DNA from: Hymenobacter sp. 15J16-1T3B
GTDB lineage: Bacteria; Bacteroidota; Bacteroidia; Cytophagales; Hymenobacteraceae
Length of the DNA: 64,000 nt
NCBI RefSeq assembly: GCF_020711235.1
Contig: NZ_JAJFAV010000017.1
Span: 62,001-126,000 of the forward strand
Direction of reading: 5' to 3'
The translations under genes were made by a program, and so were the position numbers. Below the pieces are notes generated by a model, which was not told the origin of the DNA, searched no databases, and worked only from the letters and a program-made list of their open reading frames with translations. Shown one piece after another: positions 1 through 64,000 of the stretch (position 1 is its first letter; each line of letters begins with the position of its first letter).

Positions 1-442
1 CTACAAACTCAAACGTGCCCACGACGGTGTAGCGACCCGGCCCCTCGGCCGGGGCCTGGTACATTTGCTTGAGCACGATGACGCCTTCGAAGGGCACAGC
101 AATATTTTTCAGGCAACGGCTTTTGCCTTCCACGCGGTAGACGTTGGGGTTGCCGGCGTCGCGCTGTACCTGCAGCAGGGCAAAGTCGATGCGAAAGCCG
201 CTGCGGCCAAAGAAGCCGCTCTGGGCCCCGACGCGGCCCGGTGCCACCTGCCAGAGCCGGGAGCAGCTGTAGCGCCGCCAGAAGCTCTGCGCGGCAGCCT
301 CTGAAAGGCGGGTGCGGGAGGTGGTGGCCGCGGCGCGGGCGGGCCGGCCACCGCCTGAGGACGGGGCGGGGCGGGCGGCCAGTAGGGCCGTCAGCAGGGC
401 GCAGCTGCCAAGGCCGATCAGGCAGGCGGAGCGGAACATCAT
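1..442 (-). CDS. Secreted protein of unknown function, N-terminal part (cut by window edge)
   Basis: The reading frame begins at ATG 442 (a second ATG follows at 439) and is still open at base 1, so only about 147 N-terminal codons are visible. The start MFRSACLIGLGSCALLTALLAA is a typical Sec signal peptide. It is followed by an Ala/Pro/Gly-rich linker and then a domain containing SFWRRYSCSRLW and, later, FGRSGFRIDF and RVEGKSRCLKNI. I do not recognise the family. Its ATG overlaps the TGA of the DUF2306 gene in an ATGA junction (439-442), so the two are translationally coupled and the protein may act with that membrane protein at the envelope. Confidence 0.7.
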   Translation of the reverse strand, partial: MMFRSACLIGLGSCALLTALLAARPAPSSGGGRPARAAATTSRTRLSEAAAQSFWRRYSCSRLWQVAPGRVGAQSGFFGRSGFRIDFALLQVQRDAGNPNVYRVEGKSRCLKNIAVPFEGVIVLKQMYQAPAEGPGRYTVVGTFEFV

Positions 443-1143
443 ACCAGCTGGGATTTGGCGGTGAGGGGTTGGGCTTGGGCGGCCAGGGCAGTGCGCAGCA
501 GGCGCCGGGTCACGCCGGCCTGAATGAGTACTTCGGCCAGTACGAGGTTGCCGGTCCACGACAGCCAGGTGACGGTCAGGTAGGTTTCGATGGGCTTGGT
601 TTGGAAGAGGTAGAACATGCCGAAGCTTTCCAGGCGCAGGCTCATGGCCGCCAGCGTGACGAGGTAGCTGCGCAGCATCCAGTCGGTGTGCGGCTGCCAC
701 TGCCGCTGCCGGGCCATGCGGTAGGCCTGCCAGGTGCTGAGCCACCACACCACGCACTGCAGCGTGAAGCCGACTTTAGCCACCAGCCCACCGTTGGCAT
801 ACAGGGCCAGAATCAGCCCGGAGGGCGCGGCTAGGGCCAAAATGGAGGCCACGTACACCTTGCCTAGAGTGCGGTGCAATTGCCCGCGCCCGGCCCACAG
901 CCGCGGGAAAAACTGCACCAGTCCGGCCGCCATCACCCACAGGCTGCTGGTGATATGCACGTAGAAGCCCAGCCGGAACAGCCCATCGGCGTTGGTTTCG
1001 GCCGATTTGGTGGTCAGAAAGTCGATGCCGGGCTCAAAGCTCAGGTAGGGCACTACTTTGGTGAGCATCAGGCCCGTAAACAGCAATACGGCGACGCCAG
1101 CGCCACCCTGCAGGACGCGGGAAAGGGGAACGGTAACAGCCAT
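439..1143 (-). CDS. DUF2306 family membrane protein
   Basis: The start ATG 1143 (MAVTVPLSRVLQGG) is preferred over an upstream in-frame codon at 1200, because the extra residues look like translated leader. The protein has about 234 residues and six or more hydrophobic segments. It carries the pattern of the DUF2306 family: a His in an early helix (GFYVHITSSLWVM), HRTLGKVYV near residue 90, and HTDWMLRSYLVTLAAMSLRLE near residue 155. The family is integral membrane and of unknown biochemical role. The stop overlaps the start of the next gene (ATGA), so both are in one transcript. A long hairpin separates it from recQ upstream. Confidence 0.75.
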   Translation of the reverse strand: MAVTVPLSRVLQGGAGVAVLLFTGLMLTKVVPYLSFEPGIDFLTTKSAETNADGLFRLGFYVHITSSLWVMAAGLVQFFPRLWAGRGQLHRTLGKVYVASILALAAPSGLILALYANGGLVAKVGFTLQCVVWWLSTWQAYRMARQRQWQPHTDWMLRSYLVTLAAMSLRLESFGMFYLFQTKPIETYLTVTWLSWTGNLVLAEVLIQAGVTRRLLRTALAAQAQPLTAKSQLV

Positions 1144-1300
1144 GCGGAAGGAGAAAGGGCCTTGCCTAAAGTAGCAATTTGCGGCGACCCGATTGTGCAA
1201 TATGAACGGATATTGCAGCGGCCATTGTATACAGCGCCCGGAATATTTTGGCAGGCTTAAAGCGCGGGGGTGAGCCCGGTCACCGCTAAGACCAGGCGGT

Positions 1301-1360
1301 GCCGAATCCGTTTGCCGGGCCCGCGCCTTTTCAGGGGCGGGCCCGGCAAACGGATTCGGC
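1301..1360. terminator. Perfect 24-bp inverted repeat between recQ and DUF2306 gene
   Basis: Arms 1301-1324 and 1337-1360 are exact reverse complements around a 12-base loop. The element begins 10 bases after the recQ stop. There is no clear T-run on either side, so it is a strong hairpin that may terminate or stabilise the recQ transcript rather than a textbook intrinsic terminator. Confidence 0.6.
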
Positions 1361-1370
1361 GCAAGGTCGT

Positions 1371-3638
1371 CTATTCCACCGGCGGCTGGTTGGGCAACTC
1401 CCCGCGCAGGCGCTTGTCGTAGGTGAGGGCCACGCGCAGCTGGAAGTAGTCGTACTGCTCGCGCAAATGGTCAAACAGATCGCGCAAGCGGAAATCGGGG
1501 CCCAGCTCCTGCACGGCGGTTTTGATGCGGGCGTAGTCGTCCTGGCTGATAAACTCCTCGGTACGCAGCTGGTAGCCCCGTTCGTAGAGGGCCTCTAGGT
1601 GCGACTTGATGGTGCTGACGGCTAGGCCGCGCTGCTCGGCCACTTGCTCCACCGACAGCCCCTGGCGGTGCATTTTCCAGCTGTCAAGGGCCGTGCCGCT
1701 GGGCGCGCCGCCCCCCGCGGGGCGTTTTTTGGCGGCCGGGGCGGGCGTGTCGTCTTCGCCGGGCACGTCTGGCACGTCGTCGGGCGAGGGGGCGCCGGCG
1801 TGCTGGGTGATGAGCTCGATGAACCGCTCCCCGTAGGTTTCAAACTTCTTCATGCCTACGCCCGACACGGCCAGCATGGCCAAGCGCGTGCGCGGCCGCT
1901 CGATGGCCATTTCCTGCAGCGTCGCGTCGGAAAAGACCACGTAAGGCGGCACGCCCTGCTCGTCGGCAATCTGCTTGCGCAGCTGGCGCAGGCGGTCGAA
2001 CAGCTCGTCGGTAACGGAGGGCAGGCGCTGGCCCGCGGCGGCTTTGGCTGCCCGGCCTTTGGGCGCTTTTTCGGCCTTCTGCGGCACCTGGAATTGCTTC
2101 AGGGCCTGCTTCCGCTCCCCTTTCAGCACCTGCCAGCCCAGGTCGGTGAGCTTGAGGGCATAGCCCTGCTCGTAGGCAATGTAGAGCAGGCCATCGTTGA
2201 GCAGTTGGTGCAAGTAGCTCTGCCAGTCGAGAAACGAGAGGTTGGCGCCGGCACCGAAGGTCTTGATCTGGTCGTAGCCGCGCGAAATGACGGCTTGGTT
2301 GCGGCGGCCCAGCAGCACGTCGCAAATCATGGACAGCGGAGCCGCTTCGCGGGTGCGGGCCACGGCCGACAAGGCCTTCTGGGCCAGCTCGGTGCCGTCG
2401 AAGGTCACAGGCGGGTTGCGGCAGATGTCGCAGTTGCCGCAGTCTTTTTCGAGCACTTCGCCGAAGTAGGCCAGCAGGATGCGGCGGCGGCACGAGGCGG
2501 CCTCGGCAAACTGCTGCATGCGCTCCAGCTTGGTGGTGTTGAGCTGGGCCAAGCGCGGGTCGGCGTCCTTGGTAATCATGTCGCGCAGCTGGGCTACGTC
2601 GGCGTAGCTGTAGAATAGCACGGCCTCGGCGGGCGCCCCGTCGCGGCCGGCGCGGCCGATTTCCTGGTAGTAGCCCTCGATGTTCTTGGGCAGGTTGTAG
2701 TGCAGCACCCAGCGCACGTTGCTCTTGTCGATGCCCATGCCGAAGGCCACCGTAGCGCAAATCACCTGCAAATCGTCGCGCAGAAACTGCTCTTGCACGT
2801 CCGAGCGGGCCTTGTCGGTCATGCCCGCGTGGTAAAAGCCGGCGCGGACGCCTTTCTCCTTGAGCTTGCCGGCCAGCGTTTCGCACTGCTTGCGCGAGAG
2901 GCAGTACACGATGCCGGCCTCGTTTTCGTGGCTTTTCAGGAAGCTCACCACCGAGTTGACGCGGTCCTGGCCCGGGCGCACGCTCAGGTTTAGGTTGGGC
3001 CGGTCGAAGGAGGACAGAAACACCTTGGGCTCGTTCAGGCGCAGCTGCTGCTGGATGTCGCGCTGGGTAAGGCGGTCGGCGGTGGCGGTGAGAGCAATGA
3101 TGGGTACCTGCGGAAACTGCTCGCGCAGCACCCGCAGCTGGGTGTATTCCGGGCGAAAGTCGTGGCCCCAGGACGAGATGCAGTGCGCCTCGTCGATGGC
3201 GAACATACTGACTTTCAAGCGGTGTAAAAACGCCAGGAAGCCTTCCGACAAGAGCTTTTCGGGCGAAACGTAAAGCAGCTTGAGCAGGCCCGCGTGGCAG
3301 GCCCGGCCAATGCTGTTCTGCTCGGCCTGCCCGATGCTGGAGTTGATGCAGGCGGCCGAAATGCCGTTGGCTTTCAGCGCTTCCACTTGGTCCTTCATCA
3401 GGGCAATCAGCGGGGAAACGACGACGCACACACCCTCCTGCACCATGGCCGGCACCTGAAAGCACACCGATTTGCCCCCGCCTGTGGGCATGAGCACGAC
3501 GGTATCCTGCCCCGAGAGGATGCTCTGGATAATGTCCTGCTGCATGGGCCGGAACTGGTCGTAGCCGTAATACTGCTTCAGGACGCGCCGGGCGGCATCG
3601 AGCTGGGTGGACGTGCGGGGTTCGGTAGCTGCTAACAT
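1371..3638 (-). CDS. recQ: ATP-dependent DNA helicase RecQ
   Basis: A 3'-5' superfamily 2 helicase acting in recombination and replication-fork repair. The 755 residues show Walker A (PTGGGKS, about 51-57), DEAH box (about 149-152), helicase motif VI (QEIGRAGRDG), the zinc-binding cysteines of the RQC region (CRRR, then CGNCDIC), and an HRDC domain around 530-610. The last ~100 residues (SVEQVAEQRGLAVSTIKSHLEALY) are a helix-turn-helix tail found on many Bacteroidota RecQ proteins. ATG 3638 is chosen because a TATTTTTA box lies five bases upstream. It is a single-gene unit, divergent from the small gene at 3895. Confidence 0.95.
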   Translation of the reverse strand: MLAATEPRTSTQLDAARRVLKQYYGYDQFRPMQQDIIQSILSGQDTVVLMPTGGGKSVCFQVPAMVQEGVCVVVSPLIALMKDQVEALKANGISAACINSSIGQAEQNSIGRACHAGLLKLLYVSPEKLLSEGFLAFLHRLKVSMFAIDEAHCISSWGHDFRPEYTQLRVLREQFPQVPIIALTATADRLTQRDIQQQLRLNEPKVFLSSFDRPNLNLSVRPGQDRVNSVVSFLKSHENEAGIVYCLSRKQCETLAGKLKEKGVRAGFYHAGMTDKARSDVQEQFLRDDLQVICATVAFGMGIDKSNVRWVLHYNLPKNIEGYYQEIGRAGRDGAPAEAVLFYSYADVAQLRDMITKDADPRLAQLNTTKLERMQQFAEAASCRRRILLAYFGEVLEKDCGNCDICRNPPVTFDGTELAQKALSAVARTREAAPLSMICDVLLGRRNQAVISRGYDQIKTFGAGANLSFLDWQSYLHQLLNDGLLYIAYEQGYALKLTDLGWQVLKGERKQALKQFQVPQKAEKAPKGRAAKAAAGQRLPSVTDELFDRLRQLRKQIADEQGVPPYVVFSDATLQEMAIERPRTRLAMLAVSGVGMKKFETYGERFIELITQHAGAPSPDDVPDVPGEDDTPAPAAKKRPAGGGAPSGTALDSWKMHRQGLSVEQVAEQRGLAVSTIKSHLEALYERGYQLRTEEFISQDDYARIKTAVQELGPDFRLRDLFDHLREQYDYFQLRVALTYDKRLRGELPNQPPVE

Positions 3639-3643
3639 CGGTG

Positions 3644-3651
3644 TAAAAATA
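3644..3651 (-). promoter_or_regulatory. Probable -7 box of recQ
   Basis: TATTTTTA fits TAnnTTTG at seven of eight positions. Its end is five bases from the recQ ATG, which would make the mRNA leaderless or nearly so. Confidence 0.4.
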
Positions 3652-3894
3652 CGGCGGTTTGGCGGGAGTTCTAAGCTAAAGAAACTAGAGAAAAGCTAAA
3701 ATGGTGCGCAGGAAACCGCCCCGCCTTCCTAAATAAGCAGGATTTGATTTATAATTATTTATACTATAATTTAGACTAAACAAACACAAAAATTGCATTT
3801 TGCGTGCCTAGGCGGCCAATCCTGCCAACGGGTTGGTGGCAACTGTGTGGGCTGCCCAGAACGGATTCATCTATTCACTTTTCTTGCTTGCATC

Positions 3895-4269
3895 ATGGAC
3901 GAAGAAGACGACTGGCTCGGAATACGGGAATTTCGGGAGGAATTTGAAAACAACAAGGTGGTGCGCCTCTTCCGAGGCCTGGAGGATATGGGCATGCGAA
4001 TGAAGGAACACAAAGAAAAAGCCTTGCGCATCTTACATGCCAGCAAACGGGAAGCCAAGGACAGTTTGGTGGCAGTGGGCGCAGCGGAAGCCGTGCTGTG
4101 GGGAGGATCGGTTTTGGCCGGCGCTTCGGCAGCCGCTACGGCAGTAGTCTTGGCGGAAGTATTGGTGCCGGCAGCAGTGATAGTAGCGCTGTATGAGGGC
4201 ACGAAATCCTGCTATGAATTGGATGCTTCTTCTACGCAGCAAACCCGAATGATAATTGATGAACCTTGA
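3895..4269 (+). CDS. Small acidic/helical protein with hydrophobic C-terminal half, unknown function
   Basis: About 124 residues from ATG 3895 (MDEEDDWLGIREF). An upstream in-frame codon at 3793 would add a Cys-rich stretch that looks non-coding. Residues 1-55 are charged and helical. Residues ~60-105 are Ala/Val-rich and could form two membrane helices (GAAEAVLWGGSVLAGASAAATA, then VVLAEVLVPAAVIVAL). Base composition is lower in GC than the neighbours and the upstream 200 bases are AT-rich, which could reflect acquisition. No family is recognised. It stands alone between recQ (divergent) and the methyltransferase. An 11-bp inverted repeat follows at 4305-4342. Confidence 0.6.
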   Translation: MDEEDDWLGIREFREEFENNKVVRLFRGLEDMGMRMKEHKEKALRILHASKREAKDSLVAVGAAEAVLWGGSVLAGASAAATAVVLAEVLVPAAVIVALYEGTKSCYELDASSTQQTRMIIDEP

Positions 4270-4304
4270 TGCATGCTGGCGTTGACGGGCCAGTACAGGT
4301 TTTC

Positions 4305-4342
4305 GTAGCGGATGCCGGGCAACTTAGCCGAGCATCCGCTAC
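4305..4342 (+). terminator. Inverted repeat after the small gene
   Basis: Arms GTAGCGGATGC (4305-4315) and GCATCCGCTAC (4332-4342) match perfectly over 11 bp with a 16-base loop. The following bases are T/G-rich but lack a proper T-run, so terminator function is only plausible. The remaining stretch to 4503 holds nothing I can support. Confidence 0.4.
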
Positions 4343-4503
4343 TTGCGTTTGGGACTTTGCTTTATCGGGCGCATAGCTTTGCTGCTTTCCTCGCTAGACG
4401 ACGCCCGTCTAAGGCAGCATCCGCTGACTTGACCAGGCTACTCAAAGAATATCTGGTAGCCGCTCGACGCACCGCCCGCAAAGCCAACTATTGACCGCCC
4501 CGC

Positions 4504-5139
4504 ATGGCCTCCCTTCCCGCCACCATTGCCGCCTTCGACGCGCAAGCCGAGGCTTACCAGGCCTATTTCATGGACCTGGACCTCTACGACGACACCTACG
4601 AACGGCTTTGCCAGCTGCTAGAGCCCGTGGGGGCCCGGGTGCTGGAGCTGGGCTGCGGCCCTGGCAACGTGACCCGGGCCCTGCTCCGGCGGCGCCCCGA
4701 TCTGCACCTGGAGGCCACCGATCTGGCCCCGAACATGGTGCGGCTGGCCCAGGCCAACAACCCCACGGCGCACTGCTGCGTGCTCGATTGCCGGGACCTG
4801 AGCACGCTCAAAGGACCTTACCAGGCTGTGGTAGCCGGTTTTTGCCTACCCTACCTCGCCCCCGCCGACGCGACCCAACTACTGCGCGACGCTCACGGCC
4901 TGCTCGCTCCTGGCGGGCTGGTTTACCTAAGCTTTATCGACGACGTACCGGCCCGCTCGGGGTACGAGGCGTCGAGCAACGGGCAGTACCGCACCTTCGT
5001 GCACTACCACCCGGCGGCGACCATTCGGGCCGAATTGGCGGCGGCCGGCTTCGCGGTGTTCGAGGAATTTCGCAAGCCCTACCCGCGGGCCGGCGGGCAG
5101 GTAGATACGCACAGCATCGTGCTGGCACGGAAGCTATAA
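4504..5139 (+). CDS. Class I SAM-dependent methyltransferase
   Basis: A 211-residue Rossmann-fold methyltransferase. Motif I VLELGCGPGN lies at about residues 46-55, followed by the acidic strand LEATDLAPNM, a motif near residue 97 (CRDLST) and the post-motif segment LLAPGGLVYLSFIDD. It resembles the Methyltransf_25/11 small-molecule methyltransferases; the substrate cannot be told from sequence. Start ATG 4504 gives a normal N-terminus (MASLPATIAAFDAQAEAYQ). The gene is followed after 46 bases by a DoxX-like membrane protein on the same strand, probably co-transcribed but with no obvious functional tie. Confidence 0.85.
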   Translation: MASLPATIAAFDAQAEAYQAYFMDLDLYDDTYERLCQLLEPVGARVLELGCGPGNVTRALLRRRPDLHLEATDLAPNMVRLAQANNPTAHCCVLDCRDLSTLKGPYQAVVAGFCLPYLAPADATQLLRDAHGLLAPGGLVYLSFIDDVPARSGYEASSNGQYRTFVHYHPAATIRAELAAAGFAVFEEFRKPYPRAGGQVDTHSIVLARKL

Positions 5140-5185
5140 CTGCCAAGGGCCAGGCGTACGTACTGCGGCCTATACCCCGGTTTGC

Positions 5186-5581
5186 ATGTCAACTCCTGCC
5201 CCAGCTTCTCCACTGTACCGTTTGGGCCTGCTGAGCCTGACGGCGCTGCTCGTCACGGCCGGCACCTTTCATTTTCTGCGGCCCGGGCCTTTCGTGCGCA
5301 TCGTGCCCCCGCTGCTGCCCGCGCCCGAATTTCTGGTTTACCTGAGCGGAGCGGCCGAAATCGTGCTGGGCCTGCTTTTGCTGTCGCAGCGCACGCGCCG
5401 CGCGGCGGCCTGGGGGCTGGTGGCGCTGCTGCTGGCGGTGTTTCCGGCCAACGTGCGCATGGCCCTGCTGCCCGGCGAGGGCCTGGGGGCGCCGCAATGG
5501 CTGCTGTGGGCGCGTCTGCCCCTGCAGCTGCCGCTTATTGCCTGGGCGTGGCGCTACTCCCGCCCGCAGTCCTTTCGCTAA
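5186..5581 (+). CDS. DoxX-like small membrane protein
   Basis: 131 residues with four predicted membrane helices. The order and spacing (a helix ending in AGTFHFLRPGPFVRIVPPLLP, then YLSGAAEIVLGLLLL, then ALLLAVFPANVRMAL) is that of the DoxX/COG4270 group of predicted membrane proteins. Members are linked to redox or thiosulfate metabolism in some organisms, but most are uncharacterised. ATG 5186 follows a TTTG motif by one base. It lies between the methyltransferase and the ferredoxin gene, all on the plus strand. Confidence 0.75.
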   Translation: MSTPAPASPLYRLGLLSLTALLVTAGTFHFLRPGPFVRIVPPLLPAPEFLVYLSGAAEIVLGLLLLSQRTRRAAAWGLVALLLAVFPANVRMALLPGEGLGAPQWLLWARLPLQLPLIAWAWRYSRPQSFR

Positions 5582-6120
<539 letters not shown>

Positions 6121-6150
6121 CCCCACGCAAGGCAGGGCACGCGGTTTTCC

Positions 6151-6158
6151 TATCTTTA
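6151..6158 (+). promoter_or_regulatory. Probable -7 box of the sugar permease gene
   Basis: TATCTTTA lies 30 bases before ATG 6189. It is one base off the Bacteroidota TAnnTTTG consensus. Confidence 0.4.
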
Positions 6159-6188
6159 AAGCCCGGTATTCATTTCCTTCCCGCCTGC

Positions 6189-7595
6189 ATGGCCGTTCCC
6201 ACCACTTCCTCCTCCCCTGCCCCCGTAGCCACCGGCCCCGCCCGCAGCTATGCGCTGCCCATGGCGGCCATGACGTCCCTGTTCTTCCTGTTCGGGGCCG
6301 TCACCAACTTCAACGACGTGCTGATGCCCTACCTCAAGGACGTGTGTCAGCTCACCGATTTGCAGTCCTCGCTGGTGCAGTTCGCCTTTTTCGGGGCCTA
6401 CTTTCTGATGTCGTTGCCGGCGGGCTACGTGCTGCGCCGCCTGGGCTACCAGCGCGGCATCGTGCTGGGGCTGCTGGTGATGGCGGCGGGCGCGCTGCTG
6501 TTCGTACCGGCCGCTAACTCGCGCACTTTCGCCGTGTTCTTGCTCGGGCTGGGCGTGCTCGGCGCGGGCGTGACCCTGCTGCAAGTGGCCGCCAACCCTT
6601 ACGTCTCGGTGCTAGGGCCGGCCAACCGCGCCGCCAGCCGCGTGAGCATCGTGGGCGTGGCCAACAACCTGGGCGGCACGCTCTCCCCGCTGCTGGGCGG
6701 CATGCTGCTCTTCGGCGGCTCGGCCGTGCTGAAAGCCCGCCTGGCCGCGCTGCCCGCCGCCGAGCGCTTGGCTCAGGAAGCCACGCTGGTCAAAGCGCCC
6801 TACCTGGGCCTGGCCGCTTTCCTGGCCGTGCTGGCCGGGGTGTTTTTCATGCTAAAGCTGCCCGAAATCGAAGGCATGCAGGCCGACGATGAAACGGCCG
6901 AGCAGGCCCCGGTCAGCACCCAGGGCCGCAAATCGGCGCTGGATTTTCCGCACCTGCGCCTGGGCGTGGCGGCCATTTTCCTCTACGTGGGCGTGGAAGT
7001 GGGCCTGGGCTCCTTTCTGATTCGCTACGGCGAGGCCCAGGGCATCAGCCAGCTCAGCGACTTCACCCAAGCTCTGGTGCGCGGCCTGAACGTCGCGACC
7101 AACTTCCTGGCCGTGCTCTTCGGGCAGGCGCCGGCCGCCATCGATACCACCGCCGGCTTCACCAAGGCCGTGGGCGCGGTGCTGGTGGCCTCGTACTGGT
7201 TCGGTTCCCTGGTCGGCCGGGTGGTGGGCATCCCGCTGCTCACCCGCCTCAACGACCGGAAAGCCCTGGCGGCCGTGTGCGCCGCCGGCGTGGTGTTCGT
7301 GCTGGCCTCCATTGCGGTGCGCGGCGAGGCGGCCCTGTGGCTGGTGGTGCTCTGCGGGCTGATGAACAGCATCATGTGGCCGGTCATCTTCCCGCTGGCC
7401 ATTAAGGGCCTGGGCTCGTTTACCAAGCAGGGCTCCTCGTACCTGATCATGGCCATTGTGGGCGGGGCCATCGTGCCGCTGCTGATGGGCTGGCTGGCTA
7501 CCTACGCCGGCGGTCTGCGCGTGGCCTTCATCTTGCCGGCGCTCTGCTACGCCTACCTGCTCTACTACGCCTTGAGCGGCTACCGCGTGCGCTAA
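6189..7595 (+). CDS. FucP/GluP-like sugar MFS transporter
   Basis: A 468-residue major facilitator with about 12 membrane helices. The family pattern of L-fucose and glucose/galactose:proton symporters is clear: LFFLFGAVTNFNDVLMPYLK in helix 1, then AFFGAYFLMSLPAGYVLRRLGYQRGI, LQVAANPYVSVLGP, and SRVSIVGVANNLGGTLSPLLG. In the C-terminal half YVGVEVGLGSFLIRY and CGLMNSIMWPVIFPLAIKGLG also fit. It probably imports a hexose or related sugar across the inner membrane; the exact sugar is not inferable. ATG 6189 is chosen over 6105, which would add a leader unlike the family. A hairpin at 7617 separates it from murB. Confidence 0.9.
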   Translation: MAVPTTSSSPAPVATGPARSYALPMAAMTSLFFLFGAVTNFNDVLMPYLKDVCQLTDLQSSLVQFAFFGAYFLMSLPAGYVLRRLGYQRGIVLGLLVMAAGALLFVPAANSRTFAVFLLGLGVLGAGVTLLQVAANPYVSVLGPANRAASRVSIVGVANNLGGTLSPLLGGMLLFGGSAVLKARLAALPAAERLAQEATLVKAPYLGLAAFLAVLAGVFFMLKLPEIEGMQADDETAEQAPVSTQGRKSALDFPHLRLGVAAIFLYVGVEVGLGSFLIRYGEAQGISQLSDFTQALVRGLNVATNFLAVLFGQAPAAIDTTAGFTKAVGAVLVASYWFGSLVGRVVGIPLLTRLNDRKALAAVCAAGVVFVLASIAVRGEAALWLVVLCGLMNSIMWPVIFPLAIKGLGSFTKQGSSYLIMAIVGGAIVPLLMGWLATYAGGLRVAFILPALCYAYLLYYALSGYRVR

Positions 7596-7616
7596 GCCGA
7601 CTTGCGCCTTTGTCAC

Positions 7617-7656
7617 CCGCGCCCGTTGCCCTCTCGGCAGCGGGCGCGGCTGTTTT
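7617..7656 (+). terminator. Terminator-like hairpin between MFS gene and murB
   Basis: A 14-bp GC-rich stem (7617-7630 with 7636-7649, one G-T pair) with a five-base loop, followed by CTGTTTTC. It lies 22 bases after the transporter stop. Confidence 0.65.
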
Positions 7657-7678
7657 CGGGGCTGGCGCGCCCGCTGCC

Positions 7679-7686
7679 TATCTTTG
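7679..7686 (+). promoter_or_regulatory. -7 box of murB
   Basis: TATCTTTG is an exact match to TAnnTTTG and is followed by CCCC and then the ATG at 7691. Transcription would start at or within a few bases of the start codon, so the murB mRNA should be leaderless or nearly so. Confidence 0.6.
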
Positions 7687-7690
7687 CCCC

Positions 7691-8731
7691 ATGTCTACCG
7701 CTTCGCCCGCGCTGCAGCACCACGTGTCGCTGCGCCCCTACAATACTTTCGGCATCGACGCCCATGCCCGCCTGTTTGCCGCCTTCGGATCGGCCGAGGA
7801 GCTGCGCGCCCTGCTACAGCTGCCCGAGGTGCAAACGGCGCCCAAGCTGGTGCTCGGCGGGGGCTCCAACCTGCTCTTTACCCAGGATTTCGACGGGGTA
7901 GTGCTCAAAAACGAAATCCGGGGGCTGGAAACCCTCGACGAGCAGGCCGACGGCACGGTGCTGGTGCGCGCCGGGGCGGGCGAGTCGTGGCACGGCTTGG
8001 TGGAGTACGCGCTGGGCCAGGGCCTCTCGGGCCTCGAAAACCTCTCGCTGATTCCGGGCACGGTGGGCGCGGCCCCGCTGCAAAACATCGGCGCCTACGG
8101 CGTGGAGCTGAAGGACGCCTTCGAGTACCTCGAAGCGGTGGAAATCAGCTCGGGGCAGCTGCGCCGCTTCTCGCGCGAGGAGTGCGGTTTCGGCTACCGC
8201 GAATCGGTGTTTAAGGGCTTGTTGCGCGGGCAGTACATCGTGACGGGCGTGGTGCTGCGCCTGCACCGGCGCCCGCAGGCCAACACCTCGTACGGGGCCA
8301 TCCGCACCACGCTGGAGGAAATGGGCGTGACCGAAGAGCCTACCCCGCAGCAGGTCAGTCAGGCCGTCATCAGCATCCGCCGCAGCAAGCTGCCCGACCC
8401 GGCCCAGATCGGCAACGCGGGCTCATTCTTCAAGAACCCGGAGGTGTCGCAGGCCAAGTTCGACGCACTCAAGGCCCAGTACCCCGAGCTGCCCGGCTAC
8501 CCCGTGCCCGGCGGCGTGAAAGTGCCCGCCGGCTGGCTGATCGAGCAGTGCGGCTGGAAGGGGCACCGCGCCGGCGAGGGCCGCTACGGCGTGCACGACC
8601 GACAGGCCTTGGTGCTGGTCAACCACGGCGGGGCCACCGGCCACGAAGTGCGGGCCCTGGCCGAAGAAATCATTGCCTCGGTGCGCGAGAAGTTCGGCAT
8701 CGAGCTGCACCCGGAAGTCAACATTATTTAA
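7691..8731 (+). CDS. murB: UDP-N-acetylenolpyruvoylglucosamine reductase
   Basis: The FAD-dependent enzyme that reduces UDP-GlcNAc-enolpyruvate to UDP-MurNAc in cytosolic peptidoglycan precursor synthesis. The 346 residues show PYNTFGIDAHA at the N-terminus, the FAD loop LGGGSNLLF (about 55-63), the PIPGTVGA-type signature IPGTVGAAPLQNIGAYG (about 121-137), GYRESVFKG, and the catalytic region GNAGSFFKNP followed by GWLIEQCGWKG. Length and architecture fit the type I (E. coli-like) group. ATG 7691 is set by homology and by the adjacent promoter box. It is monocistronic. Confidence 0.95.
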   Translation: MSTASPALQHHVSLRPYNTFGIDAHARLFAAFGSAEELRALLQLPEVQTAPKLVLGGGSNLLFTQDFDGVVLKNEIRGLETLDEQADGTVLVRAGAGESWHGLVEYALGQGLSGLENLSLIPGTVGAAPLQNIGAYGVELKDAFEYLEAVEISSGQLRRFSREECGFGYRESVFKGLLRGQYIVTGVVLRLHRRPQANTSYGAIRTTLEEMGVTEEPTPQQVSQAVISIRRSKLPDPAQIGNAGSFFKNPEVSQAKFDALKAQYPELPGYPVPGGVKVPAGWLIEQCGWKGHRAGEGRYGVHDRQALVLVNHGGATGHEVRALAEEIIASVREKFGIELHPEVNII

Positions 8732-8940
8732 CCGGGCAAGATTTGGCACGATTTGGGCGTCGGGGCAGCCCGTCCGCGCACCGGCGCGCGGGCTACATAC
8801 TCCAGCAATGGCGGCAAAACAGGACTTAAATATTAAAATTCAGCAATACCTACCCTTCCCATTGCAATAGTCTCAGGAACTAAGCCCAAATTTGTGTAGA
8901 GCTTGCCGCCTTATTACCTATTGCCGCCTCCCCGCCTCCG

Positions 8941-9981
8941 ATGAAGAAAATGACTTTTTTGGCGCTATTTCTCAGCAGCGCCCTGATGACGGCCCAGGCC
9001 CAAACCCGGACCACCAAGCGTACCACCACCACGACCACCACCACCAAGGCCCCGGCCGCGCCAGCTGCTCCGGCTACCCCGGCCGCGCCCGCCGGCCCCG
9101 CCACGTTGGCGTCGGTGCGCACGGCCGAGCCGGGCAGCACCGTGACGGTGCGCGGCGTGGTGGTTAACGGCCCGGAACTGGGCAACATCCGCTACATCCA
9201 GGACAAAGAAGCGGGCCTGCCGCTGTTCTCGAACACGCTGGACGCCCTCAAAAACCTCATGCCCGGCGACAGCGTGGAAGCCACCGGCACGCTGAAAAAC
9301 TACAACAGCCTGTTGGAAATGGACCCGGTGCAATCGGTGAAAAAGCTGGCGTCGGGGCGTAAGTTCGCCATGACCACCGTGTCCGCCGCGGAGTTGACCA
9401 AAGTGCTGGACGAAACCCATGAGGGCCGCTTGGTGAAAATCACCGACGTGGAGCGGCTCACGACGACCGGCGGCCAGACGGCCACGGCGCTGGTCGGCAA
9501 CGTGAACTACCTCATCAACGGGCAAGCCGGCGCCATTGTGCGCATTTCGGCCCCCTCCACCGGCCCCAACGGGTTGGTGGGCTTCACCCCGCCCAGCGGC
9601 AAGTTTGACCTGGTGGGCGTGGTCGGGCAGCACTCCCCGGCGGGCACGCCCACGGGCTACCAGCTGCTGCCGCGCCTGAGCACCGACTTCGTGGTGGCCG
9701 GCGGCCTGCCCGTCATCAAGGGCGAGCCGGTGCCGGTGGCGGTAACCAAGAACAGCATCACGGTGGACTTTGCCACGGTCAACCCCGGCACCACCAAGAT
9801 CGAGTACGGCGCTACCCCGGCGCTGGGCGGCGTGGTGGAAGACAAGACGCCCGTCACCCAGCACCAGATGACGCTGAACGACCTGCAGGCCGGCACCACC
9901 TACTACATCCGCGTGTCGTCGGGCAACAGTCAGGGTATTTCTACCCAGCCGGCTGTGCCGATGATTACCCGCAAGAAATAA
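8941..9981 (+). CDS. Secreted OB-fold / fibronectin-III-like protein
   Basis: 346 residues starting with the signal peptide MKKMTFLALFLSSALMTAQAQ. A low-complexity Thr/Ala/Pro linker follows (eight consecutive Thr near residue 28, then an APAAPAAP-type repeat). Next comes a domain around residues 60-150 with TVTVRGVVVNG, IRYIQDKEAGLPLFS and GDSVEATGTLKNYN, the signature of the OB-fold found in secreted nuclease-associated proteins (DUF5689/YhcR-like). A second similar stretch spans about 150-255. Residues 265-345 look like a fibronectin type III domain (IEYGATPALGG, then AGTTYYIRVSS). No catalytic residues are seen; likely a periplasmic or surface binding protein. A bidirectional hairpin follows. 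Confidence 0.7.
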   Translation: MKKMTFLALFLSSALMTAQAQTRTTKRTTTTTTTTKAPAAPAAPATPAAPAGPATLASVRTAEPGSTVTVRGVVVNGPELGNIRYIQDKEAGLPLFSNTLDALKNLMPGDSVEATGTLKNYNSLLEMDPVQSVKKLASGRKFAMTTVSAAELTKVLDETHEGRLVKITDVERLTTTGGQTATALVGNVNYLINGQAGAIVRISAPSTGPNGLVGFTPPSGKFDLVGVVGQHSPAGTPTGYQLLPRLSTDFVVAGGLPVIKGEPVPVAVTKNSITVDFATVNPGTTKIEYGATPALGGVVEDKTPVTQHQMTLNDLQAGTTYYIRVSSGNSQGISTQPAVPMITRKK

Positions 9982-9996
9982 TTTCAGCAGCCGGCC

Positions 9997-10047
9997 AAAC
10001 GCCAACGGGGCGGCCCTTCGCAAGGAAGAGCCGCCCCGTTGGCGTTT
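9997..10047. terminator. Bidirectional hairpin between the secreted protein and mutS2
   Basis: Arms 9997-10014 and 10030-10047 are perfect 18-bp complements with AAAC/GTTT ends. Convergent genes end on both sides (stops near 9981 and 10071), so it probably serves both. Confidence 0.75.
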
Positions 10048-10070
10048 CGGCAGAACAAGCCGGCGCCGGC

Positions 10071-12488
10071 TTACTTGAGCACGGCCACCGTCACCCCGTC
10101 GCCGCCGCGGTCGGCGTGCTCGTCGGCCACGCTGGCCACGGCCCGCTGGGAGTAGAGGTAGTCGCGCACCACCTGGCGCAGCACGCCGTTGCCGCGGCCG
10201 TGGATGAACTTGAGTTCCGGCACGCCGAGCATGATGGCGTCGTCGACGTAGTTCATCACGCGCTGCAGGGCGTCTTCGGCCCGCTCGCCGCGCAAGTCGA
10301 GCGTGGTGCTGAAGCCGGCCATGCGGCCGGTCACGTCCAGATTGCCGCCGGCACGGGCTTCGGCGGCCGGGGCCTTGCGGGCAGCTTCCTTTTCCCGCTC
10401 CCGGATTTCCGAGCGCGTCACCTTCTCCAGCTGGGCCACCTTCACGATGGTTTTCAGCCCACCAAAAAGCACCTCGGCGGTGTTGCCCTTCAGGCTCACC
10501 AGCTCGCCGTAGCCTTCCTGCCCGATCAAAGCCACTTTGTCGCCGGGCTTGAGGGCTTTGGGGTCGGCCACCTCGCGGGTGCCGCGGGGCTTGGGCAACT
10601 CCGTCTTCAGCTCCTTCTGCACGAAGGCATCGAGCTTCTGGCGGGCCGCCTTAGTTTGCTCCTTCTCGGCCCCGGCGGTGCGGATTTCCTGGATGGTGGC
10701 CTCGATCTGGGCGTTGGTGTCCTTGAGCAGCAGCTTGGCTTTCTGCTTGGCCTCGCGGATGACGTCCAGCCGGGTTTCTTCGAGGTGGTTTTTGAGGTCC
10801 TGGTACTCCTGGGCCAGCTTTTTCATCCGCCGCTCGTTTTTCTCGGCTTCGGCGGTGCGCTTTTCCAGCTGGGTTTTCTCGGCCTCCAGTTCTTCCAGCA
10901 GCCGGTCGTAGCGCACTTTTTCCTTGCCCACGAGTTGGGAGGCACGCTCCACGATAGGCTTGGGCAGGCCGATTTTGCGGGCAATTTCCAGGGCGAAGGA
11001 CGAGCCCGGCTTGCCCGTTTCGAGGCGGTAGAGCGGCTGCAGATGCTTCGGGTCGTAGCGCATGGCCCCGTTGACGAGGCCCGGCGTGCGCTCCGCCAAG
11101 TTCTTCAGGTTGGTGTAGTGCGTGGTGATGACGCCAAAGGCCCGCACCCGGTTCAGCTCCGACAACACCGCCTCGGCAATGGCACCGCCGAGCACCGGCT
11201 CGGTACCCGTGCCGAATTCGTCGATGAGCACCAGGCTGCGCTTGCCTGCCAGCAGCAGAAACTGCTTCATGTGCGTCAGGTGCGAGGAGTAGGTGCTCAG
11301 GTCGTTTTCCAGGCTCTGCTCGTCGCCGATGTCGAGGAAAATGTCGTCGAACACGCCGGCCTCGGAACCCTCGCGCACGGGAATGAGCAGGCCGCACTGC
11401 AGCATGTACTGCACAAGGCCCACCGTCTTCATGCTCACCGACTTACCGCCGGCGTTCGGCCCGGAAATGACCAGAATGCGCTGCTCCGGCGTCAGTTCCA
11501 GATCCAGGGGCACCACCTCGCGGCCCTGCTCCTTGAAGTTCAGGTACAAGAGCGGGTGGCGGGCCTGCTCCCAGCGAATGAGCGGGCGCGGGTGCAGGCG
11601 GGGCAGCGCGGCTTCGAGCTGCTGGGCCAAGCGGGCCTTGGCGCGCACGAAGTCGAGCAGGCCCAGGAACTGGTAGGCGCGGCGCAAATCCGGAATGTGG
11701 GGGCGCAGCTGATCGGTCAGGGCAATCAGAATGCGCACCAGCTCGCGGTGCCAGGCGTTTTCGAGGTCCTTGATGTCGTTGTTGAGCTCGAACACCGCCT
11801 CCGGCTCGATGTACACCGTCTGGCCCGTGGCCGATTCGTCGTGGATCAGGCCCTTGATGCGGCGCTTGTGCTCGGCCACGATGGGCAGCACCAGGCGCCC
11901 ACCGCGGATGGTGGGCTCGGCGCCCTCGGGCGTCCAGCCCTCGGAGCGCGCCTTGCGGAGCACGTCGGCAATCTGCCGGCGCAAAATGCCCTGGCGGTTG
12001 ATCAGCTCCTGCCGAATCTGGCGCAGCAAGGGCGAGGCGTCGTCGCGCACGTGGCCGTCGTCGCCCACCACTTTGTCCAAGTTGGTCAGCAGGTTGCGGT
12101 CGGCCTGCACGCCGATGCCGAGCAGGCGCAGCGTGGGATACAGGCCTTCGGGCGCCTGCACGAAGAAGGTCAGCGCCTCGCGGATGGTGCGCAAGGACAT
12201 CTTGATTTCGAAGAAGGCGGCCACTTCCAGGAAAGCGCCGGGCAGCTGCGCCCGCAGCAGGTGCGGGTGCACGTCGTGGTAGTACTGGCTGGGAAAATCG
12301 GCACCGGAATTCAGCAGCTGGCGAAACTCATCGGTTTGGAGCAGCAGCTTTTTCAGCTCGTCGGCGCGGGGCTGAAACTGCATTTTCTGCACGTAGTGAC
12401 GGCCCAGCTGGCTCAGGCACAGCTCGCTCAGCCGCTCACGCACCTGCTGGAAGCCGATTTTCTGCTCGAAGGTTTGCGGGTAAATCAA
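10071..12488 (-). CDS. mutS2: Endonuclease MutS2 (ABC ATPase with Smr domain)
   Basis: A 805-residue MutS2 that acts on recombination intermediates or stalled ribosomes rather than mismatches. Seen in order: helical core; ATPase with Walker A SGPNAGGKS (about 342-350), Walker B LVLIDEFGTGTEP (about 420-432) and TTHYTNLK; a long charged coiled coil (about 525-640); a KOW-like segment (GDKVALIGQEGYGEL); and a C-terminal Smr nuclease domain (LDLRGERAEDAL and HGRGNGVLR). The N-terminus MIYPQTFEQKIGF is conserved in the family, so translation must start at the TTG at 12486-12488; no in-frame ATG lies upstream. It is a lone gene. Confidence 0.93.
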   Translation of the reverse strand: MIYPQTFEQKIGFQQVRERLSELCLSQLGRHYVQKMQFQPRADELKKLLLQTDEFRQLLNSGADFPSQYYHDVHPHLLRAQLPGAFLEVAAFFEIKMSLRTIREALTFFVQAPEGLYPTLRLLGIGVQADRNLLTNLDKVVGDDGHVRDDASPLLRQIRQELINRQGILRRQIADVLRKARSEGWTPEGAEPTIRGGRLVLPIVAEHKRRIKGLIHDESATGQTVYIEPEAVFELNNDIKDLENAWHRELVRILIALTDQLRPHIPDLRRAYQFLGLLDFVRAKARLAQQLEAALPRLHPRPLIRWEQARHPLLYLNFKEQGREVVPLDLELTPEQRILVISGPNAGGKSVSMKTVGLVQYMLQCGLLIPVREGSEAGVFDDIFLDIGDEQSLENDLSTYSSHLTHMKQFLLLAGKRSLVLIDEFGTGTEPVLGGAIAEAVLSELNRVRAFGVITTHYTNLKNLAERTPGLVNGAMRYDPKHLQPLYRLETGKPGSSFALEIARKIGLPKPIVERASQLVGKEKVRYDRLLEELEAEKTQLEKRTAEAEKNERRMKKLAQEYQDLKNHLEETRLDVIREAKQKAKLLLKDTNAQIEATIQEIRTAGAEKEQTKAARQKLDAFVQKELKTELPKPRGTREVADPKALKPGDKVALIGQEGYGELVSLKGNTAEVLFGGLKTIVKVAQLEKVTRSEIREREKEAARKAPAAEARAGGNLDVTGRMAGFSTTLDLRGERAEDALQRVMNYVDDAIMLGVPELKFIHGRGNGVLRQVVRDYLYSQRAVASVADEHADRGGDGVTVAVLK

Positions 12489-12598
12489 AAGGTGGGTATG
12501 GAGTAGTCGGTAGTGGGAACAAGGGCTGGCCGCGCACGGCAGCCTTCTTTAACAGCCGCGGGGGGAGAAAGATTCAGGCAAAGCTATGCGAAGGGCCG

Positions 12599-13330
12599 TT
12601 ATACCCGGCTATTACCTGTTTCGTCAGGTGCCATAGCCCCGCCCAGCCACTGGTTGTTGCGCACGTAGTACGCAATGAACCCGGTGGCCCCGGTCAGCAT
12701 CGTCAGGTAACCGGACAGCGACATGCGCTCCACATAAACGGCCACCCCGCCGCCTACCGCCACTAGCACCATCGTCGCCGCTATCAGGTGTCCCCAGAAG
12801 CTCTGGTAAAAATTTAACCGAGCCGCGACGTTCTGATTAGTAGCGCGCAGGCGCTCTACCAATTCCTGGCAGAAGTCATGCAAGGGCAGATAACCAGTCA
12901 GGTCTGGCGCGGTCTGTTTGCGCGAATCACGCAGCACCAGCGTCTTTCCATCGGTTCGGAACAGCTTTATCTGCACGCCGTGGGGCTCGTTCAGGGCCAG
13001 CAGCGAATAGCTGCTGATGCTGCTCAGCGGCCACCGCTCAGTCGGCGTTTCCGAGGCGGGGCCGCCCACAATTCGCAGTTCCAGCGCTGCTTCCGTCAAC
13101 GCAACGTTCACGCAACTGTGGGAACTGCGGTACAGCCGCCAGCCCAGCAACAGCAGCAGCAATACGCCCGCCAGGTAGCTGCCGCCCCGCAGCCAGTGCC
13201 CGAAGGCCAGCAGTACGAGGGGCAGCACCCCGATCAGGCCGCCGGTTACCACGATAATAACGCCCACGGTTTCGCGCCCAGACCGGACCCGCTGGTAAAC
13301 ACATTGCAATGCAGCAATAGTAGGAGCCAC
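12599..13330 (-). CDS. Membrane protein of unknown function
   Basis: 243 residues, probably starting at GTG 13330 (no in-frame ATG near the N-terminus). Two hydrophobic helices near the start (VIIVVTGGLIGVLPLVLL, then YLAGVLLLLLLGW) precede a ~90-residue soluble domain with alternating strands (ALELRIVGG, WPLSSISSYSLL, VQIKLFRTDGKTLVLRDS). Two more helices near residues 185-230 end the protein. The soluble part resembles PH-like/YcxB-type domains, but I cannot assign it firmly. It lies between mutS2 and the TIGR02757 gene, on the same strand, with no overlap. Confidence 0.65.
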   Translation of the reverse strand: MAPTIAALQCVYQRVRSGRETVGVIIVVTGGLIGVLPLVLLAFGHWLRGGSYLAGVLLLLLLGWRLYRSSHSCVNVALTEAALELRIVGGPASETPTERWPLSSISSYSLLALNEPHGVQIKLFRTDGKTLVLRDSRKQTAPDLTGYLPLHDFCQELVERLRATNQNVAARLNFYQSFWGHLIAATMVLVAVGGGVAVYVERMSLSGYLTMLTGATGFIAYYVRNNQWLGGAMAPDETGNSRV

Positions 13331-13403
13331 AACAGTAATCAGTAGCAGTAGAGAACATTCAGTAAGCGCAACTTATCCCTATTTCCGCACTGTATTGCCC
13401 GCC

Positions 13404-14162
13404 TCAGAACTTCTCGTCGATACCCAGCCCAAACAGGGCAAAGTCGTACTTGACCGGGTCCGCGGGGTCGAATTCGCGCAGGCGCTCGGTCAGCTCTGTG
13501 GCGGCCTGCCAGTCGGTTTGCTTGCGCGTGAGCAGGCCCAGGCGCCGGGCCACGCGCTCCACGTGCACGTCGAGCGGGCAGACGAGGTCGGCGGGCGAGA
13601 GGCGCGTCCAGAGGCCGAAGTCGACGCCCTGCGCGTCGCGGCGCACCATCCAGCGCAGGTACATGTTCACGCGCTTGCAGGCCGAGTTGCGGGCCGGCGT
13701 GGCCACGTGCTTGCGGGTGCGCTCGGGCGCGTCAGGCAGGCTGAAGAAGAGGTTGTGGAAGTTTTCCAGCCGCTCGCGCTGCGTGGCCCCGTACAGGAAG
13801 GCATCTTCCAGCGTGTCGTGCTGCCGGTAATACTGGCTAAGCCAGTGCACGAAGTAGAGCAGGTCGGTGTCGCAGAAAGTGCGGTGGCAAAACTTCTCGA
13901 GCCGGCGCAGGTCGTCGTCCTGGTGGCCGAGGATGAACTGGTGCGGGGCGTTATCCATGCGCGCCAGCAGCTCGTCCATCTTCTTGAGGATGATGCTGCG
14001 CTTGCCCCAGGCCAGCAGGGCCGCAAACAGCCCGCTGATTTCGATGTCGGCCCGCTGGGAGTAGCGGTGCGGCAGGCTGATGGGGTCGGGATCAATAAAG
14101 GCGGGCTGATCGTAGCGCCGGTACCGGTCGTCGAGCAGGGCCTGGATTTCGGAGTGGGTCAC
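13404..14162 (-). CDS. TIGR02757 family protein (DUF2400)
   Basis: A 252-residue member of TIGR02757, a family widespread in Bacteroidota and related at fold level to helix-hairpin-helix DNA glycosylases. Characteristic stretches are DPISLPHRY near residue 25, ALLAWGKRSIILKKMDELL (about 47-65), LENFHNLFF, RKHVATPARNSACKRVNMYLRWMVRRD (about 148-175) and PLDVHVERVARRLGL (about 195-210). No function is established. Its ATG (14162) overlaps the stop of the SRA-HNH gene in ATGA, so it is the last gene of a three-gene overlapping operon; a DNA-repair or modified-base role would fit that context but is inference. Confidence 0.85.
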   Translation of the reverse strand: MTHSEIQALLDDRYRRYDQPAFIDPDPISLPHRYSQRADIEISGLFAALLAWGKRSIILKKMDELLARMDNAPHQFILGHQDDDLRRLEKFCHRTFCDTDLLYFVHWLSQYYRQHDTLEDAFLYGATQRERLENFHNLFFSLPDAPERTRKHVATPARNSACKRVNMYLRWMVRRDAQGVDFGLWTRLSPADLVCPLDVHVERVARRLGLLTRKQTDWQAATELTERLREFDPADPVKYDFALFGLGIDEKF

Positions 14163-14872
14163 TGGATGTGAGCGTGCTTGGCTAGGTTGTGCCGCGCACA
14201 GAGCAATTGAATGTTATCAGCCGTCAGGGAAGAGCCGCCCTTGGAGAAGGGAATGATGTGGTCGAAGTGCAAGTTGTCGGGGCTGCCGCACGACACGCAG
14301 CGGCCTTTGTCGCGCTTCCACACAGCCTGTTTTACTGCGGCGGGAATTAGCCGGTTGTGCGCCAAGTCCGGCAGGGCTTCGCTAACGGCGGGCGTTTCGT
14401 CATCAAGCAGCTGCAACTCGAACTTGAAGACCTGCCGCGTTCCGTCGAATTGCTGCCACGCGTCGACCAACGCAAAAACGCCGTTGTAAACCCAAATGCC
14501 GTCTTTAATCTTCTCGTAGACGCGCACCCGGTCGGGGGCAGCTGTACCGGCCTTCGCCGCCAAGGCCGCCTGCCGAAACTTGCCGTTCTCAGTGGGTTTG
14601 CCGCTGGGCAGAAACTCCGGCTGGTCTACGAGTTTGGGATTAGGCGCGACGTTGCGGGCCGCGTCGTGCCCCTCGTAAATCAACACCCGCCCCGCATTGC
14701 GCAGCTCATCCGCGTAGGGCGCGCCGGGCCGCACCGACATCAGAATGACGGAGTGGCGCCCGTGCAACCGGAAGTTCATGCCGCGCTGCAAGCTGGTGCT
14801 TTCCACCCAGCACATTTCGGCGTGGGTCAGCACCTCGCCGGCCCGAATGTCCGTTCGCGGCGCCGCTCGCAT
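14159..14872 (-). CDS. SRA/YDG-HNH putative modification-dependent endonuclease
   Basis: 237 residues with two domains. Residues ~5-160 match the SRA/YDG base-flipping domain: GMNFRLHGRHSVILMS, DELRNAGRVLIYEGHD (about 55-70), NGKFRQAA, then RVRVYEKIKDGIWVYNGVF (about 115-133). Residues ~175-237 form an HNH nuclease: CVSC (192-195), HFDHIIPFSKGG (202-213) and LLCARHN. This order is that of the SRA-HNH type IV restriction enzymes known to cut DNA carrying modified cytosine. No methyltransferase of a restriction system is nearby. It overlaps both neighbours (TAATG with the LysM gene upstream, ATGA with TIGR02757 downstream). Specificity is inferred, not visible. Confidence 0.8.
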   Translation of the reverse strand: MRAAPRTDIRAGEVLTHAEMCWVESTSLQRGMNFRLHGRHSVILMSVRPGAPYADELRNAGRVLIYEGHDAARNVAPNPKLVDQPEFLPSGKPTENGKFRQAALAAKAGTAAPDRVRVYEKIKDGIWVYNGVFALVDAWQQFDGTRQVFKFELQLLDDETPAVSEALPDLAHNRLIPAAVKQAVWKRDKGRCVSCGSPDNLHFDHIIPFSKGGSSLTADNIQLLCARHNLAKHAHIQ

Positions 14873-15924
14873 TATTCCGGCAGGTAGGAGGTTTCGACGC
14901 GGAAACGTTGATCGGGCGTGTTGAGCTTGGCCACCGCCTTTTTGGAGAGGCGAATCAGTACGGCGTTGTTGTCGCCGGTGTCGGGCAGCTTGCCGATGAC
15001 GCGCACGTACACCACTTGCCCGTTCATGATGTTGCGCACCATCATGATGGTGCCCACCGGGGCTGTTTTGTGCAGGGCTAAGTACTTCTCGGAGTTGCCG
15101 CCTTCGATAACGGCTGCAATACCGCTTTCCGTCACCTTGCGCACGATTTCGCTGGCGCGGGCGGGCTCCTTTTCCTCGTCGGCATCGGCGGCCGGCGTGG
15201 GTGTGGTCGGGGTGCTGGCCACGGGCGAGGAAGCCGGAGCGGCCGCCGTTTCGCGGGCTTTTTCGGCTTCGCGGGCCCGTTCGGCTTCCCGCTCGCGGGC
15301 CCGCTCCTTCTCGGCCTCGTCGTCGCGCTCGGGGCGGGCGGTGGGCGGGGCGGGCTTGGGCGCGGGAGCAGCGGCCACGGCCTCCGGGGCGCTACTGCCG
15401 CCGGCGGGCACGATGATGAGCGTCTGGCCGGCTTTCACGGCCCCGTTGGCGGGCAGCTGCTTGCTGTTGTATTTCTGCAGGGCGCTGGCGCTGACGCCGA
15501 ACTTGCGGGCCACGGCAAACAGCGTCTGGCCCGGCTGCACTTTGTAGACGTGGTTGCCGGCCGCATCGGTGGGCAAGCTGCGGGCGGAGGCGCTGGCCGC
15601 CGGAGCGGCTGGCTTGGCCGCCGCCGTGCCCGAGGCAGCCGGCAGCACGGCCCGCACCCGCGGAATCAGCACTTCCTGGCCGGTAACGAGGGCGCCTTTG
15701 ATGCCGGGGTTGGCTTCCATGATCTGCTCCACCGACACCTTGTAGCGGCGGGCCAGCCCGTAGAGCGTTTCACCGGGCGCGACGCGGTGGCGGACAAACG
15801 TTTTGTTTTGCTGCACCACCACACCCAGGGAATCGGGCAGCATGGGCCGAAACACGTGGGCCGGGGCGGCCAGGGGAAGCAGGAAAAAGCAACAGGCGGA
15901 GAGAGTCGAGGAAATTCGGGGCAT
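14872..15924 (-). CDS. LysM-domain cell-wall protein with C-terminal RlpA-like domain
   Basis: About 350 residues from ATG 15924 (MPRISSTLSACCFFLLPLAAPAHV, a signal peptide); an ATG at 15945 is also possible. Two LysM domains follow: HRVAPGETLYGLARRYKVS near residue 45 and YKVQPGQTLFAVARKFGVS near residue 125. Next is a highly charged Glu/Arg/Ala segment (EKERAREREAERAREAEKAR) likely to be a helix or coiled coil. The last ~90 residues (GIAAVIEGGNSEKYLALHKTAPVGTIMMV, VRVIGKLPD, LIRLSKKAVAKL) resemble the double-psi beta-barrel of RlpA-like proteins. Probably a peptidoglycan-binding periplasmic protein. Its TAA overlaps the ATG of the SRA-HNH gene, an unexpected pairing. Confidence 0.82.
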   Translation of the reverse strand: MPRISSTLSACCFFLLPLAAPAHVFRPMLPDSLGVVVQQNKTFVRHRVAPGETLYGLARRYKVSVEQIMEANPGIKGALVTGQEVLIPRVRAVLPAASGTAAAKPAAPAASASARSLPTDAAGNHVYKVQPGQTLFAVARKFGVSASALQKYNSKQLPANGAVKAGQTLIIVPAGGSSAPEAVAAAPAPKPAPPTARPERDDEAEKERAREREAERAREAEKARETAAAPASSPVASTPTTPTPAADADEEKEPARASEIVRKVTESGIAAVIEGGNSEKYLALHKTAPVGTIMMVRNIMNGQVVYVRVIGKLPDTGDNNAVLIRLSKKAVAKLNTPDQRFRVETSYLPE

Positions 15925-16137
15925 ACGGAGGGAGGCGTACGGCAAGGAGCGCGCGGGTGGCCCGGGATAAATCAGTGGTGTAGACCCGTCGGACCCCGCG
16001 CTGCTTCGCCGAAAGATACGGAAAGTTGCCTGCGGCGCAGGATTTTGGCTAGCATCGTGCCAATTTTGCCGGCCTAAGTCCTACCTCCCGCCCCGCCCGC
16101 GGCCGGCCCCGCCGCCCGGCGCTTCTTTTCGCTTTTT

Positions 16138-16878
16138 ATGCACAGCATCGGCATCATTCCGGCCCGCTACGCCTCCACCCGCCTGCCCGGCAAGCCGCTG
16201 GTCGATTTGGCCGGCAAATCCATGATTCAACGCGTGGTAGAGCAAACCCGCCTGGCCGCCCTCGACCGCGTGGTGGTGGCCACCGACGACGAGCGGATCC
16301 TCGACCACGTGCGCGGCTTCGGCGGCGAGGCCGTGCTCACCCGCCCCGACCACCCCAGCGGCACCGACCGCGTGTGGGAAGCCTACCAACAGCTTGGGCA
16401 GCCGGCCGACTGCGTGGTCAACATCCAGGGCGACGAGCCGTTCATCCAACCCGCGCAGATCAACGCCCTTATCGACCTCTTCGCCGACGCCGACACGCAG
16501 ATTGCGACCCTGGTCAAGCAAGTCATCAGCCAGGAAGAGCTGTTCAGCCCGCACCTGCCGAAGGTGGTGCTCGGCGCCCAGCAAGAGGCCTTGTACTTCA
16601 GCCGCCACCCCATCCCCTACCTGCGCCAGTACCCCACCATGTCGTGGCTGCAGCACCACCGTTTCCTGCGCCACATCGGCCTCTACGCCTACCGCCCCGC
16701 CGTGCTCCAGCAGCTCACCCAGCTGGCTCCCGATGCGCTGGAGTTGGCCGAGTCCCTGGAGCAGCTGCGCTGGCTGGCCCACGGCTTCCGCATCCGCACC
16801 GCCGAAACCGAGCTGGCCACCCACGGCATCGACACGCCCGAGGACGTGCAGCGCGCCCTGCGCCAGCTAGGCGCGTGA
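16138..16878 (+). CDS. kdsB: 3-deoxy-manno-octulosonate cytidylyltransferase
   Basis: Activates KDO with CTP to CMP-KDO for lipid A-core synthesis in the cytosol. The 246 residues start with the family signature IIPARYASTRLPGKPL (about 5-20). They continue with VVVATDDERI, the metal/substrate segment NIQGDEPFIQPAQI (about 97-110), YFSRHPIPYLR and HIGLYAYRPAVL. Length is typical (about 245-250). ATG 16138 is directly supported by the conserved N-terminus. The gene is divergent from the LysM operon and is followed by a small inverted repeat (16949-16977). Confidence 0.95.
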   Translation: MHSIGIIPARYASTRLPGKPLVDLAGKSMIQRVVEQTRLAALDRVVVATDDERILDHVRGFGGEAVLTRPDHPSGTDRVWEAYQQLGQPADCVVNIQGDEPFIQPAQINALIDLFADADTQIATLVKQVISQEELFSPHLPKVVLGAQQEALYFSRHPIPYLRQYPTMSWLQHHRFLRHIGLYAYRPAVLQQLTQLAPDALELAESLEQLRWLAHGFRIRTAETELATHGIDTPEDVQRALRQLGA

Positions 16879-16948
16879 AATTGAAGGCTGGATTGACGGG
16901 TGAATACCTCTTGGCCTTCTCCTAATAGTTGAGAAAGGATGAGCGAAG

Positions 16949-16977
16949 TGTCATCCTGAACAAAGCGCAGGATGACA
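16949..16977. repeat. Short REP-like inverted repeat
   Basis: TGTCATCCTG (16949-16958) and CAGGATGACA (16968-16977) are perfect 10-bp arms with a nine-base spacer. The TGTCAT/ATGACA ends resemble the other intergenic repeats in this window. Confidence 0.6.
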
Positions 16978-17014
16978 GGTGCATTCCACCCAATAAACGC
17001 GCTGAATATCTTCG

Positions 17015-17404
17015 TTACTTACCGTCGGCCTTGGCGTCCACCACTTCCTCGGCTACGGAGGCTTGTTCCTCCTTCATTTCGCGGGAGAGGAAGAAGTTCA
17101 GGGCCGTGCGGATAACGGCAATGGCCCCGAGTTGCCCGATCTGCTGCCAGCTCGGGGCAATGGCGGTGGAAAGAATGTCGGCACCGAGCTGAAACTCCAG
17201 CGCCAGGGCCAGGTAGCGGGCCAGCGACAGGCGCACGGCCGTAAAGTTGGCCGGCCGGCGCCGCAGCAGCATGGGCAGCAGCTGCAGCAGGGCCGTCAGA
17301 ATGCCGAAGCCGATGACGCCGGCGCCCACGGCCTCCACGCCCAGCTTCAGCCACTGCACCAGCCCGCGCACCGAGCCTTCGACGAGTTCAAACTGCGTTT
17401 TCAT
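17015..17404 (-). CDS. DUF1622 family membrane protein
   Basis: 129 residues from ATG 17404. The hydrophobic segments (EAVGAGVIGFGILTALLQLLP near residue 24, a second across about 65-90, a third near 95-110) and the conserved core RLSLARYLALALEFQLGADIL followed by QQIGQLGAIAVIRTALNFFL match DUF1622 proteins. They are three-helix inner-membrane proteins of unknown role. The C-terminus is charged and ends in the cytosol or periplasm. It is convergent with kdsB and followed upstream by the SUI1 gene on the same strand. Confidence 0.8.
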   Translation of the reverse strand: MKTQFELVEGSVRGLVQWLKLGVEAVGAGVIGFGILTALLQLLPMLLRRRPANFTAVRLSLARYLALALEFQLGADILSTAIAPSWQQIGQLGAIAVIRTALNFFLSREMKEEQASVAEEVVDAKADGK

Positions 17405-17493
17405 GCCCTAAGCATAGGGCCCGGAGCAGCCCCATGCCGCCGCGTGGCCCGGTAAAATGCCTTGGTATACGGCTTGCCGGGCGGGCCAGCGGC

Positions 17494-17832
17494 TCAACCG
17501 CCAATTTTCTTGGCCTTGTAGCCTAGCTTCAGCAGCTCGGCCAGCACCTTCTCGCGGAAGTCACCCTGGATCAGGATTTCGCCGTCCTTGGCATTGCCGC
17601 CCACGCCGCACTTGGTTTTCAGGGTCTTGCCCAAGGTTTGCAGGTCCTCGTCGCGGCCCACAAAGCCGGTAATCAGGGTCACTTGCTTGCCGCCGCGCTG
17701 CTTTTTGTCGAGCTGCACGCGCAGCTGCTGCTGCTGGGGCGGCAGCGTGCTGGTTTCGGGCGCGTCGTTGTTCTGGTATTCGAAATCGGGGTTGGTCGAG
17801 TACACGACCCCGGTGCGGTTCTGCTTGCTCAT
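17494..17832 (-). CDS. SUI1/YciH-type translation initiation factor
   Basis: 112 residues. After a flexible Gln-rich N-terminus ([21 protein letters not shown]) comes the SUI1 fold: [11 protein letters not shown] near residue 48, then [30 protein letters not shown] (about 67-96) and a basic end KAKKIGG. The family is homologous to eukaryotic eIF1, and the bacterial YciH protein influences initiation fidelity. Size and core residues are normal. It lies about 100 bases downstream of the lipid kinase gene on the same strand. Confidence 0.88.
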
Positions 17833-17937
17833 TTCGCTGGATGGTTAGCTGGGTACGGGGCCAGCCGGTTGAAGATTTCGGGACGCCGGCGCCGGCCACA
17901 AGGTAGCCAGGCCGCTGCGCAGCAACTGATACAACTA

Positions 17938-18834
17938 CTTAAACGTGGTGCCGACCACCACCGGCAGGGCCAGCGGCAGCAGGTCGACTTGCACTTCGCG
18001 GGCCTCGCCGGCAAAGTCGCCGTCGAGGTGGAAGCCCAGGTTTTTGGGCGACGTTACGCGCACGGTGCGGGCCGTGTGGTACACCACCGCGCCCGAGGCC
18101 GGCAGCGTGCCGGCGGCCAGCCCGTAAGCCACCCGAATGGCCCGGCTCAGCGGCATCTGATCAATCAGGCAGAGGTCGAGCAGTCCGTCGCGGATGTCGG
18201 CCAGCGGGGCGATGTAGGCGTTATTGCCGTACTGCGCGGCGTTGGCAAAGGCCAGCATGTAGCAGTCCGAGGTGAGCCGCTGCTCGCCCAGTTCGATGGT
18301 GACGGGCGTGGGGCGGTAGCGGCCGTACTCGCGCAGGGCCACCTTCACGTACGTGGCCAGCCCGCGGGTGCCGGCTTCGGCAAAGCGGCGACTCACGTGC
18401 GCATCGAAGCCCAGGCCGGCGGTGCAGAAAAACGGCCGCCCGTTCAGCCGCCCCACGTCGATGGGCAGCACGCGGGGGCGGCGCAGCAGGTTCACGGCGG
18501 CCGCGGCGTCCAGCGGAATGCCCAGGTGCCGGGCCAGGCCGTTGCCGGAGCCGCGCGGCAGCACCGCCAGGGCCGCGCCGGTGCCCAGCAGCCCGCGGCC
18601 CACTTCGTTCACCGTCCCGTCGCCGCCCACGGCCACCACCACGCCGAAGCCCTCGGCCGCGGCCGTGCGGGCCAGTTCTTCGGCGTGGCCGGCGTATTCG
18701 GTCGGGCGGATTTCGTAGTGCAGGGCGTACTCTTTGCCGAGCTGCCGATGCAGCAAGCCGCGGAGGTCAAAGCGCCGGTTGGTGCCCGAAATCGGGTTGA
18801 AGATGAAGCACAGACGCGACAGGTTGGCGGGCAT
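17938..18834 (-). CDS. Diacylglycerol/sphingosine kinase-family lipid kinase
   Basis: About 299 residues of the DAGK catalytic family (YegS/DgkB-like), which phosphorylates a lipid hydroxyl at the inner membrane face. The N-terminus carries FIFNPISGT (nucleotide site), then VVVAVGGDGTVNEV with GGDGT at about 70-74, and LPRGSGNGLARHLGIP at about 92-107. The C-terminal half includes GLGFDAHVSRRF and ending beta-strand region with HLDGDFAG. ATG 18834 rather than an upstream codon at 18900 is chosen because TATCTTTG ends seven bases before it and the family begins here. Substrate lipid is not defined by sequence. Confidence 0.88.
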
Positions 18835-18841
18835 AGGGCGG

Positions 18842-18849
18842 CAAAGATA
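18842..18849 (-). promoter_or_regulatory. -7 box of the lipid kinase gene
   Basis: TATCTTTG on the minus strand, an exact TAnnTTTG, seven bases from the ATG at 18834. Confidence 0.55.
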
Positions 18850-18905
18850 AATCGAGGATAAGAACGGATAGCTGCCAGATAAAAATGCAGCCGGCAGCAC
18901 CCACT

Positions 18906-19076
18906 GTCATTGCGAGCGAAGCGCGGCAATCCTTCCTCCCGAGGTACAACGCTACAACATGCCCCGCCCGAAACTAGTAACTGCAGGTTTCGGGCGGGGC
19001 TGTTTTCGGTTGGTCGGTATTGAGCCGGCGGTGCTACTGGAGGAAGGATTGCTTCGTCGTGCCTCCTCGCAATGAC
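18906..19076. repeat. Composite inverted repeat: REP-like arms around a perfect hairpin
   Basis: The outer arms (18906-18938 starting GTCATTGCGAGCGAAG, and 19039-19076 ending TCGCAATGAC) are imperfect complements. Inside them is a perfect 14-bp stem (18961-18974 with 18987-19000) followed by CTGTTTTC. The whole 342-base gap between the lipid kinase and gapA holds no gene that I can support. Confidence 0.65.
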
Positions 19077-19122
19077 TGCTGGTGTTACCGTCGTTGACAG
19101 CTTTGCTCATCCTCGACCAAAC

Positions 19123-19158
19123 AAAAAAGCCAGCCCCACCGCAGCGGAACTGGCTTTT
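19123..19158 (-). terminator. Intrinsic terminator of gapA
   Basis: AAAAGCCAG (19125-19133) pairs with CTGGCTTTT (19150-19158). Read on the minus strand, the stem is followed by six T. It lies 19 bases after the gapA stop. Confidence 0.8.
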
Positions 19159-19176
19159 GTATGAATCAGCCGCAGC

Positions 19177-20540
<1,364 letters not shown>

Positions 20541-21122
20541 ATGCTGCCGACCAAGAAAACCATCCGGCGCCAGTTTATTCTCGACGAAGCTGCCAAGCTC
20601 TTCAAAGAGAAAGGCTACGGCGGCACGTCCATGCGCGATTTGGCCGGCAACGTCGGCCTGGAAGCGGCCAGCATGTACAACTACATCAAGAGCAAGGACG
20701 AAATCCTGGAGCTGATTTGCTCGCGCATTGCGGGCATTTACATTTCCCAGCTCCACGACATCGAGCACACCCAGGCCTCCTACGCCGACAAGGTCAAGGC
20801 GCTGATCCGGCTGCACATCCGGCTGATGGTGGAGGAAGGGCCGGCCGTATCGGTGGCCAACCACGACTGGAAATACCTGCCCGAACCCCAGCTCACGGCC
20901 TTTAAGCAGGCCCGTAAGGACTACGAAAAAGGCTTCGCCGAGCTGATTGAGAAAGGCATGGCGGCCGGCGAGTTTCAGCCCCTGAACGTGTCGGTAGCCC
21001 TGTTCACCATTCTCTCGGCGGTGCGCTGGGTGGAGCTCTGGTACCGCCCCGGCCGCGGCTTGTCGGCCGAAGAACTCGAAGAAGACATCATCACCATGCT
21101 GCTGCAAGGCCTGGCGAAGTAG
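20541..21122 (+). CDS. TetR/AcrR-family regulator, probable PaaR of phenylacetate genes
   Basis: 193 residues with an N-terminal helix-turn-helix: QFILDEAAKLFKEKGYGGTSM, then RDLAGNVGLEAASMYNYIKSK (about 35-55). An all-helical ligand domain ends in DIITMLLQGLAK. It sits directly upstream of paaE and the rest of the phenylacetate genes. Palindromes of the same design occur upstream of this gene and of paaA. This makes it a good candidate for a repressor released by phenylacetyl-CoA, as in other paa clusters; the ligand is inferred. ATG 20541 follows the usual TetR N-terminal length, and an ATG nine codons upstream is less likely. Confidence 0.85.
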   Translation: MLPTKKTIRRQFILDEAAKLFKEKGYGGTSMRDLAGNVGLEAASMYNYIKSKDEILELICSRIAGIYISQLHDIEHTQASYADKVKALIRLHIRLMVEEGPAVSVANHDWKYLPEPQLTAFKQARKDYEKGFAELIEKGMAAGEFQPLNVSVALFTILSAVRWVELWYRPGRGLSAEELEEDIITMLLQGLAK

Positions 21123-21202
21123 CGCTTAGTTGCTGATGCTAAGGGCTTGTTCTGACGCAAGCCCTAAACACCAAGCCCTAAGCACCTAGTACCAACCACG
21201 AC

Positions 21203-22285
21203 ATGAGCCGTTTTCATAAAGTCAAAGTCAAGAGCATCGTGCGCGAAACGCCGGACTGCGTATCGGTGGCGCTGGACGTGCCCGCCGAGTTGCAGGACAC
21301 GTTCCGCTTCACGCAGGGCCAGTACCTCACCTTTCGGCGCGAGCTGAACGGCGAGGAAGTGCGCCGGAGCTACTCCATCTGCTCCAGCCCCCTGGACCAC
21401 GAGTGGCGCGTGGCTATCAAGCAGGTGCCGGAGGGCCGGTTTTCCTCGCATGCCGTGCAGCAATTGCGCGTGGGCGAGGAGCTGGAGGTGATGCCGCCGA
21501 TGGGCCGCTTCTACACCGAGCTCCGCCCCGAGCAGCAGAAGCTGTACGTGGCGTTTGCGGCCGGCTCGGGCATCACGCCGGTTATGTCCATCGTCAAGAC
21601 CATTCTGCTCACCGAGCCGCAGAGCCAGGTGTATTTGGTGTACGGCAACCGCGGGCGCAACTCCATCATCTTTAAGGAGCAGATTGAGGCCTTGAAGAAC
21701 AAGTTTGTGGACCGCCTGAGCGTATACCATATCCTGAGCCGGGAGCACGGCGACACGGACCTCTTCTTCGGCCGCATCGACAAGCACAAGGCCGAGCAGT
21801 TTCTGCAGAAAATCATTCCGCCCCAGGAAATCGACGAGGCCTTTATCTGCGGGCCGGAGGAAATGATTCTGGGCGTGAAAGAAGCCCTGACGGAAGCCGG
21901 CGTGGCGCCCGACAAGGTGCACTTCGAAATGTTCACTTCTGGCGAAGCCGGGCAGCAGCGCCGCGCCGAGCGGCAGCAGCAGCGCCCCGCCGACGAAGAC
22001 GACAAGCACAGCCGCGTAACGGTGCAGCTCGAAGGCGCGCAGTACCCGCTGGAAATGTCGTACTACGGCGACACCATCCTCGACGCGCTGCTAGAACGCG
22101 GCATCGACGCGCCGTACTCCTGCAAAAACGGCATGTGCAGCACCTGCCGCTGCCGCGTGACCGAGGGCACGGTGGAAATGGACGTGAACTACTCGCTTTC
22201 CGACGTCGAAGTGGCCAAGGGCTACGTGCTCAGCTGCCAGGCCCGCCCGACCTCGGAAAAGGTGAGCGTGGATTTCGACCAGTAA
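21203..22285 (+). CDS. paaE: Phenylacetyl-CoA epoxidase reductase subunit
   Basis: The reductase that passes electrons from NADPH through FAD and a [2Fe-2S] centre to the PaaAC oxygenase. The 360 residues hold an FNR-like module (RRSYSICSSP for FAD near residue 54, FAAGSGITPVMSIVKTIL near 122, FICGPEEMI near 215) and a C-terminal plant-type ferredoxin with CKNGMCSTCRC and a last Cys in YVLSCQA (about 304-350). Domain order is that of PaaE. It is the first structural gene after the regulator. A single REP-like arm lies in the gap to paaA. Confidence 0.93.
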   Translation: MSRFHKVKVKSIVRETPDCVSVALDVPAELQDTFRFTQGQYLTFRRELNGEEVRRSYSICSSPLDHEWRVAIKQVPEGRFSSHAVQQLRVGEELEVMPPMGRFYTELRPEQQKLYVAFAAGSGITPVMSIVKTILLTEPQSQVYLVYGNRGRNSIIFKEQIEALKNKFVDRLSVYHILSREHGDTDLFFGRIDKHKAEQFLQKIIPPQEIDEAFICGPEEMILGVKEALTEAGVAPDKVHFEMFTSGEAGQQRRAERQQQRPADEDDKHSRVTVQLEGAQYPLEMSYYGDTILDALLERGIDAPYSCKNGMCSTCRCRVTEGTVEMDVNYSLSDVEVAKGYVLSCQARPTSEKVSVDFDQ

Positions 22286-22316
22286 GCCCAGTGGTTTTGG
22301 ACGACCTTGTCAGGCC

Positions 22317-22345
22317 GTCCTGTCGAGCTTGTCGAGACATCTCGC
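22317..22345. repeat. Single REP-like arm in the paaE-paaA gap
   Basis: GTCCTGTCGAGCTTGTCGAG and the following ACATCTCGC match one arm of the 23496-23615 repeat apart from one or two bases. A degenerate partner may lie near 22430-22442 (GCGCGGAATGACG). Confidence 0.55.
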
Positions 22346-22488
22346 CGGATAGTAAGCTGCTCGTTGAGGTTACTACCCGATACCAACCCGCCAGATTGGC
22401 TACCGCCTTCCTTCGGTTCCTCGGCTTCGCGCGGAATGACGTTCTTAAGTGTCAGGCGTAAGCCCAGCAGAAATATTTCCCACTTTTG

Positions 22489-22502
22489 CTAACGCTTGTT
22501 AG
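22489..22502. promoter_or_regulatory. PaaR-type operator upstream of paaA
   Basis: CTAACGCTTGTTAG is a dyad (CTAAC/GTTAG) that matches CNAACGNNCGTTNG with one mismatch. It directly follows a CACTTTTG -7-like box and lies 21 bases before the paaA ATG, a position suited to repression. Confidence 0.6.
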
Positions 22503-22522
22503 TAAATCGTTGTTATCCGCAC

Positions 22523-23476
<954 letters not shown>

Positions 23477-23495
23477 TCAACTAACTGACACCAGA

Positions 23496-23615
23496 ACGTC
23501 ATGTCGAGCTTGTCGAGACATCTCGCGTGCTGACGGCCGATAGTAACTCTCTCTCAACGGGAAGAATGCTGTCCAATTAAACACGCGAGATGTCTCGACA
23601 AGCTCGACATGACGT
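23496..23615. repeat. Long inverted repeat between paaA and paaB
   Basis: Arms 23496-23529 and 23582-23615 are perfect 34-bp complements (core GTCGAGNNNGTCGAGACATCTCGCG) around a 52-base loop. Same family as the elements at 58078 and 22317. The right arm ends 19 bases before the paaB ATG. Confidence 0.8.
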
Positions 23616-23634
23616 CCTCCATTCCCCTCTCAAC

Positions 23635-23922
23635 ATGTCCCAGAAAGAATGGCCGCTGTGGGAAGTATTCATCCGCAGCAAGCAGGGCCTCGACCATAAG
23701 CACGTGGGCTCCTTACACGCCGCCGACGCCGAAATGGCCATCCAAAACGCCCGCGACGTGTACACGCGCCGCCTCGAAGGCGTGAGCATCTGGGTGGTGG
23801 AATCCAAGCACGTGCACGCTTCCAACCCCGACGACGCGGCCGCCTTCTACGAGCCGGCCAACGACAAAATCTACCGGCACCCCACGTTCTACACCGTGCC
23901 GGATTCCATCAAGCACATGTAA
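23635..23922 (+). CDS. paaB: Phenylacetyl-CoA epoxidase subunit B
   Basis: 95 residues, the usual size of PaaB, the small non-catalytic subunit bridging PaaAC heterodimers. Recognisable are KEWPLWEVFIRSKQGLDHKHVGSLHA at the start, then AEMAIQNARDVYTRR, IWVVESKHVHASNPDD and a C-terminal YRHPTFYTVPD. ATG 23635 is chosen by homology; an in-frame upstream codon would translate part of the hairpin repeat. Eleven bases separate it from paaC, so they are co-translated. Confidence 0.95.
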   Translation: MSQKEWPLWEVFIRSKQGLDHKHVGSLHAADAEMAIQNARDVYTRRLEGVSIWVVESKHVHASNPDDAAAFYEPANDKIYRHPTFYTVPDSIKHM

Positions 23923-23933
23923 TCGGGCCGATT

Positions 23934-24731
23934 ATGCAAGAAACGCATACCATTACCCTGCCCGACGTGACGCCCGAGCTGCGCCAGCAGCTCTTCGCCT
24001 ACGTGCTGCAGCTGGCCGATACCAGCCTCATTCTGGCTCACCGCCTGAGCGAGTGGTGCGGGCACAGCCCCATCCTGGAGCAAGACTTGGCCATGGCCAA
24101 CATCTCGCTAGACTTGCTCGGCGAGGCGCGCAGCTACTACCAGTACGCTGCCGAACTGGAGGGCCAGGGGCGCACCGAGGACGACTTGGCCTACCTGCGC
24201 GCAGCCGTGGAGTACCGCAACCCGCTGCTGGTGGAGCAGCCCAACGGCGACTTCGCCCACACCGTGGTGCGGCAGTTCCTCTACGACGCGTTTCACTACC
24301 ACTTGCTGGTGCAGCTGCAAGCCGGCCCCGACCGGCAGCTGGCCGCCATTGCCGAAAAATCGGTGAAGGAAGCGGCATACCACGTGAAGTGGAGCGCCGA
24401 GTGGATCATCCGCCTCGGCGACGGCACCGCCGAAAGCCGCCGCCGCGTGGAAGCGGCCATCGGGGCCCTGTGGCGCTACAGCGGGGAGCTGACCACGCCC
24501 ACCGCCACCGAACAGGCCCTGCAAGCCGCCGGCTTCCTTCCCGACTACGCCGCCCTGCAGCAGCAGATTGACGCGCACGTGGCGCGGGTGTTTGAGGAAG
24601 CCACGCTCACCCTGCCCCAGGGCGTGTTTATGCAGAAAGGCGGCAAGGCCGGCCGCCACTCCGAGCACTTGGGCTACCTGCTGGCCGAGTTGCAGTACCT
24701 GCAGCGGGCCTACCCGGGGCTGAAGTGGTAG
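23934..24731 (+). CDS. paaC: Phenylacetyl-CoA epoxidase subunit C
   Basis: 265 residues of the ferritin-like structural partner of PaaA. Typical stretches are YVLQLADTSLILAHRLSEWCGHSPILEQDLAMANISLDLLGEAR (about residues 22-65, spread over two helices), DDLAYLRAAVEYRNPLLVEQPNGDFAHTVVRQFLYD, and KEAAYHVKWSAEWIIRLGDGT. The C-terminus has GGKAGRHSEHLGYLLAELQYLQR. It keeps the PaaC pattern of reduced metal ligands compared with PaaA. The gap to paaD is 112 bases, with no repeat. Confidence 0.95.
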   Translation: MQETHTITLPDVTPELRQQLFAYVLQLADTSLILAHRLSEWCGHSPILEQDLAMANISLDLLGEARSYYQYAAELEGQGRTEDDLAYLRAAVEYRNPLLVEQPNGDFAHTVVRQFLYDAFHYHLLVQLQAGPDRQLAAIAEKSVKEAAYHVKWSAEWIIRLGDGTAESRRRVEAAIGALWRYSGELTTPTATEQALQAAGFLPDYAALQQQIDAHVARVFEEATLTLPQGVFMQKGGKAGRHSEHLGYLLAELQYLQRAYPGLKW

Positions 24732-24843
24732 GCTAATCCGCCCGTTTGGCTCTGCCTGCGTGGCCCCCGCAGCCTTAGCTCTTGGGAGGCTTGCCGAGGC
24801 TACCGAAAGCAGCGGCCGTTTCACAGACCGAAACCCAGCACGA

Positions 24844-25356
24844 ATGACGACCGACCTCAACGCCGTAATGCCCACCGAGCAGCGCATCTGGCAGCTGCTG
24901 GAAGAGGTGTGCGACCCCGAAGTGCCGGTGCTCAGCATTCTGGACCTGGGCATTGTGCGCGGGGTGCGGGTCGAGCCCGACGGGCAGGCGCACATTACCA
25001 TCACCCCGACGTACTCCGGCTGCCCGGCCATGAACACCATTGCCACCGACATCCGGCTGCGGCTGCTGGCCGAGGGCATCACCGCCCTGCACATTCACCA
25101 CCAGCTCAGCCCGGCCTGGACGACGGCGTGGATGTCGGAAGCCGGCAAGCAGAAGCTGGAGGCGTACGGCATTGCCCCGCCCAAGGATGCCACCGGGCAC
25201 GTGCTCAGCCTGTTCGGGCAAGACGAAGCCATCAAGTGCCCGCACTGCCACTCGACCCGCACCCGGCTCGTGAGCCAGTTCGGCTCCACGGCCTGCAAAG
25301 CGCTGTATCAGTGCGACGACTGCCTGGAACCCTTCGACTACTTTAAGTGCCACTAA
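24844..25356 (+). CDS. paaD: Phenylacetate degradation protein PaaD (Fe-S maturation, MIP18-like)
   Basis: 170 residues. The N-terminal ~85 residues form a DUF59/MIP18 domain (LLEEVCDPEVPVLSILDLGIVRGV, then PTYSGCPAMNTIATDI). The C-terminal part ends in a four-Cys zinc-binding element, CPHCHSTRT and CDDCLEPFDYFKC. PaaD is thought to assist cofactor assembly of the epoxidase complex. ATG 24844 fits the family; the frame is open upstream to 24760 but without homology. It lies within the paa operon between paaC and the dehydrogenase. Confidence 0.93.
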   Translation: MTTDLNAVMPTEQRIWQLLEEVCDPEVPVLSILDLGIVRGVRVEPDGQAHITITPTYSGCPAMNTIATDIRLRLLAEGITALHIHHQLSPAWTTAWMSEAGKQKLEAYGIAPPKDATGHVLSLFGQDEAIKCPHCHSTRTRLVSQFGSTACKALYQCDDCLEPFDYFKCH

Positions 25357-25423
25357 CCGGCAGCGGGCCCCGGCTTTCCGGCCGCTGCGCCCCACCGCCG
25401 GCTCCCCAACTCCTTATTCCCGC

Positions 25424-26611
25424 ATGGACAAGATTACCGTCGGCATCATCGGCAGCGGCGCCATGGGCGCGGGCATTGCCCAGGTCGTAGCCCAGGCCGG
25501 CCACCCCGTGTTTTTGTTTGACCTGAACGCGGCCGCCCTGCAGCGCGCCACCACCGGCATCAGCGCCAGCCTGCGCAAGCTGGCCGAAAAGGGTAAGCTG
25601 CCCGCGGCGGAGGCCGAAGCCGCCATTGCCCGCGTGCGGCCCTGCGCCGAGCTGCAGTGCTTCGCGGCCTGCGGCTTGGTCATCGAGGCCATTGTGGAGG
25701 AGCTGGCGGTCAAGCAGGCCGTGTTTCGCGACGTAGAAGCAGTGGTGCCCGCCGAGTGCGTGCTGGCGTCGAACACCTCGTCGTTGTCGCTGGCCAGCAT
25801 TGCCTCGGCCTGCCAGCGGCCGGAGCGCTTTATTGGCATCCATTTCTTCAATCCCGCCCCGCTGATGCAGCTGGTGGAAGTCATTCCGGCCGTACAGACC
25901 CGCGCCGGGCTGGCCGAGGAAACCCGGGCGCTGGTGCAGAGCTGGGGCAAGCTGCCGGTTATCTGCCAGGACACGCCGGGCTTTATCGTCAACCGCGTGG
26001 CCCGACCCTACTACGGCGAGGCCCTGCGCCTGCTCGACGAAGGCGTGGCCGACGCGGCCACCATCGACTGGGCGCTGACCGAGTTGGGCGGCTTCCGCAT
26101 GGGTCCGTTTGCCTTGATGGATTTCATCGGCCACGACGTGAACTACCGCGTAACCGAAGCCGTGTTCACCGCCTTTTACTTCGATCCGCGCTTCAAGCCC
26201 TCCCTGACCCAAAAACGCCTGTTTGAAGCCGGCTACTACGGCCGCAAGGCGGGCCGCGGCTTCTACGATTACCGCGAAGGCGCCACCCCGCCCGAACCTA
26301 CCCGCGACCCGGCCCTGGGCCACCGCATTTTGCAGCGGGTGCTGGCCATGCTCATCAACGAAGCCGCCGACGCACTGCACCTGCGCGTGGCCTCGCGCGA
26401 CGACCTGGAACTGGCCATGACCCGCGGCGTGAACTACCCCAAGGGCCTGCTGGCCTGGGCCGACGAGCTGGGCCTGCCCGCCGTGCTCAACACCCTCGAC
26501 GCGCTCTACGAGGAGTACCGCGAGGACCGCTACCGCGCCAGCCCGCTGCTGCGCCGCCTCGCCACCGCCGGGCAAACATTTTTCCCCGCGCCGGCCCTCT
26601 CGCATTCCTGA
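25424..26611 (+). CDS. 3-hydroxyacyl-CoA dehydrogenase (PaaH-like)
   Basis: A 395-residue NAD-dependent enzyme. The Rossmann start is VGIIGSGAMGAGIAQVVAQAGH (about 5-26). It has the catalytic region NTSSLSLASIA and IGIHFFNPAPLMQLVEVI with the conserved His (about 140-155), then DTPGFIVNRVARPYYGEALRLL. The C-terminal extension (ILQRVLAMLINEAADALHLRVASRDDLELAMTRGVNYPKG) is a second 3HCDH helical domain. In the phenylacetate pathway this step oxidises 3-hydroxyadipyl-CoA. It is named by context; the same fold serves general beta-oxidation. Followed after eight bases by paaY. Confidence 0.88.
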   Translation: MDKITVGIIGSGAMGAGIAQVVAQAGHPVFLFDLNAAALQRATTGISASLRKLAEKGKLPAAEAEAAIARVRPCAELQCFAACGLVIEAIVEELAVKQAVFRDVEAVVPAECVLASNTSSLSLASIASACQRPERFIGIHFFNPAPLMQLVEVIPAVQTRAGLAEETRALVQSWGKLPVICQDTPGFIVNRVARPYYGEALRLLDEGVADAATIDWALTELGGFRMGPFALMDFIGHDVNYRVTEAVFTAFYFDPRFKPSLTQKRLFEAGYYGRKAGRGFYDYREGATPPEPTRDPALGHRILQRVLAMLINEAADALHLRVASRDDLELAMTRGVNYPKGLLAWADELGLPAVLNTLDALYEEYREDRYRASPLLRRLATAGQTFFPAPALSHS

Positions 26612-26619
26612 ACCCCGGC

Positions 26620-27222
26620 ATGATTTATTCCTTCAACGGCATCGTGCCGGTAGTGCACGAAACGGCTTTCGTGCACCCGCAGGCCACGGTCACGGGCAAC
26701 GTCATCATCGGCCGCCACGTGTACGTGGGCCCGGGCGCGGCCGTTCGCGGCGACTGGGGCCAGATCATCATCGAGGACAACTGCAATGTGCAGGAAAACT
26801 GCACATTGCACATGTTTCCGGGCACCACGGTGCGGCTCAAGGAAATGGCCCACATCGGCCACGGCGCCATCATTCACGGCGCCACCGTGGGCCGCAACGT
26901 GCTGGTGGGCATGAACGCGGTCATCATGGACCGCGTCGACATCGGCGACGAAAGCATCATCGGCGCCCTGAGCTTCATCCGGGCCGACGAGGTAATTCCG
27001 CCGCGCAGCCTGGTGGTCGGCAATCCGCACAAGATTATCCGGCAGGTCAGCGACGACATGCTGGCCTGGAAAACCGAAGGCACGCAGATTTACATGCAGC
27101 TGCCCGCCGACCTGCACGCGACGCTGCAGCCCTGCGAGCCGCTGCGCGAAGTGCCCGCCGACCGCGCCGTGCAGTCCGGCAGCTACGCGACCTGGGCGGA
27201 GCGCAAATCGGGCACCGTCTGA
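26620..27222 (+). CDS. paaY: PaaY-like hexapeptide-repeat hydrolase
   Basis: 200 residues with a left-handed beta-helix of hexapeptide repeats (VTGNVIIGRHVYVGPGAAVRGD, then NCNVQENCTLH, HIGHGAIIHGATVGRNVLVGMNAVI). The gamma-carbonic-anhydrase-type metal histidines are in LHMF and HIGHG. PaaY is a thioesterase that clears dead-end CoA adducts of the phenylacetate route. The position at the end of the paa operon supports that name over a carbonic anhydrase. A 12-bp perfect hairpin lies inside the gene at 26782-26810. Two strong hairpins follow downstream. Confidence 0.88.
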   Translation: MIYSFNGIVPVVHETAFVHPQATVTGNVIIGRHVYVGPGAAVRGDWGQIIIEDNCNVQENCTLHMFPGTTVRLKEMAHIGHGAIIHGATVGRNVLVGMNAVIMDRVDIGDESIIGALSFIRADEVIPPRSLVVGNPHKIIRQVSDDMLAWKTEGTQIYMQLPADLHATLQPCEPLREVPADRAVQSGSYATWAERKSGTV

Positions 27223-27305
27223 GGGCGCGTTTCCCGCAACGCCGCGGTTTCTATCGACTTAGCCACGCTTCGTTTCTACTCCGTCTTGGTTAGGATTGAA
27301 CGGCT

Positions 27306-27410
27306 GGCTTCGCGCGGCTGCACACGCCAGCCGCGCGAAGCCGATTACCCGCGCGGCGGCGCGGCTGTTCTACTGCACCGCGGCCTATCCCCGGTGCAGT
27401 AGAACAGCCG
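27306..27410 (+). terminator. Two tandem perfect hairpins after the paa operon
   Basis: Hairpin 1 has 15-bp arms (27306-27320, 27328-27342) and hairpin 2 has 19-bp arms (27362-27380, 27392-27410). Both are GC-rich with short loops and no long T-run. They close the plus-strand operon just before the convergent tRNA genes. Confidence 0.65.
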
Positions 27411-27418
27411 TTGTGCAA

Positions 27419-27457
27419 CAAAAAACGCCTTGCAAGCAGCGAGCTTACAAGGCGTTT
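27419..27457 (-). terminator. Terminator of the tRNA-Glu pair
   Basis: AAACGCCTTG (27423-27432) pairs with CAAGGCGTTT (27448-27457). Read on the minus strand a T-run follows the stem. Confidence 0.8.
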
Positions 27458-27469
27458 CTTAGGTTATTG

Positions 27470-27541
27470 TACTCCGTAGGGGAATCGAACCCCTGTTGGC
27501 AGAATGAAAATCTGCAGTCCTAACCCCTAGACGAACGGAGC
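27470..27541 (-). tRNA. tRNA-Glu (TTC), copy 2
   Basis: A 72-base cloverleaf read on the minus strand: acceptor GCTCCGT/ACGGAGT, D arm GTCTAGGGGTTAGGAC, anticodon arm GCAGA-TTTTCAT-TCTGC with anticodon TTC, and T arm AGGGGTTCGATTCCCCT. No CCA is encoded. Identical to the copy at 27565 and separated by 23 bases. Confidence 0.97.
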
Positions 27542-27564
27542 GGGTTCAAACAACAACGGTTTAG

Positions 27565-27636
27565 TACTCCGTAGGGGAATCGAACCCCTGTTGGCAGAAT
27601 GAAAATCTGCAGTCCTAACCCCTAGACGAACGGAGC
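27565..27636 (-). tRNA. tRNA-Glu (TTC), copy 1
   Basis: Same 72-base sequence and structure as the downstream copy. It is promoter-proximal: the -7 box TATCTTTG ends about 30 bases upstream. Both copies share one transcript. Confidence 0.97.
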
Positions 27637-27666
27637 GGAAAACGGCGCCGTTGTCGTTTGATGGTG

Positions 27667-27696
27667 CAAAGATAGTAGGCGAAACAAGCAGCGCAA
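27667..27696 (-). promoter_or_regulatory. Promoter of the tRNA-Glu pair
   Basis: On the minus strand TTG (27696-27694), a 19-base spacer and TATCTTTG (27674-27667) match the Bacteroidota -33/-7 consensus exactly. This is the clearest reference promoter in the window. Confidence 0.8.
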
Positions 27697-27822
27697 TGAA
27701 TGGCGCTAAAAAAAGGCCGTGTTCGAGCAAATTTCGCTGATTTTCAAGCCCAAATTTTTCACAGCCGGGCCGAATTACCCGAATTTGCGCGGCTTTCAAC
27801 AGCGTATTCCACCCGACCGGGT

Positions 27823-27912
27823 AAAAAAAGCAGGCTGCCTGTCACGACGTGACACCACACCTGAGGCCACGTCGGTTGCCGCATTTGACAGGCAGCCCAC
27901 TGCGCAAATAAA
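27823..27912 (-). ncRNA. Candidate structured small RNA
   Basis: On the minus strand: a TTTATTTG box (27912-27905), then a 12-bp perfect outer stem (27886-27897 with 27833-27844) and, nested in it, a 7-bp perfect stem CACGTCG/CGACGTG, with an 11-base bulge and a 16-base apical loop. Seven T (27829-27823) follow the outer stem. It could be an independent ~80-base RNA or a terminator of an upstream minus-strand transcript. No -33 TTG is seen and no gene is present on either side within 100 bases. The rest of 27697-28061 shows nothing else. Confidence 0.4.
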
Positions 27913-28061
27913 GCGCACCGTCGAGGTGTCGGCACTGACGCAGATACGTATTTGGCCCTGCGACAAATACGGATTTTATACCTGTAGCCCTCAGAAATGG
28001 CAATCTAACAACAGACCATCCATTTCATAATTCAATTCATAATCAATACCTTATCTTTTCA

Positions 28062-28069
28062 GATTATAA
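28062..28069 (+). promoter_or_regulatory. Possible -7 box of the STAS-like gene
   Basis: An AT-rich stretch contains TATCTTTT about 80 bases before ATG 28144. The predicted leader includes a small GGCGGCT/AGCCGCC hairpin near 28087. Coordinates of the box are approximate. Confidence 0.3.
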
Positions 28070-28143
28070 TTCGTATCAGGCGAAACGGCGGCTGTCAGCC
28101 GCCCACGCCGCTCCTGCTTACCTGCTCTGCCCCCTTCCCACCC

Positions 28144-28470
28144 ATGGACGTTTACCACGAAATCCTGCCCGACCGCTACGTGCTGCTGCTGGCCGAAAGC
28201 GCTTCGCCCGCGGGCGGCTCGGCCGCCGATACCCTGGCGCGCTGCCTGTCGCAGGCCTGCCGCAGCGGCAAAACCAGCGTCTGGATCGACTGCAGCCGCT
28301 TGCACCACCTGCCCGCCGCCGCCCGCGACCTGCTGATGCGCTACCAGAAGCGCCTGGGCCGTCGTTCCGTGCGCTTGGTGCTCGGCCCAATGTCCGCCGC
28401 CGTGCGCCAAGCCTTTGCCGATATAGCCCCCGAGGCGCGGCCGGAAATGGCCGAGGAAGAACCCGCTTAA
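28144..28470 (+). CDS. STAS-like small protein
   Basis: 108 residues. The pattern of a beta strand (YVLLLAES), a helix (AADTLARCLSQACRSG), then SVWIDCSRLHHLPAAARDLLMRYQKRL and VRLVLGPMSAAVRQAFADI is that of STAS/anti-sigma-antagonist folds. There the conserved Asp-Cys-Ser replaces the usual D-S phosphorylation site region (IDCSRL, about 49-54). A regulatory role by protein binding is possible but not shown. It lies 74 bases upstream of the ABC exporter on the same strand. The assignment rests on secondary-structure pattern only. Confidence 0.55.
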   Translation: MDVYHEILPDRYVLLLAESASPAGGSAADTLARCLSQACRSGKTSVWIDCSRLHHLPAAARDLLMRYQKRLGRRSVRLVLGPMSAAVRQAFADIAPEARPEMAEEEPA

Positions 28471-28544
28471 GCCCAGCGGCCGCCGGAAAAACTTCTACCG
28501 GGGTGGGAGGTTGTTGGGGGACTCTCCTCCCCTACCTTCCCCTC

Positions 28545-30365
28545 ATGAAACTGCTATTCGGCTACCTGCGCCAGTATTGGGGCTTGTTGGTGCTGGCCTT
28601 GCTGCTGGCGGCCATCAACCAGATTTTCTCCCTGCTCGACCCCTACATCTTCCGGCAGATCATCGACAAGCACGTGACGCCCGCGCTCAGCAGCTCGTTG
28701 CGGCCGGGCTTGGCGGCGTTTTTGGCCGGGGGCGCGGGGCTGCTCGTGCTCAAGGCCATGGGCGCGGCCATGGTGTCGCGCATTGCCAAAAACTTCCAGG
28801 ACTACTACGTCAACGTCATCACCCAGCGCCTGGGGGCGCAGATGTACGCCGACGGGCTGAGCCACTCGCTGGACTTGCCCTACCAGGTGTTTGAGGACCA
28901 ACGCTCGGGCGAAACCCTGGGCAAGCTGCAGAAGGTGCGCGCCGACGTGGAGAAGCTCATTCAGAACTTCGTCAACGTGCTCTTCACCTCCGTGGTGGGC
29001 ATCATCTTCGTGATGTGGTACGCGGCCACGGTGTACTGGCCCATTGCGCCGGCCTACTTCCTGACCATCCCGCTGCTGGGCTTCGTCAGCTCGCTGCTGA
29101 GCAAGAAAATCAAGGTGGTGCAGAAAACCATCGTGGCCGAAACGACGGCGCTGGCCGGCTCGACCACCGAAAGCCTGCGCAACATCGAGCTGGTGAAGAG
29201 CCTGGGGCTGGCCCAGCAGGAAACCCAGCGCCTGAACGCCACCACCGACCGCATTCTGCAGCTGGAGCTGAAAAAGGTGCGCTACATCCGCTCCCTCTCG
29301 TTCGTGCAGGGCACCTTCGTCAACACCCTGCGCAGCGCCATTCTGCTGATGATGCTGTTTCTGGTGGCCCAGCACAAGATTACGCTGGGGGAATTTTTCT
29401 CGCTGTTCATCTACTCCTTCGCCATTTTCGGGCCGCTGCAGGAGCTGGGCAACATCATCAACATCTACCGCGAAACCGAGGCTTCGCTGGCCAACTTCCA
29501 GCAGATTCTCGACACGCCGCGCGACGTGAAGCCTGCCGCGCCCGCCGCCATCGGTCCGCTGCGCACCCTGGCTTTCGACGACGTGCACTTCCGCCACCTT
29601 TCGGCCAACACGCCGGCGCTGGACGGCATTTCGTTCCGCACCGAACTGGGCCAGACGGTGGCTTTCGTAGGCCCCTCGGGCTCGGGCAAGACCACGCTGG
29701 TGAAGCTGCTGGTGGGCCTGTACCCGCCGGCGCAGGGCCAGATCCTGTACAACGACGTGCCGGGGGCCCAGCTTGATCTGGACGCGCTGCGCGAGCAAAT
29801 CGGCTTTGTAACCCAGGACCCGCAGCTCTTCGCCGGCTCCATCCGCGAAAACCTGCGCTTCGTGGCGCCCCAGGCCACCGATGAGGAATGCCTGCGCGCC
29901 CTGCATGAGGCCGCCGCCGATTCGTTGCTACGCCGCGCCCCGCAGGGCCTCGATACGGTTATCGGCGAGGGCGGCGTGAAGGTGTCGGGCGGCGAAAAGC
30001 AGCGCCTGAGCATTGCCCGGGCCCTGTTGCGGCGCCCCACCCTGCTGGTATTCGACGAGGCCACCTCGGCGCTGGATTCGCTTACCGAGGAAGAAATCAG
30101 CCGCACGGTGCGCGAGCTGTCGGCCACCCGGCGCCACCTGACCATCCTCATTGCCCACCGCCTGAGCACCATCCTGCACGCCGACTGCATCTACGTGCTG
30201 GAGCGCGGCCGCATCGTGGAAGCCGGGCGGCACGAGGACCTGCTGGAGCGCAAGGGCCTGTATTACGCCATGTGGCGGCAGCAAATCGGGGAGCGGCAGC
30301 GCCCGGCGGCGCTGGGTGCGCCGGCCGTCAATGGCGCCGCGCAAAAGGCCTCGCTTCCCGCTTGA
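28545..30365 (+). CDS. ABC exporter, fused permease-ATPase
   Basis: About 606 residues. Residues 1-320 form the six-helix type I exporter domain (QIFSLLDPYIFRQIIDKHV at the start). The ATPase follows, with Walker A GPSGSGKTTLVKLL (about 375), Q-loop VTQDPQLFAGSI, signature VSGGEKQRLSIARALL (about 479), Walker B LLVFDEATSALDS and the H-loop IAHRLSTI. It works as a dimer in the inner membrane, probably exporting a lipid, peptide or drug; the substrate cannot be told. ATG 28545 is preceded by a TACCTTCC box five bases away. It is a single gene ended by a perfect bidirectional hairpin. Confidence 0.92.
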   Translation: MKLLFGYLRQYWGLLVLALLLAAINQIFSLLDPYIFRQIIDKHVTPALSSSLRPGLAAFLAGGAGLLVLKAMGAAMVSRIAKNFQDYYVNVITQRLGAQMYADGLSHSLDLPYQVFEDQRSGETLGKLQKVRADVEKLIQNFVNVLFTSVVGIIFVMWYAATVYWPIAPAYFLTIPLLGFVSSLLSKKIKVVQKTIVAETTALAGSTTESLRNIELVKSLGLAQQETQRLNATTDRILQLELKKVRYIRSLSFVQGTFVNTLRSAILLMMLFLVAQHKITLGEFFSLFIYSFAIFGPLQELGNIINIYRETEASLANFQQILDTPRDVKPAAPAAIGPLRTLAFDDVHFRHLSANTPALDGISFRTELGQTVAFVGPSGSGKTTLVKLLVGLYPPAQGQILYNDVPGAQLDLDALREQIGFVTQDPQLFAGSIRENLRFVAPQATDEECLRALHEAAADSLLRRAPQGLDTVIGEGGVKVSGGEKQRLSIARALLRRPTLLVFDEATSALDSLTEEEISRTVRELSATRRHLTILIAHRLSTILHADCIYVLERGRIVEAGRHEDLLERKGLYYAMWRQQIGERQRPAALGAPAVNGAAQKASLPA

Positions 30366-30390
30366 TTTGCCCCACGTTCTGGATTATACA

Positions 30391-30424
30391 CAAACCGCCC
30401 CGCTGCACCCAGCGGGGCGGTTTG
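30391..30424. terminator. Bidirectional terminator hairpin
   Basis: A 15-bp perfect stem (30391-30405, 30410-30424) with a four-base loop and CAAA/TTTG ends, between convergent genes. Confidence 0.8.
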
Positions 30425-30447
30425 TCTATGAGAGTTCCGCGCCCGAC

Positions 30448-32541
30448 TTAGTGCTGCACCATGATGCGGCGGCGCAGCACCGGCCCGTTGCCGGCATGCC
30501 ACTGCAGCAGGTACACGCCGTTGCGCAGCTGGCTTACCGGCACCTCGAAGGCGGCGGTGGCCGCCGCGGGGCGCAGCTCCTGCACCAAGCGGCCGGCGGC
30601 GTCCAGCAGCGTCAGTTGGCCGGCCGCGGCGTTGTCGGTCGGTGGAACTTGCACGTGCAGCACCTCGCTGGCCGGGTTGGGGTACGCCTGCAGCTCGGCC
30701 AGGGCGGCTCCGGAGCCGCTCACGCTTACCGCGTCGGAGAACTGCTCCGTGCCGTCCGTGTCGACTTGGCGCAGGCGGTAGTAGCGCGTTTGCCCGGCCG
30801 CCAGCGGCCGTGGGTCGGTGGCTTGGTAGTCGCGGCGGCCGGTGCTCTGGCCAGCGGCAGCCGTGCGGGCCACTTCCTGCCAGCTGGCCGCATCCGTGGG
30901 GCTGACGGTGGCCTGCACGGCGAAATAGGCGCTGCGCTGCTCAGTGGCCGTGGCCCAGCTCAGGCGCGTGCCGGGCAGTGCGGGCTCGTAGCGGCCGGCG
31001 AAGCTCAGCAGCTCAACGGGCAGCACCGTGGCAGGCAGCAACTGAATCAGGGCTGCACCGCAGGGGTTGGGGCTGGTCAGGCTGAAGTCGATAACGGCTT
31101 GCACCCCGGCCACGTCGCTGTCGAGGCTGAGCGTGCGCGCCTGCTGCCCGTTGCCGATGGCGTAGTGCATCACCGCGCCGGGCCGGATGATGTGGCCCAG
31201 CTGCTGGGCGTGGCCTTGCTCGTGCAGGGCCACGCTCTCGAAATCAAACTGCGAGCTGGTGGGCGCGGCGGTGGTGAAGTTCCAGCTGTAGGCCGGGCTG
31301 AAATTGTAGTCGGTTTCGGCCACCGTCCAGTACGTCACGCCGCCGGTGATGCAGCCGCTGTAGCGCGAGGTGGTCTGCCCGAGCACGTAGCTGGGCAGCT
31401 CGCCGCCGGTATCGAAGCGCACGATGTTGATTCCGTCGCTGGCTACCACGCTGCTGCTGGCCGCCGCGCCGATGCGCAGGTTCAGGCGGGTAACGGGCTG
31501 CCAGGTCGCCAGGGCCCGCTCGAACGCGGCCTTGGCGTCGGCATTGGCGGCAAACTCGCCCGCGTACTGCAGGGTGTAGCCGCCCAGGTTGTCGTCGTTG
31601 ACGAGGCGGGGCCGGGCGGGCGCGGCGCTGCCCGAGGCCACGTTGGAATAGGAATACACCACGGCCAACGCCGCCGGGCTGCTGACGGTCAGGCCGTCGG
31701 CCGTGGTGACGCGGAAGGTGCCGGAGCCAGCCCCGCCGCTGCCCGTGCGCGAGGGCACCCGAACTTGGATCTGGGTGTCGGTCCAGAGTACGTAATCGGT
31801 GCTGTTGGCCGCCACGTAGGACTGCCCGCCCTGGTCGGCGTTGGGAAATTCGACTTTGCTGGCGCTGCCCAGCGTGCCGAAGCCCGTGCCCACAATGGTA
31901 AGCACGCTACCGGTTCCCGCCGAGAGACTAGCGGGCAGAAAGCTGCCGATAATCGGCGCCGTGGTGCGGGCCGCCGTGCTGGCGGGCACTGCCAGCAGCG
32001 CGGGGTTGGCTTTGAGCGTGCGCCGGGCCTGCCCGGTGCTGCGCTCCACGGCCGGGTATAGCTCGTCTTCGATGGAACGGTAGCGGGCAAAGGGCTCGGC
32101 GGCAGTGCCGGTGGGCGCGTCGTAGCGCACAAAGCCCTGGGGACCAGCTACCAGCCGGTAGGCCTGCCGCTCGGGGCCAACGGGGTCAGGCTCCAGGAAA
32201 AACAGGCCCTGCTGCCCCACGGCCAGGGCGGCGGTGCCCGTCACTTCCTCGCGGCGCAACCCCAGCGTGCCGCCGCGCTCAGCCAGCCGCAGGCCCGAGG
32301 CTGGCAACTGACCTTGAAACACCTTGTAGACGTCGAGCTGGTGCAGCGTGAAGATGTTGCCCTGGGCATCGGCCACGGCTTGCTGCCCGCTCACGCGTGC
32401 TTCAACGACCAAGGCGGCTTTAGCCGTGCGCTGCTTCAGCGAGGCGGGCACCAGCAGGCAGGTTTCTTGGGCGCGGGCCCCCGGGGCCGTCAGGAACGTA
32501 AAGGCCCAGAACAGGGCGACCAGTAACGGACGTCTCGTCAT
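30448..32541 (-). CDS. Secreted metalloprotease-like protein with IPT domain and T9SS sorting domain
   Basis: 697 residues. A signal peptide (MTRRPLLVALFWAFTFLTAPGARAQ) is followed by an unassigned N-terminal domain, then an IPT/TIG domain (APIIGSFLPASLSAGTGSVLTIVGTGFG, about 195-290). A matrixin-like protease region has HEQGHAQQLGH near residue 438 and a downstream MHYAIG Met-turn. The zinc motif HExxHxxGxxH is altered: Gln replaces the middle Gly and a Gly precedes the last His. The last ~85 residues (AYPNPASEVLHVQV, then GVYLLQW) are a type IX secretion sorting signal, so it is exported to the surface or medium. Its substrate is unknown. Confidence 0.8.
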   Translation of the reverse strand: MTRRPLLVALFWAFTFLTAPGARAQETCLLVPASLKQRTAKAALVVEARVSGQQAVADAQGNIFTLHQLDVYKVFQGQLPASGLRLAERGGTLGLRREEVTGTAALAVGQQGLFFLEPDPVGPERQAYRLVAGPQGFVRYDAPTGTAAEPFARYRSIEDELYPAVERSTGQARRTLKANPALLAVPASTAARTTAPIIGSFLPASLSAGTGSVLTIVGTGFGTLGSASKVEFPNADQGGQSYVAANSTDYVLWTDTQIQVRVPSRTGSGGAGSGTFRVTTADGLTVSSPAALAVVYSYSNVASGSAAPARPRLVNDDNLGGYTLQYAGEFAANADAKAAFERALATWQPVTRLNLRIGAAASSSVVASDGINIVRFDTGGELPSYVLGQTTSRYSGCITGGVTYWTVAETDYNFSPAYSWNFTTAAPTSSQFDFESVALHEQGHAQQLGHIIRPGAVMHYAIGNGQQARTLSLDSDVAGVQAVIDFSLTSPNPCGAALIQLLPATVLPVELLSFAGRYEPALPGTRLSWATATEQRSAYFAVQATVSPTDAASWQEVARTAAAGQSTGRRDYQATDPRPLAAGQTRYYRLRQVDTDGTEQFSDAVSVSGSGAALAELQAYPNPASEVLHVQVPPTDNAAAGQLTLLDAAGRLVQELRPAAATAAFEVPVSQLRNGVYLLQWHAGNGPVLRRRIMVQH

Positions 32542-32763
32542 ACAATCGGCTTTGTACTTGACCGGGAAAAGCTCCTACAGCAGGGCGGTCGGGCGTTGAA
32601 CAAAACCGGGGACTATAGAATTCCAGCTTGCAATTATTCTGGGGCCGAACAAACGAAAACCGGCCCGACTTACGTTACCTTATAGCAAGCTGCCTGCCCG
32701 GCAGAGCCACTGACTTTGGCAGCATTCTTGCAAACCTCCACGCTGAAACAAAAGGATTTTTTC

Positions 32764-33639
32764 ATGAACCGCACCCGCACTTTCCGCCAGCTGCTGACCA
32801 GCCTGCTCCTCTTCGTGGGGCTGCTGACGAGCGGCGTGGCCCAAGCCGCTCAGCCGGCGCCGCAGCGTGACGTGCTGCGGGAAATCACCGATGTCGTTGG
32901 GCTGAAGCCCCGTTTCCAGCTGCGCGCCACCACCGAGGTGGAAAACGCCGCGGCCGTGGTGTACGGGGGCCAGCGCTTCCTCTTATACAACCCCAATTTC
33001 GTGGCCGCCGTGAACCGTGCCAGCCGCACCGACTGGGCCGGCGTGAGCATTTTGGCCCACGAAATGGGCCACCACCTAAACGGCCACACCCTGCAGGGTG
33101 GCGGCTCGAACCCAGCCGACGAGCTGGAAGCCGACGAGTTTTCGGGCTTCGTGCTCCGCAAGATGGGCGCCAGCCTCGCCGAAGCCCAGACGGCCCTGGC
33201 CGTGGTGTCGCAGGATTACGACTCCCCTACGCACCCGGGCCGTAGCACGCGCCTGGCCGCCATCAACCGCGGCTGGCAGCAGGCCAACGGGCAGATTGCC
33301 GCCAGCAGCCGCTCGTCGGCGCCCTCGGCTCAGCCCGTAGCCATTGCGCCGCGGCCGGTGCAAGCCCAGCCGGTGGCCCAGCCGATCAGCTTCGTGGGCA
33401 AGCTCACGTTCCGCGACAATCCCTCGCAGCCACTGTACGTGACCAAGGGCCTGAACATTGTGCGCGTGGATCAGGACGACCGCACCGCCGCCGTGGTGGG
33501 CCGCCTGACCCGCTCCAGCAGCGCCGATTTTCCCTTCGTGCTCATCGACGGGCAGCAGCGCCGGCTGTACATCAGCGCCCAGGGCGGCATTTTCAACCCG
33601 CAAGGCCAGCAAATCGGCCGCCTGACCGATCCGTCGTAA
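32764..33639 (+). CDS. Secreted M48-like zinc metalloprotease
   Basis: 291 residues from ATG 32764 (MNRTRTFRQLLTSLLLFVGLLTSGVAQA, signal peptide). The zinc motif HEMGHHLNGH lies at about residues 99-108, and the third ligand is probably in the Glu-rich ELEADEFSGFVLRKMGAS (about 120-140), the arrangement of M48-type peptidases. A Ser/Pro/Gln linker leads to a ~80-residue beta-rich C-terminal domain (FVGKLTFRDN, then LIDGQQRRLYISAQGGIFN). Divergent from the T9SS protease across a 222-base gap in which I see no gene. Followed by an intrinsic terminator. Confidence 0.82.
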   Translation: MNRTRTFRQLLTSLLLFVGLLTSGVAQAAQPAPQRDVLREITDVVGLKPRFQLRATTEVENAAAVVYGGQRFLLYNPNFVAAVNRASRTDWAGVSILAHEMGHHLNGHTLQGGGSNPADELEADEFSGFVLRKMGASLAEAQTALAVVSQDYDSPTHPGRSTRLAAINRGWQQANGQIAASSRSSAPSAQPVAIAPRPVQAQPVAQPISFVGKLTFRDNPSQPLYVTKGLNIVRVDQDDRTAAVVGRLTRSSSADFPFVLIDGQQRRLYISAQGGIFNPQGQQIGRLTDPS

Positions 33640-33664
33640 GCCTCGCTTCGTCCCTTCTCTCCTG

Positions 33665-33702
33665 ATGCCCGCGACCAGCCTTGGCCGCGGGCATTTTCTT
33701 TT
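33665..33702 (+). terminator. Intrinsic terminator
   Basis: ATGCCCGCG (33665-33673) pairs with CGCGGGCAT (33686-33694), followed by TTTTCTTTT. Confidence 0.8.
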
Positions 33703-33773
33703 GTGGCCGGCTCCGCGGGTGGTGCGTTGGTTTACCGGCTGCGGCGCTTATTTGCCGCTTCATCTCCCCGCTT

Positions 33774-34676
33774 ATGCCGACTTCCTACCCTTTTCTGCTC
33801 GTTGACGCTTTCACCACCCGCCCGCTGGGCGGCAACCCCTGCGCCGTGGTGCTCGACGCCGACGACCTCTCGCCCGAGCAGATGCAGCGCCTCGCCCGCG
33901 AGTTCAACCAATCCGAAACCGCCTTTGTGCGCCGGGCCAGCCAGGGCGGCGCCGTGGCCGTGCGCTACTTCACCCCCGCCGAAGAAATTCCGCTGGCCGG
34001 CCACCCCACCATTGCCACTGCCGTGGCCTTGGTGCACGCCGGGCGCGTGTCGGTGGCCGCGGGCCCGCAAGAGCTGCAGTTTGAGCTGCGCGACGGCCCC
34101 ATCCGCGTGGGCATTGCGCCGGGCTCGGCGGCGGAGCCCCTGCAAGTCACCATGACGCAGCGCCCGCCCGTGTTCGGCGCCGTGCACGACGCGGCCGCGG
34201 TCCTGCCCTTGTTCGGCCTCACGCCCGCCGACGTGCTGCCCGGCGCCCCCGTGCAAACGGTGAGCACCGGCACGCCCCAGCTCATGATTTTGCTGCGCGA
34301 CCACGCCGCCCTGCGCCGCGCCCGCACGCCCGAAGCCGGGGCCTACGCGGCCTACCGCCAAGGCAGCGACTTTTTCAGCCCGCACCTGTTTTGTCTCGGC
34401 GGGGCTACGCCGGCGGGCAGCACCTTTGCCCGTCATTTTGGCACCCCGCCCGACATCTTGGAAGACCCGGTGACGGGCTCGGCCACGGGAGCCATGGCGG
34501 CCTATCTGCACCGGCATGGCTACCTCACCGCTTCGGCATTTGTGGCCGAGCAGGGCCACTGGCTGGGCCGCCCGGGCACCGTGCACGTGCGCCTCGACGC
34601 CGCGGACGGCATCATTCGCAGCGTGCAGATTGCCGGTACGGGCGTGGTGCTGGTTGAGGGCCGGCTGACGCTGTAG
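33774..34676 (+). CDS. PhzF-family isomerase
   Basis: About 300 residues with the two-lobed PhzF fold: LLVDAFTTRPLGGNPCAVVLDAD at the N-terminus, FNQSETAFV with the candidate catalytic Glu near residue 47, YFTPAEEIPLAGHPTIATA (about 65-83) and ILEDPVTGSATGAMAAYL in the second lobe. These are the hallmarks of the diaminopimelate-epimerase-like PhzF/YddE group. Only some members act in phenazine synthesis, and none of the other phenazine genes is here, so the substrate is unknown. ATG 33774 fits the family start. A single gene. Confidence 0.88.
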   Translation: MPTSYPFLLVDAFTTRPLGGNPCAVVLDADDLSPEQMQRLAREFNQSETAFVRRASQGGAVAVRYFTPAEEIPLAGHPTIATAVALVHAGRVSVAAGPQELQFELRDGPIRVGIAPGSAAEPLQVTMTQRPPVFGAVHDAAAVLPLFGLTPADVLPGAPVQTVSTGTPQLMILLRDHAALRRARTPEAGAYAAYRQGSDFFSPHLFCLGGATPAGSTFARHFGTPPDILEDPVTGSATGAMAAYLHRHGYLTASAFVAEQGHWLGRPGTVHVRLDAADGIIRSVQIAGTGVVLVEGRLTL

Positions 34677-34810
34677 CTTGGGGCGGCGGTGGAACGTTTG
34701 CCCGGCAACCGGGTTTAAGCTGGACGGTTGACTTTCTCGTAGATACCGGCACGGCCGCGCGCCACCGGGTTTGTCGCCGCTTCCTTTATTACCCGTTACT
34801 ACCCTACCCC

Positions 34811-35626
34811 ATGCCCGAATTACCCGAAGTCGAAACCTACCGCCGCTTCCTCGACGAGTTGTTGCTCCACCAGACCATCGTGCAGGTGCACGTGCTCGAC
34901 GCGCACGTACTGGCTGTGCCCGAGGCGACGCTGCGGCAGGCCGTGCAGGGCGCCACCGTTACGGGCACCCGGCGCCTGGGCAAAAACTTATTCCTCGAAC
35001 TCTCCACCGGGCAGGTACTGGCCCTGCACTTCGGCATGACCGGCGACGTGGGCGCCTACCGCGACGAGCATGACCGGGCCCGCTTTACCCGCGTGGCCTT
35101 CGAATTGGCCGACGGCCTGCGCGTGGCTTTTATCGACCCGCGCAAGTTCGGCCGCCTGCGGCTGGCTTCCAGCGTGACGGAGTATCGGCGGACCAAAAAG
35201 CTGGGCCCGGATGCCCTGGACCTGACGCTGGCGGAGTTGCAGGAATCTTTGCGCGGGCGTAAGACCCTCATCAAGCCCCTGCTGCTCGACCAGCGCCTGG
35301 CCGCCGGTCTGGGCAACTGGATTGTCGACGAGGTGCTGTTTCAGGCCCAGGTGCACCCCAAGCGGGTGGCTGGCTCGCTCACGCCCCCGGAGGTAGCGCG
35401 GCTGCACGCCGCTATCGGACTGGTGCTGCGCACGGCCATCGACGCGGAAGCCAGCTACCGGCGGTTTCCCACTTCGTTTCTGATTCACGCGCGCGAGTGG
35501 GATGCTTACCCAGTGGCGGGTTCGGACGCCTTTAAGGTTTGCCCCGTGGATCAAGAGGTAATAGTAAAAAAGTATGTCGGCGGGCGGGCTACTTATTACT
35601 GTCCGATTTGCCAAAAAGAACAATAG
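34811..35626 (+). CDS. mutM: DNA-formamidopyrimidine glycosylase (Fpg/MutM or Nei-type)
   Basis: A base-excision-repair enzyme of 271 residues. The N-terminus MPELPEVETYRRFL supplies the catalytic Pro and the conserved Glu. The central segment has KTLIKPLLLDQRLAAGLGNWIVDEVLFQAQVHPKR (helix-two-turn-helix, about 153-187). The C-terminal zinc finger reads VCPVDQEVIVKKYVGG...YYCPICQ, in which the second of the usual four Cys is Asp (CPVD in place of CxxC). The finger may still bind metal or be partly degenerate. Ends in a plus-strand intrinsic terminator. Confidence 0.9.
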   Translation: MPELPEVETYRRFLDELLLHQTIVQVHVLDAHVLAVPEATLRQAVQGATVTGTRRLGKNLFLELSTGQVLALHFGMTGDVGAYRDEHDRARFTRVAFELADGLRVAFIDPRKFGRLRLASSVTEYRRTKKLGPDALDLTLAELQESLRGRKTLIKPLLLDQRLAAGLGNWIVDEVLFQAQVHPKRVAGSLTPPEVARLHAAIGLVLRTAIDAEASYRRFPTSFLIHAREWDAYPVAGSDAFKVCPVDQEVIVKKYVGGRATYYCPICQKEQ

Positions 35627-35654
35627 CGCTTATCTTTCCTAATTGCGCTTAACC

Positions 35655-35695
35655 AAAAGCCGCTCTGCGTATTACGCAAGCGGCTTTTGTATTTT
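35655..35695 (+). terminator. Intrinsic terminator of mutM
   Basis: AAAAGCCGCT (35655-35664) pairs with AGCGGCTTTT (35679-35688), followed by GTATTTT. The rest of the gap up to 35929 is AT-rich and shows no gene. Confidence 0.8.
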
Positions 35696-35929
35696 ATCTA
35701 CATTCAAAAGTACAAATATAAATTGCATTGAACTTTCCAGATATAATGTTTGAATTATTGACTTTTTCCGCGAAAACCCGAACTATAGTACCTAGCTTAG
35801 CATTGTGACGACAACGCAGGGCCAGCCACCTTGGCTTCAGGCGTGAAGTTGGAATTGTGTACTGAAAGGCAAAAACGCCGACCGAGCCGAGGAGCTCGAT
35901 CTTCTTCACCAAACCATTTACCCGTTTTC

Positions 35930-36433
35930 ATGAAGAAACTGCCCGTTTACCTGAGCCTGGCGCTGACCCTTGCTGGTTTGGCATCGTGTGAGAAAGAAAT
36001 TGAGGAGGTAGCACAGCCCTCGGCCCAAGCGGCCGATGCGCAGGCCCAGCAAACGCCGCAACAGCTGCTGACCAGCAGCCAGTGGCACCTGACCGACCTG
36101 AAGACCACCAGCAAACCCGCCGGCGCCACCGACGCCGTTACGGTGAGCATTTTCGGTCAGCTCAAACCCACCATGCGCGACAACCTAACCCAGTTTGCGG
36201 CCGATGGCCGGTACATCCTGGATGAAGGCGCCACCAAGCTCAACCCCGCCATGGCCCAGCAAAAGGCCGGCTCCTACAAGCTCAGCGACGACGCCAAGAC
36301 GCTGACCGTAACCCTGCCCGATTTAGAGCGCGTGTACTCGGTGGAGGAAATTTCCGCTACCCAGCTGCGCCTGAAGCTCACCACTGGCCCCGCCGACAAC
36401 GCGGTGAGCTACGAAAGCACGTTCGCGCACTAA
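35930..36433 (+). CDS. Lipoprotein of unknown function (lipocalin-like fold possible)
   Basis: 167 residues. The start MKKLPVYLSLALTLAGLASC is a lipoprotein signal with the lipobox LASC at Cys20. A Gln/Ala linker is followed by a compact domain beginning LLTSSQWHLTDLKTTSK, with FAADGRYILDEGATKLN, GSYKLSDDAKTLTVTLPD and YSVEEISATQLRLKLT. This arrangement of strands is common among lipocalin-like domain lipoproteins of Bacteroidota. It is anchored to a membrane, presumably the outer one. The upstream 300 bases are AT-rich with no clear -7 box. ATG 35930 is chosen because the lipobox is then at the expected place. Confidence 0.75.
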   Translation: MKKLPVYLSLALTLAGLASCEKEIEEVAQPSAQAADAQAQQTPQQLLTSSQWHLTDLKTTSKPAGATDAVTVSIFGQLKPTMRDNLTQFAADGRYILDEGATKLNPAMAQQKAGSYKLSDDAKTLTVTLPDLERVYSVEEISATQLRLKLTTGPADNAVSYESTFAH

Positions 36434-36455
36434 GCGCCTTACTGGTTTCCCAAGT

Positions 36456-36511
36456 CCCGCTGGCTCCACCCAGCGGGTGCGCCCGGCCGCTTTGGTGGTC
36501 GGGCGTTTTTT
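36456..36511 (+). terminator. Double hairpin terminator
   Basis: CCCGCTGG/CCAGCGGG (36456-36463, 36470-36477) is followed by CGCCCGGCC/GGTCGGGCG (36480-36488, 36497-36505) and a T-run. It ends the lipoprotein gene. Confidence 0.75.
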
Positions 36512-36540
36512 ATTGCCCGGCTGCTGGCGCTGCCGCGGGC

Positions 36541-37010
36541 TCAGAACACCCAGACGGCCGCCACCCTACAGAAGCCCGGCGCGATGAGTAGCACCAGCAG
36601 CGCACACAGCCAGTAGCCGGCCGCGGTGTTTTCAAACTTGCCCAAGCTGTAGACGAGGCCGAACAACGCGTTGGCCAAGGCCTGTACCCCGATCTGAAAG
36701 CCGAAAAAAGCGGGGCTGCCCCACCGCTCCACTTGGCCAGGCCGCCGAACAGCGCGGCGCCGGCCCCAGCAGTTTCAGCAGGTTGTTGCGCACGACGCGG
36801 CGGTTGTTATCGGCAAGCCCGGCGGATTAGCGTATATGCCCCAGCTTCAGGTGGGTGGCGCAGTTGCCGAAGCCGACGTGGGACGTGAGCAGGCCGCTGG
36901 GCGCAACGCTTAGGCCCAAGCAAAGACGGCCCGTCACGAGCAGCACCAAAAACGCCAGGCCGAAGAGGATGAAGAGGATAGCCGCGCCAGGTATAAGGAC
37001 GTTCGGGCAT
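36541..37010 (-). pseudogene. Decayed multi-pass membrane protein gene
   Basis: Pieces of one membrane protein are spread over different minus-strand frames. A possible start at ATG 37010 (MPERPYTWRGY) is followed, one frame away, by ILFILFGLAFLVLLVTGRLC and SHVGFGNCATHLKLGHIR. A TAA stop at 36828-36830 follows, then NNRRVVRNNLLKLLG in the same frame, GAALFGGLAKW in another, and finally FGFQIGVQALANALFGLVYS plus a last helix in a third frame ending at 36541. At least two frameshifts and one stop are needed. A bad assembly is possible, but several independent lesions favour true decay. Function unknown; it is the last unit after the YcxB-like gene. Confidence 0.5.
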
Positions 37011-37040
37011 GGCGGCAGGTAACGGGTATCCGGCCAGCGG

Positions 37041-37583
37041 TTATTGCCACTGCCAGGATCGGTCATCAACATACTCGATTCCGTGCAGAGTCGCCAGCCG
37101 GCGCAGCTCCGAAGCCAGCGCCGCGGCATCGACTTGGCGTTTCGGCACAATCACCGCGCCCGCGGGGCTGTAGCGCAGCAGAAAGGCTTGAGGGGTTTCG
37201 GCTATTTGGTACAGCTCGCGCAGCTGCAGCTCGTTGCGGCTGGCCCGGTCGGCCGATTTCAGCAAGGTGTCGGTCAGCTCCAGCGCAACCGGGGCCCCAA
37301 CTTGGTCCTGGTAGTGGGTTTCGACGTGCTTGCGGTAGTGCCGCTTGTAGCGCCAGCGCGAGTAGAGCGGGAACAGCGCGGCACTGCCCCCAGCCAAGAG
37401 GGCGAAATACACCGCCAAACTCGTGATGCGCTCTAGGTAAAACAGCACCGCCAAGCTGACAAAAGCCAGCGTGGCAATCAACCAGCTGCGCCGGCGGTTG
37501 CGCCTCACCAGCGGCGACTTGCTGGCCGCGTACAGCTGGTAATGCAGCAAATCCTCGGCCTGCAATGCGTAAGCTACCTGCAT
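37041..37583 (-). CDS. YcxB-like membrane protein
   Basis: 180 residues. A soluble N-terminus (AYALQAEDLLHYQLYAASKSP) is followed by two membrane helices (WLIATLAFVSLAVLFYL and LAVYFALLAGGSAALFPLY) and a C-terminal domain in the YcxB style (LELTDTLLKSADRASRNELQLRELYQIAETPQAFLLRYSPAGAVIVPKRQV). The family has no known role; the soluble domain resembles PH-like modules. Twenty bases separate it from the SnoaL-like gene upstream on the same strand, so they may be co-transcribed with the Lgt homologue. Confidence 0.75.
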   Translation of the reverse strand: MQVAYALQAEDLLHYQLYAASKSPLVRRNRRRSWLIATLAFVSLAVLFYLERITSLAVYFALLAGGSAALFPLYSRWRYKRHYRKHVETHYQDQVGAPVALELTDTLLKSADRASRNELQLRELYQIAETPQAFLLRYSPAGAVIVPKRQVDAAALASELRRLATLHGIEYVDDRSWQWQ

Positions 37584-37603
37584 GGTACGTCGCGTAACGG
37601 CTG

Positions 37604-38167
37604 CTACTGCTTGCGGCCGGGCAGCTCAATTTCCCGGCTGAGGCTGGGCACCAAGCGGCGCACCGTTTCCCAATCCTTGCCGTTCGTATCGAGAAAAGCC
37701 CAGTGCTGCCCGCCGTCGGAGGACACGGCCAGCAGAGTCGACTGCGTGGTTTTGGTAGCTGCGGCCAACTGAAACTCGGTGGTTTGCGGCACGGTGCACT
37801 GCAGCTCCCTGTCGGCGCCCACAATGCGCGAGGGCGCGCCGTGGCTGACCTTGCTGACTTTGCCGCCCTGGGCGCTGAGCTGCTCCATGCCCTGACGCAG
37901 TTGCTTGGCCAGCACGTCGGCGCCGCCGGCCACGCGCAGCACGTCGGGATGCATGAAGTCGGCGTAGGCTTCAAAATCCTCCTTCATAAACGCCTGCTCC
38001 ATTTCGGTCAGCTGGGCTTCCAGGTTGGCGCGGCGTGTGGCCTCGGGCAAGGGCTTGGTTTGGGCAACGCTGGCCGCGGGCAGCAGTCCGGTTAGCATCA
38101 TCCAGGAAAAGGCCACGAAACGCAGCCGGGCAAAGGCGCGCAGGCCGTTGGAAGTCAAGACAAGCAT
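37604..38167 (-). CDS. Secreted SnoaL/NTF2-like protein
   Basis: 187 residues from ATG 38167. The frame is open much further upstream, but that part is the Lgt homologue. A signal peptide (FVAFSWMMLTGLLPAASVAQ) precedes an NTF2-like domain: LEAQLTEMEQAFMKEDFEAYADFMHPDVLRVAGG (about 47-80), QLRQGMEQLSAQGGKVS, and TEFQLAAATKTTQSTLLAVSSDGGQHWAFLD. Proteins of this fold are often small-molecule binding or non-catalytic; a role is not predictable. It follows the Lgt homologue by 14 bases. Confidence 0.7.
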   Translation of the reverse strand: MLVLTSNGLRAFARLRFVAFSWMMLTGLLPAASVAQTKPLPEATRRANLEAQLTEMEQAFMKEDFEAYADFMHPDVLRVAGGADVLAKQLRQGMEQLSAQGGKVSKVSHGAPSRIVGADRELQCTVPQTTEFQLAAATKTTQSTLLAVSSDGGQHWAFLDTNGKDWETVRRLVPSLSREIELPGRKQ

Positions 38168-38181
38168 AAGCAACTGAGAAG

Positions 38182-38878
38182 TTAAGCGGGGTGGAAGATT
38201 GGTGCGGAGGCGCCCGCAGCCACCGGGCGCGCGGCATCGGTCAGCCACAGCCAGGCGTAGTACAGCAGGCCGGCCACGCAGGCGCACTGAATGCTGGCGA
38301 GGCCCAGGCCGGGCAGCGGCGACGTGGGCTTGATGAATTCGACGAGCAGCCGAAACAGCAGGTAGGTGCTCAGCAGCCAAAAGAGGATTTCGAAGAGGTT
38401 GGTGGGGTGGCGCGGCCCGCCGTCGTCTAAGTCCAGGGCCCAGGGCAGGGCGCTGGCCGTGCCGTAGGTGCCGTCTTCGAGGCCGGCCAGCAAGCAGCCG
38501 GTGCGGCCGAGCCCCATGCCTAGGATGAGCGGGTACACCATCAAGTCGCCCGAGGAGGCCGTGTCGCCGAGGCGTTTCTTGGTCAGCTCCGCCCCCAGCA
38601 AGCCCCCCGAGGAAGCCGCCGACGATGGTATTGTTGGTAAAGTAGTACAGCGGCCCGTCCGGCGGGTGCTCCAGCAAGACCAGCACCCGGGAGCCCAGCA
38701 AGGCCCCGGCAGCGGCCTCGATGAAAATCCACAGCCGGTCGTCGCCGCTGATTCGGTCGGGCGCGCGGCGGCGCCGGTTGCCGTAGTAGCGGCAGCCCAC
38801 GGAGTACGCCAGCACCTCGAACACCAGGTGCGCGGGCAGGACGACGGGGCTGAGGTGCAGCTGAACGGGAAACGTCAC
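38182..38878 (-). pseudogene. Prolipoprotein diacylglyceryl transferase homologue with a frameshift
   Basis: The N-terminal ~90 residues start at GTG 38878 just after a TAACTTG box and include LYYFTNNTIVGGFLGG. The rest, LLGAELTKKRLGD, MGLGRTGCLLAGLEDGTYG and RHPTNLFEILFWLLS, lies one frame over, in the order of an Lgt-family protein (the canonical signature is GRIGNFxNG). The switch falls at a run of six C on the plus strand (38603-38608); five would restore one frame. Lgt is normally essential, so this would be a paralogue or a sequencing error. Start and frame break are inferred from the pattern. Confidence 0.7.
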
Positions 38879-38917
38879 GGCGGGCAAGTTAGGCAGCCGC
38901 CCGCAACCGCCGCGCAC

Positions 38918-38951
38918 AAAAAAGCGCCCCGCCGGCTTTCCGACGGGGCGC
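38918..38951 (-). terminator. Intrinsic terminator of the phenylalanine hydroxylase gene
   Basis: GCGCCCCG (38924-38931) pairs with CGGGGCGC (38944-38951). Read on the minus strand six T follow. Confidence 0.8.
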
Positions 38952-38968
38952 GTGGCAGTTCGGCAGGG

Positions 38969-39712
38969 CTAGACCTCCACTCCCACCGCGGCCGCCCGCA
39001 GCTGGCGTTGCACCTCGGGCAGGGTATCGAAGAGCTGATCCAGCGAGTCGAGCACGAAGTAGTCGGTCTGGAACACGTCCTTGCGGAAGGCGGTACCGAG
39101 CACGGTTTCGACGCCGAAGGAATGGCGCCGCGGCTCGGGGCCGAGGCTGTAGCGCGTCTCGCCGGCCGAGGACAAAATGCCCGCCCCGTAGATGCGCGCC
39201 TGCCCGCTGCCCGCGTCGCGGATCAGGCCGAACTCCACCGTAAACCAGTACAGCCGCGCCAGCAGCTCCACGGCGGCCGGGTCGGCGGCGTGGCGCAGGC
39301 CGATGTGGCCGAGTTGGTGCAGAAAGCGGGCAAAAGCCGGGTTGGTCAGCAGCGGCACGTGGCCGAACACGTCGTGGAACATGTCGGGTTCTTCGAGGTA
39401 ATCCAGCTCGGCGAGCTTGCGCAGCCAAGTGGTGGCCGGAAACTGCCGGGCGGCCAGCAGCCCGAAAAACACCGCGTCGTCGACGATGCCGGGTACGGCC
39501 ACCAGCTCCCAGCCGGTGAGGCGGCGCAGCACCTGGTTGGTCTGGCGGAAGTCGGGAATCCGGTCGGCGGTGAAGCCGATGCGGGCCAGGCCTTCCATGA
39601 ATTCGGGCGCGGCGCGGCCGGGCAGGGCTTGGAGCTGGCGTTCGAAGAGCAGCTGCCATACGTGGCGGTCCTCGGCGGTGTACTGGTCGTAGTGTTGTTG
39701 GAGCAGGGTCAT
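38969..39712 (-). CDS. phhA: Phenylalanine 4-hydroxylase (aromatic amino acid hydroxylase)
   Basis: 247 residues. Converts phenylalanine to tyrosine with oxygen and a pterin cofactor, using a non-haem iron held by a 2-His-1-Glu triad: His113 and His118 in MFHDVFGHVPLL, Glu160 in WFTVEFGL. The core FRQTNQVLRRLTGWELVAVPG and the C-terminal YGAGILSSAGE agree with the bacterial family. ATG 39712 is set by the family start MTLLQQHYDQYTAED. The frame is open upstream to 39964 but has no homology there and would run through the terminator. Expression is probably governed by the leader region at 39735-39936. Confidence 0.92.
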   Translation of the reverse strand: MTLLQQHYDQYTAEDRHVWQLLFERQLQALPGRAAPEFMEGLARIGFTADRIPDFRQTNQVLRRLTGWELVAVPGIVDDAVFFGLLAARQFPATTWLRKLAELDYLEEPDMFHDVFGHVPLLTNPAFARFLHQLGHIGLRHAADPAAVELLARLYWFTVEFGLIRDAGSGQARIYGAGILSSAGETRYSLGPEPRRHSFGVETVLGTAFRKDVFQTDYFVLDSLDQLFDTLPEVQRQLRAAAVGVEV

Positions 39713-39734
39713 GGCTCTGGAAGTTGGAAGAGGT

Positions 39735-39773
39735 GAAAAACAAAAAGCCCCTCTCCGGCTATCGGAGAGGGGC
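39735..39773 (-). terminator. Attenuator-type intrinsic terminator in the phhA leader
   Basis: GCCCCTCTCCG (39747-39757) and CGGAGAGGGGC (39763-39773) form a perfect 11-bp stem with a five-base loop. On the minus strand the tail is TTTTTGTTTTTC. It lies 23 bases before the phhA ATG and 29 bases after the leader-peptide stop, so it can end transcription before the structural gene. Confidence 0.85.
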
Positions 39774-39801
39774 GAGTATGAAGCGGTTCCTGGCGGCGAC
39801 C

Positions 39802-39903
39802 TTACGTCGTCTGCTCGGGTGCCGTCGCACATACACGACCACTGCCGAAGCCGGTGGGCTGGCAGGAGCGGTAATAATAGCGCGACGAAAAGCGGGTGAG
39901 CAT
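39802..39903 (-). CDS. Leader peptide of the phhA attenuator
   Basis: A 33-codon frame that begins ATG at 39903 and ends TAA at 39802-39804. The start reads MLTRFSSRYYYRSC, followed by further residues including a second Phe; it has three consecutive Tyr codons (TAT TAT TAC) at codons 9-11 and Phe at codon 5. The ATG is four bases after a CATCTTTG box, and a strong terminator lies between it and phhA. This is the layout of amino-acid attenuation leaders (trp, phe, his). The product of phhA is tyrosine, so stalling at Tyr codons under Tyr shortage would be a sensible signal. The direction of control and the antiterminator are not shown by eye. Confidence 0.7.
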   Translation of the reverse strand: MLTRFSSRYYYRSCQPTGFGSGRVCATAPEQTT

Positions 39904-39907
39904 GGGG

Positions 39908-39936
39908 CAAAGATGGGAGTTTTTTCGGCAACGCAA
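39908..39936 (-). promoter_or_regulatory. Promoter of the phhA leader transcript
   Basis: On the minus strand TTG (39936-39934), 18 bases, then CATCTTTG (39915-39908), a -33/-7 pair of the Bacteroidota type with one mismatch. The spacing to the leader ATG is four bases, so the leader would be read from a leaderless mRNA. Confidence 0.6.
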
Positions 39937-40143
39937 GCCGTCGGCAGTGGGCAAGCGGTGCCAACCGTCCGCCGGGCAGCGGTTACCGCTCGGCGTTTGC
40001 GGCGGCCAACGGCCCGGGCAGGGGGGTCATCAGTTCAGGTTGGCGTCAGCCGGGCGCGCGGCTCTTAATCTGGACGAATTAGCTGCATAAGTCTTAGCTT
40101 GTCAACCATTTGTTCGGGAGTTACCGCTAGCCCACCCTATGCT

Positions 40144-40965
40144 ATGAGTGCCATCCACCACCCCGTGCATCCGCGCCTGCGCGCCGCGGTGAGCCACATC
40201 ATGACCGTGGACCTGCAGCTGCCCGGGCCGGCGTACGGCCGGAGCGCGCCGTTTCCGCCCACGCCCCAGCACAGCCTGAACTTCTACCCCGGCGACGCCA
40301 CCCGCAGCCGGACCGGCCACCAGGCGTTTGCGGATCTGCCCGCCTGCGCCATCATCGGCCCGCAGACGACCAAGGTCGATTTGGCCATGGGCAGCCACCA
40401 CCGCTTTGTGACGGTGGCCTTTCACCCCGGCGGGCTGCACCGGCTGCTGCGCCTGCCCATGCCCGAGCTGCTCGACCAACCGCTCGACGCGGCCGATGTG
40501 CTGGGCCGCGAGCTGCGCGAGGTGACCGAGCAACTGCGGGAGGCCCGGCAGCCGCTGGCCATGAAAAATATCGTGGAGGCCTACCTCTTGCGCAAGCTGG
40601 CTGACCGCGTGGCCAGTCCGCTGGAGCGCAGCCTCGGGCTGCTGCTCCGGGGCAATCCTGCCGATTCTGTGGAGAACATAGCCGCGCTGTCGTGCCTGAG
40701 CCTGCGGCAGTTCGAGCGCCGCAGCCGGGAAATCCTCGGCTACTCGCCCAAGTTCTTCGCCCGGGTCGCGCGCTTCTCCAGGGCCTACCGGCTGAAGGTG
40801 CGGCAGCCCGAGTGCACCTGGACCGTCATCAGCCACCACTGCGGCTACTACGACCAGATGCACCTGATCCGGGATTTCAAGGAATTTACGGGCACCACGC
40901 CCTCGCGCATCACCCGGGAAATCCTGGCCGCGCCGCTGACCTTGCAGGACGATCTGCGGATTTAG
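40144..40965 (+). CDS. AraC-family transcriptional regulator
   Basis: 273 residues. The N-terminal ~160 residues (HPRLRAAVSHIMTVDLQLPG, IIGPQTTKVDL, VTVAFHPGGLHRLLRLPMPEL) look like the DUF6597 ligand or oligomerisation domain. The C-terminal AraC domain has two helix-turn-helix parts, VENIAALSCLSLRQFERRSREILGYSPKFF and VISHHCGYYDQMHLIRDFKEFTGTTPS. Its targets are unknown. It is divergent from the phhA leader promoter by about 210 bases, so a link with phhA is possible but unproven. The intergenic stretch 39937-40143 shows nothing else. ATG 40144 is preferred to one at 40099. Confidence 0.85.
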   Translation: MSAIHHPVHPRLRAAVSHIMTVDLQLPGPAYGRSAPFPPTPQHSLNFYPGDATRSRTGHQAFADLPACAIIGPQTTKVDLAMGSHHRFVTVAFHPGGLHRLLRLPMPELLDQPLDAADVLGRELREVTEQLREARQPLAMKNIVEAYLLRKLADRVASPLERSLGLLLRGNPADSVENIAALSCLSLRQFERRSREILGYSPKFFARVARFSRAYRLKVRQPECTWTVISHHCGYYDQMHLIRDFKEFTGTTPSRITREILAAPLTLQDDLRI

Positions 40966-41006
40966 AAAACGTCGTTTTTATACTATTTCCCGGCTTGCGG
41001 GGCTGG

Positions 41007-41014
41007 TAGGTTTG
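41007..41014 (+). promoter_or_regulatory. -7 box of the next secreted protein gene
   Basis: TAGGTTTG, an exact TAnnTTTG, 21 bases before ATG 41036. Confidence 0.5.
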
Positions 41015-41035
41015 GGAGCACTCGACGCCCTACCT

Positions 41036-41494
41036 ATGAAAACCCTGATTTTGAGCGGCCTGCTCCTGCCGCTAACTACGGCCGCCTACGCCCAGCTGGA
41101 CACGCTCGGCTACCCCGCCGAACGGCTGCAAATCCGCGCGCTGCTGCACCAGCCCGGCGGCTACCGCCCCGGCCCCACCTGCCGCGACATGGTAGCCGTG
41201 GGCCCCAAAGGCGACATTTCCTTTTCGGAGGCGGAATGGCGCGCCGCACAGGCCAAGGAAAAGGTGGTCTTCCGGTCCGTCCGCGTCGTGCCGGGCAGCG
41301 AAATTATCCGGATTTACAACGCCAACTCGGCGGTGGTCAACTGGCTGGCCGACGTGCGCCTGAGTGTGGCCGGCCAGGACGTGGCCCTGAAAGTGCGGCG
41401 GCTAGAAGTGTTCATCAAGCAGGGCAGCACCTGGTGCCGGGTGGCCGGGCAGGGCACGCAGGTCGACGAGCAGCTGTTTCCCGTCGGGCCTTAA
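41036..41494 (+). CDS. Secreted SnoaL/DUF4440-like protein
   Basis: 152 residues. Signal peptide MKTLILSGLLLPLTTAAYAQ, then an NTF2-like domain: LDTLGYPAERLQIRALLHQPGGYRPGPTC, DISFSEAEWRAAQAKEKVVFRSVRVVPGSEIIRIYNANSAVVN (spread over several strands), and GSTWCRVAGQGTQVDE at the C-terminus. It matches the DUF4440 style found in many small secreted proteins. There is no visible catalytic set. Single gene with its own promoter box, convergent with the SDR gene. Confidence 0.65.
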   Translation: MKTLILSGLLLPLTTAAYAQLDTLGYPAERLQIRALLHQPGGYRPGPTCRDMVAVGPKGDISFSEAEWRAAQAKEKVVFRSVRVVPGSEIIRIYNANSAVVNWLADVRLSVAGQDVALKVRRLEVFIKQGSTWCRVAGQGTQVDEQLFPVGP

Positions 41495-41575
41495 CCGCTT
41501 CCACTGCCCAGCCAGGCGGTGGAAGCGGTGCAATGTTGCCCCCCGCGCCAGCACTGCTGCTCAGCTGCGGAAACC

Positions 41576-42631
41576 TCACGCCGGATACGGCGGGTGGTCG
41601 TTGAGTTGGTTGTTTTCCCGTTCGGCCTTACGCGTGAGGCCCGTCACCCACGATTCCGTTGCCGCCGACTCGCTTTCGAAGCCGCGGCGGCGGGCGTCGC
41701 CGGCGGGGCCAGTGGCGTCGGGCAGAGTGCGGTTGACCCAGCTCATGAGGTTGGCTACCGAGCCGGGCGCCACGCCGTGCAGCAGCGAAATAAGCTTGGC
41801 GGGCAGGCCCAGAATCAGCTCGGCGTCGCCGCGGCGGGCGGCGTTCCAGATCTGCCGGGCGGCGTACTCGGCGCTGACGGTGAGGGCCGGCAGCGAGTCG
41901 GAAATCATAAACCAGGCAAATTCGAGCACGTGCTGGCCCTTCACCACCGCGTGCCGGGCCGAGCCGGTGCGCATCAGCCCCGGGCACACCGTGGTCACGT
42001 ACACGCCGTAGCGCAGCAGCTCGGCCCGAAAGCCTTCGGAGAGGCCCACCAGGGCAAATTTGCTGGCGCAGTAGGGCGCCAGGTGCGGCACTGATACTTT
42101 GCCGCCCACCGAGGCAATGTTGATGATGCGGCCCTCGCGGCGCTTTTTCATGTCGGGCAGCACCGCGTACATGGCGTGCAAGGCGGCCCAGAAATGGATG
42201 TCCATGGTTTCCTGGTAGTCGCGCACGTCCATGTGCTCCAGCGGGCCGCCGGTGATGATGCCTGCGTTGTTGATGAGCACGTCGATGGGGCCGAACTGCA
42301 GGCGCACCTCGCTCACAAGCGTGCGCACGGCGGTTTCGTCCGACAGGTCGCGCACCAGGGTGAGCACCTCGGCGGCGCCGGCTTCGGCCAGGTCCTGGCG
42401 GGCGCGTTCCAGTTCGTCGGCGTCGCGGGCGCAGATGGCCACGCGGGCGCCTTCGGCGGCGGCCTGCCGGGCCAGCACCAAGCCCAGGCCGCGCGAGCCG
42501 CCGGTGATGAGCACGACGCGGCCGCGTAGGTCGTAGGAGCCGCGGCGGTTGGCCCAGAGGGCGGCGGCGGCCACGGCGGCGCCGATGCCGGCGGCCTTGA
42601 GCCAGGTGGAGCGGGAGGATTGCTGCTTCAT
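41576..42631 (-). CDS. Short-chain dehydrogenase/reductase with membrane anchor and C-terminal extension
   Basis: 351 residues, about 100 longer than a classical SDR. An N-terminal hydrophobic helix (AAGIGAAVAAAALWANRRG) precedes the Rossmann motif TGGSRGLG (43-50), DVLINNAGIITGG (about 118-130), a catalytic Ser in NIASVGGK and YCASK. The C-terminal extension of ~80 residues contains YAARQIWNAARRGDAELILGLPAKLISLL, as in a subset of bacterial SDRs anchored to the membrane. Substrate unknown. ATG 42631 fits; on the plus strand a divergent gene begins at 42797. Confidence 0.85.
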   Translation of the reverse strand: MKQQSSRSTWLKAAGIGAAVAAAALWANRRGSYDLRGRVVLITGGSRGLGLVLARQAAAEGARVAICARDADELERARQDLAEAGAAEVLTLVRDLSDETAVRTLVSEVRLQFGPIDVLINNAGIITGGPLEHMDVRDYQETMDIHFWAALHAMYAVLPDMKKRREGRIINIASVGGKVSVPHLAPYCASKFALVGLSEGFRAELLRYGVYVTTVCPGLMRTGSARHAVVKGQHVLEFAWFMISDSLPALTVSAEYAARQIWNAARRGDAELILGLPAKLISLLHGVAPGSVANLMSWVNRTLPDATGPAGDARRRGFESESAATESWVTGLTRKAERENNQLNDHPPYPA

Positions 42632-42796
42632 GCTCTTTCTATGAAGGCCGCGCCCGAAAGGTTACGCCCGCTCGCGGAAATGCGGCCCGGCCAGGGAATA
42701 TTCCGGGCCGCGGCGGCGTTAGGGCATCATCGAACAGGCTGGCACGCTATTTTCGTGCCCCGACTCGCCCGCGCCGTTTTCCCGGCGCCTCTGCTG

Positions 42797-43306
42797 ATGC
42801 CGAACCCCATGCGTACTTCCCCCCGATTCCTGATTTTGGCCGGCCTGCTGCTGGCCGCCCCCGCTGCCTGGGCCCAGACGAGCACCGTCAAAACCAAGGT
42901 AAAAACCACCAGCCCCGCCCCCAAGCCGGCCGGAGCCGCGCAGGGGCCCGCGCCCACCACCATCGACGAGGCCAAGATCGAGGCGCAAGCCCGCGGCCTG
43001 ACGCAAAACCTCAAGCAAGCCCTCGGCCTGACGCCCCAGCAGGAAGAGAAGGTGTTTCAAATCAACGAGCGGAGCATCCGGCAGGTGGAAACCGCCCGCA
43101 TCCAGTACCGCCAGGACCTGCGCAAGCTCAACAGCATCATCGACGACATCGGCGGGTCGCGCCTGACCCTGCTCAAGGACGTGCTCACGCCGGCGCAGTT
43201 CAACAAGTACCAGCAGGCCCGCGAAAAGAAAATGGGCGTGCCCAACGTGCAGGGCAACCAGGGCAACGCCGTGCCCGGCCTGCCGCCCGGCCGCGGCGAG
43301 GAATAG
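42797..43306 (+). CDS. Secreted Spy/CpxP-like helical protein
   Basis: About 169 residues. The start ATG 42797 or 42809 gives a signal peptide (MRTSPRFLILAGLLLAAPAAWA). A Lys/Thr/Pro linker leads to a helical domain with ALGLTPQQEEKVFQINERSIRQVETARIQYRQDL and a second LTLLKDVLTPAQFNKYQQAREKKMG. The two LT-P-x-Q motifs are like those in Spy/CpxP periplasmic chaperones and in many Bacteroidota relatives. The C-terminus is Gly/Pro-rich. A role as a periplasmic chaperone or sensor is possible but not shown. It ends in an intrinsic terminator. Confidence 0.6.
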   Translation: MPNPMRTSPRFLILAGLLLAAPAAWAQTSTVKTKVKTTSPAPKPAGAAQGPAPTTIDEAKIEAQARGLTQNLKQALGLTPQQEEKVFQINERSIRQVETARIQYRQDLRKLNSIIDDIGGSRLTLLKDVLTPAQFNKYQQAREKKMGVPNVQGNQGNAVPGLPPGRGEE

Positions 43307-43350
43307 CCGCTGGCTACCTGACTTTTGATAGGAATTATTGTATATTGACG

Positions 43351-43386
43351 GAGAGGTGAGTAAACACTTACCTCTTCGTCTTTTTT
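43351..43386 (+). terminator. Intrinsic terminator
   Basis: GAGGTGAGT (43353-43361) pairs with ACTTACCTC (43366-43374, one G-U pair), then CGTC and six T. Confidence 0.75.
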
Positions 43387-43406
43387 CCATCAACGGCAGC
43401 GAGCGT

Positions 43407-43958
43407 ATGCGACTGGTACTATTGGGCATCATGCTGATGAGTTCCGGCGCGGGACTCGCCCAGACAATCGGCAAAACCTACACTTACGAAGCCATTGACC
43501 GGCAAATCGAGGGCACCGTGCAGGTGAGCTACGTGCTCGACCGGCAGGGCCGCATCATCCCCGACTCGACGCGGGTGCTGCAGGGCCTGGGCTACGGCCT
43601 CGATGCGCTGGCGGTGCAGGCCGTCAACTACCCGGCTTCCTTGGCCGTGACGCCCGCCAACCAAGCCCTGGCGCGGCGCAGCGAACAGCCGGCCCGCTTC
43701 AACGCGCCGGTGGTGTTTGCCCTGAAAAACCTCACGCCCCGCGACTGGTCGGACTACTACGTGCTGAAAGGCGACAAGGCGCTGGCCGAAGCCAACCCGG
43801 CCCGTGCCATCAGCTACTACGACCTGGCCTTGGGCCGCTACAAAAAGAACGGGCAGGCCTGCGCCGGCTTGGCCAAGGCTTATACCAACCAGGGCAAATC
43901 GGACCAAGCGGCCAAGTACGCCGAGCTGGCCAACAAGTACAGCATGGCCGCGCGCTAA
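43407..43958 (+). CDS. Secreted TonB-C-domain protein with TPR-like end
   Basis: 183 residues from ATG 43407 (signal MRLVLLGIMLMSSGAGLAQ). The central part IEGTVQVSYVLDRQGRIIPDSTRVLQGLGYGLDALAVQAV matches the TonB C-terminal domain found in many Bacteroidota proteins. The C-terminus (YYVLKGDKALAEANPARAISYYDLALGRYKKN, then AGLAKAYTNQGKSDQAAKYAELANKYS) looks like two TPR repeats. Its role may be envelope protein interaction. The gene has a strong perfect hairpin terminator after it. Confidence 0.75.
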   Translation: MRLVLLGIMLMSSGAGLAQTIGKTYTYEAIDRQIEGTVQVSYVLDRQGRIIPDSTRVLQGLGYGLDALAVQAVNYPASLAVTPANQALARRSEQPARFNAPVVFALKNLTPRDWSDYYVLKGDKALAEANPARAISYYDLALGRYKKNGQACAGLAKAYTNQGKSDQAAKYAELANKYSMAAR

Positions 43959-43981
43959 CTTCCAGCCGCCTCCTCTCGCCA

Positions 43982-44020
43982 GCACCGGGCGGCCTCTTAC
44001 GGGGGCCGCCCGGTGCGTTT
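43982..44020 (+). terminator. Intrinsic terminator
   Basis: GCACCGGGCGGCC (43982-43994) pairs with GGCCGCCCGGTGC (44004-44016), followed by GTTTT. Confidence 0.8.
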
Positions 44021-44170
44021 TGGGCGGTGCCCGGGCCGGCGCCAGCAGCGGAGCCGCGCAAGCTCCGGCGGCCGGCGGGTGGCCGGCGGCGCGCAATGCG
44101 CGTATGCAGGAAATTGCCCCGTAGATTGGCCGGCGCCACCCGGCCCATGTTGTACCTGGATTCCACCCCT

Positions 44171-44800
44171 ATGCAGCTAGAACTCGACAGCCTCATCTTC
44201 GACCTCGACGGCACGCTCTGGGATGCCTCGGCCACCGTCACCCAGGGCTTTCGGCAGGCCCGCCAGCGCGTCAGCTACGTGCACAGCGACATCACCGAAG
44301 AAGCCGTGCAGGCCGTGACGGGCCAGCCCTACCCGGTGGTGTATGAGCGGCTGTTTCCGTACCTGACGGCGGAACAGCGCGAGGAGTTTCGCCACATCTG
44401 CGCCCGCGAAGAGCTGCTCAGCGCCCGGCAGCAAGGCGGGCAGCCCTACCCGCAGCTGCGGCCCACGCTGGAGTACCTGGCGGGAAAGTACCGGCTCTTC
44501 ATCGTCAGCAATTGCCAGCAGGGCTACATCGAAGCGTTTTTGGCCCACACCCAGACGGGCCGCTACTTGGAAGGCCACACTTGCTTCGGGGCCCGGCAGC
44601 AGCCCAAGGCGGACAACATCGGGGCCGTTATCCGCCACTTCGGCCTCGGCAGCCCCGCCTACGTGGGCGACACCGAGGGCGACTACCTGGCCGCTCGCGC
44701 CAACGACATGCCGTTTGTCTTCGCCGCCTACGGCTTCGGCGAAGTGCCCGCTTACGAGGCGCGCATCGAGCAGCTCAGCGACTTACAGCAGTTGCTGTAG
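44171..44800 (+). CDS. HAD-family hydrolase (phosphoglycolate phosphatase-like)
   Basis: About 209 residues. Motif I FDLDGTLWD (about 8-16) holds the nucleophile Asp and the second Asp. Motif II is in RLFIVSNCQQGYIE. Motif III Lys may be in ARQQPKADNIG, and motif IV is in PAYVGDTEGDYLAARANDMPFVFAAYGFG. This is the subfamily I layout with a helical cap. It resembles phosphoglycolate phosphatases and beta-phosphoglucomutases, but the substrate is open. ATG 44171 is chosen for the conserved N-terminus; earlier ATGs give no homology. Confidence 0.85.
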   Translation: MQLELDSLIFDLDGTLWDASATVTQGFRQARQRVSYVHSDITEEAVQAVTGQPYPVVYERLFPYLTAEQREEFRHICAREELLSARQQGGQPYPQLRPTLEYLAGKYRLFIVSNCQQGYIEAFLAHTQTGRYLEGHTCFGARQQPKADNIGAVIRHFGLGSPAYVGDTEGDYLAARANDMPFVFAAYGFGEVPAYEARIEQLSDLQQLL

Positions 44801-44878
44801 CTGGGTGTGGCTGCGCACCAGCACCGTCAGCCTGTGGTTCGACTGCGGCTCATGATGCCTATTGGTTTCTCGCAAGGC

Positions 44879-45658
44879 TTAGGCTTGCGCTTTGAACGTC
44901 TCCCAGCCCAGCTTCAGGATGATGGCGCAAACCACGACCAGGAACAGCACCCGCACGAAGCCCACGCCCTGCTTCAGGGCCAGGCGGGCGCCCAGGGCTG
45001 AGCCGAGCATGTTGCAGGCGGCCATGGGCAGCGCCACCTGCCAGAGAATGTGGCCGGTGTAGGCGAAATAGGCCAGACTGGTGAGGTTGGTGGCCAGGTT
45101 CACCATCTTCGAGGAAGCCGAAGCGCTGAGGAAGTCGTAGCCGAACAGGCCCACGAAGGCGAAGAGCAGAAACGAGCCGGTGCCGGGTCCGAAAAAGCCG
45201 TCGTAGAAGCCAATGATTAGACCAATGGCTATGCCGTAGAGCGGCTCTTTCTGCTCCGACAGGCGCGGGGCGTGGATGGAGCCGAAGTCCTTGCGCCAGA
45301 AGGTGTAGACGGCAATGACCACCAGCAGCCCGAGCACCAAGGGCCGCAGCAGCTCGGAGGGCAGCAGGCTGACTACCCGCGCCCCCAGAAACGAAAACAC
45401 ACCCGCCGTGACGGCCGCCGCGCCCACTGCCCGCCAGCGCACCGGCACCTGGCCCGCGTAGCGCCGCAGGGCCACCGCCGTGCCCGCCGCCGACGACACC
45501 TTGCCGGTGCCCAGTACCGTGGGCACCGGCACGCCCTTGAGCAGCAGCAGCATGGCCGGCAGCTGAATCAGCCCGCCGCCGCCCACTATCGAATCCACAA
45601 ACCCGGCCAGGAAGGCAAAAGCGCACAGCAGCGCCAGCGTCGCGTCAAGAAACTCCAT
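44879..45658 (-). CDS. TSUP/TauE-SafE family membrane transporter
   Basis: 259 residues with about eight membrane helices. The start LAGFVDSIVGGGGLIQLPAMLLLLKGVPVPTVLGTGKVSSAAGTAVAL is the first half of the TSUP repeat. The second half has GLIIGFYDGFFGPGTGSFLLFAFVGLFGYDFLSASASSKMVNLATN. This family (COG0730) moves sulfonates, sulfite or other anions; the substrate is unknown here. A TATCTTCG box on the minus strand (45668-45675) lies nine bases upstream of ATG 45658. Single gene. Confidence 0.88.
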   Translation of the reverse strand: MEFLDATLALLCAFAFLAGFVDSIVGGGGLIQLPAMLLLLKGVPVPTVLGTGKVSSAAGTAVALRRYAGQVPVRWRAVGAAAVTAGVFSFLGARVVSLLPSELLRPLVLGLLVVIAVYTFWRKDFGSIHAPRLSEQKEPLYGIAIGLIIGFYDGFFGPGTGSFLLFAFVGLFGYDFLSASASSKMVNLATNLTSLAYFAYTGHILWQVALPMAACNMLGSALGARLALKQGVGFVRVLFLVVVCAIILKLGWETFKAQA

Positions 45659-45745
45659 ACGAGGCGGCGAAGATAGGCTGCGGGGGATTAGGGCGGGCTC
45701 GGTAGTAACGACTCCGGTTTCTGCCGCAGCTGCGGTTTTCTCTGC

Positions 45746-45753
45746 TTTCTTTG
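45746..45753 (+). promoter_or_regulatory. Probable -7 box of the 86-aa membrane protein gene
   Basis: TTTCTTTG, one mismatch to TAnnTTTG, ends four bases before ATG 45758. Confidence 0.4.
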
Positions 45754-45757
45754 CCCG

Positions 45758-46018
45758 ATGCCTCGCTCCTCTTCTTCTGGCAAGTTTCTCTATTGGCTGG
45801 CGGCCCTGGCTTCGGCCGTGGCGCTGGGGCTGGCCGTGGTCCGCGGCGCGGCTTGGTCGCGCCTGGTCATCTTCGCCGCGCTGGTGGTTGTTTTCGGGGT
45901 GTTGGGCCGCTTTCCAGTCACGCCCGGGCGGCCGCGCTGGGCCACGCTACTGACCGGTGCCCTGATGCTGCTGGCGTTGGGCCTGCTGGTGCTACGCTTG
46001 ACGGGCCAGCTGACCTAA
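45758..46018 (+). CDS. Small membrane protein of unknown function
   Basis: 86 residues with two or three hydrophobic helices (FLYWLAALASAVALGLAVVRG, LVIFAALVVVFGVLG, LLTGALMLLALGLLVLRL) and a basic N-terminus. It has no recognised family. The ATG four bases after a -7-like box suggests a nearly leaderless transcript. The next gene starts 30 bases downstream of its stop, so they are probably co-transcribed. Confidence 0.6.
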   Translation: MPRSSSSGKFLYWLAALASAVALGLAVVRGAAWSRLVIFAALVVVFGVLGRFPVTPGRPRWATLLTGALMLLALGLLVLRLTGQLT

Positions 46019-46047
46019 ACAACGCCCCTTTGCTCCCTTCGGCGACA

Positions 46048-47160
46048 ATGCGCTTTCTATTTTACCTGCTGCTGGCCTTACTGGCGGCGCCGGCTTGGGC
46101 CCAACGGCGCCTGCCCGGCTGGGAGCCGGACAACGCCCCAGACAAACGCTTCCAGCCCCCGCCCTCCGACGTGCGCGGCGCCGTGGCCGTGGTAACCGTG
46201 CGCGACTCGGCCCTGACACCCGAAAACAAGATTTACAACGGGCTCGGGCCGCGGCGTTACTATTTCGACGCCCAGGGCCGCATCCGCCGCCGCGTCAACC
46301 TCGACCGCCGCACCGGCCAGCCCTTTGCCGACGTGCGCTACGACGCCCACGGCCGGGTGACGCGGCGCAGCCACACCGCGGACAAGGGCTACTTCACCGT
46401 GTGCCAGTACCAGGACCGCCGGCGGCAGCGTATCACCCTGGTTTGCAGCCCCGACTCGGTTGTCAGCGCCCGCACGGTGGAGTCGTTCGACCGGCGCGGG
46501 CAGCTGCTGCGCGCCGAGTCGTTTCAGGCCGACGGGCAGCTGACCAGCTCGACTACGTATCGCTACGACCGGCACGGGGAGCTGACGGAACAGCTGTTTC
46601 GCAATACGCCGCTCGGGGCGGGCATCAGCAGTAGCTTCGGGCCGACGCCAACGTTTACGCCCTGGCCCAACGACACGCTGCGTCACTACACCGACTACGA
46701 CCAGCGCGGCCGGCCCATCAGTCAGGCCTGGTACCGCAACGGGCAGCTGCAGCGCCTGCTCGCCTTCACCCACGGCGACACCAGCCTGGTGCGCAGCGTG
46801 CGCTTTGCCGGGAGTTTGCTCGATGGCCACCCGCACATACGGGAAGTGTACACGGCCGGCGCCTACCGCCTGGAGCGCAACCACTACGTCTCGACCTTCC
46901 GAGCCCAGCGCGACAGCCTGGCCCACCACGTGCACTGGCAGCGCTACTGGCACGACGAGTTGGTGGAAGCCGGTTACGAGCTCGACGGCGTGGAGCAAAA
47001 CCACCGGCTGCACACCATGGCCGACGAAACCGACGCGCACGGCAACCGCATCAAACGCACGTTCCTCACGAACGGGCAGCCCCAGCGCCTGGAGCTGCGC
47101 TCCATCGACTACCGCGGCCCGCAAGGCCGCGCAACGGCCGAAACAAAACCGGGGCGCTGA
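46048..47160 (+). CDS. Secreted protein with YD-like repeats
   Basis: 370 residues. A signal peptide (MRFLFYLLLALLAAPAWAQ) is followed by recurrent segments with the pattern Y/F-D-x-x-G-x-x-x-x: YFDAQGRIRRRVNL, RYDAHGRVTRRSH, SFDRRGQLLRAESF, RYDRHGELTEQLF and DYDQRGRPISQAWY. These are spaced about 25-50 residues apart, as in YD/RHS-like cell-surface proteins. There is no toxin or core domain and no T9SS domain. A longer in-frame reading upstream overlaps the preceding gene and is rejected. Probably an outer-surface or periplasmic protein. Confidence 0.7.
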   Translation: MRFLFYLLLALLAAPAWAQRRLPGWEPDNAPDKRFQPPPSDVRGAVAVVTVRDSALTPENKIYNGLGPRRYYFDAQGRIRRRVNLDRRTGQPFADVRYDAHGRVTRRSHTADKGYFTVCQYQDRRRQRITLVCSPDSVVSARTVESFDRRGQLLRAESFQADGQLTSSTTYRYDRHGELTEQLFRNTPLGAGISSSFGPTPTFTPWPNDTLRHYTDYDQRGRPISQAWYRNGQLQRLLAFTHGDTSLVRSVRFAGSLLDGHPHIREVYTAGAYRLERNHYVSTFRAQRDSLAHHVHWQRYWHDELVEAGYELDGVEQNHRLHTMADETDAHGNRIKRTFLTNGQPQRLELRSIDYRGPQGRATAETKPGR

Positions 47161-47265
47161 CGGTCCTTTTTACTCGTTCGGCGCTGCCCGCCGCCGGCCG
47201 GACCGCCCCGCGCGGCGGCGGTCCGTATGTGCTTACCGGCCCGTTCATCGGCCCTTTCGCGTGCT

Positions 47266-48315
47266 ATGCCCCATCCCTCCGCCCCCGCAGCGTCCCCCAA
47301 CCGCCTCGTGGCCCTGCTCGGCCGCGTCGGCATCGACTGGTTTTTGCTCGGCCTGATCCTGGCCGTCACCCTCGCCTACCTGCGCCCCGGCATCGGCAGC
47401 GACGCCAGCCCGGTGCCCTGGGACCGGCTGCTGACCTTCGGGGTGGCGCTGGTTTTTTTCTTCTACGGCCTGCGCCTGAGCCCCGAGAGCCTGCGCACCG
47501 GCATGCGCAACTGGCGCCTGCACTTGGTGGTGCAAGCCAGCACGTTTCTGCTGTTTCCGCTGATTGGCCTGGCCCTGCGTCCGCTGTTCGGCCCCGACGC
47601 CCAGGGCGCCACGCTCTGGAGCAGCGTGTTCTACCTCTGCACGGTGCCCAGCACGGTATCCACCTCAGTGGTGATGGTGTCGGTGGCGGGCGGCAACCTG
47701 CCGGCGGCCATCTTCAACGCCAGCATTTCCAGCCTCATCGGCCTGGTTATGACGCCGCTGTGGGTGAGCCTAGTGCTGCACACCGGCGCGGCGGGCGGCG
47801 GCCACCTCGGCCCCATGGTGCTCGATTTGGTGCTGCAGGTGGTGGTGCCGGTGGGCCTGGGCCTGCTGCTGCACCGCCGCTTCGGGGCCTGGGCCGAGGC
47901 CCACAAAGGCCAGCTGCGCAAGTTTGACCAGTGCATCATCCTCGTGCTGGTGTACACCTCGTTCTGCGAGTCCTTCGCCCGCAACGTGTTCCGCGACTAC
48001 AGCTGGGGCGACCTACTGGGCCTGGCCGCCGGCATGGTGGCGCTGTTTTTGGCCGTGCTCGGGCTGATTACCCTGGTGAGCCGCCTGCTCGGCTTCGCCC
48101 CCGAAGACCAGATTACGGCCGTGTTCTGCGGCTCCAAGAAGTCGTTGGTGCACGGCTCGGTGCTAGCCAAAATCCTGTTTGCCGGCACCGTGGCCTCGGG
48201 CGCCCTGCTGTTGCCGCTGATGCTCTACCACGCCCTGCAAATCATCCTGGCCAGCATCATTGCCCAGCGCGTGGGCCAGCGCATGACCGCCCGGCCGGTG
48301 GTGGCAGCCGGCTAG
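47266..48315 (+). CDS. Bile-acid:sodium symporter-like transporter (SBF family)
   Basis: About 349 residues with nine or ten membrane helices. It has the SBF-like pattern: VGIDWFLLGLILAVTLAYLRPG, GVALVFFFYGLRLSPESLRTGMRNWRLHLVVQASTFLLFPLIGL, CTVPSTVSTSVVMVSVAGGNLPAAIFNASISSLIGLVMTP (two-fold repeat centre) and FCGSKKSLVHGSVLAKILF. The family includes plant and bacterial organic-anion transporters; the substrate is unknown. It starts at ATG 47266, about 105 bases after the previous gene. Confidence 0.85.
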   Translation: MPHPSAPAASPNRLVALLGRVGIDWFLLGLILAVTLAYLRPGIGSDASPVPWDRLLTFGVALVFFFYGLRLSPESLRTGMRNWRLHLVVQASTFLLFPLIGLALRPLFGPDAQGATLWSSVFYLCTVPSTVSTSVVMVSVAGGNLPAAIFNASISSLIGLVMTPLWVSLVLHTGAAGGGHLGPMVLDLVLQVVVPVGLGLLLHRRFGAWAEAHKGQLRKFDQCIILVLVYTSFCESFARNVFRDYSWGDLLGLAAGMVALFLAVLGLITLVSRLLGFAPEDQITAVFCGSKKSLVHGSVLAKILFAGTVASGALLLPLMLYHALQIILASIIAQRVGQRMTARPVVAAG

Positions 48316-48395
48316 GCCGGGCCGCGTCTCGGGGCCCTAGGGTTGCAGCGCGGGCATCACATGTACATGGTATTTACCCGCATGGAGGGCTGGAG

Positions 48396-48403
48396 TAGGT
48401 TTG
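48396..48403 (+). promoter_or_regulatory. -7 box of the BNR-like secreted protein gene
   Basis: TAGGTTTG, an exact TAnnTTTG, 23 bases before ATG 48427. Confidence 0.5.
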
Positions 48404-48426
48404 CGCTTCTGCTCCACTTCCCTGCT

Positions 48427-49830
48427 ATGAACAAACTTTCGCTGTCGTTTACCGGCCAACCGCGGCCGGCCCGCCTGCTCTTGCTGCCGCTGCTTCTGAC
48501 CAGCCTGGCGGCCCAGGCCCAGAGTTTTTGGCAAACCACCCCCGCCGCGCCCGAAGGCCCGAAAATCGGGCTGGTAGCCACCGGCGACTCGACTCTGCTC
48601 ACTACTGTGGGCAACGGTCTGCTGCGCAGCCCCAACCGCGGCCGCAGCTGGCAGCTGGCCCTGCGCACGCACCAGGTGTACGCCCTGCACGCAGGCCGCA
48701 ACGGGCAGTTGCTGGCGGGCGGCGCGGGCAAGGTGTACCGCAGCCCCGACGGCGGAGCCACCTGGGACTCGGTCACCCTGAACACGACCTACCCCGTTAT
48801 TTCCTTTGCCGAGACGCCGCAGGGCGGGCTGCTGGCCGGCACCGGCGACGCGGACCAGACCGGCTTCGTGGGCGACGGCGTGTTTTACTCCGCCGACCAG
48901 GGCCTCTCGTGGACCGGCCGCAGCAACGGCTTCGGCGCTAGCCGCTACGTCAGCCAGCTGGTGGCCGACCGCCAGGGCCGGATATACGCCGCCCTGTCCG
49001 ACGAGGTGCCGAGCCGCCAGCCCGGCCTGTACCGCTCCGAGGACCAAGGGCAGAACTGGCAGTACATCCCACTGCGCGTAGACGGCCGCAACGCCATCAA
49101 CGACGACTTGGTGGCCTACGAGGTCCTGTCGCTGAGCGTGAGCCCGCAGGATTCCTTGCTGTGCAGCTTCCACGGCGTGTTCGTCACCGGGCAGGCCAAC
49201 AACGTACCCGTAGCCTTTAACCTAAGCAAGCAGCTCGGCGACGTGGCCAATCCGAACCGCTACTGGACGGTGCAACAACGTAGTGCTGCTGGCATGTGGT
49301 GGAACCAGACGCCGCGCCACCGCGTGTTCTTCGCCCGCAACGGCGACGTGTACGCCTCGCGCACCGGGGGCGTAAACTCCGGCGGCACGTTGCGTTCGAC
49401 CGACCAGGGCCGCAGCTGGACGCTATTGCGCGGCGGCCTGGGCCTGAGCGCGGGCAACACCCGCGAGCCGCAGACGTTTGCCGAATTGCCCGACGGTAGC
49501 CTCTTCATGGTGCAGGACATGGACGAGCAGGTGTACTGGACCAACGCCAGCCTTATCACGGCGAGCCGTCCGCGCTCCGCCGCCCAGCCGCTGGCGCTCT
49601 ACCCCAATCCCGCCGGCGACGCGGCGCGCGTGGATTTGCCGCCCGGTGCCCGGCTGCGCACGCTCCGCCTCACCGACCTCGGCGGCCGCGTGGTGCGCAC
49701 GTTTGCGCCGCCCGCGCCCAGCCCCGCCGGCTTTACCCTTGACTTGCGCGGGACGGCGGCCGGCGTGTACGTGGTGACGGCCACCCTCGCCGACGGCCGC
49801 ACGCTGCGGCAGCGCTTGGTGCGCCAGTAA
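48427..49830 (+). CDS. Secreted BNR/sortilin-like repeat protein with T9SS sorting domain
   Basis: About 467 residues. A signal peptide (LLLLPLLLTSLAAQAQ) precedes a beta-propeller-like region with Asp-box elements such as LLRSPNRGRSWQLALR, VYRSPDGGATWDSV, FYSADQGLSWTGR, LYRSEDQGQNWQYI and LRSTDQGRSWTLLRGG. The last ~80 residues (LALYPNPAGDAARVDLPPGA, then GVYVVTATLADGRTLRQRLVRQ) form the Por secretion sorting signal. It should be exported through the outer membrane by the type IX system. A role in surface binding or glycan sensing is guesswork. Single gene. Confidence 0.82.
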   Translation: MNKLSLSFTGQPRPARLLLLPLLLTSLAAQAQSFWQTTPAAPEGPKIGLVATGDSTLLTTVGNGLLRSPNRGRSWQLALRTHQVYALHAGRNGQLLAGGAGKVYRSPDGGATWDSVTLNTTYPVISFAETPQGGLLAGTGDADQTGFVGDGVFYSADQGLSWTGRSNGFGASRYVSQLVADRQGRIYAALSDEVPSRQPGLYRSEDQGQNWQYIPLRVDGRNAINDDLVAYEVLSLSVSPQDSLLCSFHGVFVTGQANNVPVAFNLSKQLGDVANPNRYWTVQQRSAAGMWWNQTPRHRVFFARNGDVYASRTGGVNSGGTLRSTDQGRSWTLLRGGLGLSAGNTREPQTFAELPDGSLFMVQDMDEQVYWTNASLITASRPRSAAQPLALYPNPAGDAARVDLPPGARLRTLRLTDLGGRVVRTFAPPAPSPAGFTLDLRGTAAGVYVVTATLADGRTLRQRLVRQ

Positions 49831-50009
49831 GCCCGTTGCGCTTGCATTCCGCGGCCCACGGCCGAGCTGGCGGCCACCGTTCTAGGCTCTTACCTAACCG
49901 TTGTAACTGACTTAGCGGCACTTACCTGCCCGCGCCCGACCAAGGCTTGTACACTTCCGGGATGTTTGGTATTTTTACGGTCTTCCCCTCTGCCATTTTC
50001 GGTTTACCC

Positions 50010-50465
50010 ATGAAGAAATACCTGCTTCTGCTGGCTTTCACGCTGGGCCTGCTCGGCTCAGCCGCCGCCCAGACGCCCACCAAGGATTTGTTTAAAGCCG
50101 TGATGAAAAACGACGCGGCCGGCGCCGAAGCTCTATTGGCCGGTGGCGCCGATGCTAACGCCTCCATCGAGGTAATGCCCGGCTTCCGCACGACTTTTCT
50201 CATCACCGCCGCCACCAACGGCAATTTGAACATTGTCAAGTCGCTGATGCAGCACAAGGCCCAGGTCAACGCCAAGGACGCGGGCAACGAAACCGCGCTG
50301 ATTGCGGCCGCCACCCTTGGCAACAAGGCCATTGTGGAATTCTTGCTGCAGAATGGGGCCGACGTGAAAGCGGCCGACGGACAGGGAACCTCGCTGCTGG
50401 CCGCGGCAAAGGCCGGCGGCAACAAGGACGTCATTGCGCTCATCGAGCAGAAACTCAAAGGCTAA
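50010..50465 (+). CDS. Secreted ankyrin-repeat protein
   Basis: About 151 residues. A signal peptide (MKKYLLLLAFTLGLLGSAAAQ) is followed by three to four ankyrin repeats: KNDAAGAEALLAGGADANAS, TAATNGNLNIVKSLMQHKAQVNAKD, AATLGNKAIVEFLLQNGADVKAAD and a final AAKAGGNKDVIALIEQ. A protein-protein binding role in the periplasm or outside is likely, with unknown partner. ATG 50010 is chosen so that the signal peptide is of normal length; the frame upstream has no homology. Ends with an intrinsic terminator. Confidence 0.8.
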   Translation: MKKYLLLLAFTLGLLGSAAAQTPTKDLFKAVMKNDAAGAEALLAGGADANASIEVMPGFRTTFLITAATNGNLNIVKSLMQHKAQVNAKDAGNETALIAAATLGNKAIVEFLLQNGADVKAADGQGTSLLAAAKAGGNKDVIALIEQKLKG

Positions 50466-50487
50466 CAGCGGTTTTCCTCTTTGGCCA

Positions 50488-50518
50488 ACGGCCGGGCAGC
50501 TTGCCCGGCCGTTTTTTT
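50488..50518 (+). terminator. Intrinsic terminator
   Basis: ACGGCCGGGCA (50488-50498) pairs with TGCCCGGCCGT (50502-50512), followed by a run of seven T. Confidence 0.9.
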
Positions 50519-50701
50519 ATGGCTACTGCCTCCGTTATTCACGTTGGCTCGACATTAAAATTTTCTTAATCCAAACTCGGCTGCTTGCGTAAGCAGGCTC
50601 GTTCTTCCACCTTTCTTTCCCCTGCGGCCCGCGCCGCCGGAGATGCTGACCTGCCGCCCCAGCCCTCCGCTCCGTCGCCGGCCGCTGCAACGAGCACGGC
50701 T

Positions 50702-53059
50702 ATGCCCGAAACGCGTGACAGCATCACTGACATTTGGGGGCGGCGCACCGGTTACACCGGCCAGTGGCCCACCCGCATCGACGAACACCTCACCGCCGAG
50801 CCCGACCACTGGGTGCAATCGGCCTGCGTGCTCTGCAGCAACGGCTGCGGCCTCGACATCGGGGTGAAGAACGGGCGCATCGTGGGGGTGCGGGGGCGGG
50901 CCGAGGACCGCGTGAACTGCGGCCGGCTGGGGCCCAAGGGCCTACACGGCTGGCAGGCCAACCACAGCCCCGACCGCCTGACCAAACCCCTAATCCGCCG
51001 CAACGGCGAGCTGCAGGAAGCCAGTTGGGAAGCGGCCATGGACCTGATTGTGCAGCGTTCTAAGGAATTGATTCGGCAGCACACGGCCAGCAGCATCGGC
51101 TTTTACACCTCGGGGCAGCTGTTCATCGAGGAATATTACACGCTGGGCGTGCTGGGCAAGGCTGGCCTGGGCACTCCGCACATGGACGGCAATACCCGCC
51201 TGTGCACCGCCACGGCCGCCGCCGCGCTCAAGATTTCCTTCGGCACTGACGGGCAGCCCGGCTCCTACTCCGACATCGACCACACCGACTGCCTGCTCAT
51301 CGTGGGCCACAACCCCGCCTCGCAGCAAACCGTGTTCTGGGCCCGCATCCTCGACCGCCTCGCCGGGCCCAACCCGCCGCAGCTGGTGGTCATCGACCCG
51401 CGCCTAACCTACACCGCCGAGCGGGCCACCGTGCACCTGGCGCCGCGCGTGGGCACCAACGTGGCCGTGCTCAACGGGCTGATTAACCTGCTCATCGAGG
51501 CCGATCAGCTCAACCACGAATTCATCAAGCAGCACACGATGGGCTTCGCGGAGCTGCGCAAAACCGTGGAGAAGTGGACGCCCGACCGCGTGGAGCGCCT
51601 CACGGGCGTGCCCGCCGACAAGCTGCTGGCCGCGGCGCGCATCATCGGCTCGAGCCCGACGCTGGTGTCGACGGCCCTGCAGGGCGTGTACCAGTCGATG
51701 CAGGCCACGGCGGCGGCGGTGCAGGTCAACAATATTCACCTTATCCGCGGGCTCATCGGCTCCCGGGGCAACGCCATTCTGCAGATGAACGGGCAACCCA
51801 CCTCGCAGAACACCCGGGAGTGCGGCGCCGACGGCGACCTGCCCGGCTTCCGCAACTGGGACAACCCCGCGCACATCGAGGAGCTGGCCCGGCTCTGGAA
51901 CGTGCCCGTCGACAAAATTCCGCACTGGGCCCCGCCCACGCACGCCATGCAGCTCTGGCGCTACTGCGAAACGGGCTCCATCAAGCTGCTCTGGATTCAG
52001 GCCACCAACCCGGCGGTGTCGATGCCCGAGCTGGCGCGGATTCGCAAGATTTTGCAGCAAAAAGACCTGCTGGTGGTGGTGCAGGACGCATTTCTGACCG
52101 AAACCGCCAAGCTGGCCGACGTGGTGCTGCCCACGGCCATCTGGGGCGAGAAAACCGGCACCTTCACCAACACCGACCGCACCGTGCATCTTTCCTACCA
52201 AGCGGTGGCGCCGCCCGGCGAAGCGCGCTCGGACTTCGACATCTTCCTCGACTACGCCCGGCGCATGGATTTCCGCGACCAGGACGGCCGCCCGCTCATC
52301 GGCTGGAGCACGCCCGAGGAAGCTTTCGAAGCGTGGAAAGCCTGCAGCAAGGGCCGCCCCTGCGACTATTCGGGCCTGAGCTACGCCAAGCTTACCGGCG
52401 GCTCGGGCGTGCAGTGGCCCTGCAACGAGCAGTACCCCAACGGGGCCGAGCACCTCTACACCGACCACCAGTTCAATACCCACGCCGACTACTGCGAAAC
52501 CTTCGGCTACGACCTGGTGACCGGCGCCGAAAAGCAGCCCGAGGAGTACAAGGCCAACGACCCGCAGGGCCGCGCCATCATCGTGGCCGCCGACTACGAG
52601 CCCCCCCACGAGGAGCCCGACGCGCAGTACCCGCTGTGGCTGACCACCGGCCGGGTGGTGTACCACTTCCACACCCGCACCAAAACCGGCCGCGCCCCCG
52701 CCCTGCAGGCCGCCGCGCCCGAGGGCTTCGTGCAGCTCTCGGCCGAAGACGCGGCCCGCTTCGGCATCCGGGAGGGCGACCGGGTGGAGGTGACCTCACG
52801 CCGGGGCACGGCCACCGAGCCGGCCCGCATCGGCGGCATCGAGCCGGGGCTGGTGTTCATGCCCTTTCACTATGGCTACTGGGACCACGACGAGCACGAC
52901 AAGCGCGCCGCCAACGAGCTGACGCTCACGGAGTGGGACCCGGTGAGCAAGCAGCCGCACTTTAAGTACGCCGCCGTGCGCATCCGCAAAGTGGCGGGCG
53001 CCCCCGCCGCTGCCGCCGACACGCCCCCGCCGGCCAAGCCCAGCGGGCAGGTCGGCTAG
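50702..53059 (+). CDS. Assimilatory-type nitrate reductase / molybdopterin oxidoreductase
   Basis: About 785 residues from ATG 50702; a TTG at 50585 would add 39 residues without homology. A [4Fe-4S] motif is formed by Cys42, Cys45, Cys49 and Cys73 (CVLCSNGCGLDIGVKNG, then RVNCGRLGPKG). The body shows molybdopterin-guanine-dinucleotide oxidoreductase signatures: TSGQLFIEEYYTLG, GMNTRL-like DGNTRLCTATAA, ASQQTVFWARI, IQATNPAVSMPE, ADVVLPTAIWGEKTGTFTNTDR. The C-terminal domain holds LWLTTGRVVYHFHTRTKTGRAP and GIREGDRVEVTSRRG. It resembles NasA/NarB and reduces nitrate in the cytosol. Nitrite reductase and nitrate transporter genes are not in the window. Confidence 0.88.
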   Translation: MPETRDSITDIWGRRTGYTGQWPTRIDEHLTAEPDHWVQSACVLCSNGCGLDIGVKNGRIVGVRGRAEDRVNCGRLGPKGLHGWQANHSPDRLTKPLIRRNGELQEASWEAAMDLIVQRSKELIRQHTASSIGFYTSGQLFIEEYYTLGVLGKAGLGTPHMDGNTRLCTATAAAALKISFGTDGQPGSYSDIDHTDCLLIVGHNPASQQTVFWARILDRLAGPNPPQLVVIDPRLTYTAERATVHLAPRVGTNVAVLNGLINLLIEADQLNHEFIKQHTMGFAELRKTVEKWTPDRVERLTGVPADKLLAAARIIGSSPTLVSTALQGVYQSMQATAAAVQVNNIHLIRGLIGSRGNAILQMNGQPTSQNTRECGADGDLPGFRNWDNPAHIEELARLWNVPVDKIPHWAPPTHAMQLWRYCETGSIKLLWIQATNPAVSMPELARIRKILQQKDLLVVVQDAFLTETAKLADVVLPTAIWGEKTGTFTNTDRTVHLSYQAVAPPGEARSDFDIFLDYARRMDFRDQDGRPLIGWSTPEEAFEAWKACSKGRPCDYSGLSYAKLTGGSGVQWPCNEQYPNGAEHLYTDHQFNTHADYCETFGYDLVTGAEKQPEEYKANDPQGRAIIVAADYEPPHEEPDAQYPLWLTTGRVVYHFHTRTKTGRAPALQAAAPEGFVQLSAEDAARFGIREGDRVEVTSRRGTATEPARIGGIEPGLVFMPFHYGYWDHDEHDKRAANELTLTEWDPVSKQPHFKYAAVRIRKVAGAPAAAADTPPPAKPSGQVG

Positions 53060-53203
53060 GCGCCGGCCGCGGCTGACCGGCCTGCCCGCGCCGGCGGGAA
53101 TCAACTACCCATCGGCGCGGGCCTACCGTCAGCATTGCCACCGTCCAATAGTTAGCGGGCACTCTTTTCGACAGAATGCCCACAGATCAGCTCCTTCTTC
53201 CCC

Positions 53204-53662
53204 ATGCACCTTCCCCACTACCTCGGCCTGCTCGACCACAGCGAAAAACAGATTACCAAGGCCTTCGAGCAGGTGGCCCGGCACCACCACGACGAGCCCG
53301 ACATCGAGCAGATGTGCCAGAAGCTCTCGGCCTGGTCGCGGGAGCACCGCGGCAAGCTGGTACCCTTCCTGCAGCGCTACTTCGAAACCAGCAGCTCCGA
53401 GCCGGCCCGCCTTAAGCAACAGCTGCTGGCTCCGCCGCGCCACGGCGCTCTGGGCCTCATCCGCGACCTGCACGACCTGTGGCTGCTCACCCAGGAGGTG
53501 CAGCTGTGCTGGACGGTCATTCATCAGGCCACCCTGGCCTTGCGCGACGAGGAGTTAAAAGCCACTTGCGAATTTTGCAGCAGCCGCACCAAGCGCCAGA
53601 CCGATTGGCTGCTGGGCCGCATCAAGCAGGCCGCCCCGCAGACCCTAGTGGTGGCCGACTGA
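53204..53662 (+). CDS. Helical protein of unknown function next to the nitrate reductase
   Basis: 152 residues, almost fully helical and rich in His, Gln and charged residues: MHLPHYLGLLDHSEKQITKAF, ARHHHDEPDIEQMCQKL, SREHRGKLVPFLQRYFETSS, IRDLHDLWLLTQEVQLCWTVIHQATLALRDEEL, and CEFCSSRTKRQTDWLLG. Clustered His and Glu residues recall ferritin-like or hemerythrin-like four-helix proteins, but no exact motif is present. Its closeness to the nitrate reductase suggests a helper role. The last 18 bases overlap the 3' end of the convergent TDT gene. Confidence 0.6.
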   Translation: MHLPHYLGLLDHSEKQITKAFEQVARHHHDEPDIEQMCQKLSAWSREHRGKLVPFLQRYFETSSSEPARLKQQLLAPPRHGALGLIRDLHDLWLLTQEVQLCWTVIHQATLALRDEELKATCEFCSSRTKRQTDWLLGRIKQAAPQTLVVAD

Positions 53663-54685
53663 AGCCGGCTGCGGCGCCCGGGCCACCGTAGCCAGGTGCC
53701 AGAGCGTGGCCACGGCCGTGAGCAGCCAGGCCGCGGCGGCCAGCCAGAAAAAGTACCGCGGCACCGCTTGCAAGGCGGGCAGGGGCAGCGCCTCGGCCAG
53801 CCGGCCGGTGGCCGCCGTGTACATGCCCAGGGGAAAAACCATGGACCAGTAGGCCGGGCTGAAGGCAAACGCCGGCTTGGTGCGCAGGTGGTTCCAGAGG
53901 CGCAACCCGGCCACCAGCGGCAACCACCAGGTGCTCAGCGCCCAGAAGAGCACGGCGTAGGCTTTCACGAAGGGCACCAGCTGGGGCAGCGCGGGCGCCA
54001 GCTTCTCGGCCAGGGTAGCACCGGCCAGCACCGTAATGGCGCTGGCACCCACGCTAATCCAGTAGGCCGCGCCCACGTCTTCGCCCTCCAGCTTCTGGAA
54101 GGTGAGCCGGTACACCAGCAGGGTTATCAGCACCAGGTAAAAGGCGCTGCCGAGCAAATGCAAGCTCAGCGCCCCAAACAATGCCACCTCCGCGGGCCCG
54201 GATAGGTGCTCGGCCAGCCCGGCGCCCAGCACCGCCAAGGCCTCGGTAGACACGGCCAGCAGCAGCCAGCTGCCGTTGAGTCCCTGGGCCAGCGGCGGCT
54301 TGACCGGGCTCAGGCTCACGCCCAGCACGAAGCCGTAGAGCAGCCCCAGCCAGGCCACGACGGCCAGCAGCCAGAGCGCCGCGGCCAGCGTTTGGTTGTG
54401 GCGCAGCAGCAGAAACTGGTTGCCCAGCAGCGCCGCGGCGGCCACTACGGTCAGAAAGTTGGCGCCCGTGGCGTGGTCGGTCAGCTCGCGGCGAAAGTCG
54501 GGAAAGAAAAGCAGCAGCCGGGCCAGCAACAAGGCCAGCAGCAGCGGAAAGGCCACCACGTTCAGGTAAAACAAGCCCTCGGCCAGCCCATCGAGGTGCA
54601 GCTGGTGCGCGGCCAGGGAAATGATACCCGTGGACATAACCAGGGCGAAATACGCGGGCGGGAAGTGTTGAATGGCCGACTTCAT
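53645..54685 (-). CDS. TDT-family transporter (SLAC1/TehA-like)
   Basis: About 346 residues with ten predicted membrane helices. The start FPPAYFALVMSTGIISLAAHQL carries the family motif (PxxFxxVMxTG). The C-terminal half contains AFSPAYWSMVFPLGMYTAATGRLAEAL, as in TehA/SLAC1. Such proteins conduct anions or export dicarboxylates, sulfite or tellurite; the substrate cannot be told. ATG 54685 is used. Convergent with the helical protein, so transport of nitrate or a related anion is conceivable but not supported further. Confidence 0.85.
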   Translation of the reverse strand: MKSAIQHFPPAYFALVMSTGIISLAAHQLHLDGLAEGLFYLNVVAFPLLLALLLARLLLFFPDFRRELTDHATGANFLTVVAAAALLGNQFLLLRHNQTLAAALWLLAVVAWLGLLYGFVLGVSLSPVKPPLAQGLNGSWLLLAVSTEALAVLGAGLAEHLSGPAEVALFGALSLHLLGSAFYLVLITLLVYRLTFQKLEGEDVGAAYWISVGASAITVLAGATLAEKLAPALPQLVPFVKAYAVLFWALSTWWLPLVAGLRLWNHLRTKPAFAFSPAYWSMVFPLGMYTAATGRLAEALPLPALQAVPRYFFWLAAAAWLLTAVATLWHLATVARAPQPASVGHH

Positions 54686-54779
54686 AACAACGGAGCAAGG
54701 GTGAAGTGCGGCCACCCTTATACGGCCCGGCTGGCTCCGAGGCCTAACCCGGCCTCAGCCTTTTGCGGCGCGAGCAGGC

Positions 54780-54807
54780 GCCGAGCTGGTGAGCTTGCCA
54801 GCTCGGC
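54780..54807 (-). terminator. Hairpin at the end of the GIN-domain gene
   Basis: GCCGAGCTGG (54780-54789) pairs with CCAGCTCGGC (54798-54807) and touches the stop codon. No T-run is seen, so a terminator role is uncertain. Confidence 0.45.
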
Positions 54808-55496
54808 TACCCCACGTGCCGGATGTCGCCGGCGCCGTACTGGCGCACGTCGGCGAGGCGGGCGGGGCCGCGGTAGTGAATGTAGCCGGCCCCCAGGTGG
54901 GTGAGGCTGATGGTTTGCTCGGCGTAGAGGTCGAGGTTGCCGGCCGAGGCGTTGCGCAGGCGCAGGTGCTGGGCGCGCAGGTCGCGGCAGTCGAGGTTGC
55001 CCTCGGCGGCGGTCTGAATCTGCACCTCGTCGGCGGCGCCGGCCAGGGTCACGTCGCCCTGGCAGGCCAGGTTCACCGTGAGCTTGGGCACCTCGACGCG
55101 CAACGTGGTGGTGCCGCTCGACAGCACCTTCAGCGCCAGCGGCACCGCGCCGACGAGGGTATTGCGGGTGCGCACTTCCCCGCCGCGGGCCGAGCAGTTG
55201 AGCTGGTCGAGCTGGCGCAGGTACACCGTCACGCGCAGGTCGGTGAAGACCGGGGCGCGCAGCTTGTTTTCGCTGGTGACGTAGAGCGTGCGGCCGGAGT
55301 TGGTCACCTGCAGGTGCTCCAGCAGGTTGTCGTCGCATTCCACCACCACTTTTTCTTCCGGGCCCTGCACCAGCTCCACGAGGCCGAAGGCGCTCAGGTG
55401 CAGGCGGGTAAACGAGGAAACCGGGTATTCGCGGCGGACGAGCACGCCGCTGCCTTGCACTTGCATCATCTGACGAAGCTGTTTGAAGGAAACCAT
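54807..55496 (-). CDS. GIN-domain (DUF2807) putative adhesin-like protein
   Basis: 229 residues forming a right-handed beta-helix pattern typical of the head GIN domain. Characteristic stretches are FTRLHLSAFGLVELVQGPEEKVVVECDDNLLEHLQV at the start, then VYLRQLDQLNCSARGGEVRTRNT, LRVEVPKLTVNLACQGDVTLAGAADEVQIQTAAEGNLDCRDLRAQHLRLRNASAGNLDLYAEQ. No signal peptide is present, unlike most secreted family members, so it may be cytoplasmic or truncated at the N-terminus. Function unknown. ATG 55496. The HMA-like gene follows after 25 bases upstream. Confidence 0.82.
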   Translation of the reverse strand: MVSFKQLRQMMQVQGSGVLVRREYPVSSFTRLHLSAFGLVELVQGPEEKVVVECDDNLLEHLQVTNSGRTLYVTSENKLRAPVFTDLRVTVYLRQLDQLNCSARGGEVRTRNTLVGAVPLALKVLSSGTTTLRVEVPKLTVNLACQGDVTLAGAADEVQIQTAAEGNLDCRDLRAQHLRLRNASAGNLDLYAEQTISLTHLGAGYIHYRGPARLADVRQYGAGDIRHVG

Positions 55497-55521
55497 ACAG
55501 AAGCGAGTCGGAAGCGAAGGG

Positions 55522-55755
55522 TCAATCGGGCAACGGTTCGCATAGATAACCGCTTTCCCGCAACGTGGCCACTACCCGGGCCACGTCGAGCCGCCGGCCG
55601 GGCGTGTGCACGCGCAGCACCCGGTCGCAGTCTTCCAGATCAAAGCTGACGCGGGCGCCCGGCGGCAGGCCTTGCAGCAACCGGTCGCGCAGCGCGGCCG
55701 CCGCTGCGGGACAGGTAAGCGAGGTGCGAAATATTTCCAGGTCCGGCATCAGCAT
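55522..55755 (-). CDS. Small HMA-like ferredoxin-fold protein
   Basis: 77 residues (or 75 from ATG 55749). The predicted fold is beta-alpha-beta-beta-alpha-beta: LEIFRTSLTC, AAAALRDRLLQGLPP, ARVSFDLEDCDRVLRVHTP, LDVARVVATLRESGYLCEPLP. This is the pattern of heavy-metal-associated domains. The usual CxxC is missing; only a single Cys lies in the loop (SLTCPAAA). It may therefore not bind metal. Co-transcription with the downstream GIN-domain gene is likely from the 25-base gap. Confidence 0.7.
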   Translation of the reverse strand: MLMPDLEIFRTSLTCPAAAAALRDRLLQGLPPGARVSFDLEDCDRVLRVHTPGRRLDVARVVATLRESGYLCEPLPD

Positions 55756-55879
55756 AGCGCTTCGGCGCGGCCCATTGCCCAGGCCCGCCCCGACGATGCA
55801 AAGGTGGCGCGCCGCCGGGGCCGCCGCGTTACAGCAGGCGGAGCGGGAGTTACAAAATCCGGAATTTTTGGCCTAAAGG

Positions 55880-56836
55880 CTAGCGGACTTTGCGCCCGGC
55901 ACGCACCTGCTCGTAGGCCACGCGCTGCAGCTGCGCGGCTTCGGCGGGGCTGATGCCGAGGTCGGCGGCGGCCTTCTCCTGCGGGCCCAGACGGCGCGGG
56001 TCCTTGCCGGTCAGCTCGGCGAAGAGCACGCAGGCGTTGAGGTAGGCCCCCCAGCGGCTGGGGTGGTAGTTGTCTTCGCCCCAGAGGTTGACTTTGCCGG
56101 CTTCGGGCGCGTAGGGGTTGCGCAGGGCCACGCCCTGCTGCACGGCCCGCAGCCAGGCGTCGCCGGCGGGCGCCACGGCCTTGATGCGGCGGTTTTGCCG
56201 GGCCAGGTCGTAGTAGCCGCGGTGCAGATCCAGGGCCAGCGAATCGAGGGGCAGGCCGAAGTACGGCGCCTGGGCGCGGTACACCAGGTCGGCGCGGGCC
56301 CAGGTTTGGTAGAGGTACACCCGGGCTTTGGGGTTGCGGGCGTGCACCAGTTGCTCCAGCCGGGTGGCGTAGTCCTGAAACAGCGCGGGTTGCCCGCCGC
56401 GGCGCGCCGGCAGCGGGCGGGTGCTGTGCTCCTGCAGCACCACCGCGTCCCAACCCGCGGGCCGGTCGATAACGCTGCGGGCGCTGTCGTAGTGAAACTG
56501 CAAGGACTGCGCGTTGATGGCGTCTAGGTGCACCTCGTAGTGCAGGCCGGCCTCGGCGGTAAGCTGCTGAAAGATGCCTGCCACCCCGCCCCAGGGCTCG
56601 TGCGTGCGCTGCTGCCGGCGCGGGCCGCCGACGGACAGGTGGTGGTTTTCGTCGGTGATGCTGGCCGCGTTGTAGTGGAGTACGGGCCGGTACCCGCCGT
56701 GGATAAAGCTGTTGCCCACAAACAACACGACCACCGGTTTGGGCGCCGCCGCGGGCGCAGCGGCCCGGCCCGGCCAAGAAATCAGCAGTCCGCACACGGC
56801 ACTCAAACGCGCCCAGCGGCCAACACAACAATGCAT
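55880..56836 (-). CDS. SGNH/GDSL-type hydrolase, secreted
   Basis: About 318 residues from ATG 56836, which gives a signal-like N-terminus (WARLSAVCGLLISWPGRAAA). Block I appears as FVGNSFIHGG with the nucleophile Ser. A mid region has WDAVVLQEHSTRPL, and the catalytic Asp/His pair is probably in WGEDNYHPSRWGAYLNACVLFAELTG. This is the layout of SGNH hydrolases, esterases that often act on carbohydrate acetyl groups. Substrate unknown. It lies between the HMA-like gene and a divergent AraC regulator, which might control it. Confidence 0.75.
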   Translation of the reverse strand: MHCCVGRWARLSAVCGLLISWPGRAAAPAAAPKPVVVLFVGNSFIHGGYRPVLHYNAASITDENHHLSVGGPRRQQRTHEPWGGVAGIFQQLTAEAGLHYEVHLDAINAQSLQFHYDSARSVIDRPAGWDAVVLQEHSTRPLPARRGGQPALFQDYATRLEQLVHARNPKARVYLYQTWARADLVYRAQAPYFGLPLDSLALDLHRGYYDLARQNRRIKAVAPAGDAWLRAVQQGVALRNPYAPEAGKVNLWGEDNYHPSRWGAYLNACVLFAELTGKDPRRLGPQEKAAADLGISPAEAAQLQRVAYEQVRAGRKVR

Positions 56837-57047
56837 ACGCAAGCAGGTAATTCGGCCGCAAGTAAGCCAATACCGGCCGATACCCGACCACGAACCGCTA
56901 GAAACGGCTTCCACGACGGCCGGCAGAATTCCCGCAACTGCTAGTCTGGCTCCGGCTGGTATAACGCGCGCAGCGCCCCGCCGGCGCAGTTTTGCAGCGT
57001 CCGTGCTCCGGCTCCCGGGCTCGACTTCCGCGCCTGCCGCCGGCGTC

Positions 57048-57055
57048 TATCTTTA
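57048..57055 (+). promoter_or_regulatory. -7 box of the AraC gene at 57061
   Basis: TATCTTTA ends five bases before the ATG. Confidence 0.45.
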
Positions 57056-57060
57056 CCGCC

Positions 57061-58032
57061 ATGCCCCTCGAAGTCCGCGACAACCGCGACAACCTGATCC
57101 ACCGCAACGCGCACGTGGCGCAGGACTTCGACGTGCCCGAGCTGGTGGAGGAAGCCGGTGAGCGGGAATTCCCCGGCGGCCGCGGCACGCTGCGCCACTG
57201 GTACTTCGACGGCATCCGGCTGGGCCACGCACGCTGGCAGTTCGAGCGGCCCTGCACCCAGCACTGGCGCTCCGAGCTGGACGTGGTGCACCTGCAGTTC
57301 AACCTGCGCGGGCGCCTCACCATCGAGCACCGGCAACTGGGGCGGGTGCTCACCTTGGGCTCCTACCAGCACAACCTGATGTACTCGCCCGGCTTCGAGG
57401 GCACGCACCGCTACGACGAGCTAGCGGCCGAAACATTTATGGTGCAGTTTACCCGGCCGGTGTTTCTGCGCCTGGCCGCGCAGGCTGACGAGAACTTACA
57501 ACGTTTCGGTGAGCAGATGCTGGAGGGCCGGCCGCTGCTGCTCGGCGCGCGCAGCCTCGCGCTGAGCCTGCCCCTGCACCACGCCATCCGCGAGGTGCTG
57601 CAGTGCCGGCTGCCGGGCCCGCTCAAGAAGCATTTTCTGCACGCCAAAGCCCTGGAAATTCTGGTGCTGCAGGCCGACGCCTTTGCCCGTCAGCAGCCCC
57701 CGCGCCACGTGCGCACGGAGTACGACCAGGAGCGCCTGCTTTTCGCCCGCGACTACCTCATCCAGCACCTGCACCTGCCGCCCAGCCTGCCCGAATTGGC
57801 GCGTATTGCCGGCCTCAACGAGTTCAAGCTCAAGAACGGCTTCAAGGAACTGTTCGGGCAGCCCGTCTTCGCCTACCTGGCCGACTACCGCCTGCGCGAA
57901 GCCCAAACCCAGCTGCTTGCCGGCGGCAAAACCGCCAGCGAGCTGGCCTTCGAGCTGGGTTACTCCTCGTTGCAGCACTTCAGCGCGGCCTTCAAGAAGA
58001 AGTTTGGCGTGAGCCCGCGCGAGCTACGCTAA
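57061..58032 (+). CDS. AraC-family transcriptional regulator
   Basis: 323 residues. The N-terminal sensor region is cupin-like (HWYFDGIRLGHARWQFERP, then VVHLQFNLRGRLTIEHRQLGRVLTLGSYQHNLMYSPGFEG). The C-terminal domain (ARDYLIQHLHLPPSLPELARIAGLNEFKLKNGFKELFGQPVFAYLADYRLREAQTQLL, then ASELAFELGYSSLQHFSAAFKKKFGVSPRELR) carries the two helix-turn-helix units. Targets are unknown; the divergent SGNH hydrolase gene is a neighbour. ATG 57061 is directly preceded by a TATCTTTA box, so the transcript may be nearly leaderless. Confidence 0.88.
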   Translation: MPLEVRDNRDNLIHRNAHVAQDFDVPELVEEAGEREFPGGRGTLRHWYFDGIRLGHARWQFERPCTQHWRSELDVVHLQFNLRGRLTIEHRQLGRVLTLGSYQHNLMYSPGFEGTHRYDELAAETFMVQFTRPVFLRLAAQADENLQRFGEQMLEGRPLLLGARSLALSLPLHHAIREVLQCRLPGPLKKHFLHAKALEILVLQADAFARQQPPRHVRTEYDQERLLFARDYLIQHLHLPPSLPELARIAGLNEFKLKNGFKELFGQPVFAYLADYRLREAQTQLLAGGKTASELAFELGYSSLQHFSAAFKKKFGVSPRELR

Positions 58033-58077
58033 GACTGGGCAGCCGGCGGAGGTCACTCCATACCACCAGAACGTGCT

Positions 58078-58259
58078 GTCGAGCGAAGTCGAGACATCTC
58101 GCGGGCTTCGTTGGGTAGTTGGAAGAACGTCAGGCTGAGCAACGTTGAACCTTGCCTACCGCGCCGCTGCTCTACCTTATCCTTTTTCGGCGAGGGGCCC
58201 GAGGTGAGGCGCACGACTGGAGCCATGTCCGCACGCGAGATGTCTCGACTTCGCTCGAC
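58078..58259. repeat. Intergenic REP-like inverted repeat
   Basis: Arms 58078-58103 and 58234-58259 are perfect 26-bp complements; partial similarity extends further. The core GTCGAGCGAAGTCGAG is a variant of the paaA-paaB repeat. It occupies the 368-base gap between the AraC gene and the TolC terminator, where no gene is supported. Confidence 0.75.
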
Positions 58260-58342
58260 ATGACGCCCTGGAGATGCTCACCGATGCGGTAGATATGCTT
58301 CGACTGCAGTCAGTACCACACTCCGGACAGCCGCCCAAACGC

Positions 58343-58378
58343 ACAGCGCCTCCGACGCACGAGCATCGGAGGCGCTGT
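58343..58378 (-). terminator. Terminator after the efflux operon
   Basis: ACAGCGCCTCCGA (58343-58355) pairs with TCGGAGGCGCTGT (58366-58378), a perfect 13-bp stem just downstream of the TolC stop. Confidence 0.75.
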
Positions 58379-58400
58379 ATTGTAAGAGCAGGTGGACGAT

Positions 58401-59837
58401 TTACTGCCAGCCGCCGCCCAGGGCCCGGTACACGTTCACCGAGGCGTTGAGCTGCTGCATCTTGGTTTCGATCAGGTCGAACTTCGATTCCAGGGCGTCG
58501 CGCTGGGTGAAGAGCACTTCGGTGTAGTCGGCGCGGGCCGAGTTGAAGAGGCTGTTGGAGATGTTGATGGACTGGTTCAACGCCTGCACTTCGCGGGCCT
58601 TGGCCTCGTAGCTGTTCTGCAGGTTGCTGATGTTGGCCATCTGGTTTGCCACCTCGATGTAGGCGTTCAGAATGGTCCGCTCGTAGTCGTACACGGCCTG
58701 GGTCTGCCGGGCGTTGGCCGAATAGTACAGGGCCTTGATGCCGTTCTTGTTGATCAGCGGGGCGGCCAGGTTGCCGGCCAGCGTCAGCAGCATCGACTCC
58801 GGGGCGTTGAGCAGCAGATCGGGGCGGAAGGCCTGGAAGCCGGCCGCCGCGTCGATGCTCAGGCGCGGGTAGAAGTTGGCGCGGGCCACCGTCACGTCGA
58901 GCTTGGCGGCGGCCAGGTTCTGCTCGGCCTGCCGGATGTCGGGGCGGTTTTGCAGCAACTGGGCGGGCACGCCCGTTTGCACGGCTTTCGGCAGCAGGTC
59001 GTTGAAGGCCTGGGCGTTGCGTTGCACCGGTTGCGGGTAGCGGCCCACCAGGAAATTGATCCGGTTTTCCGTCTCCACGATGCGCTGCTGAATCTGAAAC
59101 TGCCGCGCGGTGGTGTTTTGCACCTGCGCCTCGAAGCGCTGCACTGCTAGCTCCGTCACCCGGGCTGCTTCTTTCTGCAGGCGCACGGCGTTCAGGGCGT
59201 TGCGCTGAATGGCAATGTTCTGCTGCAGAATGGCCAGCTGGTTGTCGAGGGCCAGCAGCTCGTAGTACGAGGTGGCAATTTCGGCCACCAGGTTCGTGAC
59301 GGTGAAGTTCCGGCCTTCAATCGAGGCCAGGTAGCGGTTGTTGGCCGCCTGCTTGGCGTTGCGCAGCTTGTGCCAAATGTCGACTTCCCAGCTGGCGAAG
59401 GCGCCCACCTGGAAGTTGGTCAGCGGGTCGGGCGTGCGCCGCTCCCGGATGTCGACCGTCTCCTCCGTGGCGCCCTGCAGGGTGTAGCGGCCCACGCGGT
59501 CGGCGGCGGCCTGCGCCCCGATGCCCACGGTGGGCAGGTACTCGCCTTTGCGGGCGCGCACCTCCTGCCGGGCAATTTCAATTTCCTGCTGGGTGATATT
59601 CAGCTCCTGGTTGCGCACCAGGGCCGTGTCGATCAGGGCCACCAGGTTGGGGTCGGTGAAAAACTCCCGCCACCGCAGCTTGCCCGAGTTGCTGGTCGAG
59701 TCCGCGGGGGTGCCGGCGTAGCTGCCGGCAATGGTGCGGTTTTCGGTTTTCTGCACCAGGGTGGGCGTCTTGCACGCTCCCACCGCCAAGGCGAGGGCAG
59801 CGGCGCTCAGGCCCTGGTAGATGCGTTTTTTAAGCAT
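58401..59837 (-). CDS. Outer-membrane efflux protein, TolC/OprM family lipoprotein
   Basis: About 478 residues. ATG 59837 gives a lipoprotein signal with lipobox LAVGAC (Cys22). The protein has two helical repeats of the outer membrane efflux type (LVALIDTALVRNQELNITQQEIEIARQEVRARKGEYLPTVGIGA, then QLLQNRPDIRQAEQNLAAAKLDVTVARANFYPRLSIDAAAG). The second repeat shows the RPD motif typical of OprM-like tunnels. It forms the outer-membrane channel of the tripartite pump. Its start overlaps the end of the RND gene by eight bases, so translation is coupled. Confidence 0.93.
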   Translation of the reverse strand: MLKKRIYQGLSAAALALAVGACKTPTLVQKTENRTIAGSYAGTPADSTSNSGKLRWREFFTDPNLVALIDTALVRNQELNITQQEIEIARQEVRARKGEYLPTVGIGAQAAADRVGRYTLQGATEETVDIRERRTPDPLTNFQVGAFASWEVDIWHKLRNAKQAANNRYLASIEGRNFTVTNLVAEIATSYYELLALDNQLAILQQNIAIQRNALNAVRLQKEAARVTELAVQRFEAQVQNTTARQFQIQQRIVETENRINFLVGRYPQPVQRNAQAFNDLLPKAVQTGVPAQLLQNRPDIRQAEQNLAAAKLDVTVARANFYPRLSIDAAAGFQAFRPDLLLNAPESMLLTLAGNLAAPLINKNGIKALYYSANARQTQAVYDYERTILNAYIEVANQMANISNLQNSYEAKAREVQALNQSINISNSLFNSARADYTEVLFTQRDALESKFDLIETKMQQLNASVNVYRALGGGWQ

Positions 59838-62800
59838 GGGACTCAACTCCTTCGTCAACTAAAACATGGGGCTCAAACTCGGACAGCGGGTGTTCGTTTT
59901 CGTCCTGAATCAGCTTGCGCCCGTCGGCCAATGTGCCGAAGATGTAGTACAGACCCGGCACGATGATGACGCCGAAAATGGTACCGAACAGCATGCCGCC
60001 CAGGGCCGAGGTGCCGATGGTGCGGTTGCCGATGGCGCCGGCGCCGTGGGCAATGACCAGCGGAATCAGACCGGCAATGAAGGCGAAGGAAGTCATCAGA
60101 ATCGGACGGAAACGCACCTTGGCGCCTTCAATAGCCGCTTCGCGGATGGTCATGCCTTCCTCGCGCTTCTGCACCGCGAATTCCACGATGAGCACCGCGT
60201 TCTTGCCCAGCAAACCCACCAGCATCACCAGGCCCACCTGGGCGTAGATGTTGTTGGCCAGGCCCATGCCCTTGATGAGCAGGAAGGAGCCGAAGATGCC
60301 CGCCGGCAGGGAGAAGATGACGGCCAGCGGCAGCAGGAAGCTTTCGTACTGGGCAGCCAGCACGAGGTACACGAAGCCGAGCACAATCAGGAAGATGTAG
60401 ATGGCCTCGTTGCCGCGGCTCACCTCGTCTTTCGACAAGCCGCCCCAGTCGATGTCGTAGCCGCGGGGCAGGGTTTTGGCCGCCACTTCCTGCACCGCCT
60501 TGATGGCCTCACCCGAGCTGAAGCCGGGGGCCGCGTCGCCGCGGATGGAGGCCGTGGGGTACATGTTGTAGCGGTTGATTTCGTTGGCGCCCTGGCCCTT
60601 CACAATCTTCATGAAGGCCGAAAACGGCACCATCTCGCCTTTGTCGTTTTTCACCCACATGTCCAGGATGTCCTTGGGCAGGCGGCGGTACTCGGGCGAA
60701 GCCTGCACGAACACCTTGAAGAAGCGCTGGTATTTGATGAAGCCCAGCTCGTAGGTCGAGCCCACCATGATGCTGAGCGTGTTCATGGCGTTGCCGATGC
60801 TCACACCTTTCTGCATGGCCAGCTGGTTGTCGATCTGCAGCTCGTACTGCGGGTAGTTGGCCGAGAAAAAGGTAAACAGCCCGGCCAGCTCCTTGCGCTT
60901 CTTCAGCTCGTTCATGAACTCGTTGTTCACCTTTTCCAGCGCCTTGTAGTCGCCGGTAGCGGTTTTGTCGAGCAGCTGCAGCTGGAAACCACCCGCCGCG
61001 CCGTAGCCCGGTACCGCTGGCGGCTCGAAGAATTCGATGGTCGCGCCGGGAATTTCCTTGGCCTTTTCTTCCAAGGACATCACAATGTCGTGGATGCTCT
61101 GGGTGCGCTCGTGCCAGGGCTTGAGGTCGATGAGCAGGGTGCCGGCGTTGGAGCCGCGGCCCTCAGTCAGCACTTCGTAGCCGGCCAGCGAGGAAATGCT
61201 TTCCACGCCGGGCACGTCCTTGGCCAGCTTGGAGAGCTGCTGCGAGAGGGCGTTGGTGCGCTCCAGCGTCGAGCCGGGCGGCGTCTGGATGATGGCGTAG
61301 AGCATGCCCTGGTCCTCGGCCGGGATGAAGCCCGACGGCAGCGTGGACGAGATGCCGAAGATGCCGAAGCCGAAAGCCGCCAAGATCAGGAAGGTGAGCA
61401 CGCGGCGGTCGACTACCTTCTCCAGGAAGTTCACGTAGCGGCCGGTCAGGCGCTCGAAGCCGCGGTTAAACCAGTCGATGAAGCGGTTGATGGGCGTCTT
61501 CTTGCGAGGCTGGCCGTGGTTGTTCTTCAGAATCATCGCGCACAGCACCGGCGTCAAGGTCAGGGCCACGATGCCCGAAATGACGATGGACGAGGCCATG
61601 GTGATGGAGAACTGCCGGTAGAAAATGCCCACCGGGCCACTCATAAAGGCCACCGGCACGAACACGGCCGTCATCAGCACGGTGATGGCAATGATGGCGC
61701 CGCTGATTTCGCCGATTACCTCGCGCACTGCCCCGTAGGGCGAGAGGTGCTTTTCCTCCATCTTGGCGTGCACCGCCTCCACCACCACGATGGCGTCGTC
61801 GACCACGATGCCGATGGCCAGCACCAGGGCGAAGAGCGTAATCATGTTGATGGTCATGCCAAACGCCTGCATGGCAATGAAGGCACCTACCAGCGACACC
61901 GGCACGGCAATAATGGGAATCAGCGTGCTGCGCCAGTCGCCCAGGAAGAGGAATACCACCAGGGCCACCAGAATAAAGGCGTCGCGCAGAGTGTGAATCA
62001 CGTTTTCCGTGGAGGCGTCGAGGAAGCTCGACACGTCGTAGCTGATTTTGTAGTCCATGCCGGGGGGCATGGTCTTCTTCAGCTCCTCCAACTTGCTCTT
62101 CACGCGCTTAATCACGTCCGAGGCGTTGGAGCCGTAGGTTTGCTTGAGCACGATAGCCGCCGAGGGGTAGCCGTCGAGGTTGGAGTAGATGTCGTAGAAC
62201 TCCGAGCCCAGCTCCACGTTGGCCACGTCTTTGAGGCGCAGCGTTTCGCCGTTGGCGTTGGCCTTGATGATAACGTTCTTGTACTCCTCCACGTCGTTGA
62301 AGCGGCCCTTGTAGGTGAGCACGTACTCCAGCGCCGAGGCCTCCTTGCCGTCGGAGCGGCCGATACGGCCCGGCGAGCCGATAACGCTCTGGTCGTTGAG
62401 GGCCTCCATCACGTCGTCGACGGAGAGGTTGTAGGCCCGCATGCGGTCGGGCTTCAGCCACACGCGCATGGCGTACTGCCGGCTACCCAGGATGCTGGCG
62501 CGGCCGATGCCGTCGATGCGCTGGATTTCGGGCAGCATGTTCACCCCGGCAAAGTTGAAGAGGTACCGCATGTCGGTATTCTTGTCTTTGCTGTAGAGGT
62601 TCACGTACATGAGCATGTTCGGCACCACGCGGTTTACCACCACGCCCTCGCGCTGCACCAGCACCGGCAGGCGGTTCAGGATCTGCGCGATACGCGTGTT
62701 CACGTTCACCACCGCCTGCTCCGGGTCGGTGCCCAGGTTGAACACGATCTGGATGTTGGCCTCGCCGGCCGACACGGCGTCGGAGGTCATGTACTTCATG

Positions 62801-63021
62801 CCGGGCACGCCGTTGATGGCCTGCTCCAGCGGGATGAGCACCGACTCGGTCAGCACCTTGGCGCTGGCGCCCGGGTAGGCCGTGCTCACCATCACCATGG
62901 GCGGCGAAATCTCCGGAAACTGAGAGTTCGGGAGGGTATTGATAGCCAGAATACCCATGAACATGATAACCACCGAAATAACGATGGCAAACACGGGCCG
63001 GCGAAGGAATCTACTGAACAT
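59830..63021 (-). CDS. RND efflux pump, inner-membrane permease (HAE1/AcrB-like)
   Basis: 1063 residues. The protein has 12 membrane helices and two large periplasmic loops. The start FLRRPVFAIVISVVIMFMGILAINTLPNSQFPEI is typical of hydrophobe/amphiphile efflux RND. Helix 4 carries the proton-relay Asp pair (LALVLAIGIVVDDAIVVVE), and ALVVFLFLGDWRSTLIPIIAVPVSLVGAFIAM and the GNRTIG-type C-terminal part also match. It exports drugs, bile salts or similar compounds using the proton gradient. It is the middle gene of an operon with the adaptor upstream and the TolC-like protein downstream. Specificity is not predictable. Confidence 0.95.
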   Translation of the reverse strand: MFSRFLRRPVFAIVISVVIMFMGILAINTLPNSQFPEISPPMVMVSTAYPGASAKVLTESVLIPLEQAINGVPGMKYMTSDAVSAGEANIQIVFNLGTDPEQAVVNVNTRIAQILNRLPVLVQREGVVVNRVVPNMLMYVNLYSKDKNTDMRYLFNFAGVNMLPEIQRIDGIGRASILGSRQYAMRVWLKPDRMRAYNLSVDDVMEALNDQSVIGSPGRIGRSDGKEASALEYVLTYKGRFNDVEEYKNVIIKANANGETLRLKDVANVELGSEFYDIYSNLDGYPSAAIVLKQTYGSNASDVIKRVKSKLEELKKTMPPGMDYKISYDVSSFLDASTENVIHTLRDAFILVALVVFLFLGDWRSTLIPIIAVPVSLVGAFIAMQAFGMTINMITLFALVLAIGIVVDDAIVVVEAVHAKMEEKHLSPYGAVREVIGEISGAIIAITVLMTAVFVPVAFMSGPVGIFYRQFSITMASSIVISGIVALTLTPVLCAMILKNNHGQPRKKTPINRFIDWFNRGFERLTGRYVNFLEKVVDRRVLTFLILAAFGFGIFGISSTLPSGFIPAEDQGMLYAIIQTPPGSTLERTNALSQQLSKLAKDVPGVESISSLAGYEVLTEGRGSNAGTLLIDLKPWHERTQSIHDIVMSLEEKAKEIPGATIEFFEPPAVPGYGAAGGFQLQLLDKTATGDYKALEKVNNEFMNELKKRKELAGLFTFFSANYPQYELQIDNQLAMQKGVSIGNAMNTLSIMVGSTYELGFIKYQRFFKVFVQASPEYRRLPKDILDMWVKNDKGEMVPFSAFMKIVKGQGANEINRYNMYPTASIRGDAAPGFSSGEAIKAVQEVAAKTLPRGYDIDWGGLSKDEVSRGNEAIYIFLIVLGFVYLVLAAQYESFLLPLAVIFSLPAGIFGSFLLIKGMGLANNIYAQVGLVMLVGLLGKNAVLIVEFAVQKREEGMTIREAAIEGAKVRFRPILMTSFAFIAGLIPLVIAHGAGAIGNRTIGTSALGGMLFGTIFGVIIVPGLYYIFGTLADGRKLIQDENEHPLSEFEPHVLVDEGVESHA

Positions 63022-63050
63022 GTTTACGCGCTTATGGAAGGCAATGAACA

Positions 63051-63139
63051 GTCATGCTGAGCCTGTCGAAGCATCTCTACCGCTTCGCTGGATGCTAGCT
63101 GGCGAAGCGGTAGAGATGCTTCGACAGGCTCAGCATGAC
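63051..63139. repeat. 38-bp perfect inverted repeat between adaptor and RND genes
   Basis: Arms 63051-63088 and 63102-63139 are exact complements with a 13-base loop (TGGATGCTAGCTG). The outer end GTCATGCTGAGCCTGTCGAAGC resembles the other intergenic repeats. It sits inside the operon, 26 bases after the adaptor stop. Confidence 0.85.
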
Positions 63140-63164
63140 GGCCTTTTTTCGAGTGGATTCAGCC

Positions 63165-64000
63165 CTACTCCGAGTAGGTTTTCAGGTGCGGGATGACGGC
63201 TTTCGGGTCCTGGTACTTGAACTCGATTTCGTCGCCGTCTTTCACCTTGCGGATGCCCTCCAGCATGATTTTGTCGCTGGCTTTCAGGCCGCCGCTGATG
63301 ATGAAGAGGTCGGGCATTTCGGCGCCCACGGTCACCTCGCGCTGGTGCACCTTGTTCTTGTTATCGACCACGTACACGAACTTCTTCTCCAGCACCTCGA
63401 AGGTGGCTTTCTGCGGGATGATGACGGCGTTTTTAAGCGGCACGGTCATCAGCACCGAGCCCGTTTCGCCGTTGCGCAGCAGGCCTTTGGGGTTAGGGAA
63501 GGTGGCGCGGAAGGCAATGTTGCCGGTTTCGTTGTTGAAGTCCGCCTCGATGGTTTGCACCACGCCGGGCTGGTCGAACACCTCGTTGTTGGCCATGCGC
63601 AGCTGCACTTGCATGGGGCGGTCGGTCGACTGCGCGTGCGACTTGTAGGAGAGGTACTCGGCCTCGGGCACGTTGTAGTACACCCACATCTTGCTGTTGT
63701 CGGAGAGGGTGGTGAGCAAGTCGCCCTCGTCCACGAGACTACCCAGCCGGGCCTGGAAGTGGTCCATAATGCCGCTGAACGGCGCCTTGATGGTGGTGAA
63801 GCCCAGGTGGGTTTTGGCCAGCGCCACTTCGGCCTTGGCCTTCTCCAGCTTGGCCTGCGACAACGCCAGCTCGTTGGCCGATACGATGTTGCCGGTGGCC
63901 AGCTTCTTGGTGTTCTGGTACTCGATGTCCACGAACTTGGCCTCGGCTTCGGCCTTTTTCAGCTCGGCCTCATAGAGCAGCGGCATGATTTGGAACATGA
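63165..64000 (-). CDS. RND efflux periplasmic adaptor (MFP/AcrA family), C-terminal part
   Basis: The frame is open at the right edge, so the signal peptide and first residues are missing; about 278 codons are visible. The hairpin domain (YEAELKKAEAEAKFVDIEYQNTKKLATGNIVSANELALSQAKLEKAKAEV) is followed by the lipoyl half (LGFTTIKAPFSGIMDHFQARLGSLVDEG). A beta-barrel (VQLRMANNEVFDQPGVVQTIEADFNNETGNIAFRATFPNPKGLLRNGETGSVLM) and the membrane-proximal domain ending KTYSE come next. It connects the RND permease with the outer-membrane channel. First gene of the operon. Confidence 0.93.
   Translation of the reverse strand, partial: MFQIMPLLYEAELKKAEAEAKFVDIEYQNTKKLATGNIVSANELALSQAKLEKAKAEVALAKTHLGFTTIKAPFSGIMDHFQARLGSLVDEGDLLTTLSDNSKMWVYYNVPEAEYLSYKSHAQSTDRPMQVQLRMANNEVFDQPGVVQTIEADFNNETGNIAFRATFPNPKGLLRNGETGSVLMTVPLKNAVIIPQKATFEVLEKKFVYVVDNKNKVHQREVTVGAEMPDLFIISGGLKASDKIMLEGIRKVKDGDEIEFKYQDPKAVIPHLKTYSE

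Follow-up and report, generated by a model that had tools for sequence, protein, structure and literature searches.

The window, that is, the whole stretch of 64,000 nucleotides analysed here, comes from Hymenobacter sp. 15J16-1T3B (contig NZ_JAJFAV010000017.1, positions 62,001 to 126,000). On its minus strand lies phhA, a gene for phenylalanine 4-hydroxylase, which is preceded by a short open reading frame and an intrinsic terminator. The phhA product scores 288.9 bits against TIGR01267 (phenylalanine 4-monooxygenase), above the cut-off of 264.75, and this supports the gene identity given in a preliminary description of this DNA. The features, read 5' to 3' on the minus strand, are as follows.

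39934-39936, minus strand: TTG, -33 element (sequence reading).
39908-39915, minus strand: CATCTTTG, -7 element, with the leader ATG 4 bases further on.
39802-39903, minus strand: leader ORF of 33 codons, MLTRFSSRYYYRSCQPTGFGSGRVCATAPEQTT, conserved in 8/8 genomes of the window genus and in Hymenobacter gummosus (L039).
39880-39887, minus strand: segment 1, which forms the 5' arm of the competing (1:2) hairpin when the free RNA or the stop-codon state is folded.
39871-39879, minus strand: putative control codons Tyr9-Tyr11, TAT TAT TAC (sequence).
39830-39848, minus strand: predicted antiterminator segment A, UCGGCAGUGGUCGUGUAUG, overlapping the 1:2 hairpin (stall fold of L001).
39823-39830, minus strand: segment 2b, 3' arm of the 1:2 hairpin (folding, genus alignment).
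39762-39780, minus strand: predicted antiterminator segment B, CAUACUCGCCCCUCUCCGA, including the entire terminator 5' arm (folding).
39747-39773, minus strand: intrinsic terminator with a perfect 11-bp stem and a 5-nt loop, -23.8 kcal/mol (terminator prediction).
39737-39746, minus strand: T-rich terminator tail of ten bases, TTTTTGTTTT (sequence).
38969-39712, minus strand: phhA, phenylalanine 4-hydroxylase, 247 aa, the presumed controlled gene (TIGR01267, PF00351).
38924-38951, minus strand: terminator-like hairpin 3' of phhA (terminator prediction).

The TTG, which we take to be the -33 element of a Bacteroidota-type promoter, is separated from CATCTTTG by 18 bases of minus-strand sequence (39936-39934 to 39915-39908). 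Thus, the promoter described earlier, TTG-N18-CATCTTTG followed after four bases by an ATG, is borne out on the minus strand. In nine leaders of the window genus, CATCTTTG, CATCTTTA or CATATTTA stands exactly four bases ahead of the ATG; the spacing of the TTG is not constant among the upstream sequences of relatives (e.g., L002). Family-wide, TTTG or TTTA occurs 3-9 nt ahead of the leader ATG in 52 of 96 cases, compared with 102 of 573 when all ATGs of the same regions are taken. The leader encodes Phe at codons 5 and 19 and, as the 33-codon frame had been read before, Tyr at codons 9-11. It ends with TAA, and the perfect 11-bp stem with its T-rich tail was confirmed. The order of stop codon, stem and phhA given in the preliminary description stands, but both of its distances are one base short of or beyond ours: the stop codon is 28 nt from the stem rather than 29, and the phhA ATG at 39712 lies 24 nt past the ten-base tail rather than 23 (34 nt past the stem). 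Because a terminator-like hairpin comes after phhA, the transcription unit looks monocistronic. Further on, an lgt-like gene (38182-38917, minus strand) is apparently split over two frames near 38580-38600, with a PF01790 match in 38182-38601; this is either a sequence error or a broken gene. On the other side, an AraC-family regulator with a DUF6597 domain is encoded divergently on the plus strand (40144-40965) and starts roughly 240 bases away from the start codon of the leader. No near copies of the leader were found elsewhere in its own genome; besides the query site, a search with the leader returned one short match to the terminator part (E 2.7e-4) and nine matches with E >0.2. A T-box riboswitch or other Rfam cis-regulator was rejected as a candidate, as the best of four weak matches in 39600-40100 reached 20.4 bits against a gathering score of 65.

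Homologues of phhA were found in 132 of 150 family genomes. We read 198 phhA upstream regions, namely 118 regions, eight of which belong to second paralogues of the genus, plus 80 picked from match lists. The rule demanded an ATG-initiated frame 10-60 codons long that contained at least three Tyr in nine residues, with a terminator of -10 kcal/mol or better nearby. The rule was passed by 111 of the 198 regions, near-duplicates included, by none of 594 dinucleotide shuffles and by none of the 198 reverse strands; 96 leaders remained when each sequence was counted once and its terminator had to reach -10 kcal/mol. Relatives that pass have three to seven Tyr per nine residues, and the window locus has three Tyr codons. 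The Tyr leader is present in all eight genomes of the window genus, and leader and terminator also occur together at loci named Hymenobacter, Pontibacter, Roseivirga, Marivirga, Fulvivirga, Echinicola and Litoribacter. In genus g3, the leader was found in 39 of 40 regions among the 80 chosen, the exception being L128. A phylum-wide search for phhA matched 97 of 296 genomes; among 20 regions from high in this match list, three had at least three Tyr in nine residues (L181, L183, L187), two had a related His/Tyr form (L182, L184) and 15 were without any. Family phhA loci without a Tyr leader include L026, L027, L168 and L180. The preliminary description had been prepared to abandon its reading if frame and terminator proved unconserved in relatives; the counts in the genus (8/8) and among the 198 regions reveal that both are conserved.

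The leaders differ in form. His and Tyr codons are mixed in the leaders of Roseivirga, Litoribacter, Echinicola, Algoriphagus and further relatives, e.g., TYHSYSHYH and TYVHHSYHFL (L045, L050, L053-L056, L064, L067, L098, L102, L105, L118, L181-L184). Many Pontibacter-like leaders (L121-L160, L071, L088, L089, L100) are long, up to 57 codons and more, and the long ones have a conserved N-terminal part like MHxPAAIATxxLP ahead of the Tyr-rich stretch. In the window genus, the Tyr run comprises three to five codons. TAT makes up 25 of the 37 Tyr codons in these runs, compared with 29 of 402 when 39 long ORFs from the window are counted, and rare control codons are known in other attenuators.

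No clear antiterminator pairing with the terminator stem had been seen in the preliminary description. Here, segment A was found to be complementary to the 5' side of the terminator, and its duplex with segment B has a calculated energy of -14.7 kcal/mol. In many lineages, a segment about 8-18 bases past the last Tyr codon is likewise complementary to the terminator 5' arm and loop. Pairing of the leader with the terminator 5' side beat 95% of shuffles in 32 and 99% in 15 of 54 non-redundant leaders, which were obtained from 65 by removing duplicates and L070 (segment too short). When terminators were permuted among 62 leaders with distinct terminators, the mean duplex energy was -12.4 (SD 0.36), compared with -15.8 for cognate pairs, and none of 10,000 permutations was as good as the cognate arrangement, an advantage that could come partly from shared lineage composition. 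Double-centred residuals also favour cognate leader/terminator pairs. No terminator bound better than a leader's own in 3 of 62 cases, and the own terminator ranked within the best tenth in 20. In the window genus alone, the antiterminator duplex was not better than shuffles (p 0.15-0.39 in eight sequences, 0.85 in L039). The statistical support for the putative antiterminator is cross-lineage and does not come from the window genus alone.

Among nine genus sequences, no compensatory pairs were found for the antiterminator at fixed alignment columns: 13 of 15 pairs are invariant, and the two that vary only break, one in four and the other in one of the nine sequences. A one-base register shift restores complementarity at the first of these pairs. 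With a one-base shift, the variable leader dinucleotide AG/AC/AU stands opposite CU/GU/AU of the terminator arm in L001/L005/L006, respectively. When four genus leaders were swapped, L005 and L006 bound their own terminator best, and L001 and L039 bound another better. In stall folds, the antiterminator helix appears in seven of the nine sequences and as a variant in L039, and it is absent in L004. An antiterminator that would exclude the terminator is thus predicted across lineages and, by folding, in these seven sequences of the genus.

Besides the antiterminator, segment A can take part in another structure. The 8-bp pairing of 39880-39887 with 39823-39830 had been pointed out before; it is predicted by folding, is conserved in the genus, and constitutes the competing 1:2 hairpin. 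This pairing (39887-39880/39830-39823) closes a long hairpin at its base, with the Tyr codons and segment A inside, so the hairpin overlaps the control codons, a finding that covers the window genus only. An alternative pairing of 39823-39830 with 39796-39800, also proposed earlier, is not conserved in the genus alignment. In the nine genus sequences, 95.8% of the cells of the 1:2 hairpin are paired, and two pairs are altered on both sides (6 cells). The paired percentage, the number of double-change cells or the covariation score was reached by 2 of 500 shuffles; the number of pairs altered on both sides is not above shuffles, as 368 of 500 reach it. In folding, the 1:2 hairpin and the antiterminator are mutually exclusive.

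We folded the leaders with a stalled ribosome, as the preliminary description had recommended, using RNA cut ahead of the terminator 3' arm and blocking the ribosome footprint; the values below come from equilibrium folds with an assumed footprint. Mean antiterminator pairing in the 96 leaders was 0.55 with the ribosome stalled on the Tyr run, 0.23 with the ribosome at the stop codon and 0.29 in ribosome-free RNA. Stalled pairing exceeded that at the stop by more than 0.1 in 71 of 96 leaders, and the reverse was seen in none. Stalled pairing stayed below 0.2 in eight of these leaders, each of which has the Pontibacter-like YSYCLSVYSYYSYYYRYY form. In the genus profile (nine sequences), pairing reached 0.45-0.64 when the A site lay between the last-but-one Tyr codon and the fourth codon beyond the last, versus 0.19-0.30 before and 0.10-0.25 after this range. 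This suggests that a stall at the last Tyr codons or shortly past them favours the antiterminator in the window genus. In the average of the 96 leaders, every stall position between eight codons ahead of the last Tyr and one codon past it was permissive (0.48-0.54), those ahead of the Tyr run as much as those on it; pairing was 0.10-0.20 from three codons past the last Tyr and returned partially, to 0.31, about fifteen codons past it.

Taken together, these results point to control of phhA by ribosome-mediated transcription attenuation, with charged Tyr-tRNA as the signal, a reading to which we give a probability of about 0.86 on the strength of sequence comparison and modelling. After the comparison with relatives, control of phhA by the supply of Tyr-tRNA, as the preliminary description had supposed, is still the best reading in silico. 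Transcription probably begins at the leader ATG or within a few bases of it, and the leader would be translated. When charged Tyr-tRNA is ample, the ribosome would move past the Tyr codons and segment A would be covered by the ribosome or held in the 1:2 hairpin; with segment A unavailable, the terminator would form and phhA would not be transcribed. When charged Tyr-tRNA is scarce, the ribosome would stall at the Tyr codons and block the 1:2 hairpin, segment A would pair with segment B including the terminator 5' arm, and RNA polymerase would enter phhA. PhhA would then convert phenylalanine to tyrosine. Because a ribosome on the Tyr codons frees, in the model, the segment that pairs with the terminator 5' side, starvation is expected to turn phhA on. 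Read-through into phhA is the most likely outcome of Tyr-tRNA shortage, and folding thereby suggests a sign of control, which the preliminary description had left open.

The attenuator might be real and yet respond to a broader signal, such as generally slow translation, Phe, His together with Tyr, or queuosine in NAY-reading tRNAs. The mixed His and Tyr codons in the leaders of Roseivirga, Echinicola, Litoribacter and Algoriphagus would fit such a signal, as would the permissive stalls upstream of the Tyr run in the 96-leader average. In the window genus, however, Tyr is the sole run and lies directly ahead of segment A, and stalls well ahead of it do not favour the antiterminator in the genus profile. 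Phe codon 5 is not conserved in nine genus leaders; Phe codon 19 (in GFG) is conserved in the genus, but it sits in segment A, past the control position. A broader signal is therefore unlikely for the window locus, and sensing of charged Tyr-tRNA is preferred.

The short ORF could instead encode a small protein with a function of its own, the terminator being a simple constitutive dampener. The leader peptide does contain a stretch, CxPxGFGxGRVC, that is well conserved in the window genus, and Pontibacter-like leaders have their conserved N-terminal part; against this, the N- and C-terminal parts of the peptide vary in the genus. Changes at codon positions 1, 2 and 3 (21, 21 and 16 in the genus; 27, 23 and 37 in the g5 set; 47, 35 and 35 in the g3 set) are not decisive as evidence on leader coding. 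A count of synonymous changes on leaders with the motif YYAYAYY was discarded as circular, because the motif itself fixes the residues. L022 has a post-Tyr stretch similar to the one in L020 and L021, but in a different reading frame. Because it is kept across this frame change, the post-Tyr segment seems to be conserved at the RNA level and not at the peptide level. This, together with the cross-lineage complementarity of leaders to their cognate terminators, makes a small protein very improbable. A terminator of an upstream transcript next to a chance ORF hardly deserves credence, since nothing specific speaks for it, the gene on that side runs the opposite way, and the arrangement was seen in 0 of 594 shuffles and recurs from Hymenobacter to Roseivirga and Marivirga.

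The genus also has a second phhA, whose loci carry a different leader.

L038 (own genome, G000:C3:69712-70398 and upstream), L031-L037 and L169-L179: paralogue loci.
L009-L019, L023-L025 and L028-L030: paralogue loci, first tandem copies.

In a phhA tree, a single clade of 25 rows (support 100/99) unites the second phhA of the genus with the first tandem copies found in Hymenobacter-like genomes. Copies with a Tyr leader do not form one clade: six label changes are needed, with rows labelled 'other' including L064 and L074, which carry His/Tyr leaders with fewer Tyr, and the Tyr-leader copies of g5 adjoin the paralogue clade. None of 36 paralogue-class leaders (eight genus, 17 tandem and 11 single-copy loci, the last assigned by leader only) has a Tyr run, with at most two Tyr in nine residues. 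Because this class has none, the specificity of the Tyr run in the Tyr-leader class is supported. The consensus of the paralogue-class leaders is near MLxx[ST]AKCF...RP (K7 in 24, C8 in 21 and P16 in 21 of 36), and the types MLHQxIKCNF..V.P and MLNLTAKCF..NIRPV..VGLLC are followed by an antiterminator and a terminator. The antiterminator segment starts at ORF base 44-60 in 33 loci (leaving out L171, L175 and L178), and in the model, pairing stays at 0.65-0.73 through codon 15 and drops over codons 16-18. The paralogue leader is perhaps an arrest-peptide sensor. Tentatively, genomes of the Hymenobacter type might carry two phhA paralogues under differing leader-peptide switches, one answering Tyr-tRNA starvation for supply and the other using a conserved peptide, possibly arrested by a ligand such as phenylalanine, to induce a catabolic PhhA; we hold this to be possible but doubtful. 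If it is true, the second leader would be a new arrest peptide, and one enzyme would be divided between opposite nascent-chain or codon sensors.

A role of PhhA in tyrosine supply has been proposed elsewhere. In some defined media, phenylalanine hydroxylase (PAH) is important to Echinicola vietnamensis, and its part there has been proposed to be the synthesis of tyrosine (PMC7311316). We found the Tyr leader at two Echinicola loci of other species (L098, L102). Of 74 family genomes that carry the leader, 35 either lack tyrA (PF02153; no match in 29) or have a weak one (below cut-off in six); the corresponding number is 4 among 76 others (three without a match and one barely above cut-off, counted as weak; Fisher 1.6e-9, kinship uncorrected). 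These others comprise 18 genomes without phhA, 16 with an upstream region without a Tyr leader and 42 with upstream regions that were not read. Among the 35 tyrA-poor leader genomes, pheA (PF00800) is also missing in 26 and kept in nine; the one tyrA-less genome among the others that keeps pheA is 78% complete. In the 26, PhhA can therefore only convert phenylalanine that has been taken up. This weakens the idea that loss of tyrA means de novo synthesis by PhhA; in tyrA-poor leader genomes, PhhA would either complete tyrosine synthesis (nine) or make tyrosine from taken-up phenylalanine (26). The joint absence of tyrA and pheA in 26 of 74 Tyr-leader genomes suggests phenylalanine auxotrophs that make their own tyrosine. 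The window genome has both tyrA and pheA, so PhhA is not its sole route to tyrosine. In all eight genus genomes, 4-HPP dioxygenase is above cut-off, and an hmgA-like protein is found far under cut-off (57.8-67.1 bits versus 510.75), so that a breakdown route is plausible too.

Conserved peptides ahead of an antitermination decision are known from TnaC, the leader of the tna operon. The possible likeness concerns the leader of the paralogue only and not the Tyr leader of the window. The trp, his and phe leaders are examples of ribosome-mediated attenuators, and we know of no Tyr-run leader elsewhere. Such transcription attenuators of amino-acid biosynthetic operons have been described in general terms (PMC1183508). 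Like the classical attenuators, the phhA leader has a short ORF with codons for the end product and alternative antiterminator and terminator structures, and starvation is predicted to cause read-through. It is unlike them in its Tyr codons, its target phhA, its occurrence in Bacteroidota and a start codon that nearly coincides with the presumed 5' end of the transcript. In the same phylum, there are strong clues for leader-peptide attenuation ahead of amino-acid biosynthesis operons in Flavobacterium psychrophilum (PMC9723704), and short ORFs in long 5' UTRs of Bacteroides thetaiotaomicron are reminiscent of leader peptides (PMC7366714); the passages concerned name no phhA, Tyr leader or structure. 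The GapMind account proposes PAH as a tyrosine route in E. vietnamensis, Dyella japonica and Legionella pneumophila (PMC7311316), which agrees with the tyrosine-supplying enzyme proposed here, and regulation is outside the scope of the passage in question. By anatomy, the phhA leader belongs to the ribosome-mediated transcription attenuators; as a Tyr attenuator of phhA, with this amino acid and this target, it had no precedent that we found in the open-licence literature. If the reading is right, it would tell when phenylalanine hydroxylase serves supply and when it serves breakdown of aromatic amino acids, which annotation alone cannot, and the prediction is directly testable in culturable genera, e.g., Hymenobacter and Echinicola. 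It would also provide a worked structure for Bacteroidota, where we found only hints in print, and extend classical ribosome-mediated attenuation to phenylalanine hydroxylase and tyrosine.
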